From: Entrophospora sp. SA101
Taxonomy: Eukaryota; Glomeromycota; Glomeromycetes; Entrophosporales; Entrophosporaceae
Reading direction: 5' to 3'
Length of the DNA stretch: 43,897 nucleotides
Assembly: GCA_958430865.1 (NCBI GenBank)
Contig: CAUDNR010001202.1
Span: 60,833 to 104,729 of the forward strand
Shown here: one piece after another, positions 1-43,897 of the stretch
Position numbering within the stretch: the first letter of the stretch is position 1
Layout: the number at the start of each line of letters is the position of its first letter
Made by a program: the position numbers and the translations under genes
The notes under the pieces: model-generated
The model's input: only the letters and a program-made list of their open reading frames with translations
The model's database searches: none
Told to the model about the DNA's origin: nothing

Positions 1-309
1 CGATGGAGAGTTAATGGTATTAGTATTTATTAGAGTTGTTAATGATTTTGTTGGTGTTGAAGATAATTTTGGAAATGCTGTTGTTAAACTTTGATTGGGT
101 GAATTTTGTGTTGTAGTAATTGCACGAACTAAAATTAATTGAAATTGTTATTTCAATAAATAGGAAAAAAATAAATAAAATTATTTTTAATATTTTTTTT
201 AATTCTTTCTTCACCTGAATTACTACTACCACTACCATTACTACTATTACTACTATTATAATTTATATTACTATTGCTATTGTCATTATTACTACTACTA
301 CTACTGTTG

Positions 310-346
<37 letters not shown>

Positions 347-707
347 TGATACTACTACTATTACTAATATTGTTGTTGATGTTGATGTCGTTAACGCGAT
401 CACCAGAAAAATCTGGTTTATTCTAAAAATCAAATTAAAATAACCAATATTAGTTGAAAACCAATATCATATATAATTAAAATTTAAAATATTCAATGTA
501 CCTTTTTTAATTGTTCATTAATGGCAGTAACACGTTTTTCTTTTTATTCATTTATTTTATTTTTTTCCCCATTTAAAAAAACATTGTTTAGATTTTCCTT
601 CAAATGAAAAATAAAACAAGCCAATTTTTTAAAATGGATTCAAAAATACCTTCAATTGGTGAAGTTGAAATTCTTCTTTTCTTTTGAGGTGAAAAGGGCC
701 CCGACAT
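1..707 (-). CDS. Unrecognised N/S/T-rich protein, 5' part (continues off left edge)
   Basis: Not a family I recognise. Four exons can be joined in phase: 707-650, 539-502, 422-215 and 128-1. The product begins MSGPFSPQKKRR, a basic and Ser/Pro-rich start that could act as a nuclear localisation signal. A short charged stretch with EKRVTAINEQLKK follows, then a long Asn/Ser run encoded by AAT/AGT repeats, then a Thr/Pro/Ser-rich segment that leaves the window. Introns are GT-AG. An acceptor further upstream for exon 2 (near 598) would put a stop in frame, so the AAAAAG acceptor at 540 was preferred; its phase matches. Gene 1 and phosphomannomutase diverge from a shared upstream region of about 356 bp. 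Function is unknown; the composition suggests a largely disordered regulatory or nuclear protein, which is only inference. Confidence 0.6.
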
Positions 708-1063
708 TTTTATTTTATTTAAGTTTTTTATTCTTTATTTAGAGTTTGTTAAATAGTGAGTTAAAAAATTCTTGTGGTTTTTTTGAATGCTATTTTGGTA
801 CAATAATAGTGTATGTGTGGATTTTTAACTAATAATTGATTGGCTAGTGGTTGCGTATTTGTAAAAAACTCCGAGAATAAAGTTTTCAGGGCCTTGTTCT
901 GTTGCAGCCATGTCCCTATTTATCAGTTAAAAAGTAAATAATAATAAACATGTAGAAAAAATGTGACACATGCATCAAATATTTAAAAAAAAAAAAAGGA
1001 ATTCTTCCCCTCTCTCTTTTTTTCCTATCACTTTTTTAATTTATATTTATTTAATTCTTCGAC
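708..1063. promoter_or_regulatory. Shared divergent upstream region
   Basis: This 356-bp gap separates two divergent start codons (the unknown gene at 707 and phosphomannomutase at 1064), so it must hold both promoters and 5' leaders. On the plus strand there is a pyrimidine-rich tract (cttcccctctctctttttttcc, roughly 1004-1026) 40-60 bases before the phosphomannomutase ATG. No other motif was recognised. Confidence 0.45.
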
Positions 1064-2449
1064 ATGAGTGATTGGCAAGATCGTGAACAACCTGATACTT
1101 TGGTTTTATTTGATGTGGACGGTACATTGACACCAGCTAGAAGGGTAAGCTGACTGACTATATATCTATATTAAAATCATAAAAAGAAGAAAGTAAAATT
1201 GTTTATAAATAAAAAATTTTTTTTAGCAAGTCACTCCAGAAATCTCAGATTTGTTGAAAAAATTAAGAAAGAAAGTAGTCATTGGATTTGTTGGCGGATC
1301 AGATCTTGTTAAACAAATAGAACAACTCGGATCAAACGGTAATGATTGATTGACTGATTGATCGTTTTAAAGAAACAAAATTTTCTTTCCCGGAAAATTA
1401 CTTATTTAATTTTTTTTAGTTCTCAATGATTTTGACTTTGGATTCTCTGAGAATGGACTTACTGCTTATAGATTAGGAAAACAACTTGCTTCTCAAGTAT
1501 TTATTAATAACTGATAATTGATAGTTGAATGCTTTCTTCTTTCTAATCATAATTATCTTTTTTTCTTTAAATTAAAAGAATTTTATTGAATGGATAGGAG
1601 AAAAGAAATATTCTGCGTTGGTGAATTTTATTTTAAGATACATAGCAGATATTGATTTGCCAAAGAAACGGTATTATTATCATATTTTGAAATTATTCAA
1701 ACCGGGGATTTTATCAAGTGAATTGATCATTTATCTTCTGTGTTTAGTGGTACATTTGTTGAATTTCGTAATGGAATGATCAATGTGTCACCAATTGGAC
1801 GTAATTGCAGGTATTTTATTTTATTTTATTCCTTCATTCAAAAAAGAATATAATTCAATTTTAACATCAATTTTTTTATTAGTGTTGAGGAAAGGAATGC
1901 TTTTGAAGAATATGACAAGGTATTTATAAAGAACATTTTAGGCGATTCTCTCATATTTATATATTATCATTATTAAATATATATCTTTTTATTTAGATTC
2001 ATAATATTCGACCTAAATTTGTTCAAGCATTAAAAAATCAGTTTCCAGATTATTCTCTTACATATTCAATTGGTAAATAAATATAATATTAATTTAATTA
2101 ACAAAGATTAATAGCAACATTAAACAATAATAAATAAATCTAGGTGGACAGATTTCTTTTGATATATTTCCTACTGGATGGGATAAAACTTATTGTTTAA
2201 AACATGTTGAAACCGAAAATTTTAAAACCATACATTTCTTTGGTGATAAAACATATCAGGTATACTATATTATATGAGAAAGAGTTATATTGTATATGTA
2301 AGTTATTTAATTATGTTAATACTAATACTAATATTTTATTTTAGGGAGGAAATGACTATGAAATTTTTGTGCATCCCAAAGTTACAGGACATTCAGTTAA
2401 AAATCCAGATGATACAAGTAGAATATTAAAAGAATTATTTAATATCTAA
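1064..2449 (+). CDS. SEC53/PMM: Phosphomannomutase
   Basis: Converts mannose-6-phosphate to mannose-1-phosphate in the cytosol, feeding GDP-mannose for N-glycosylation, O-mannosylation, GPI anchors and cell-wall mannan. Nine exons: 1064-1144, 1227-1338, 1420-1496, 1579-1670, 1748-1810, 1883-1919, 1997-2072, 2144-2259, 2345-2449. Joined, they give 252 residues, the normal length for eukaryotic PMM. Visible HAD-family features: the catalytic motif [12 protein letters not shown] near residues 15-26 (nucleophile Asp and acid/base Asp), [11 protein letters not shown] in the N-terminal core, the cap-domain signature [17 protein letters not shown], and the C-terminal metal-binding segment [16 protein letters not shown]. 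All introns are GT-AG, under 110 bp, and keep phase. There is no sign of damage. Identification is very secure; the gene is expected to be single copy and essential. Confidence 0.97.
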
Positions 2450-2500
2450 TATTTATTATTTGGTAGTATTTAATATCTAATATTCATTATTCGGTAATAT

Positions 2501-3596
2501 TTAATATTTAATATAATTGTTGTCACAATGTCTTGTTGTGAAATGTTTTTTACCATTATTTCTATAAGTTTCTTGAATCAATTCATAGAAATATTTATAA
2601 TACCATAATAAATTATCATATTTTCCATCATAATCATAACTATTACTGTTACTACTATTATTATTAGATAATGAAATTTCATCATATTCTCTTAAAAAAT
2701 AATAAATTGCTTCAATGGTTGCCAAATAATTTTCATTTTTGTTCTGATATCTCCAAAATAATGTTTTTTGTGGTTTAATTGTGACTTTTCTCAACTTTCT
2801 AAATGTTGGATTCTTTTTGGTCATAGAAATTGCTTGTCTCCATGTACCATCAACCACAATCAATTTATCAAATGAATCTAAAGAAATATCTTTTAATAAT
2901 TTAGCATCCTAAAAAAAAAATTAATAAAAAATATAAATATTTGAAACCTTTTCTTTAACCAATTAGCATACTAAAAAAAAACCACTTTACAGGATCTGGA
3001 AATAATAATAAAACTCTATCTGGATTTGTTATCTCTGGAATATTTTCATGAGAATAAATTTCCACATCATCAGGTGCAATTAATTTAGCATGGGGAGCTG
3101 TCGATTTACCATCTAATTCTTGATTATGCTTAACACTAATAAAAATTAATATAGATAATTAATAATATTATTATTGTTATTATTATTACTCAAATATTAA
3201 ATATATTACTTACATATCAATTTTAATTGGTAATTTTAACTTTGGTATAAATTTTTCATCATCTTTCCTGATTCCAACAATTTTATAACAATAATAACAG
3301 TAATATTTTACAGGTTTATTACATAGTTTGCATGGAATTCTATCATTATTTTTATAATTATTAATTAAAATATCTATTGATGAAATATTTTCAAACTTAT
3401 CAAATGGTGAAGTTGGTGTTTTTTTTAATCTTGTTGTAGATTTGTTATTGTTGAATGGTAGTGGCGGTATTAGTGAATTGTATTTTTTTAAATTTTGCTC
3501 TGATTTGTGAAGTGACAAAGTACCAAATAAATCTGTTATAGAGTCTTCTTCTGATAGAGAAGATATTGGCAAGATTGTATTAAATACTTTTTTCAT
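2501..3596 (-). CDS. DTWD1: DTW-domain tRNA-uridine aminocarboxypropyltransferase (DTWD1 type)
   Basis: Family enzymes transfer the 3-amino-3-carboxypropyl group of S-adenosylmethionine to a uridine of tRNA (acp3U). Three exons are clear: 3596-3214, 3135-2991 and 2908-2501, giving 311 residues. Visible: a zinc-knuckle-like CKLC/CYYC pair (IPCKLCNKPVKYYCYYCYK) near residue 90; the segment ELDGKSTAPHAKLIAP typical of DTWD1; LLLFPDP; the namesake VDGTWRQA motif; and FWRYQNKNENYLATIEAIYYF, characteristic of the DTWD1 branch. An additional 5' exon is possible: an ATG at 3706 (MNQNEQ) can splice in phase to an acceptor just inside the present start, removing the first two residues. A short Asn/Ser insertion (SNNNSSNSNSY) sits in the C-terminal part. 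The gene is head-to-head with the WTAP gene. It overlaps nothing and its stop lies 52 bp from the phosphomannomutase stop (convergent). Confidence 0.9.
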
Positions 3597-3870
3597 AATT
3601 AAAATAAGTACATAAATAAATAAATTAATTAATATAAATGTTATTTACATATATCATCAATATTCAATTTAAAATTTAATTCATTACCTTGTTCATTTTG
3701 ATTCATTATTATTATTATTTTATATATAGTTAAAAAATAATTTTTAGCTTTATTAATAAGTAAGCGATCACCAAGAATTAGCCACAAAACAATATTAATA
3801 ATGTGATTCTTGATTTTTCAATCCTTGTATATATATTGATTGGTCCAATCTTTGAATTTACCTTGACAAA
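3597..3870. promoter_or_regulatory. Short bidirectional promoter between DTWD1 and WTAP
   Basis: The two start codons are at most 274 bp apart, or about 164 bp if the possible upstream DTWD1 exon (ATG at 3706) is used. The region is AT-rich with ATT/TTA runs near 3707-3760 and no clear core motif. A single nucleosome-free region probably serves both genes (inference). Confidence 0.5.
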
Positions 3871-5134
3871 ATGGACAAATGTTACTGTAAAGGGTTTAAT
3901 ATCCATAACATTAACAATAATAATAAAGCTAATAATAATAATAATAATAACAATAGGAATACTAGGATTAATAATAATAATACCACTTCAACTATTAATA
4001 ATACTCACCAGAAAAATTCTTCTATTTCTTCTACATCGTCACAACAATCTCATCAACTTCAAATGTTACAAAATTTAGGACATCTTTCGCAACAAGATTT
4101 GTTAATCAAATTAGTTAAAAAGGAAGAAGAGGTTCAAAATCTATTGGTAATGATGGAGGGTTTTTTTGAGGAAAAAAAAAAGAATTTAATTACTCTGATT
4201 AATTAAAATGCATATATGCATACACATGTGCATATAATTAATATATTAATATATTATTTAATAGGGTGAATTACAAACATTATCTCAAACACTTGCACCT
4301 GAATTTTCTTATGAACCAGCCTATCGGAAAAAATTTCTTGATCCTGCTATTAATGCTTTATTTCGTACTATGAAAATGGAACTAGAAGAAAAAGATAAAA
4401 CAATTGAAAATTTAAAGAGAGAGTTGGATGGTGTAGGATTTACACCTAATAGGTATGTCATTATATATGTGTGCGTGTACACTTACCTATATATTCAATT
4501 ATTTTGTTTAAATTATTATTTTTTTCCAAAGTATTACAGGTAAGAAACTTGTAGAGAAATTGAGAACATTACAAAATGAAAATGAAGAATTAGGCAGACA
4601 ACTTCGACAAGGACGCGTGGAACAATATGAAGTGGAGATAGCTTTGCAAAGAAAAGTTATTGAAGAGTTGAAAATTGCAATTAAAAGTATGATGATTAAT
4701 TTATTAAACATTAACAATAATTTCTTGTAATAATAAATTTATGTATGATATACATTATATATATAATAGAAACAGGAAAACAAAGTATAGTTTTAGAAGA
4801 AGAGATGGAACGTCTTCAAGATCTTTTATTTCAAATGCATGCAAAAGTGAATCGTTATGAAAAACAGTATGGACCTTTGGAATCTGATAATACAAACACT
4901 AGTAGCATCAATAACAATAATACCAATAATAATAATAATGATAGTACTATCATGAATGAAATATCAACAAATAATATCCATAGTAATAATATTAGTAATA
5001 GTAGTAACATCAATATTAGTAACAATATTAATAGTAGTAGTAAGAATAATAATAAATTTACTAGAGCCAGGCCTGAAAGAAAAAATCAAAGAGATGATTT
5101 CTCTCCATCAAAACAACAGATAGATGATGTTTGA
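3871..5134 (+). CDS. WTAP: WTAP / Fl(2)d family m6A methyltransferase complex subunit
   Basis: WTAP is the coiled-coil scaffold of the mRNA N6-methyladenosine writer; it binds the METTL3-METTL14 heterodimer and holds it in nuclear speckles. Four exons in phase: 3871-4146, 4265-4452, 4532-4686, 4770-5134, giving 327 residues. Domain order: an Asn-rich N-terminus (residues 15-50), LSQQDLLIKLVKKEEEVQNLL, then the diagnostic core DPAINALFRTMKMELEEKD, GFTPNSITGKKLVEKLRTL, NEELGRQLRQGRVEQYEVE and IALQRKVIEELK, matching human WTAP almost motif by motif. A second helix follows, and then an N/S-rich tail ending in basic RARPERKNQRDDF. Length is between the yeast-type and human (396) proteins. The ATG at 3871 is the first in the open frame; an additional upstream exon cannot be excluded. 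Head-to-head partner is the tRNA-modifying DTWD1 gene. Confidence 0.93.
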
Positions 5135-5220
5135 AATAAAAGAGGTGGAGGGGGGAGAATTAGCAAAAACTTTGATACAATTTCTTTTATTTTTATTTTA
5201 TTTTATTATTATTGTTATTG

Positions 5221-5258
<38 letters not shown>

Positions 5259-6387
5259 GGTTTATTAGTTTTAGTTTATTAATAATATCAAATTATCATC
5301 ATTCTTTTCTTAAAATAATAATTATAATAATAATACATATTATTAATGATTTATATATTATAGAAAGAGAGAAACAGATATTTATATTTATATATAGTTG
5401 GTCAAGGTGCTGGTTAATTAATTGGTTGGTTAGTAATTAAGATAACAATTTATCAATATGAGAATAGAAATTAACAAACATACGAGATAATAATAATAGT
5501 ATAATCAATATTATTGTACATATTCATATATAAACTTTTTTAAATATTTTATATATATAGTATATATACCAAAAGAAAAGAAATATTTATATAATAATAA
5601 TAAACAACCTTTTTCTTTTCTTTTCAATTATAAATATAATAGTTGAAAAATCAATACAATTAATAATACAGATAAATCTTTTTAAATAATAACATACACA
5701 ACATATTTATTATACACTCCTTGGACAAAAATATCCAGATACCCGTTTACATTAATTGTCACAAAGAAACTAATAGTAATTTTTAAAAAGATTCATCAAT
5801 TCACTCGTGCCAAAATTGAATTAAAACTTTATATTTTTTAGTGATTTTTATCATCATTGACTTAATGATGGTAATTAAATAGAAAATTTTTAGATTCCAT
5901 AAGTTATTGTTATTATTCATTTATTCAGGAAAGAATACTTGAAGCGAAAAAATAAATCATTAGTATTAATGAGACTTGATATTTAAATGTATATTTTGGG
6001 ATAGCATCAGCTTGAAGTTTGGGAAATTTTCGAGAAACTGTTATATCGAGAAGGTGTTAAACCGAGATTTTTAATTAGCATCCGCTAAATCGAGGACCGC
6101 TAAACTGAGATTCACTGTGCATCTGTTGTGTGTCAATTTCAATTTAAAATTCACGCACAACATATCCATTATTCCCAAAAATTACGTACACAAAATCTTT
6201 TCTGCACAAACTAAAGTCCTGTAAACCCAAAAAAAAAAGGCCTCGCCCCTTTTTACAAGTAATTTTTTGTTTACGGGATTTGGTGGATCATCGTTATATA
6301 TTATAATTTTTTTATAATATATTTTTTTTAAAAAAATTTATTCTGATAAGAATAAGAAGGTAAGGAGGAGAATAATCAAAAAAATTA
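5135..6387. other. Gene-free spacer with transposon-end fragments
   Basis: This is the convergent 3' flank of WTAP and squalene synthase. It is mostly AT-rich, with ATT/TTA triplet runs at 5205-5260. A sequence at about 5716-5750 (tacactccttggacaaaaat) resembles a Tc1-type terminal repeat. At 6022-6120 there are several cgctaaa-tcgag and gttaaaccgag blocks like those inside the Tigger element at 9.8-12.4 kb, ending in attcactgtgca. No open reading frame of note. Confidence 0.5.
6020..6121. repeat. Solo terminal fragment related to the Tigger element
   Basis: The stretch contains tatatcgaga, gttaaaccgagat, ccgctaaatcgagg and ccgctaaactgagattcactgtg. These match, with a few changes, the subterminal repeats and inverted end (ccgagatacactgtg) of the element ending at 12366. 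I did not find a matching opposite end nearby, so it is a truncated copy or one end of a non-autonomous derivative. Confidence 0.6.
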
Positions 6388-8249
6388 TTATGATGAATAG
6401 AATAAATCTAAAATTTCTAATCCATCATAATAAAAATATTCTCTACAATAATATAATAAATAAGCGGTAAATGCTAGTAATAAAAAACTAAAGAAAATCA
6501 ATAAATCATTATCATTTTGTGAATCTTTAGGTTTCAATTGGGATGTACCAGAATTATATTTATCCAAATCTGGTAAATTAGTATGACACCATTGTTTAAT
6601 CTTTATAAATAATATATGATATTAATTTAATGCAATGATAGAAAATAACAAATGGAAAGGATTAACAATAATAATATTCTTTTCCTTACCTGACCACAGG
6701 CAACACTAATCTTCATAAAATTTGGATCTTTTGAATTATTCTTTTGAATAATTACCTTTGTAAATTCCATAAAAATATTTGCTACCTCATAAATATTTGT
6801 GGCTTTCAAAATCAACTAACAAAATATAAATATACAGATAGGCCAATTAATTATATATTAATTATATTAATTTAAAATTTTACCATAAAAAAATGAATGA
6901 ATGAATGAGTGAATGAATCACCTTTATAGCTTCACCTTTACGAATTTTAACAACGCCTTTATAAACATTATAATTTCTAAATAACAAAGCCATAGTTGCA
7001 ATAGCCATTACTTGTGGGATGGCACAAAATGTGAAGACACTTTGATTTTTAATTTGGCTCATATAAGTTAGACATTGTGGTACATGTTCAAGAGAATTAT
7101 GAATCATGGTGGATAAACAGTCTATAGCTCTTGTTTCATATCCAGGTTCTTTAAGATCTGATAAATCATTAACATATTGTGACCAGATTTCTTTAGGCCA
7201 GAATTTTCTATTCTCAAGAAGATCATCTAGATAGTCACGAGTGATATTTACTTTTTGTAAAAAAAGTCCCATTATATTTGCACTAATAAAAATTGAATAA
7301 ATTATAATTAGATGATGATTACAACAAGAAAGGTATATATTATGTAACTTACAGATCACTACTTTTTGCTAATTCAGGACTTTCTAAACCACTTGCAACA
7401 AACAAACCATTAAGACCCAATCCAACCAATCCAGCCACATAATGACAATATAAATCAAAATCTTTAATACTCATAACTCCATATTGTTCATATGCTGCAT
7501 TTTTTGCATAATCAGCCATTCCATTACCCATTTTTTTGGCAATATCTGAAATAATATCTTGAAATCTATAATTAATTTATTAAAAACTGTTCTTAATATA
7601 TTTGCATATGCATTTAATTGATTGAAATTGATTAATTAATATTACTTTTTATCCAATTTCAAAAATTCTTCAATAAAAACATCATATTCTACCAATAATT
7701 CACGATCTTTCTCATTAGGCCCACCTATCATTTTATATTTTTTAAAACAAATGTTTTATTATTTTATCATTCTTATCGTAACATACATAAAATAAATCAT
7801 ATCAAAAAAATTTAACCTTACTTTCAGTAAAATTCCATCCTCTTTGGAAAAGAATTTCATGAAAGTTTCTTAGTAAAGGCTCTTTCTTTGTAATAGGTAT
7901 TGTCATATCATCTTCAATTGTGTCAAGACCACGTAAAGCAAGATAAAATAAACAAATCTATATATATATAATCAATCATCAATTTTTTTATTAATTGAAA
8001 GAATGATCATTTTTCTTTACTCAATTAAGAAAATTTATAAACATCCATTACAGCATCTCTTAATTCGTCATCCAATTCTTGAATCACAGCAGCAAACGAT
8101 CTAGAAGTTTTATTTAAGAAATAGTAACATTTTATTTTTGATTTATTTTCAGGTGGAATTTTGTTTATAGGTGCTGGTCGAAGTTTATATTGAATTAGAG
8201 CTGTCAATTCACTAGGATGAAATAATGATTCGATAAATACTTTAGCCAT
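6388..8249 (-). CDS. ERG9: Squalene synthase (farnesyl-diphosphate farnesyltransferase)
   Basis: Joins two farnesyl diphosphates to squalene using NADPH, the first committed step of sterol synthesis, at the ER membrane. Seven exons: 8249-8052, 7957-7822, 7724-7646, 7565-7353, 7282-6922, 6815-6690, 6600-6388; all phases fit and the product is 441 residues, the usual length. Visible motifs: [18 protein letters not shown]; first Asp-rich site [39 protein letters not shown]; second Asp-rich site [26 protein letters not shown]; and [19 protein letters not shown]-terminal hydrophobic anchor ([19 protein letters not shown]) precedes the tail [13 protein letters not shown]. The first donor was placed after the GCT of RDA because this gives [14 protein letters not shown], matching the family without gap. 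The gene appears intact. Its start faces the orphan ORF at 8822. Confidence 0.96.
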
Positions 8250-8821
8250 TATTATTATTATAAATAATATAGATATGTTTATTTTAAATATTATATAATA
8301 CAAAAAAGCAAAAAAGATTAGAGAATAGAGTCAAAAAAAATTTTTTTTACATGATTATATTTTTGGTAATCTTTTACTCCATTAGCAGCCGTGGATTCGA
8401 AAAATCCATAGATACAGTCACACTTGTCTATTTATAGAAAGTCAAACCAATTTTTTATGGCGCGCATCGTTTTAATTTATCATTATGGTGTGTGTATCAT
8501 ATGCTGTACAACGCACACCATTTTTAATGATACTTATAAATATTGATTAGAAGAATAAAGTTACTGAAAAAATTTTATATAAAATCTTCAAAAAAGTAAA
8601 AGCCGTTTTATATATATGAAATTCAGCACTTTCTATTTTAGGGAATTCCTGGCAAAATCAATCCAGGTCATGTGATACGTGACATTTATTTAATATCCAT
8701 TCATCCACAGAACATATCAATTTGTGTCCTTGATTGACTTTTACGTTTGGATGGATGTTTTTTAAAAAATAAGTTGGTCATGCGGTTTTTACAATTTGAA
8801 AAAAAGGGAAAACTTTAGCAT
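8250..8821. promoter_or_regulatory. ERG9 upstream region
   Basis: A 572-bp gap between divergent starts (ERG9 at 8249, a small ORF at 8822). It holds locally less AT-rich patches, for example ggcgcgcatcg at 8459-8469 and ccaggtcatgtgatacgtgac near 8665-8685. A candidate E-box-like catgtg/cacatg-type core sits in the latter; regulatory role is unproven. Confidence 0.35.
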
Positions 8822-9124
8822 ATGGCGCAGCAATTTGATGTTTATATGGGGCATGCTGCAACAAAACCAGACAAAGTGAACATTGGTATTACCAAGAATT
8901 TCAGGGATCAAAATTTAGCTATTATCATCACAATTAGTTTTATGAAGCTAATTTACATCAGATCTACTATGGAACCCAAAAATTATACCACCATTAGAAG
9001 TATTTTGAAGAAAGAACAAGGAGAAAAAATTGCTCCTTATATTTTCAAAATAAATGATGCTCAGACACTGGAAACTTATCTAAGAAAAGAAAGGATTACT
9101 TATGAAATTTATCAAGAAGAATGA
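8822..9124 (+). CDS. Small orphan ORF (possible decayed GIY-YIG-like protein)
   Basis: A single-exon ORF of 100 residues beginning MAQQFDVYMGHAAT. I do not recognise it with confidence. The pattern VNIGITKNFRDQNLAI, then a Tyr-rich middle, then PYIFKINDAQTLETYL loosely recalls GIY-YIG/T5orf172-type nuclease folds (IG-T followed by a charged helix), but the leading GIY pair and a catalytic Arg/Glu set are not evident. No introns are needed. It is next to degenerate minus-strand coiled-coil and Cys-rich fragments and a Tigger transposon, so it may be a remnant of a mobile or repeated gene. Confidence 0.4.
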   Translation: MAQQFDVYMGHAATKPDKVNIGITKNFRDQNLAIIITISFMKLIYIRSTMEPKNYTTIRSILKKEQGEKIAPYIFKINDAQTLETYLRKERITYEIYQEE

Positions 9125-9265
9125 AAAATAATAAATGAAAGCAGGATGATGATGCATTATTACCTAATAAAAAGCAAAAATCTTTAAAAGGAAAATAACT
9201 ATCATTTTCTTTGATAGTTGAAATGAATTTCAATTTATAAGAGGAAAGCATTTCCTCAATTCTTT

Positions 9266-9690
9266 TTAAATTACTTTGTTATTTTCAATCAAGATCACCT
9301 TAGTCTCTTTGACTTCAATTTGAGCAGTTAATTGACCCTTCTGTTGATCTTTTAACTTCTTGTTTTCCTCTTTTAGTTGCTTAATTTTTTCTTCTAAACC
9401 CTTTATCTTAGCCAATAACTCCTGTTTTTGCTTTTTACTTCACTCTTCTGATTTTTCTTGAAATTTGGCTACTTTTTCTCTTTCAATTTTTGGCAATTGA
9501 TAACTCTTTTTCTAGTTCTCTAGTTTTACTTTCTAGGCGAAAACTGAAAGATTGGGCAGCTAACCTCCTGTTAGTAAGAGATTGGGTTTACTTCTTTTTT
9601 TCTTTATGACAATAAGATAGACTCTTATTTCTCATTAACCTATCACATTTCTCACATCTTGGGAGAACATTGTTATCATATACAGATAAA
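9266..9690 (-). pseudogene. Decayed coiled-coil / Cys-rich gene fragment
   Basis: Reading the minus strand from about 9690: LPRCEKCDRLMRNKSLSYCH (a CxxC...CH zinc-knuckle-like piece) runs to a stop at about 9580. Further on comes LESKTRELEKELSIAKN, a frame change, EREKVAKFQEKSEE, a stop, and then SKKQKQELLAKIKGLEEKI and KQLKEENKKLKDQQKGQL, ending at a TAA at 9268-9266. The heptad-like Leu/Ile spacing with Lys/Glu is a coiled coil. At least one frameshift and two internal stops show it is dead. Function unknown. Confidence 0.55.
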
Positions 9691-9782
9691 GGATATATCA
9701 AAGTATTGTTCTGACTTGGTATGTGCTACCATCTGATAGGCAGAAGGAGTGGTGCTAAAATCAAGGTAGTTTGATCACTATA

Positions 9783-9801
9783 CACAGTGTATCTCGGTTT
9801 A
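9783..9801 (+). repeat. Left terminal inverted repeat of Tigger element
   Basis: Nineteen bases, exact inverted match to 12348-12366, preceded by TA at 9781-9782. A weaker internal copy (atccgcaaaaccgagatatga) follows at about 9829-9848. Confidence 0.92.
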
Positions 9802-9982
9802 GCAGATAAGTTCGTTCCAAAAAAATTATCCGCAAAACCGAGATATGATGAAACAATCACGTGATACGTTGTACAATAATACTAATACTAATATTTATTT
9901 ATCACAATAAAATAAATAATGAATAATACATACGACAAATAAAATATACATGGTAACAATAATAAGTATAATAATAAATAAT

Positions 9983-11695
9983 TTATTCATTCATAAAATA
10001 ATCCTCCATCCTTGTTTGTACTTTTTCTTGAAAACTTTTATGAGAAATTTCCCTTTTCAATTTATTGACACTTTTAATTATTTGAAAATCAATTTCTAAA
10101 TTTTTTTGTTGAACATATTTAAGTGCCACTTCCAAACCTTTTATGGCTTCTGTACCAGTAACTATTGGTTCAGGTTCGTCTGTTTCATTGTCATCTTCAT
10201 TCTCTGATCGCTGTTTTACAATTTTCACAATCTCATCATCTGTCATTTCTTCTTGAACAACAAGATTTTGATCAATGGTGATAAATTCATCAGCATTTAG
10301 ATGATCTGTAAAGGGGAGTTCATTGATTAAATCATTTATTTCATTTATTTCCGATTCTTGGTTTGAATCTTCAGCTACTGAACTATTATAATTAATAATT
10401 TTAGTTTTATTCCAGCTACTTTTAATTGTTTCAACTGTTACTTGATTCCAAGCATTAGATATGAAATTAATAGCATCGAAAATATTTATATCTGGTACTT
10501 GATCATTCTCTGATTCTTGGTAGGCCTTAATTCTATTTTGACAAAGGATTTTTCTGTATTTTGACTGCAAAGATAAAAAATTTTAAAATTAATGTGTTAG
10601 ATAGAACTATTAATAAAATTTTGTTAATTACCTTTAAACTATAGATTATTCCCTGATCTAGAGGTTGCAGGATAGATGTAGTATTAGGAGGGAAAAAATG
10701 AACTCATATATTAGATAAAGAAGGTATATTTTCGGTATTATGAGAACTTGCATTATCCAAGAGCAAGATTATGTTTCTATTCTTTTGAACCATTATACTA
10801 TTGAATCTTTCTAAATAATGTTTAAAAATGCTTCTTTGCACCCATGCTTTAGCATTCCAGTAATACCATACTGGAAGTGTATTTTTGGAAATGCCTCTCA
10901 AAGGTCGTGGGTTTTCGTATTTATGGATAAAAAGCACAGGTAGCTTTTCTCCAGTCAAACTGCAAGTAAGCATAGCAGTTATACGATCTTTAGGACGTTT
11001 TTTTCCTAAGGTTGGTGCATGGGCAATTGTTTTATTAGGCTCTAGTCTCCAGTATATTGCAGTTTCGTCACAATTCCATATATCTTCTGGGTCATATTCT
11101 TGTAGGACTTCTTGAAGTTCGTTTTGCATGCTAGAAATTTCATTGATAGGAGCACTCAATGATTCACCCCTCTTTTTAAAACTATGCAAATTATTTCTAT
11201 TTTTAAATTTTTCTAGCCACCCTAAAGAAGCATTGAAATTATTAATTTCGAAATGTCTAGCAAACTCTATGGCTTTTTCTTGCATAATGGAACCACTTAA
11301 TGTTAAATTTCTTGCTAAAAGTTGGTCAACCCAGATTCTCATTGCTTCTTCAACATCAGGGTAATCAGATTTTTTATTTCTATACAGATTAACATTACTT
11401 GGGGAACTTTCGTCATAATTTAACCATTGAGAAGACTGTCTCAATATATCCGAAACAGATTGTACAGATATCCCATATTCTTGGGCCAAGTCAATGCCTT
11501 TAATATTTGGATTATCTCTTTTTTTTTCGCATAGTTCTCTTTTTTGTATTTTAGTCAATATCTTTCTTTTCTATATGATTTTAAAATGAGAATCAATTAA
11601 TTTTGATGAATTTTATTTAACAAATATTTGATTAATTTATTTACTTTAGGCGATTGATTTAGATTTTCTCCTGGTCTGTTTGTTTGTGAAGACAT
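9983..11695 (-). pseudogene. Tigger/pogo-type transposase with one in-frame stop
   Basis: Three exons: 11695-11645 (MSSQTNRPGENLNQSPK), 11570-10632 and 10564-9983, all in phase. Order: N-terminal helix-turn-helix (GIDLAQEYGISVQSVSDIL), a second CENP-B-type DNA-binding segment (EEAMRIWVDQLLARN to SLGWLEKFKNRN), and the DDE core with IWNCDETAIYW (first Asp), ILLLDNASSH (second Asp) and ILQPLDQGI (third Asp), spacing DD32D. A TGA at 10706-10704, 17 codons after the second Asp, cuts off the last catalytic residue and the acidic C-terminal domain. Everything after it (VHFFPPNTTS, intron, then about 190 codons) is still open, so the lesion is recent. A CGA-to-TGA change is a likely origin. This copy should make no active enzyme unless the stop is read through. 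Confidence 0.9.
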
Positions 11696-12159
11696 TTTTA
11701 ATTTTGTTATTACAAGGTTTTTTGATTTTTGTTACAAGCAATTGGAATACCACTCCTTTATATAAGTGATTTATTCATATTATTTATTACAAATCGGTTT
11801 TATTACAAATATATCATGAAAATTTTCTGACTTTATACATAAACCCTATTACATCACAAAAATTTCCTGATGTTATGTTTATTATAACTATTTGGTTATA
11901 AAGACACTTTCAATTTCTTAAATAAAAACATCAAATATTACAAATCATTAGGAAACTGAGACATCATATTATATTACATCAGAGAAACTTCCTGATATCA
12001 TTATTATATCAATAATTTTGATCTGTTTGGTTATGAAGAGATATTTTTAGTTTATTACAAATCTATCAAAAAATTTACATCATACGTTTTATTTTCCAAT
12101 TTAGAATAAATTCGAATTTCATCATTAATTATGTTTGGTGCCTGTATTAGTTAATGATC

Positions 12160-12347
12160 AACATTATCCGTTATATCGAGATATTTTTATTATGGTCGAA
12201 CATATAGATTTTTAAAAAAAAATCCGCTAAATCGAATATATATGAAAAATCCGTTAAATCCGTTAAATCGAGATAAAATAATTATAGAAGAATTTGGTTT
12301 TGAAAATTTATCCGTTAAACCCCTAAATCCGCTAAATCGAGATCCGT
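12160..12347. repeat. Subterminal repeat cluster of Tigger element
   Basis: Several imperfect copies of cc-g-[ct]taaa-tcgagat (for example at 12222-12236, 12250-12273, 12309-12318, 12327-12341) sit between the transposase 5' end and the right inverted end. Such arrays are commonly transposase-binding sites; that role is inferred here. Confidence 0.65.
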
Positions 12348-12366
12348 TAAACCGAGATACACTGTG
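12348..12366 (-). repeat. Right terminal inverted repeat of Tigger element
   Basis: Exact reverse complement of 9783-9801, followed by TA at 12367-12368. Confidence 0.92.
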
Positions 12367-12368
12367 TA

Positions 12369-13333
12369 AATATTTCGTGCACATGGAAATTTGGTGTAAC
12401 GTGATACCCCCGATTGAATTTTCAACACTGCGTAGGATTTTCAACTCGATTACAACTCTAGAATTGAGGGAACACACAACTCTATTAATCTGTGAATGTG
12501 GGTTATGATCGTCAGCCCAACTCGATTAATTCGTGAATACGGCCTATGTGAATAATTATTAAATAATAATAACTCTATTAATAGTAAGTAGAAAAGCAGC
12601 CTCACGCGACTACTAGGCTAGTTGCTAGACGGAAAATCATCCAGGGGACCACTATACACAATGAGTCTAGACCATTGATTTAGAAATTCCAAATTTTGGA
12701 AATCTTTAGATCAAAGAAAATTATTACAAATTTGGTCATGCAACTTGTAACGCGAAAATTATTTTTGCATAATAACTCTCAAATTTTAAAAAATCTATGA
12801 AAAGAAAAAACATTAATTGACTCCCTTTTAGCTTTTAAGTATGGATGATTTGCACTGTAACTTGATTGTTGCGAAACAACCTGGTTAAGCTGAAAATTTG
12901 GTTCTTCTCGTTTGAATTGTGGTTAGATATTTTAAGAGGTATTTGTTTTATTTTAAATTTTTTTGTTTAATACAAATGGTCACCAACTTTAATAGCTTGT
13001 AAGTGCTTATTTCTGCGAATGCACTTTTTTATCTTCTCCAAATCCCGATCAACCATTTGACATGGATGTCGGACTACATTGGAGGGAAATGGAACAACGG
13101 CAATTACAACTGGTAAACTTACTAATGAACTATTAATGAAAATAAATTTCACGATTGATATTTTTTTAATATTAAATTAATAAACAGCTCGAGAATGGAC
13201 TAGGAATTATGCTTAAGTAAAGTAATGAAAATCAATTATGATCAAATTTATACATATACATTTAATTTTAATTTATTCGAACAAAAAAAATAAAAATAAT
13301 AATAATATGATTTCCAATGAATTGTAAAATTTT
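12369..13333. other. Gene-poor spacer right of the Tigger element
   Basis: No gene could be supported. A 61-codon minus-strand ORF (13152-12967) has no recognisable feature. A patch at 12600-12670 is less AT-rich (tcacgcgactactaggctag) and contains ccactatacacaatgagtc, which shares cactatacaca with the left flank of the Tigger element; this may be chance. Confidence 0.4.
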
Positions 13334-14278
13334 TTAAGCACCCTTAACTCTATTTGTACCACGAAGCAAACCACTTCTTCTGGCTGCAATCAAACCAACC
13401 TGCCAAAAAAAAAAAAATTAATTTTTATTAAATTATAAAATATTATTAAACATTGTCATCTATCACACACATAACAAACACATTACCTTTTGACCAGGAA
13501 CACTTTCTCTAGAGACAGTAGAGGCGTGTCCAATATGTTGATGATTACCACCACCATGAGGATGGTCAACAGGATTCATAGCAACACCACGAGTTTTAGG
13601 CCAACTATTTCTCTTAACTCTATATTTATGGAAGGCTCGACCGGCTTTAAGCATTGGTTTATCAATACGTCCTCCACCTGCTACAATGCCGATGGTTGCA
13701 CGAGCAGATGAGTTCACCACTTTTTTTGCTCCTGATGGCAACTTGATACGAGTCTTGCCTTCGTCATGATTATGACCAATAATTGTGGCATAATTCCCTG
13801 ATGTTCTAGCTAATGCACCACGATCTCCAATTTTTTCTTCAACATTGCTTATAATTGTACCTTCTGGCATTGAATTCAATGGTAACACATTGCCAACTGT
13901 TAATGATGCTTTTTTACCACAATATATAAATTGACCTGTATGTAATCCTTCAGTTGCAATAAAAGTTTGTAATCGAAGTTTATACCTAAAAAGAATGACA
14001 ACAATAAATTATTATTATTAATTAATTAATATTTCATTATTGCTTAATTGATCATGATATTATAAAGTGTAATACCGGTATGGATCACGAAATTGAACTT
14101 TTGCAAGAGGTGCACCACGACCTGGATCATGAATAATTTCTTTTACTATGCCTCTAATGTATCCATTACGTTCAGCATAATCTAACGATCTTAACTTTGC
14201 GGCTCCTTTGCGAAGTCTAGTATGAGATTTGAAAATACCTCCTGGTCCTTTTCTTTGTGAGCGAATAACACGACCCAT
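13334..14278 (-). CDS. RPL8: 60S ribosomal protein L8 (uL2)
   Basis: Core large-subunit protein next to the peptidyl-transferase centre. Three exons: 14278-14076, 13985-13487, 13399-13334, all in phase, giving 255 residues (human 257). The product starts [11 protein letters not shown] and contains [72 protein letters not shown] and the near-universal uL2 loop [20 protein letters not shown]. The C-terminal exon [21 protein letters not shown] is very basic, as expected for rRNA contact. The gene is intact. Local base composition is less AT-rich than its surroundings, consistent with strong expression. Confidence 0.98.
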
Positions 14279-15255
14279 CTCCTTTTACTATTATTATTAT
14301 TGTTATTATTTTTTTATTCACCTTTATTACGATTAAATTTTTTTTATATATAGAAAAATTTCACTTACTTTTTTTATAAAAAATATCAAAAAAAAAAAAA
14401 TTTTTTTAAAATGTAGATCTCTTTTTAAACCAATAAGTAACGTTTTACTCGTTTTATTATGTTTTTCATATAAAAAAAAGATGTTTTTTTTTACATACCA
14501 AAATTTATTTTCATTTACTGTTTTATGAACGAAATCATTAACAATTTGGAGGATTTTATTATTATTAGTTTGTTAATTATATAAATTGGGTGATTAATTT
14601 AAAGATAATGCTGTATTTTCTAACGTGAAATGAGTATTCTTCTACCTTTACTAGTTGATGTATAAAATATTTTTTCAAAAAAAAAAAAAAAAAATAAGAC
14701 AAATTATTGACAAGCAAGTAAAAAAAAAAAAAGAAAAGTCCTTAGGAAATGTATTAAATACGAAAATAATGGCATTCTTTATTTACTTTATATTTTCTAT
14801 TCGCATTCTGTTCTATTATTTCAATTCAATTTCTAATAATATTAAAACAGTTTCCTGAGCCATATCCAGTTTTAGTCGGTCCTCAAGCTACAAAGTACTG
14901 TATATCCAACCTTGGTGATACGAATAATAGTTATTAGGAACATGATTGCTTGATCTTACGAGATATTTGTTTCAAAATTTGCGTAAAATGTGTTGTTAAT
15001 GCAAAACATATCAAAGATACTTACAACTATGAAGTAGAAGTTGTATTTGGGTCTTATGATACAAAAAAGATATAGTTGGCTCAGTCTAAAGACCTCCTAA
15101 ATTTTGCGCAAAATTTTAAAAAGTATAGAAGTCATTTTCTTTCCTACCTTTTAAAAAATAGCTTCATTTGTCGATAGAATAGGTCTCTCTAGTTTTAATG
15201 TAATGAAGTGATTTTCTCAAAAAAATCATTTGTTGTAGAATTCTATTCTTTTTTA

Positions 15256-15291
<36 letters not shown>

Positions 15292-16531
15292 CTGACAAAA
15301 AGAAAGGTGACTGTCAAAAAAAAAAAAAAATTTTTTTTCTAATTTGTTAATAAGATTAATTGCATCTTTTTAAACTACCATGAGGAGATAAAGATCGAAT
15401 TACTAATATCATTGTTCTTTTATTTATTCATTAATTTGCATGTATTACTACTTATTGATACCATCTTTTATTCCCCAAGTTAATGATAACTAGGAACGAT
15501 GAACAAATTTGGGTTGGTAAAGTATTGTCCAGGGGTTAATCGGAATTACTGATAGTGTCATTGTAATAAATTTTTACTGTAAAATAATAACATCAATGAA
15601 TTAATCGATTACTGATAATAATATTAAGGATCATTCATTTCTTTCTTATGTCGTATATATGATTCAGATGAAACAACGTATCTCCCGTTTTAATCCCCTT
15701 CACCGTCACCAGGAAAAGTAAATGTTTTAATTTTTATTCATTGCACCCAAAAAATTAATGTCCATCCATATTATTTACCTCGAGTATATACTTTTAAAAT
15801 TGTTGGTATATCTCCTCATTATGGACGTTGATACAGTCAGTACATAATCCCTAATAAATAATAAACACTTATTAAAATACGTAAAATTTTCTTATATCAA
15901 AATCTCAAGCAGTAGACCTAATAAAGACAAACTTAACTTACGAACAAAAGAAGATCCAATGAATGTAGTAGATAAAATTATTAGATTCTTACCTATGAAT
16001 TCAAAATTGACATTTTCAATTGGATCTGTTGTGAGTTAAGTAATAATAATATTTATTATTTAGCCTTCTACGTTAAATCATTTTCATGACTCCACTATAA
16101 ATATGATTTATGACCGTGACTTTCGTCACTGATGTTATTTATTGGTTTAAAGTTTCTATTGAAAATAATGGTTATTAATTGAAATGGTTGTTTGTTTGGA
16201 TAACAAATGATTGAGACATACATGTATGTATTATTACAAATAGAAATTACATATATAAGAAAAATTTCTGGCCTTTGGCAATATGCTATGATCACGACTC
16301 GAGAAATACAAATAAGGAAAGACATTGCATAGTTCATCTTTATATTAGTGTTAAATGGCGATGAGCGAAGTAGTTGAGTAAAGAGAAATGGGTTTCTTTG
16401 TATTTATTGTCAATTGCAATTTTATTAAGCAAATAATTTTGTAATCATATAAATGCAAAAAACAAAATTTACAAAATATAAAATAAACTGTTATTTACAA
16501 AATACTTTTTATTTTTACATAGTTCAAATAT
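14279..16531. other. Long spacer between RPL8 and the homeodomain gene
   Basis: About 2.25 kb with no supportable gene. It holds poly-A/T tracts (14390-14410, 14680-14694), a TA dinucleotide run at about 15257-15288, and scattered AT-rich unique sequence. Small ORFs (for example 14655-14858 plus, 16337-16095 minus) are biased to AT codons and lack features of real proteins. Confidence 0.45.
15257..15288. repeat. (TA)n microsatellite
   Basis: About 16 TA units in a row, followed by gggctgac. Confidence 0.9.
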
Positions 16532-17506
16532 TTAATACCAACAACTATCATCATCATCGTCCTCATTTTCGTAACTATTATTATTCTCTTTCTTGATAAT
16601 AAAAATTTTCCGATAATTTTTTTCGTCATCATCATCTTCGTTAATGTTAATATCATCATTGTTGTTATCGTTATTAACTATGTTGACATTATCATCATGA
16701 TAATTATCTTTATTGTGATGGTTGATATTGTCGTCATTATTATCGAGATCATTGTTATTAATATTATTACTACCGATATGATTAATATTATTTGCATTAT
16801 CGTCATTCTCATCATGTAAATCGACTCCGTGAACATCGTCACCATTATCATTGTCATTATTGCCATTACGAACAACAATACCATCATCGTCTAAATAATT
16901 TTTATTTGAACAAGACGAAGATGGAGAAAGTGACAAAGAAGGAGAAGGATGTCGAGAAGAGTGTCGAGAATGAGTAACTAAAGATTTTAAAAGAGGATCG
17001 GTTAAAACAGAAGTTGTTGTAGTTGTAGCAATAATATTAGAACCAAGATTTTGTAGTGCATTAATATTAAAATCGTAATGTGAATTATAAGAGTCATGAT
17101 TATTAAATTTAAAGGAAGAATCAAATTCGTTGAACGAGGGAGATTGAGATCGAGAATTATTATTATCATGGTTAAGCGATGAATTACTAATATTTTGTTG
17201 TTGTTGCTTTTCAATATAGTCAAATAATGATGATGAATTGTCGGTCGTGGTGATTGTGTTAGTGATTGCGTTTGTACCAGATGGCCAAATTGTTGTCGTA
17301 GGAGAAGGAAGACAATTTGTTGTCATTGATGGTAAACTTTGATCATTATTATCAATTTCAATATCGATAATAGAAGATGAAAATTCATTCGTATTTGTGA
17401 TATTATTGAAATAGTTGTTAATACTATTATTGGTAGTGGCAGTTGCTGTTGTAAGATCCAAAGTACCATGAGGTATTGAAATTTCTTGTTGTTGTTGTTT
17501 ACAATT

Positions 17507-17562
<56 letters not shown>

Positions 17563-19508
17563 CAATGTTAATGAATTGAATTGGTGGATTATTGTTTAGC
17601 GAGTGAAAGAAAGAATTGAAATGTTCGGAAACATGTGGAAATATTAATGATGGATTGGTCACTTCAAACAAAAAAATATATTAAAAATTTTTTTTTGAAT
17701 TTCTAAAAAAAAGTTAATTAACAATAATAATTACTTTGATAATTTTGTTCGTAATATGGATTGAGAGTAGTGGATGTGGATGTGGTAATGATTGATCTTT
17801 CATCGTCATTTTCATCTATGATTGGTAAACAATTATCAGTAGTATTCCAATATTCATGAACATTATTATTACCATTGTTATGATTATTATTAGAAATAGA
17901 AGAAATGTCATTGAAAGTTTCTTTATTATCACCAAATTCTTCTTGTCGCAAATGACTGGGATGGTGAACATGAGGATAATGAGATGGTGGTGGAATATGA
18001 GAAGGTGTATGCGGTGAATTCAACTCATTAAAATCAATTGGATATATCAAAGAAGAATTTAATGATTGCTGGTGACGATCAAGATCCGAATTATTATCAT
18101 CATTATTATTATTGGAGGTCAAAGCAATTGCCAAATGCTCAATATTTGGTGATGATATTCCATTATTATGATTGTTATTATATGTATGATGATTGTTGTT
18201 ATTATGAATAATATTATCATTGCTACCGCCGCTAATTATAATATTATTAATGCTATCACTGCCATTAATAATACTACAAACAATTTTACTGTTGTTGCAA
18301 AAATAATGATAATTTTGGTTATAATAATTGTTAATATCATCGTCATCCAAAACATAACCTTGATTATTGCGAAAAATATCATCAACGTCATCCATAATAT
18401 CGGCGAAATCATTGTCATTATTATTAACAGTGTCGTCGTCGTCGTCGTCGTCGCCATCATCATCATAGTCAGCAATATTAATATCATCAGCGAAAACAAT
18501 TTCGTCTTCTTCATTCTCCTCATTATTATTATTATTATAATTCAAATTAACATCAGAGACATCATTGTCATCAATAATAATACCATCATCATCCTTATTA
18601 TTGTTATTATCAATTTCAGAAAATGCTGTTATTGTTGTTGCTGATAATGGTGATAGTGGTATTGGTGGCGGTGGAGGAGGAGAGGAATCAATTGACGTAG
18701 TAGGAGAAATTGAAGAAAAAAATTCACTTTCGTTACTATGATTATCATTAATATTATCGCCTGTATCAATACTATTGATATTGTTGCTACTTCTAATGAT
18801 ACTATTTACTATATCAACACTATTTAGATGATTTTCTTTACAATAATCGACAGCCAAGGTTAATTTTTTAGGTTTAGAATTTCTATTACTGTCCGCTGCA
18901 CTTTTTAATTCCATTGCATCACGTTTAAGTTTAGCTCTACGATTCTGGAACCAAACTTGAATTGCTCTCGAAGACATATTAAGTTGTTTTGCCAATTGTG
19001 TACGTAGATTTGAATCAGGTTTTTGGATTGTTTCAAAGATTTTATTTAATTTCAAAGTTTCATCCTCCGTCAACCTTCTACGTCTTTTAACTTGTCGATA
19101 TGTTGGTTGTGGTCGTTGTTGATGTTGATGGTGGTGATGATGATGGTGATGAGGGAAATGACGATGAAGATGATGAAAAATGTTATTTTGTTGATTATCG
19201 TATGAATGATTATTTTGTAGATTCTGGTTATTAATAATTTTGCAAGTGGATGAAGAAATAATTGATGAAGTGGATGATGATGATAATGATGATGATGAAG
19301 GGATAGATGACAAGGAGGCGGGGGAAGATGTAGTAGAGATCAAAGCTTCTTTTAATTCTTGATCAGTTAATAGAAAATCATGAGGAGAAGAAGACATGTC
19401 ATTATTTAATATTGAAATTCCTGCGGAATTTTCATTTTTAATGTTGCTGTTATTGTCATTGTTAATATTTGATGTTTGATCTGGGTGAAATTGAAACGAT
19501 GTGATCAT
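16532..19508 (-). CDS. Homeodomain transcription factor with long low-complexity tracts
   Basis: Two exons: 19508-17735 and 17661-16532 (GT-AG, phase 1), giving 967 residues. The homeodomain is at about residues 141-197: basic start QVKRRRRLTEDE, helix 1 LKLNKIFETIQ, PDSNLRTQLAKQLNMSSRAI, and recognition helix IQVWFQNRRAKLKRD with the invariant W, F, N and R. It is a typical 60-residue (non-TALE) fungal homeodomain. The rest is low complexity: poly-His before the homeodomain (residues about 119-128), Ser runs (residues about 60-88), a proline run PPPPPPI, long Asp-rich blocks (for example DDDGDDDDDDD), Asn blocks, and about 20 consecutive Asn in exon 2. Acidic runs may be activation domains. 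Function in this fungus is unknown; fungal homologues include sexual and developmental regulators. I see no mating-type partner gene beside it. Confidence 0.92.
17508..17562. repeat. (TTG)n / (AAC)n codon repeat in the homeodomain gene
   Basis: A pure trinucleotide run coding for about 18-20 Asn residues on the minus strand. As a triplet repeat it can change length without breaking the frame. Confidence 0.9.
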
Positions 19509-20870
19509 CTTTGAAGGTAAATATGAAATTTATTAAAAACCTAACAATTAATGAATAATAATATTATATTACGCGTTTTTCATGAGATAAAAATATAAAA
19601 TAAAAAATGCATGAAACATAAATATATAAAATATAAGAATAAATTTATCACCTTTCGTACGCTATTGATATTAATATTATAATTATTATTATTATGATGA
19701 TTAGTAATAAATAATAATATATATTGATTAAGATATTCTTGTATAATGATAAAGACACTAATATATAAAATAATTAATCATTTATCATGAATAAAAAAAA
19801 AATTGATTTTTTTATTTTTGCATGAATTATTTTTTATAAAAAATTTAAAAAATACTTTTTTTTCTCTCTCATAAAAATTTTTTTTATGTGTGAGAGAGAG
19901 AGAGAGAGAGAGTGAGAGAGAAAGTGAGTGTGAGAGTGGTGTGTAGTAAATAGATGTGCGATATTAATAATGCTTTTGAATTTTCTCCGATTTATTAGAA
20001 TTAGTATTTTTATTTTTTATTGGTCATTTATCAAGTTATCGAGTAAGTTTATGTGCATATTTACTTCTTTTTTTTTTAAAACTCTTTTATTTCCTGCCTA
20101 ATAATTCCGACTTTATTTTATGCGACACACTTTTATTACTAGTATTATTATTACAATTGATAAATATTTATTTATTAATATATTTTTTTTTAAAGAGCGA
20201 AGAAAGAAAAGCAAAAGAGTCAAAATATGACATAATTATTATCAGTTAGTCATCATCATTAATATGATTATTAGCGTTACTGTTATGCTTTTTATTTGTA
20301 CTATGTTGTTTTATTTATTAGTAATATCGAACAATGGATGGATGGAGAAAGATTTATCTTGACTATTTTTTTGGGGGAAGAGTCACGTAAAAAAAAAATC
20401 CGAGGAACTCTGTGTATATTAAATATCAATATCAATATCAATATAACATACATATTTTAATTCGGAGATTCATTTACTGAATGGTTTTTTTTAATCAATC
20501 ATATATAAAACTATTTAATATACTATTTTTTGATATGAAATTTTCTAGTAATAATTACTTGTCATTGATGTTTTTGTATTAAAATAATAACATCAACATA
20601 TTTAAACATTGCATTCTCTTGCTACTCCATACCTATAATATATTATCACTGTTTGCTTTATGTGGAATAAGAATTTAAAAAATGTAAATTGAATAGTTAA
20701 ATATCATCCATCTACAACAAATAATTTTTATAATATTATATTTTATCATAATTATCATTCAATCAAAGTTTTGTGTATTCTAAATTTATGAAACAGATCT
20801 TTTATCAAATTTAATGATGTCAACTTGAACTGACATTAAAATTTCAGTTAAAAAGTTTTGTCTGACTACT
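19509..20870. promoter_or_regulatory. Upstream region of the homeodomain gene
   Basis: No gene is visible. Notable is a GA-rich run at about 19889-19923 (pyrimidine-rich in the direction of the homeodomain gene) about 380 bp before its ATG, probably in the promoter or 5' leader. ATT/TTA runs at 19675-19730 and poly-A/T tracts at 19790-19870 flank it. Confidence 0.4.
19889..19923. repeat. (GA)n microsatellite
   Basis: Alternating GA with one GT interruption, continuing as imperfect gagaaagtgagtgtgag to about 19938. Confidence 0.88.
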
Positions 20871-20877
20871 AAAATGG

Positions 20878-22352
20878 ATAATGACGAAAATTATAAGATT
20901 GATTTTCCAAATCTTTGTGCAACACCAAGTGCCAATAAATAAATAGTTAATGTGTACGCATCAATCAAATAACAAATTCTTTTTTAAAAACATGCCTCAA
21001 CAAAAAAGACAAAACAAGAGAAAACAAAAAGATGAACATGGTGCTGTTGTCATGAGTAAATGTTTATCATAAGAATGGTGGTTATTGTCACTTGTTGTCA
21101 CTCTGGTTAGTTATTAAAGAATGGTCATTACTTTAGTTTGATTAATTAATTTACATTTTTTGAACTTTAAATCATTTATGTTTAATCCTTAGAATTAAAT
21201 CCAAAAAAAACAAAAAAAAACAAAAACAACGAAATACTTACCACCAATAAGGTAATCCTTTAGCAGATAAAATTAATTGTAGAGCTTGTTTTTTTTGATA
21301 ATAATCACAGTTGTTAGCTGATTTTGGGAAAAAAGTAATCCAGTGATTGTTTTGACTTTTCAGGATTCTTGGTAATAATGATCATAAAAAAACTGCCCAT
21401 CATTTGGTTATTGAGTTAAAGAGCTCATAATTTGGTTATCATGGAAAGCCATTTTATCACTTCGATTTGATAATGATCATTTATTTTGTTAGTATTAAAA
21501 GAAGCAATTTCAGCTAACAATTGTGATATTTGATCAATGAAATTATAAATCTTTGGTTAATTTATATATATACTTTACCTGTTATTTCTGTTATTTTCCT
21601 TCAAGGACCCTCATTTTGATAATGACTCTGAAATGCCAATATGGTTAACAAAAACGATTTCTTATTGGAACAAACATATTTTATTAGAACAATCTAAAAA
21701 GATGGATGAACCAAAGTAAGTGTTAGTTTTTTCTTTTTAATAAGTCAAATAATTGCATCTAACTTTAAAAAAATAAAAATAAGTACAATATAGTGACAAT
21801 AATAAATGAGTCTTATTGGGAAGGATCATCAGAAATTCCTCACAGAATCTGACTTTAAGGATTTTCAACAAATATTTCAAGTTCCCTTGAACTTGGGAAA
21901 GAATCAGAAACATGGATGAATATTGATAAGAATGCAAATTTATTATTACAAGATTAAAGATGGTTCCTCAATTAATTGCAACTAATTGCAGTTACAGTTG
22001 TGGCATGTGAAAATTGAGTTGCAGCTAATTGTGGTTCCCATATTTACACAAGATCTTTCAAAGGTGAATATAGCAATGATTTTTATTGAAGCTGCCAATA
22101 AAATAATTTATATTAAATTATATGTTTTTATCTTAGGTCAGTTTTCAAAGATTGAAGGAAATAGGGAATCTGTGCTTCCTGAAGAAACTAGAGGAGCATT
22201 GGAACTACTTAGAACATTATTTATTAAAAAACAGTCAAAATGAAGATAATAATGTTCATGAAATTTGTGAATTTGAAATTGATCATTTAAACCCTGATGT
22301 TTGTTATATTATTTGTTCTATTTATTTATGTCCACAAATCTTCCAGATAGAT
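20878..22352 (+). pseudogene. Scattered weak coding remnants, identity unknown
   Basis: Short protein-like pieces occur in order on the plus strand: an ATG at about 20875 (MDNDENYKIDFPNLCATPS) of 22 codons; PQQKRQNKRKQKDEHGAVVM near 20994; DNDSEMPIWLTKTISYWNKH near 21618-21700; and FSKIEGNRESVLPEETRGAL near 22144-22200, ending in two overlapping ORFs. None belongs to a family I recognise, and splice sites that join them are not convincing. Most likely a decayed or poorly resolved accessory gene. Confidence 0.25.
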
Positions 22353-22613
22353 TGATAAGAATTATTATGATTATTTATATTTTATTTATATTATATCAAT
22401 CTATGTAATTTTATTATATAAAGGACATCATTCTTAAGATAATAAAGATAACTTGTATTTTTACAATAATTAAAGTACCTGTTCGACGAACGTGTTATAA
22501 TATTGTTTTATTTTCGTTAAGAAAAGTAATTCTTACAGTAAAATATACATTTATTAATAAAAATAATAAATTTTAGTTAAGCACTTCGTAATCCTCATTA
22601 TTAAATTAACAAG

Positions 22614-23609
22614 ATGAATTATCATCTTATTATTTTGTTTATACAGTTTTTTTTGGTAACATTGAAAGGGCACGATAATGAAGTCAAAAACATAATGTTA
22701 ATTGGTAGAACTGGCAATGGCAAATCAACTTTGGCCAACGTCCTTGTTAATAAAAATAATGAATTAGAAGAAGTATTTAAAGAACATCCTGGTGGTAAAA
22801 GTGGAACTGAAGATACCCAAAATGAAATTTTTGAAGTAAATTACGGTAGCAAGAAAGTTAAATACCGAATTATTGATACAGTTGGACTTGGTGATACTAA
22901 AGTAACAACAAAAGAAGTGCTCAAAAAGATAGCTAAAACCATTCCTTTCATTGAAGAGGGGTTACACAGAATTTTTTTTGTAATAAACAGTCGTTTTACT
23001 AAAGAAGAAATACAAGCTTATCATTTGCTCAAAGAGACCATTTTCGATAATGAAGTTGTTAAATATACTACTATTATTAGCCCTCGTTATCCAGATTTTC
23101 AAAATGAGACAGCATGCAAATTGGACTGCTTTAACATAGAAAATGAAACCCCTGAATTAGCTGATATAATCAAATCTACTAGGATTATTCATGTAGACAC
23201 CCCTCCTTTAAAAGGCAGCCCAAATATGGTTGAATCTCATAAGGAAGCTCGTAAAGCCTCTCGCCGAAAATTGATAGCACACTTAAATAATTGTCAAGGT
23301 ATTTACCATCCGAGTAATTTACACACTTTCGAGGAGCGGGTGTCGGACTATTTACCTGAGGAGGTAAAGATGAAAAGAAAATTAGAGAAGGCAGAAAGAC
23401 AGATGAAAGAGGCAGAAAGACAGATGAAAGAGGCAGAAAGACGGAGGGAAGAGACAGATAGAAAAGTTGATGAATTAATGAAGAAAAGAGAATCTGGACC
23501 AAGTGCTATACTTTCTGCAATAGGGGCTGCTATTGGGGGATTAGCTGCGGGGCCTACTGGTGCGGTTATAGGGGCAAGTCTTGGTGCTGCCTTGGGACAG
23601 CAGTTATAA
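22614..23609 (+). CDS. AIG1-type P-loop GTPase with coiled coil and glycine zipper
   Basis: 331 residues in one open frame. The G1/P-loop is GRTGNGKST at residues 31-39; G3 is DTVGLGDT at 88-95; a switch-like VINSRFTKEE follows at 123-132. The usual G4 (N/TKxD) is absent, with YTTIISPRYPDF at its place, as in many GIMAP/AIG1 relatives. Residues 250-292 form a charged coiled coil with three 7-residue repeats (KAERQME-like). Residues 297-330 are a Gly/Ala zipper (AIGAAIGGLAAGPTGAVIGA), typical of membrane-inserting segments. The present N-terminus (MNYHLIILFIQFFLVTLKG) is hydrophobic and could be a signal anchor, but it includes ttttttttggtaacattgaaag, which could instead be an intron 3' end with acceptor at about 22669; the true first exon is therefore uncertain. 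The family is heavily expanded in Glomeromycotina. Confidence 0.82.
   Translation: MNYHLIILFIQFFLVTLKGHDNEVKNIMLIGRTGNGKSTLANVLVNKNNELEEVFKEHPGGKSGTEDTQNEIFEVNYGSKKVKYRIIDTVGLGDTKVTTKEVLKKIAKTIPFIEEGLHRIFFVINSRFTKEEIQAYHLLKETIFDNEVVKYTTIISPRYPDFQNETACKLDCFNIENETPELADIIKSTRIIHVDTPPLKGSPNMVESHKEARKASRRKLIAHLNNCQGIYHPSNLHTFEERVSDYLPEEVKMKRKLEKAERQMKEAERQMKEAERRREETDRKVDELMKKRESGPSAILSAIGAAIGGLAAGPTGAVIGASLGAALGQQL
23391..23453. repeat. Three 21-bp tandem repeats inside the GTPase gene
   Basis: Unit gcagaaagacagatgaaagag starts at 23391, 23412 and 23433; the third is diverged. It codes for the AERQMKE heptads of the coiled coil, so copy number changes add or remove whole heptads. Confidence 0.85.
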
Positions 23610-24586
23610 CCAATCAAATTGTCATTATTATTGATTATTATTTTCTTTGCTCTATTTTTTTCAAAATACAAGCGAAAAGAAATTATAAAATGATTTTATT
23701 TTAGGCATTACTTTCTTTGATAATTATCATTTGGTTTATAATTAATGGATTTGTTAAAACATGTGAAATGAATGAATGTTATCATTTATAATAACTAATT
23801 TATTTCTGAAAGTGATTTCCGTTAACTACTACTACGCATTAGGAAATTCTTTACATATTTTTTATAATCATGCATACCATTAACTAACGTTAAGTATGGA
23901 TGAAAAATCTACGTTCAGTTTTTATAATGAAAAGTCTTGTTAACAGATAATTCAGTGACTAATACTAAAAAATAGTAAAATCTTCATAAAAATGTTGCAC
24001 GTTGTTTTTTCGGTTTTATTATTTATTATTGTTTTAACTAGAGTAACGAGTAACAGGCAGTAAATAATCACCACCTTTTAATATACAGGAAAAAACAGAA
24101 TTTTTATTATTAATCGAAATTTATACACTTCGTAAACTGAATTTCAATATCGAAAGATGAATTATTCATTAATAATTTTATATACACAAATTACTAGTGA
24201 ATAAATGGTTAATTCGTGTAGATATATTATATCTATGATGCAGTTAAAATTGTTAAATTGAGACTGAATAAACTTTATAGACTTTGTTTGGCATATCTGT
24301 TTTTTCTGAAATGTTAAATTTAAATATGTATGTATATATATATTAATTATTTTCAAGAGGAATGGCCTCATATATAGTTAATTCGGAATTTATTTTGTGA
24401 ATTATTATTATTATATTTACTTTATTCTAATAAAATTATATGAGCAGGATATTGACTTTATTAAAAAAAAAAATAGTTGAGATCCAATTAATAATTAGTT
24501 AAGCTCTAATTAACAATTATTTATAACCATTTAATAATTATTATAACCAACTATAAATTATATTAATTGTAAAATTAAAATCACAA
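23610..24586. other. Spacer, nothing recognised
   Basis: AT-rich sequence between the GTPase gene and the dead kinase. A 69-codon minus-strand ORF (24371-24162) looks like chance. Short paired ataattaaccat-type repeats are present near 24485-24560. Confidence 0.35.
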
Positions 24587-25474
24587 ATGATTGTTCCTTG
24601 CTTTGGTGTAACTAAATTCCCAGATAATGGAAATTACACAATAGTTTTAAATTATTTATCAGATGGAAGCTTGAGAAATTATTTACGAAAAATCATTCAA
24701 AGTTAACATTAAAAGATAGAATTATAATCTTTAGATATTTATGTAATGCATTATATGATATACATGAAAAAGATTTAATACATTGTGATTTACATAATGA
24801 GTAGTAATGTATTGTTGCAAGGAGGTGTTGTTATATCATAGATTTGAGATTGATTATGTGGGCCAATTGATGAAAAATCATCAAATAAAATCTATGGAAT
24901 TATATCATATATTACACCAGAACTTACTTAGAGGTAAAACTATACAACAAACGCAAAAGGAACTGATGCCTATAGTGTTGGGATGTTAATGTGGGAAATA
25001 TTTGCAGGCCATCCACAATTTGATAGTAGAGCTCATAATCATTGTTTAATTTTTGATATATGTGAAGATTTATGACCACCAATATTACCTGAAATGCCTG
25101 ATGATTATTCACAAATGATGCAGAAGTGCTGGATGAAGATCCATCGAAAAGACCAACTTCTGAAGAGCTTTGGGATTTTGCTGTAAGAAAATCAAAAGAA
25201 ATTGAAAAATTGAATATAATAAAAAAGATACAATTTCACGCTTTTTAATTTTTTAATTTTAGAAAATCTGATTTTAATGATTATAGCAGAAATAGTAGTG
25301 GTAGTGGTTCACAACAAGTACACGAATCACATCTGGATGCATATCATACAAGTAGAATATTAGATGTTGAAATTATTAAATCAGAAAGCTTAAAACGTTA
25401 TACAAATAATGATAGTTCATTAAATAATCTTGATTTTGATTCTCGTCTCTTAATTAATATATAGGTGAATAAAA
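24587..25474 (+). pseudogene. Dead tyrosine-kinase-like (TKL) protein kinase
   Basis: Kinase landmarks occur in order but in several frames with stops. MIVPCFGVTKFPDNGNYTIV then LNYLSDGSLRNYLRK mark the hinge. A frameshift leads to KLTLKDRIIIF. DIHEKDLIHCDLHNE (about 24760-24802), the catalytic loop with HCDLH, is cut by a stop right after. The DFG region is degraded (D followed by stop). CGPIDEKSSNKIYGII follows, then SYITPELLRG, TDAYSVGMLMWEIFAG and HPQFDSRAHN. After a stop and a frameshift come KRPTSEELWDFA and a Ser-rich tail ending DFDSRLLINI at 25474. This is the typical expanded cytoplasmic TKL family of Glomeromycotina, and the number of lesions leaves no doubt that this copy is non-functional. 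Confidence 0.85.
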
Positions 25475-27080
25475 ATTTCATTACTAACTAATTGGAAGTC
25501 ACTATCCATTTAAACCCAATGGACCCTGAATACGTCAGCTTCTAATTATGTAGATCTTTCGAAATATGTAATAAATTATTACCAACAATATTCTTATTCC
25601 CATTCGATTAATTAGGTTCTAGTAATAATAGTAAAGGAATGGTGAGGTTGATAAATTATCAATGAATGATTAATTTAATCCTCACTATAAATAAATTTAT
25701 TCATTATATTACCTTTTCATCTTTTCATTTTGTTGATTTTATTCTTAAATTATGATAAATAATCTTTTGAAATAATAAATTTTTTTTACCATTTTAATTC
25801 TTGTTCCAAGGCGGAAAAATGTTTTGATAAATGTTCTGAATAGTTTTGATCAGACGTTTTTCTTTTTCTTTTATTATTATTGTTAAAGTCAAATTTGTGG
25901 TGTGGTGTGAGAATTTTTTATTAATAGATCCAAAACATTAATGACATCATATACCCCAAGAACTTTTCAGAGTGCATACTGATTCTATTCCACTGGTTAA
26001 ATTATGCCTACAGCTCTAATCGCTCGTGGATGGTCCCACTCTTTGAGGTATAACTATTACTTTAATATGGATATCGGCTGCTACTGTTGATAGTTGCAAC
26101 CACTTTTATGACTAGCGATCTCATCCTTCCTTCTGGGTGGCGGGCGTTTGAAATTAACTTGCTTCTTGCAAATAACTTTAGTTTGAAGAAAAAGATACAC
26201 ATCACTCTTTTTCAAATTTCCGAAATACATACTAAATGTGTTTGTGTCATGAATTGATGAGCTACATTCACTTTATGTTCCATGGTCGTTTAGCAATTTA
26301 GGATGACCAACATCCAACGTAGTGGATGTTTAATGAAAATTGACACATTTATTTATTACTTAAAAAATTACACACTTCAAAACTCTATCTCCCGAAAGAA
26401 AGTACCAGGTGAAACTGGCTTCTCAATTATTAAATTACGCCATACCGATTCTTCACCCGAAGACAAGGACACAAAGTCATTATAGTTATAATTATCTAAT
26501 ATATTATTATCATTGATATTATCATTGCCATTCATTATTATTGTTATTATAGTCGTCGTTATTATCATTTGTTATGGTTGTTGCTATTGCATATTGCAAT
26601 TATTGTTGTCACTATTGATGTTAATTCCATTGCTGTTTGTTCAGCAAATCTATGCTTTTAAATATCCTAAATAGCTAGCCAGATGCAATCTCCAATTTAG
26701 AAGCTGAGATCTGTTGTTGTTGTTGTTCTTCCACTTTTCTTTTCTTTGGATCAACAGATCAAGCATTCCCTGCAAACCTCAATGTGTGGAGCCCAAAGCG
26801 AGGGCTTCTTGCATCTGGCTTTTCACCTGAGAGATAATGGTGAACGTTGGTCGTGACATGGTTTCTTGTAACTGATTCACCTTTTCATAGCGAATAAGGT
26901 GTTGGCCCCATCCATGTATCCTTTGCTATGTGTGTCTCAACAAACATCTAACAGGGTTCCCAATTGACACGTCTCGTTATTTCATTATTATGTTGTTATA
27001 ACTATTGTTGTTATAGTTATTATCATTATTATATAGATTTATCGCAATTATTATCTCATTTATTGTTATTATAAATTAAA

Positions 27081-27159
<79 letters not shown>

Positions 27160-27308
27160 TCACATTTACTTGTGATTCTTTATTTTTCGTTGAGAAAAAT
27201 TTTGTTGAGATGTTATAACTTTATCACAAAATGTTCGAGTTTAATGTGAGAATTGAATTTGTATTAACTGCTAGTGAAGGGAAATTTAATAAAGGCGCAG
27301 ATACGCCC
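25475..27308. other. Spacer with probable degraded transposon DNA
   Basis: No gene is supportable. From about 25940 to 27000 the DNA is less AT-rich than the rest and contains broken protein-like minus-strand segments (for example near 26880-26940), suggesting an old element continuous with the DIRS-like remnant to the right. A long (TTA)n run lies at 27081-27156. Confidence 0.4.
27081..27156. repeat. (TTA)n microsatellite
   Basis: About 25 uninterrupted att/tta triplets, the longest perfect trinucleotide run outside a gene in this window. Confidence 0.92.
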
Positions 27309-29504
27309 TCATTCCGTCCGTTTAGAGTAACTTCTAATCAGGCCAACTCCTCCTTTATTGCCGGTGTGGCGATGATTTCTGTTGCATTTGCTCTTTCTCT
27401 TTCCGCCAGTTAATTTTAATTTATGGATGGCCTGTACAAAGTGTCTTTCTGCTGAATGAACCTGGAAAACCAACCAAGATAGAACGTAGCTCTGCATCAC
27501 AGTGCAGTATTTGCAATTCTTCAGTTTGTTTATAATCATCAGTGTCTCGGTCTCTTTTGCGTAGGTATTGAGACTGACAGCTCTCTAGTACTCAACGAAA
27601 TGCCAAGAAAAATTAATTCATCAACGGAACCGATCAATTCGAATCTTAAAGGAGATTCCAAGAAAAACCAACATTGCCTTAAAAACTTCCAAGAATTTGC
27701 AGGCTACTGCTGTTGGTGTAGTAGGAGAATGAGGAGAAAATCGTCGACATGGCGAACGACAGCAGGAACGCCCAAATAATTTGCAATCCAATCTAGTAAA
27801 CCAGCAAACCTACAAAAGGTCCCGGCTGAATCTCTATTACTGAAAGCAAGCTTCTTGTCAATACAGGCAAACCCTTGTAATGTTTACTCAAAGGATCAAC
27901 TGGTAGAATACTGTATTGATCTTTAGTATCCAATTTGTATAGCAAGTACCCCTTTCCAAATGTGCGGGTCCACTTTTCGACATGTCCAACGTTCTCATAG
28001 GATGTGTGGAAAATCTCTTTCTCAATATCATCATTAATGCTGAAGAAAATTGGGCCAAGTGATGATGGATAACTCTGACCTTTCTGACATTATCCCTTTT
28101 TAGGGACCAAACCGCATGGGTTCATTCTGAATGATTCTAATGGTATGTTGGCAGGGTCATACAGCCCTGCTACACTCTCTAATTCTAATTCCTTCTGGGC
28201 AGATGCTTCAGGGTTCAACTTTATGGATGGGAGGTTCTATTTTGTTTCCTCTCAGATTTCTGAAGCTATGCCCGAGGCCTTCCTTCGGACCTTGTATAAT
28301 GTATCAACTTGGGGTGCTGCTTGGTCAGAGTTTCAATTTCTCAAATGTTGATGGGTATGTTTACTTTAAATATCTTTCTTGTCTAGTCAGTCGAGAATCA
28401 CAATTTTTGTGCTAATGGTAAAATAGTATTGATGGTTCTAACAGTTCTTAGCAGCATCTATATCAGTTATATAAGAGGGGAATTTTATTTTGATGTGTTG
28501 TGGTTGTTGTTGTTGTTAGAGTGGTGTTGTTTTCATTATCATTATTTTTCTTGTTATTATCAATATTGTTATCAATATCGTTATCGTTTATTATTATCAT
28601 CATTGTTATCACTTCCCCTTCCTATTCCAATGCTCTTACTTGAGAAATTCTCATTGTAGTTGTTAATTTTTGCTATTGAATTGGTGGAATTAATGGTATG
28701 AGGATTTTTGCTGCTTTTGTTGCAATATTTATTAATAATAATATTGATTTTGCCATCATGGTCTTCCTTTGTTGTTCAAGCTGAATTGCGCCTTCGACCG
28801 AGATCATAGCGCATGTTTGAGTATCCCTCTGTTCCCAAACATGTACTTGTCAAGCTTGACGAGCTTTGATTGAGCAATGTTTTTTGTTGTGGTAGTAGCC
28901 TATGAGCGCCACTTATTGTAGCTTTCAATTTGATCCTCGCCGCTAGTGCTGACAACTCTCCGAATGGATTCGATTTCTGTAGTTGTGACATTACAGTTGG
29001 TGCTATTGGCGATATTATTGATAGTTTTGTTGGTGATGTCATTAGCATTGTTTGTGTTATTGTTGTTCTCAGGATTGGTGTTGTCAATCTTGGAGCAGTG
29101 CTTGATATTAGGTTGTCTCTTTCCTAGAACTACTACCAAGATCAACTATGCTGTTATTACTATTTATTGGCTGTCTTTCTGACACTATTGTCTCTGCCGT
29201 TTTTAATTCAATAATGCCCCCGTTGTGAAGTAGTTAAAGGTACTACCAACTGTCTCAGCAAATTATATGTAACTTGATTGTTGTTTAGATTGCTTGATTC
29301 AGAGGAAATTATATCGTTGCTAGTGATTGAGGTAGGAAGAGGCGTGTTTCTAGTAGTTGAATCGGCAGGAGGTGTGTTAGTGCTAGCTGTGCTTTGAAAA
29401 GTGCCAGGGACTACAACTGCTGCTCTTGTTATCGATCTTGTACCTATAACTTCATTTAGTACATTGGATTTCTTTGACCCCGTGCTAGAGTAGTTTTCTC
29501 CCAA
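27309..29504 (-). pseudogene. Degraded DIRS-like retrotransposon (gag-like and reverse transcriptase)
   Basis: Read on the minus strand from 29504: a Ser/Thr/Asn-rich gag-like ORF (MGENYSSTGSKKSNVLNEVI), then ESIRRVVSTSGEDQIESYNK and a Leu/Ala-rich segment (FGELSALAARIKLKATI). RT pieces follow: ELELESVAGLYDPANIPLES, NPCGLVPKKG (about 28130-28100), SYPSSLGPIFFSINDDIEKE, GYLLYKLDTKDQYSILPVDP (about 27960-27900), a frameshift, DKKLAFSNRDSAGTFCRFAG, LLDWIANYLGVPAVVRHVDD and FLLI (about 27760-27735). The VPKK...SYP...SIND...KLD-K-Y-I-PV...VDDF order matches DIRS/tyrosine-recombinase retroelement RT. A last piece (LSWLVFQVHSAERHFVQAIH) would be the region after the RT. Many stops and shifts show it is dead. 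No terminal repeats or recombinase were identified. Confidence 0.78.
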
Positions 29505-30090
29505 TTAATAATCTCTTCTTTATTAATTATTATTATTATCTATTGTAGTAGTAATGATTTAGAGCTAGCTTTTATTTATATTATTATTAAACAGTTGCTT
29601 CCATGAATTGAAAAATCAAATAAATGTTGAATGTTTGTTGCTTATATTATTAATATACATAAATATATGTGTGTGTGCGATTGTAGCTTGTTTTTATATA
29701 ATTAATATATATCATATATATGCAATATTTATTGTTGTAGTAGTGTCGTAATATTTTTTATTTTATTTTTTAAAAAATATTAAATGTATTAATTGTTAAT
29801 GTGTTAAGTATTATTGAAGATTGCCAGCCAGGCTTTCCTGACTGCTTCATTTTTTTTCATTTTTTTTTTTTAAAAAAAAATTTTTAAATAGAGGGAAATT
29901 CCCACATGATTTTTTTTGTTTATCGCAGGAAGATCAAGTATATTTTAATATATTTTTTTTAAACCTTTAAAAGTTAGTACTATTATTGTTTTCAAACCTT
30001 ATCTTATAATAATTAATATAAATGGAAAGGGGATGATTACTACATTCTTTATATTTTTCTACAGAGAAAAAATAAAATTATCAAGTTAAA
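29505..30090. other. Spacer, low complexity
   Basis: AT-rich sequence with poly-T/poly-A at 29848-29886 and a hairpin-prone tttttttttt/aaaaaaaaaa junction at about 29860-29882. Nothing else seen. Confidence 0.35.
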
Positions 30091-31407
30091 ATGTCATTCA
30101 AGAACTTATTATCACCAGAAAGAGGTAAACTTGTATATATACAAAATTTATAATAATAATACTTTAGCCAATTCTGATAATAGAGAAAATGAAAAAGGGT
30201 ATTATTCAAAAGAAAAAATAAACGGGTACTTTTAATAGATTTTATGGGAACCAATTACTAAGGCTCCGAACGAATCAAATCGAGTCGCATTTAAACAAAT
30301 TTTGGGGCGATCATCATATAAAAACTTCTAAATGCGTAATGAAACTTAAAAATCATGTGAAAGAATAAAATAAAATCTAGTTTTTAAAAAGACAAAAAAA
30401 TTTTCATAATGTGGAAAATCCAAAGAAAAGATATGGAAAGTGAGATGTGATAGTATCATAGAATGGGAAAAGGAAACAGGAATTACAATGGAGCAGAAAA
30501 TGGAAAGGTTTAAATAATAAGAATAACAGTAGAAATAGTAGTAATAATAGATCTATTAATAGAAACAATAATGAGGATAACAACAACAACACTAATAATA
30601 ATAATACTAGTACTAGAAGTAGGAACAATAGTAATAGTAGCAATAGAAATAGAAGTGAAATTTTTAACAAATTATTATGTAAACATATGTACTGAAAACC
30701 TAATTTTATTTAATAAAAGAGTGGAATTGAGCTATGGCGATGCCATAGATCAGTAGGTCTGGACCGCCATATCCATTCAAGGTGGCAGGTCACAGTTTTG
30801 ACACCACCATCCATGACTGAATCAATTAACCCATTCCAAGAATGACATGATCATCATAAAATGTTTGGTCAGACCTCTCACTCAGCAAAAAATTTTCATA
30901 ATCAAATAAAATTTCAGAATGCATTGTTATAGAGGAAGATTTGATAGACTAAAACATAATAAAATTTCAAAATATATTTTTTTATAATTTCAAATTCATT
31001 GCAGGCCAGGCTATATTTATGAATCAGATATTACAGGAGATGTAACAGGAAAAAGTGAAATTCAAAAAAGAAGTATTATTATTTCCATTAACAGCACGAA
31101 TAATAAATTTTGTCTCATGAGTTCTAATTGAACATTCATATTTAAATGTATAGGGACACATGTTTGTTTTTCTCCTTCAGGCATTTTTCAATTATTGAAA
31201 GCCCACCCAGTTTACAACGAATAGGTCACAATGAAGTGTTGGAACAAGTTACCAACAGCAATAAGTTGAGGTTTATGTTTTTGTGAAGACTTCATAAGTT
31301 AATTGTGATTTCTAATTTTATGTTTTATTACTATTAAATGTAGATCATTTGCTCCGATTGATAGACGAATTGGAAATTTCATTTCAACAAATCTATATGT
31401 CCTATAA
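30091..31407 (+). CDS. Unrecognised multi-exon candidate, possibly decayed
   Basis: Pieces with good coding and splice signals lie in order on the plus strand but do not all join. An ATG at 30091 gives MSFKNLLSPER with a donor in AGAG|GTAAAC, joining in phase to ANSDNRENEKG. Near 30448-30512 lies DSIIEWEKETGITMEQKMER, next to an Asn/Ser/Arg run (30510-30670) like those in real genes here. A segment from about 31005 gives PGYIYESDITGDVTGKSEIQ. Exon 31181-31270 (HFSIIESPPSLQRIGHNEVL then EQVTNSNKLR) joins cleanly in phase 2 to 31344-31407 (SFAPIDRRIGNFISTNLYVL, stop). I do not recognise the family. The last two exons look genuine; the 31005 segment offers no in-phase donor to them, so the gene is either broken or mis-parsed. 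Confidence 0.35.
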
Positions 31408-32255
31408 AAATTAGGTGCTAAATAGATACTAATACTGGATACGTATTAATGTGGAAAAACGTATTTTTGGTGGAAAAAACACATTTTGATATTTGTATTA
31501 ATATGAATACGTATCAATATAGAACATGGAAAAATATACTCCGTACCATATTCGCTTATTAATATTAATGTTTTTAAATATATCAATAATAATAATAATT
31601 ACTTTTAACTCTATCCAATTCAAATTAAAAATTTGAATGTTTAAAACTAAAGCTAATATAATAATACATGTAAGAACGGATGATGTTTTTATGCAAAAAT
31701 ATTTCCTTATTTATATCTCTTTGATCAAGATTGACAAGGTTTTTCATGAATTAACTGACTGAACACAGACTTTCCGCTTAACTTAACGTTAGTAAATTGA
31801 AAAAACAAAAAAAAAAATCATTAATAATAATAATAATAACAGATTCATCGTACGGAATGTTACAAAGCGCAAAATTAACGTATTTTAGTTCACCTTAAGT
31901 TTTATTATAAAAGGTATTTCGATTCGTAGTATTAATATTAATAATAATATTACTTACTCTTTTATTGGACGTAACTTTATTCTCCATTTACGTTGACACG
32001 TAAACCTTGCTTATCTCTCAAATTATAATAAACACTTATGTATGAATTGTTTTATTTATTTTCGCTACATATGTATATTGTAAAATAATCATTATAATTT
32101 GCATGAAACCTACGCAACGTAAAAATTATAACCAAAAATGAAAAATAAACATCAATATAAGATAAAAGTAAAAGAAAAATGCAATTTATATTGTCAAAAA
32201 TTTTAAAGTAATAAATAAAGCTATCAAAAGAACTAAAGAGCAAATACTACCTTAT
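31408..32255. other. Spacer, nothing recognised
   Basis: AT-rich. Several tacgtatta/aatacgtat palindromic words at 31440-31530 (for example ggatacgtattaatgtgg and gaatacgtatcaatat) suggest a small degenerate repeat. Confidence 0.3.
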
Positions 32256-32660
32256 TTACTATTTAAAATAGAATGAAAACCAACAGTTAATATGTTTACA
32301 AAAACAATTATATTGACTGCAATAATAGTAAATGATGAAAATACTTACTTCCCATTTATTATTTAAAATATAATAAACTATGAAAATACTTACCCACTAT
32401 TTATTATTTAAAATAAAATGAAATAACAGTTAATTTCAAAAACAATGATATTGACTGCAATAATAGTAAATGATGAAAATACTTACTACCTATTATTATT
32501 TAAAATAATATGAAAACTATAGTTAATATGTTTCAAAGCAATGATATTGACTGTAGTAATAGTAAATTATGAAAATACTTACAGGCTATTCATTATTAAA
32601 ATAAAATGAAATCAACAGTTAATATTTTTTTCAAAAACAATGATATTGACTTAATGTCAA
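32256..32660. repeat. Imperfect tandem array, about 97-bp unit
   Basis: The words gatattgactg-aataatagtaaat, gaaaatacttac, ttatttaaaataaaatgaaa and caacagttaatat recur in the same order. The attgact anchor is at about 32312, 32450, 32546 and 32645 (spacings 138, 96, 99; the first interval contains an extra partial unit of about 42-52 bp). About four copies are present with 80-90 percent visual similarity. Confidence 0.8.
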
Positions 32661-34346
32661 TTGTATATCTTTGGGTAGATTTTCTTAAGGCCCTGTATTC
32701 TAAATCTACATATTTTCCATCATTTAATACTGTTGTGGGCACTCTACTTAAAGTGTCAATGTCACTGACAAATTTACGAATTCAATATAATAATAACAGA
32801 CATTATTATTATATTTTGTTGTGTTAAAGGCAATGTAAAAGATATAGATGATTATGAGGATGTTGCATTGAAATTAATAATTAAATATGGGGCTCGAAAT
32901 TTTCACTTGGTATTAGTATTATTAGTCGCTATACTTTTTGCAAGGAAATTGTGGTCACTTGATCTTAAATAGGATATTCCAACAATAATTGTTGGTGGAA
33001 TTTTATGCAGAAGTTTATGTTATTATCATTATATGGAAAGTTCAAAAATTTAGTCGTATATGCATATATAAATATAAATATTAATTAATTAATTAATTAA
33101 TAATATCGTTAGCTGTCACCCAACCCAGGTGTTTTTAATTCTTTCAATCGATTATCATTCATAAATAACTCTACCATCGAGTGAAGGTGTGTCTCCCATG
33201 AGTTTCCTGCAAGGATTTAGGTGATGGTTTGTAAATTCCCGGAAGACCAAGTGGTTGTCTTGGATCATTGATCATTTTAGTCCCCGAGAGATGACACTAT
33301 TAATATTAATTTTTACATCGCGTCGTGCTACCAAATAACAAAAGTTGTCTTATCATTGAAGAATCACGCCAATTTATGAAGTAGATTTTGTACAAAAAAT
33401 CTTATTTCTATAATAGTAAAGGCAATTTTTTTTAATTTCAAAATCAAAAAATCAATTTTATACCACCAAAAAAGAAAAAAGATACTTGACTTTAAACTTC
33501 TTTTGTCACTCAAATATCTAGTGGTTATATTCAGATACCTTTCACAAAATTTTGATATCCGAATTCTCGAGGTTTAAAGATTTTCTGAAAAAAATATTTG
33601 TTGCGAAGTCTTATTCCTTTTTAGTATGTTGATTTTACTACGTTAGGAAGTTAAATTGGAATTATTTATTTTAACGCGCGTTGGTGTATGTAATCTTTTA
33701 TTTTTCACTTCCATTATTGAAACATAAAAGTAAAGTTCAACAATGCCTCCTAAACGCCAGAAAATAATCATTTAAGTTTTTAAATGACACTAGAACACAA
33801 AAAAAACTTAAAGATTTTAATGGAATAATGATTGGTTCAAAAGGTAGATCTGAATTGTCATTTGACAGTGAGATTAGACGATGAAGTTTGGTATTATGAG
33901 AATGATTTTAACCTTCAATATTTGACAAAATGATGGCAGCAAGTGCAACTACTACCAATAATATTATTATTCGACGCTAGGTCTCTAAACTTAACACTTT
34001 CTTTATTACGAATATTGTGTTTTTGTCTTTGTCATTCATTTTAAGTAATGAAATGAACGTTAAGAGAAATTTTTTTTATCGTTGACAAAAACTATTTGGA
34101 CTGCATGTATAATTAAATTGCGAATTTTTATTAATCGACATTGCAGGTGTATATATGGATATAAAGTATTTAATAAAATTATATTTTATTATTTTCTTTA
34201 GTTTATACATATAAAATATAATCCTAATAACAAATGTATATTAAATGTCATCTGAATTATGCGTTAATGTTCCTTTCTGAATGCTATCTACTTGGCATCC
34301 AATCAACCAAGAAATATTAACACTCTTTGTTTAAACTTATAAATCT
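32661..34346. other. Spacer with faint coding traces
   Basis: No gene supportable. A 73-codon ORF (32606-32827) starts inside the tandem array. A short start MPPKRQKIII at 33742 is followed at once by stops, looking like the beginning of a dead gene. A somewhat less AT-rich patch is at 33110-33310. Confidence 0.35.
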
Positions 34347-34743
34347 TTACCAGATAACTGGTTCAGGAACATCAGGTCCGAAATCATGTTTATAAAAATT
34401 TGATGTACAAGATCCCTCTTGAGGATCTTTATGACAAAATTTACAAATTTCCATACACCCGGGAGAATTTAAATCATTAGAGCAACCATTGCAAACAGGT
34501 GTACAACCAATATTGTTACCAACTTCAATGCCACAACATGAATAATAATCTCTACAACCGTTATTACCATTATTAGAATCAACTCCACAACAATCATATT
34601 TCTTCCTACACTTTGTCATTTGTCTGCAACAGTCATGACGATCTCTGCAGCCTTCACTATTATCTTCTCGTTGACAACAATCATAAACTGTTTCACATCC
34701 ATTAGTGTCTGCTCCTACTATCTGATTACAACAATCATGTTTT
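34262..34743 (-). repeat. Left arm of inverted gene duplication
   Basis: Matches 38402-38932 in opposite orientation. The coding part is over 80 percent identical at protein level, and the 3' flank keeps tagata[ga]cattcagaaagg followed by aacattaa in both copies. Flank similarity outside codons shows DNA-level duplication, not convergence. Confidence 0.85.
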
Positions 34744-34929
34744 GTTAATGGGTTTAACCATATAAATAACTAGAGTTCCATCAATATAAAACAAAGTATT
34801 AAATAATTGAAGGCCAGGTTCATTATCATTGTATGAAGCTACATTATAAGAATTTACATGTTGATAATTTAGAAAAGTTATAGATGAAAATATTAATAAT
34901 GCTATTAGACTAAATTTTTTTCCAGCCAT
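34347..34929 (-). pseudogene. Truncated paralogue: signal peptide joined to Cys-rich tail, GTPase part lost
   Basis: From the ATG at 34929 the frame gives a clear signal peptide (MAGKKFSLIALLIFSSITFL, cleavage likely near VNS/YNV) and about 35 more residues to GTLVIYMVKPINKT, then a TGA at 34737-34735. Overlapping in another frame starts KHDCCNQIVGAD, and the Cys-rich tail continues to PDVPEPVIW with stop at 34347. In the intact relative at 37008 a GTPase domain and His-rich block precede the same Cys tail. Here about 350 codons of such sequence are missing and the two remaining parts are out of frame. A 37-nt in-phase 'intron' could join them on paper, but that is too short to be credible. 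I read it as an internal deletion that killed the gene. Confidence 0.75.
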
Positions 34930-37007
34930 AAATATTATAATTTGTTCTAACTATTTGAAGGAAAGATAATCAAAATCAAAAGTCAAAAAGGTCATAAGAA
35001 AATACAAATACTATAAGTCACAATTATGTAAAAAATGATTGTACATATATATAATTCACCAACAACATGATTATTATTGTGAAATTACTAAATTTATCTG
35101 TGTAAAATCAAAAAAACGAATATTGGCAACTGATTAAATAAATAAATCCTATGGGTTGTTGGCAGAGAATAGTAATTAATTCCCTTTCTAGAACCTTAGA
35201 ATATGCAGGAATATTGTACAAACATAAGTACAATTATCATTACCAAAAATGGTTAAAAATGGTTTGTACTATACCCACTGCATGAAATTATACTGTACTC
35301 AATCTAATACTAACACAACCACTCTAGAATCTTATAATAATATCTTTTGCATAATAAAATTTTTTCAATCAAAATGGAATTTTATAGAAAAAATCACAAT
35401 TTAATCAAATCATTCTTACATATTTTTTACCAGGGTAAACAAATAACGCTTTAAGAAAATCTTGACATGAAGTTGGACATTTGTTATATATGATGACATA
35501 CATGTCTCAACTTTTGGATTAATAATAAATTTAGCTTGCGATAGCCAAGTAATATTCATTCCAGACAATTTTAATGCTTTTTAGGTAGAATTTAAATCTG
35601 CGTAACAGATTTGGTTTTTTTGAGTAGTTATTAATTTATTTATTGTTTTTCATACTATTACTTTAAATGGGATTTCAAACAAAGATATTTGAAGTGTAAA
35701 TTTAAGGCTATTTATTTTTCCTATTATAATTATGGTACATATAATAAGAGAATTAATCGAATCATTCAAGCAAGATGTGATGCAGACACAATTAATGGTG
35801 CAAGATGCAATCCGTACAAGACATATTCATTTGCCACAACAGAAAGTATTTCTATACTTGTAAGATCATTTATAAATTAAAAGAATACAGTAATATATAG
35901 ATATTATTCTTATGATGATAGGAATGATTATAATGATATCAGGAAAAGAGGAAATGAATATGAAGTGACAAATATTGGGTATTTTATACATAACTATTAA
36001 TATTTTGAAATTTGGCTTATGTGATTCTAAAGATAATAATCATATATATGGATCAATTCCTTATAATAAAAGTCAAAAATTTTCCAACACAACCTTTCAA
36101 GCGATTAAAAACGACTTTATAAGAAACACTTTGACACGACTAACCATTACTGTTGAGCTTGCTTTATTCTACGTGTTAGTTGGAATAAAACCTTAAAGTA
36201 AATGTAAAAAAAAAGTGACCTTTACAGCCTGGCATAGATTAACAAATAATTAGGCCAGTCTCCTATTTTAATAGTTGTTAGGGAGCCCTAGTCTGGCTCT
36301 AAAAATTTTATTATGATTGAAAAAGTCATTGTTAAAAGAAAAACAACGAAAACTTTTTTTTTACTATGTATCTTGAATCATTAATACATTCAAGTGGACG
36401 ATAAAAATTTTACTCGTGTAATGGTTATAATGAATGACACTTGATATATATAAAGATATTAAGCCAAAATATTTGTCAAGGTATCCAAAATCGTTGAAAT
36501 AATTATTATTTGTAAACTGCGAGCAGCTAATTGGTGCGAACACATATGTTGCAGTATATTGTTTATTTAGGAAAATATTATTATTATCATTCATTATTGT
36601 TATATTATAATTTGCGATTTATTATACGTGTAATTGATATTAATTTTAACAAATGGGTAAAATTTTTTGAAAATAACTATTAGACCATCTTCCCACCCTG
36701 TAATCTGGAAAATTATAAAATTTTTTGATTTGTAGCCTATTGATTATAAATAAAGCAATTGTTGGTGATACCATGCATGTAGAGTTTTGCCGATGCTGTG
36801 ACCCAAACTAAGAGTTTTGAGTTACAGCGGCCGGCCCATTGAATCTTTATTTATAAATTGTCGAATGTTCACTATCGAGTTTTTATATCTTTCTTTAATT
36901 CTCATATTAAGAAATTCCAAAATAACCATTTATAATAATAATAATAATAATAATAATAGATTTTTTATAAATATACGGTGGCTATTTTTTCAAACGTATA
37001 AACAAAA
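34930..37007. other. Spacer between the inverted paralogues
   Basis: About 2 kb. Two plus-strand ORFs (35689-35880 and 35975-36196) and one minus ORF (36594-36364) have no recognisable features; 35760-35850 (QARCDADTINGARCNPYKTY) has two similar ARC words. An AAT/ATA triplet run lies at 36932-36958. No other structure was recognised. Confidence 0.35.
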
Positions 37008-38799
37008 ATGAAAAACGGAGAAAAAAAGAACAGCCAAGTTAGTCATATATAAATTTGTTTATCACCTCTTTCTTCTCTTTTTTAATAATAATAAAACTCT
37101 AAATTATATTGATTTTTGTAATACTTTTCTTCCAGCTAACTGAAAACAAAAAATGTATTCTGGCTATTGGGAGATCAGGGAACGGAAAAAGTTTTACGGC
37201 AAAAATTCTTGGAGCAGATGATGCGATAGTATCTGATGGTGCAGATTCATGTACCAAAGGAACCATGTTATATACTTGTGGAGATAATGGTTTCCTATAC
37301 ATTGATACGCAAGGTTTTGATGACTCCGAAGGAGTGAAGGGTGGTGATGCTCAAACGGCTTTATCGATTCTCAAAACTATGAATGAAAATGGTATCACTA
37401 AACTACACACAATTCTTTGGTTTGTTGTTCCTGAAACTCGTAAACTCGGATCTTTAGTTCGTCAAGCAAAATTCATCGAATCACTTGCCCAATATTATGA
37501 TGGCAATGTTTGGGATAATGTGATTATTGTTATGAAAGGTCAAAAGTCATCCAAATCGGCTTCCCAAGGTCCAATTGAAGCAGCAAAAGAAGTATCAAAA
37601 AAAAATTACGAAAATAAAAATATTAAGGTTTTTCATATTTCTTTATATGAATATCTTGATACAGATACATACGAAACTTTTGATGATGATACACTTAATA
37701 AAATGGGGTAAATAAATAATTTTTATGTTAATTGTTCAAAAGTTATTTTATAGCGATTAAAAAAAAATCTTTTTTTTATCTTAAAATTAGGATTTTCAAA
37801 AAAACGGAACCAAAAAAAATCTTAAATCGGTATATTGAATTAATGAAAGGCCATGATCAACATCTTGTTACAATTCTATTTAAGGAAGCAAAATGCTTAA
37901 AATGTCCAGAAGAGAATGATCCAAGATTAACAATTTCCAATTGTCATGGTGAATCGGAAAGAAAACATGAACATCCTAAAAACGTTCATACTGGAAATAC
38001 TTATAAAAAGCATTCTCTTGGCCTTTCTGGTTACCATCCAGGTAATTTAGTAAAACATCATCCTGGTGGGAAAATTAAAATACATAAATTTAGTTCCGTT
38101 ACACCATGTCATACTGGTCAAAAAATTGAATACCATCCTAATGAAAATTCGGTGCATCCATTAGTAGCAGTAGGACACCAGTATGAAACTAATGATAATA
38201 ACGTACTTCCAGTAATTGCAAGAGCTTTAACATTTTCACTTGTTAATCTACAGAGAACTGTTCATACTCCAAAAATTCATGGATGTTGTGGTTGGGGAGA
38301 AGGTTCAGATGGCTGTTCTTATGCTTGTTGTAAACAATCAAAGGGCAGTATTGGATGTAAAGAAAAATATAATTGTTGCAATAATTTCGAACCTTGCAGA
38401 AAAAAACATGATTGTTGTAATCAGATAGTAGGAGCAGATGATAATGGATGTGAAACAGTTTATAATTGTTGTCAGGGAGAAGTTAATAGTGAAGGCTGCA
38501 GAGATCGTTATGAGTGTTGTAAACAAATGGCAGAGTGTAGCAGGAGATATGATTGTTGTGGAGTTGATTTTAGTGATGGTAATAAGGGTTGTAAAGAATA
38601 TTATTCATGTTGTGGCATTGAAGTTAGTAACAATATTGGTTGCACACTTGTTTGCAATGGTTGCTCTAGAGATTTAGATTCTCCTGGTTGTATGGAAATT
38701 TGTAAAATTTGTCATAATGATCCTCAAAAGGGATCTTGCGTATTAAATCATTATAAACATGATTTCGGACCTAATGTTCCTGAATCAGTTGTCTGGTAA
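37008..38799 (+). CDS. P-loop GTPase fused to His-rich repeats and a Cys-Cys repeat tail
   Basis: Three exons: 37008-37037, 37136-37707, 37791-38799, in phase, 536 residues. The GTPase domain covers about 12-225: P-loop AIGRSGNGKSF (G1, 20-30), DTQGFDD (G3, 67-73), a beta strand HTILWFVVPET, and VIIVMKGQKSS at the G4 position without a canonical N/TKxD. Residues 255-330 are His-rich with four imperfect H-[P/T]-G-x(4-5)-H units (HTGNTYKKH, HPGNLVKH, HPGGKIKIH, HTGQKIEYH). Residues 365-517 carry eight Cys-Cys dyads in the pattern CC-x(n)-GC-x(4)-[YH]-[DNES]-CC, then CxxC pairs (VCNGC, CKICH). The spacing suggests metal binding or disulphides. The tail ends HYKHDFGPNVPESVVW. The first exon (MKNGEKKNSQ) is short and inferred from phase and a GTTAGT donor; the minus-strand relative instead has a signal-peptide exon. 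Function unknown; AIG1-like relatives act in immunity or membrane trafficking. Confidence 0.82.
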
Positions 38800-38932
38800 T
38801 TTTAAACAAAGAGCATTAATAAGAATGATTAGTATAATTTTTGCTATCTATTTTAAGTTCTTTCTTGGTTTTTGTCTGGGTGTTCCTTGCTGATTGGCTA
38901 TCAGGTAGATAACATTCAGAAAGGAACATTAA
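38402..38932 (+). repeat. Right arm of inverted gene duplication
   Basis: Partner of 34262-34743 (inverted). It includes the last six Cys-Cys units, the stop and about 130 bp of 3' flank ending aaaggaacattaa. Confidence 0.85.
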
Positions 38933-39839
38933 GACATTTATTACATATACTTATTTTGCATTTATTCAAAATTATTTCTCAAAATTATTATTGTAATAAA
39001 AAAGCAACATAATAATCATTCAAATTATAAAAAGTTCACATTTTTTGTATTGATAAATAAATTTATCAAAATTTCACTAAACTTAATAGACATAACATAA
39101 AGCTATACCCACATGAAAACTTACAATATTTTTCATCTTTTCAACTGCACTCTTCAAGTTTATATTGGAGAAAAATCATAGTTTTGAAATAAATAGTAAT
39201 GCTAATTTTGAATAACTATAGCTTGATTAAAGTTTGGGTGTTTGGATGCAAATTCTGTTTGGCCAATTTTGAATTTCACATACAGTCAGACTCCTATATA
39301 AAACTATATTGCATTAGAGCTTCAAATAAAGAGATACAGACATGAAACTAAGGGAAGTTATAGTAAATAGATTAAGCTTTTAGATTACAGAGAGTTTCTT
39401 TTCTTGCTAATTAAAAAAAAATTTTTTTATATATTCTAAAGAAATTGAAAAAAGATTGCTAATAGGAAAACTTTATAACCAAATGAGATATGGAAAAAAG
39501 CTCTTTGTAAGTTTATTATAGAAGACTTAAACAATAAAACTATAAAAAGTTTTGTTTAATTTTATTATGAAAAAGTTATTCAATTTATTATTAAATTTTA
39601 TCATAAAAATTTACATTGTAACTGATAAATTAATAGAAATTTCTTTTTATAATCCATGTTTTCAAAAAAATATATGATAAAGATACTAAAAAATCCACAC
39701 ATAATACTTTGTTATATTGATGTAACATATGTTTGATGATCAACAGCCATCAAACACCACAATAATTGATCCTGTTGTAGGGATTAGTGGTGTATTTGAA
39801 TCTGATTTATTAAAAAACAGCTTATATAGGCTTCTTCAG
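38800..39839. other. Spacer, nothing recognised
   Basis: Starts with the duplicated 3' flank and is then AT-rich. At 39281-39300 the words cagtcagactcctatataaa look like a transposon end, but no inverse partner was found. A short frame at 39731 (MFDDQQPSNTTIIDP) ends after about 38 codons. Confidence 0.35.
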
Positions 39840-40435
39840 AGTTAAGAACCAAGTTTTTTTGCTTCTTCTTCTAACACTGGTTGATCACTGATCAACAAAA
39901 AAATTATTAGATAATTTAGATTTGGTTTTAATAATTCATTTTGATTCTTTCTTTCTATAACATTCCAAATCTCTGCATGATTTTTCATTAGATCTTTGTA
40001 ATATAAGCTGACTTAGACATTGTACAACTTATTGTTGTAAACAAATCATCTACATCAAGAATATATGCCTTATTTAAATAATAACATAGTGTTAATTAGA
40101 ACTAGTAAAAAAAGGCATATTTGTTAAATATTTTATATTTATTTATATTTACTTACATTTGAAATCACATTTCTTATTCTTTAAAATTTTTCATTGAAAT
40201 TGATGGTTTAAGAGTTGTTTGAACATCACTCTATTATAAGGCGAATTAACAAATTAGTATGATATCCTTCAGATATATTTAAATTGTTCAATCTAAAAAA
40301 AATTATTATTTTACTTCTTCAGACTCATTTTTTTCTTCATTGTCATTGTCTTCTTCTGGTTCATTTTCTTAAAGTTATCTATAAGATCCCAAACGATCCA
40401 ATTATTTGTCTGTTCATCCTGTTTTGTTTGTGTTG
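39840..40435 (-). pseudogene. Decayed coding segments, kinase-like style
   Basis: On the minus strand, KQDEQTNNWIVWDLIDNFKK (about 40430-40375) is followed after a one-base shift by an acidic tail ENEPEEDNDNEEKNESEEVK with stop near 40312. Further on, KDLMKNHAEIWNVIERKNQN (about 40000-39930) and DQPVLEEEAKKLGS with a stop near 39845. The segments resemble pieces of the TKL kinase/effector genes of these fungi, but no catalytic motif is present. Non-functional. Confidence 0.3.
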
Positions 40436-40660
40436 CTTATAATTAAGTAGCTATATTATTGAATAATAGAGAAATACTCATTTCACATTAGAAAATATAT
40501 ATATAATAAATTTCAGCATTAAAATAAATTATTAATTTACCTTTACAATTTATATAATTAATATTAACAAACTATATAATAATAAAAACTCCTCCAATTG
40601 TTTATGATTTCATTCATAAAATAGTATATTAAACAAATTTTTGAAAAAAATCTTTTGAGA

Positions 40661-40796
40661 ATTGCTATTTCTCACCTGTGGTGATTGTCACGACCTAAGG
40701 AATTATACAATTTATGATTAACCCCAACCCTAACTCCGCCCCACCCAAATTTAATTCCTTAGGTGGTGACAATCACCACCGGTGAGAAATAGCAAT
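40661..40796. mobile_element. 136-bp near-perfect hairpin (foldback/MITE-like)
   Basis: The arms are 40661-40705 and 40752-40796, 45 bp each, complementary at 43 of 45 positions (mismatches in cacc[t/g]gtgg and gtcac[g/c]acc). The loop (about 46 bp) contains aaccccaaccctaactccgc, GC-rich for this genome. No clear target duplication was seen. Confidence 0.85.
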
Positions 40797-41280
40797 CCCT
40801 AAATCTTTTTAGCACTTTTTTTTATTCGTATATATTTAAAAAAAAGTTTGTTATTGATCGGCATTATGTTACATCACCTAATTTTGATAGGGTGTCTCAT
40901 ACCCCAATCAATTAACTACACTATTAATTGCAATGTAAGCTTTAAATTTAAGAAAATTTTTTTCCTTGCTTTAAACCGTTAATGTAATAAACTAAAGAAT
41001 AAAATTTTTTATTAAATGCTTAATAAAAAATCTTAGTAAAAATATGTGGGCTTCTCCAAATTACATCAACAAAAATCGTAATATCAATGGATGCTCATGG
41101 TGTGATGATTTAATCTCACCAATTATATTTTTTTGTCATTTAATGTTAACACGAACATTGCTAGTATTCAGTATAAAATGAAATTATTTAAAAAACAAGA
41201 TTTTCCATCCGAATTGACCATTCAAAGGATAAAATTCATTTTAGGGATGGAGAAATTCTCAATCAATTAAAAAAAGGAAT
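40797..41280. other. Spacer, nothing recognised
   Basis: AT-rich. Plus-strand frames contain DFPSELTIQRIKF near 41200-41240, perhaps an upstream, shifted piece of the ORF that follows. Confidence 0.3.
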
Positions 41281-41550
41281 GGTGAAATCGACCCATCTTG
41301 GTACCCAGATTATATGTGGTACTTGGTTGTTGAGAATTCATATTATTTATTTGAAGTATTTTTCAGAGAGGTTTCCTATGGCCCAAGAGCCAAAGGAAGT
41401 TCATTAATTAAACACATTAACAATGACAGATCAAGATTAGCCAAAATGGCAAAAGAGTCATGGAACAGTATGTTAAAATATATCAAACAACACACCAACA
41501 ATCCTAACTGCCTGTATTTGTTAAAAAAACTCGAAATTCCCATGATATAG
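41281..41550 (+). CDS. Unrecognised ORF fragment
   Basis: The frame is open from about 41281: EIDPSWYPDYMWYLVVENSY, FEVFFREVSYGPRAKGSSLI, HINNDRSRLAKMAKESWNSM, then LKYIKQHTNNPNCLYLLKKL and a stop at 41550. Clean amino-acid composition and good aromatic spacing say it derives from a real protein. No start codon in good context and no clear splice sites; likely an exon or remnant of a repeated gene, possibly the 5' part of the hAT-like transposase 0.8 kb downstream. I cannot assign a function. Confidence 0.4.
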   Translation, partial: GEIDPSWYPDYMWYLVVENSYYLFEVFFREVSYGPRAKGSSLIKHINNDRSRLAKMAKESWNSMLKYIKQHTNNPNCLYLLKKLEIPMI

Positions 41551-42073
41551 TAAGTATATTACATATATATACATATTTTTTTTTTTTTGAACTGCAATCA
41601 TAACTGAACTTATTTTTTTACTGGATTTTAGAAAAAAAATTGTTGTATTTATTTTAGACTACAGTCATAAACCTTTTTTCACAATGAAAAAAATATTAAA
41701 AATTCATCTCCCAGTAATTCAACAACTTCATTTTAAAAATTCAAAAGTACTTGAATTGATCAAAACTCTAAAAACTCTCTGAAGAATATTACAACAAAAC
41801 ATCAAAATAACAACAAAAACAATAGCACATAGTAAAAGAATCAACAACAAGTCAGGAATATCACACACCACTTTAAATTCCTAATTTGTTATATATATAA
41901 AATTTATCATTATATGGGGCGCAGAAAATAGAAACAGCCTTTACTGTAAAATCAAGAGATTTTGACCCAAAAATTCGGTATTTGTATATCGTTTCCATAT
42001 TTATAAGAAAAATAGGGGCTACTTTTCAAACAAAATAATAACAATATAATAATATGGTAAAATCTAAATTAGA
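41551..42073. other. Spacer, nothing recognised
   Basis: AT-rich with poly-T at 41576-41590. No feature supported. Confidence 0.35.
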
Positions 42074-42226
42074 GGCCTGCATCGGGTTGGGTCCCGTGTT
42101 TTAACACGACCCGAGCCCGAAAGTCGGGTTCGGGTTAGGCGGGTTTGGTCTTGATGTCAAATAACTGCGGGTCGGGTTCGGGTTGTAACTTGCAACAATT
42201 AATGACCCGAACTTGACCCGAATTTA
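42074..42226. repeat. GC-rich CGGGTT/AACCCG repeat patch
   Basis: Many copies of cgggtt, gggtcgggttcgggttg and its complement cccgaacttgacccgaa appear in both orientations over about 150 bp, with potential to fold back. It is a sharp GC island in AT-rich DNA, like low-complexity SINE/MITE-type elements. Confidence 0.7.
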
Positions 42227-42353
42227 AATAATTTCTTGGCAAAAAAAAAAAATCTTTAATATATATATGTATATATTAATAAATATAATTTTTTTTTTAT
42301 GATAAATTTTTTTTTTTTTATGATAATAAAAATTTTTTTTTTATTTTGTTTAG

Positions 42354-42940
42354 AAGGTTCAAAACAACCAACACTACATCTAGTAATACCTTGGTACAAA
42401 GCTTTATTAGATCATTGTCAAGTGATAACTTCTGATAATGAAATTACGAAAAAAATAAAACTAGTAGTTGCTGAAAAATTAATTGAAAAAATTAAGATTC
42501 ATGAATTACATAAATTAGCCATTTTTTTCAATCATCTTATGAAAAAATTAAAAATATTGGAGTCTGGTGATTCCACCTGGGTAAAAAATGAAATTAAAAG
42601 ACAATGTGATAATCTAACAATTAATGATGATGGTGTTAGTGCTGACAGTAATGATGATGATGATGATAATTGCATGCAAGCAATATTATCAACTACAATT
42701 TCAACTTCAAATTCAAATGTAGAGTTAGGTGATTTTAGTAAATATTATGATGATAGTGATGATGAAGATGATGACAAAGATGAAGTTGATTTGTATTTAT
42801 CAACAAAAATACAAAAAGATGACAACTTTAATATTTTAGAATGGTGGAAAAACCATCAGCATGTTTATCCAACAGGAGAGAACGTCCTATATAAGGAATG
42901 GATTTTCACAATTGATTTCAATTTTTTTTATACAGTTTAG
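42354..42940 (+). pseudogene. hAT-family transposase fragment
   Basis: Starts after a good acceptor (ttttgtttag). EGSKQPTLHLVIPWYKALLD matches the 'PTL..V.P.Y..L..HL' block of hAT transposases; ELHKLAIFFNHLMKKLKILE follows, then an acidic insertion with Asp runs (about residues 105-165), then NFNILEWWKNHQHVYPT, the start of the hAT C-terminal dimerisation domain ('D.LEWW..+...YP.LS..A'). It then turns into unrelated sequence and stops at 42940 before the conserved SSAxSER-type block. The N-terminal zinc finger and the first catalytic part are absent or lie in the 41.3-kb ORF. A dead 3' fragment. Confidence 0.72.
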
Positions 42941-43093
42941 AATACTTTTACAAGGGTATTACGTAGCCCATTCTTACAATAAATCATGTGCAAATAATTA
43001 CACAAATTTGAAGCTTTACACTTTGTTGTTATCATATCTTTTGAATCCCTTTGAATCCCACAACTTTCATAATACGATTTACTCGAAGAAAAA

Positions 43094-43897
43094 ATGTCTG
43101 AAATTAAACATTGCACAGAATGTAAAACCATTAAATCAGCTAAATTTCGTCAACTGAAAGGCAATAAATGGAAAGAAGCTGAGAACAACAACTTAGTGAA
43201 GGTAACGTGGACAGAAGGTGTTGTTTTATGTAACATTTGTTACATGAATTTCGTAGAAAATCCTTTAAAAAGGGGATCTAGGCAAGTAAAAACTACAGGA
43301 AGAGGTAAGTGAAAAGATTGATTTCACTAGAGCCATCAAGATGATTGCTAAAATCTTTTATGAAAGAGAATAGAGAATATAATAATAAAGAAGGTCCTAT
43401 ATACGAATTTGATGAAATGCGAAGATTGCTCCAAGAAATAGAACCAAGCTTGAGGGGGTTTTTTGACCAACTCTATTTAGCAGCTCGGCCATTTGAACGT
43501 AATGAACAAACAATGGACCGTATGAAGAGATTAATGGTGTTCATATGTTATCTTCTTGCTTCATTAAATAATACAAAAATTAACTCTTTTAAGTTTGACC
43601 TTGCATTCTATTTAGATTCGGTAGGTACAAGTAATGAAGGTCTAAATACAATGGCAAACCTTGGAGCAACCACAACATCAAGAGCAGTAGATCATAAAAA
43701 AAAGCAAGTTGCAGATGAACATAAGAAATATGTAGAGAATGCACCGGCTGGCTTATGAGGAAGCTTGTATGCATTGCTGGAGTGATCTTTTTCTTCGGTT
43801 TGATAGAAGAAATTATAAGCGTGCACCTTTAATGTTTTTTTCTGATATCTTTTATTGGATGGAGACAAATCATCCGATGATTGATATGTTTACTAAT
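43094..43897 (+). pseudogene. Zinc-finger-like repeated gene with frameshifts and internal deletion, continues off right edge
   Basis: ATG at 43094 gives MSEIKHCTECKTIKSAKFRQ, then a second CxxC (VVLCNICYMNF); the CTEC...CNIC arrangement resembles a GATA-type finger with a long spacer. After GRG at about 43309 the frame shifts to VSEKIDFTRAIKMIAKIFYE, ending at a TAG (43368-43370), and shifts again to NREYNNKEGPIYEFDEMRRL, RGFFDQLYLAARPFERNEQT and MVFICYLLASLNNTKINSFK up to KKYVENAPAGL (stop at 43758). A different frame then takes over at about 43744 and stays open to the window end: LAYEEACMHCWSDLFLRFDR and MFFSDIFYWMETNHPMIDMF. In full-length relatives, as I recall them, a long stretch lies between these two parts, so this copy has an internal deletion at about 43745. 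Confidence 0.7.

Follow-up and report, generated by a model that had tools for sequence, protein, structure and literature searches.

A Predicted GIMAP/Toc34-like GTPase with a Tail of Histidine and Cysteine Ladders in a Mycorrhizal Fungus

GIMAP and Toc34 proteins represent a class of GTPases that face the cytosol and dimerize in a GTP-dependent manner. In CHORD domains, an HPG motif is found at the zinc-binding His. A coiled coil is described at the C terminus of GIMAPs (PMC7053062), and the AIG1 GTPase is reported in combination with a Hint domain in Glomeromycotina (PMC8778642). The zinc ligands of Btk are given as His143, Cys154, Cys155, and Cys165. One of the two zinc ions of the Rar1 CHORD is bound by His181, Cys196, Cys197, and Cys213 (PMC2935968).

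The gene described here lies in a 43,897-nucleotide stretch of DNA from Entrophospora sp. SA101 (the window), which forms part of contig C1018 in an assembly of 101 Mb and has a low GC content throughout (0.20–0.37). Three exons give a single frame of 536 amino acids ending in TAA at 38797–38799 (Table 1), and both introns (37038–37135 and 37708–37790) are of the GT...AG type. The product runs from a P-loop GTPase through a CxxC...CH knuckle and a His block to eight CC dyads, so that the three-exon coordinates and architecture proposed in the initial annotation hold. The join between exons 2 and 3, which had been doubted, is supported because homologs run straight through the junction. Indeed, it is read through by single-exon paralogs of 371 and 397 amino acids in the same genome (LHEQGIYKK against LNKMGIFKK), and the Ambispora and Diversispora proteins are also continuous at this place.

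Table 1. Coordinates of the Window Gene, Its Parts, and a Truncated Copy Nearby
Feature	Position	Strand	Description	Basis
Exon 1	37008..37037	+	10 codons, ATG start	N terminus identical in Entrophospora candida P0002
Exon 2, predicted GIMAP/Toc34-like GTPase	37136..37707	+		Pfam scan; fold from P0002 model
Exon 3	37791..38799	+	Linker, knuckle, His ladder, Cys ladder, stop	Sequence read
Knuckle CLKCPEENDPRLTISNCH	37894..37947	+	Residues 236–253, pattern CxxC-x12-CH	
His ladder	37966..38178	+	Residues 260–330, His about every 8 residues (7–9 per step)	
Cys ladder	38284..38739	+	Residues 366–517; eight CC...C units plus a pair of CxxC end units	
Truncated inverted A-type Cys-ladder copy	34347..34746	-	Not an intact gene	Contig scan, synteny

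The GTPase carries a G1 motif, GRSGNGKS, and a G3 motif, DTQG. It had been thought to lack a canonical G4; the motif is weak (MKGQ) but not absent, and relatives have MKGD, TKGL, HKGD, or IKGE at that place. With PF04548 (AIG1/GIMAP), the window protein scored 14.8 bits, under the 27-bit gathering cut-off, which was passed by one of the 12 relatives scanned (P0008, 31.4 bits) and narrowly missed by P0003 (26.2 bits). The GIMAP/Toc34-like fold was recognized by structure comparison on the predicted models of P0002, which is 91% identical to the window protein, and of P0013, and it is from these models rather than one of its own that the window GTPase is assigned to this fold.

The knuckle, which sits between the GTPase and the His block, and the CxxC end units of the Cys ladder were absent from the initial annotation. 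Across the 12 rows of alignment A4, no change is seen at residues C236, C239, C252, and H253 of the knuckle or at H260, the first His of the ladder; H267 and H275 are nearly invariant. The His ladder comprises 12 units with a period of ∼8 residues. The four H[PT]G-x5-H units noted before are all literally present, as part of this longer ladder. Thirteen pairs of His lie 7–9 residues apart in the window protein against a shuffle mean of 5.24, and 2 of 2,000 shuffles reached the observed number. Several members show no significant His spacing when it is taken alone (P0007, P0009, P0012, P0010, and P0013, where 443, 316, 118, 103, and 1,417 of 2,000 shuffles, respectively, did as well).

All eight of the CC dyads claimed earlier are present in the Cys ladder. 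A unit in the window protein consists of CC, 5–10 residues (most often 8), a third Cys (mostly in GC), and 3–5 residues before the next CC, giving a length of 13–18 residues, often 16. The ordered chain of CC-x-C-x-CC has seven links in the window protein, compared with a shuffle mean of 0.13, and none of 2,000 shuffles reached this number. The test is weak for P0013 (reached by 125 of 2,000 shuffles) and inapplicable to the short paralogs L012 and L014, which have zero links. Conservation of the CC spacing across many loci, proposed in advance as support for a defined domain, was found in the relatives.

Three protein searches yielded 13 distinct relatives, and the fusion of a GTPase to His and Cys arrays of metal-binding appearance, as first noted, is real. 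Seven are fungal, from five genera of mycorrhizal fungi: Entrophospora (P0001 from Entrophospora sp. SA101 and P0002 from Entrophospora candida), Ambispora leptoticha, Diversispora epigaea (two proteins), Racocetra fulgida, and Cetraspora pellucida (the last two partial). The remainder are five EukProt proteins and one further NCBI protein. P0005, in which the frame of the tail is disturbed, and the partial P0006 stand outside all counts. The 10 complete relatives all run from the GTPase through the CxxC...CH knuckle, the His block, and the CC block to the CxxC end. A tree of the GTPase part, from which P0009 was left out because it starts inside the GTPase and lacks most of it, separates the fungi from the EukProt proteins and P0013 with full support; the two groups are joined by long branches, the branching order inside the EukProt group is uncertain, and rooting is by midpoint only. 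Both groups include proteins with few units and proteins with many, so that, if the tree is right, the length of the tail has changed at least once in each.

No Pfam family was found in the tail at cut-off in an hmmscan of the window protein, 12 relatives, and 10 fragments; a known domain over the whole tail, which had been named beforehand as a refuting outcome, was thus not seen at Pfam cut-offs. An NCBIfam scan of five relatives gave no tail family. Among solved structures, there was no match to the tail at E ≤ 1e-3, and none up to E 10 with alignment A3; with the window protein at full length, four weak matches were obtained (E 0.087–0.82), all in the tail, including a Cys_rich_CPCC protein. 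Comparison of the P0002 and P0013 models with the PDB gave matches that concern the GTPase, the tail being barely covered. No description of a GTPase with a His/Cys ladder was found in the literature searched, which took in few subscription papers. To judge from the sequences, the tail is an undescribed domain with short and long versions in root-symbiotic fungi and distant eukaryotes.

The best explanation of the window protein, to which we give a probability of about 0.5, is that it is an intracellular GTPase of the GIMAP/Toc34-like kind, from a eukaryotic family not yet described, whose tail forms a metal-structured scaffold of predicted H+CC+C sites. The CCCH knuckle next to the GTPase would be followed by a row of candidate zinc sites, in each of which one His of the 8-residue ladder would join a CC dyad and the following Cys of the 16-residue ladder. 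This is the ligand set of the BTK and CHORD zinc sites, the two halves of which would here have been amplified apart. On the simplest reading, the His and Cys blocks may fold on each other, with one His completing each CC...C site and about ten such predicted sites in the window tail. We infer both the zinc and the His-Cys pairing; zinc ions are probably bound in a row along the tail. GTP-dependent dimerization of the GTPase would then present a stiff tail to binding partners, and the loops between the fixed ligands would vary fast.

The BTK spacing deduced from the Btk numbering (His, 10 residues, CC, 9 residues, Cys) does not occur in the window protein, where 1 and 6 residues separate the two nearest His from the first CC, and no PH domain was matched in its Pfam scan. 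PF00779 matched 2 of 10 fragments, the best at 19.6 bits (a P0012 fragment) against a cut-off of 24 bits, and this low yield tells against the proposed sites. The best match falls where the His block of P0012 meets its CC block, and the BTK motif is likewise matched weakly (E 0.18) by a fragment taken from the Cys block of the window protein; both fit the reading in which the blocks fold together. CHORD gave no hmmscan match for the window protein and nine relatives at E ≤ 1, or for P0001–P0003 and 10 fragments at E ≤ 10. In the AlphaFold model of P0002, more than half of the tail, including residues 300–421, is under pLDDT 50, and residues 421–440 (pLDDT 64–68) and 471–510 (pLDDT 77–85) form short hairpins. 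Most of the P0013 tail is likewise under pLDDT 50, and with such values no predicted metal site can be cited.

The initial annotation took the arrays for separate metal-binding modules. Their metal-binding look stands; their separateness probably does not, because the numbers of units change together and the arrays jointly hold the BTK/CHORD ligand set. The window protein has 12 His and 10 Cys units (eight CC and two CxxC), and the ratio is near 1:1 across members, P0012 being the worst (8 His and 5 Cys). Raw His and CC counts gave a Spearman coefficient of 0.89 over 14 sequences, among which the window protein, P0001, and P0002 are near-duplicates. Independent contrasts of the His and Cys unit counts over 13 tips, three of them near-identical, gave r = 0.82 (327 of 20,000 sign flips as high). 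Short and long members occur in the fungal and the EukProt clade alike. This and the co-variation tell against two independent modules, a tentative alternative in which the His ladder would loosely buffer metal, the Cys ladder would form a zinc stack or cluster of its own with neighboring CC dyads sharing metals, and the metal load would gate the GTPase. Its merits are that the order of the Cys ladder is strong on its own in the chain shuffle test, that 29 His-free residues lie between most of the His ladder and the Cys block of the window protein, and that Cys are kept far more strictly than His.

The number of changed Cys was 0/30 between the A- and B-type copies discussed below, 0/30 for P0002/P0001, 1/32 for P0004/P0008, 0/30 for P0007/P0009, 0/12 for L012/L014, 4/30 for P0003/P0004, and 2/28 for P0007/P0010, and each of these seven figures was reached by at most 27 of 20,000 random draws. 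The A_own/P0002 pair, with eight differences, is uninformative in this respect. All His pooled were no better kept than their neighbors in any pair tested. Under a rule chosen after this null result, ladder His (those with another His 7–9 residues away) were kept in 26 of 30 cases over four pairs (41 of 10,000 permutations as high) and in 38 of 46 over six pairs (0 of 10,000). The fungal pairs kept 10/11, 3/3, 6/6, and 7/7, and the two EukProt pairs 7/10 and 5/9. As the alignments read, the cysteines resist change, and it is the fungal pairs that account for the retention of the ladder His. Points against the paired-site reading are the pooled His result, the fungal restriction of ladder His retention, the lack of significant His spacing in several members, and the uneven count in P0012.

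Five full long-tail copies occur in the assembly (one each on C1018, C1308, and C1661 and two on C487), and with them a truncated copy and three short-tail ones (two on C1323 and one on C373); these are counts of places, not of genes. Because C487 forms an almost perfect palindrome and the proteins encoded by the C1308 and C1661 copies are identical, the distinct long-tail genes may number only two, A-type and B-type, the latter encoding P0001 letter for letter. The short-tail paralogs L012, L013, and L014 have a single exon (371 and 397 amino acids), and their tail, with a knuckle, two to three His units, one CC unit, and two CxxC units, is the minimal form seen in the family. The window copy combines both types: positions 36600–38270 are identical to the A-type except for one base, and 38271–39200 are identical to the B-type. 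By synteny, 27095–34747 is colinear with C487, 34736–38799 is inverted relative to it, and B-type flank follows. An A-type 3′ end lies inverted upstream of the window gene (33001–34747 on the minus strand; gene region 36600–39200 on the plus strand). The window copy is thus a recombinant or a misassembly, and inverted-copy recombination with some loss, or misassembly in a palindrome-bearing assembly, could explain it. The architecture does not depend on this chimera, since A/A (C487, P0002) and B/B (C1308, P0001) genes exist. Near the truncated Cys tail, an ORF start with a signal-peptide-like leader (MAGKKFSLIALLIFSS...; 34770–34930, minus strand) is cut; it continues in C487, in a frame listed from 24434.

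Comparison of the A- and B-types gives dN/dS values of 0.52 for exon 2, 0.13 for the linker plus knuckle, 0.87 for the His block, and 1.07 for the Cys block. Together with the invariant cysteines, this suggests that the scaffold of the tail stays fixed while its loops change freely or diversify. It would also accord with a recognition receptor, in which fast-changing loops on a Cys scaffold sense non-self or conflict partners and the GTPase signals, a doubtful reading that would fit either metal model. In R. irregularis, an Aig1 gene, which may or may not carry the ladder tail, is up when different isolates meet in one root (PMC7490403); this would accord with such a role. The apparent exchange of tails between paralogs would accord with it too but may be misassembly, and values of dN/dS near 1, from one paralog pair only, may equally reflect relaxed constraint. 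Also improbable is the fullest form of the preferred scaffold, a split-finger ladder in which duplicated BTK/CHORD halves would zip over long range into a GTPase-driven rod with up to about ten zinc ions and loops for non-self recognition in arbuscular mycorrhizal (AM) fungi. An effector that is secreted or vacuolar, raised in the initial annotation as defence-like and considered here as Cys-rich with disulfides, is very unlikely despite the high Cys content and the hydrophobic stretch at the annotated start of P0013, because that stretch precedes a second Met near the start of the relatives, the window protein by inspection has no hydrophobic leader ahead of its first GTPase strand (from about residue 16), and the GTPase is of a kind that faces the cytosol.

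The genome contains 43 AIG1 matches, and in the 10 of these loci that were read (some of them duplicates), neither the knuckle nor a pair of CC-C units occurs in any frame of at least 80 amino acids. Another gene for an AIG1 GTPase, above the Pfam cut-off, lies at 22605–23606 (plus strand), ∼14 kb from the window gene; its product has a hydrophobic N terminus and a glycine-rich hydrophobic C terminus. Elsewhere in the window, a Tigger/CENP-B-like transposase frame (10707–11570) and a ribosomal protein L2/L8-like frame (13466–14008), both on the minus strand, were recognized by eye. A viral or prokaryote origin was considered and rejected: two alignments found no relative in the viral or genome contig sets, and the window tail had none among phages, in short-pattern scans that remote relatives may escape.

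In this family, which plant-symbiotic fungi share with distant eukaryotes, an undescribed domain is joined to an immunity-linked class of GTPases. Should the ladder prove right, growth of the repeats in two linked arrays would be a novel route to a multi-metal protein, and a concrete molecule would be at hand for study in AM fungi, with 43 AIG1 matches in the genome here. With AIG1/GIMAP and Toc34 proteins (PF04548), the window protein shares the predicted GTPase fold, G1, and G3; where GIMAPs have a coiled coil, it has the His/Cys ladder. The AIG1-Hint fusions (peptidase C46) of Glomeromycotina also join an AIG1 GTPase to another part, but their partner is an autoproteolytic domain and not a ladder tail. 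The [YW]xCC...GC pattern of the tail is common to the BTK motif of Tec kinases, whose ligands are one His and three Cys; there, His and CC...C lie in one unit, whereas in the window tail the halves lie in separate arrays. CHORD domains, as in Rar1 and Chp1, have one zinc site of His, CC, and Cys like the elements of the tail but are compact domains rather than ladders. The kind of GTPase and the zinc ligand set are known; no Pfam family at cut-off and no paper in the literature searched describes the combination of the two, the split ladders, or the family of the tail domain.
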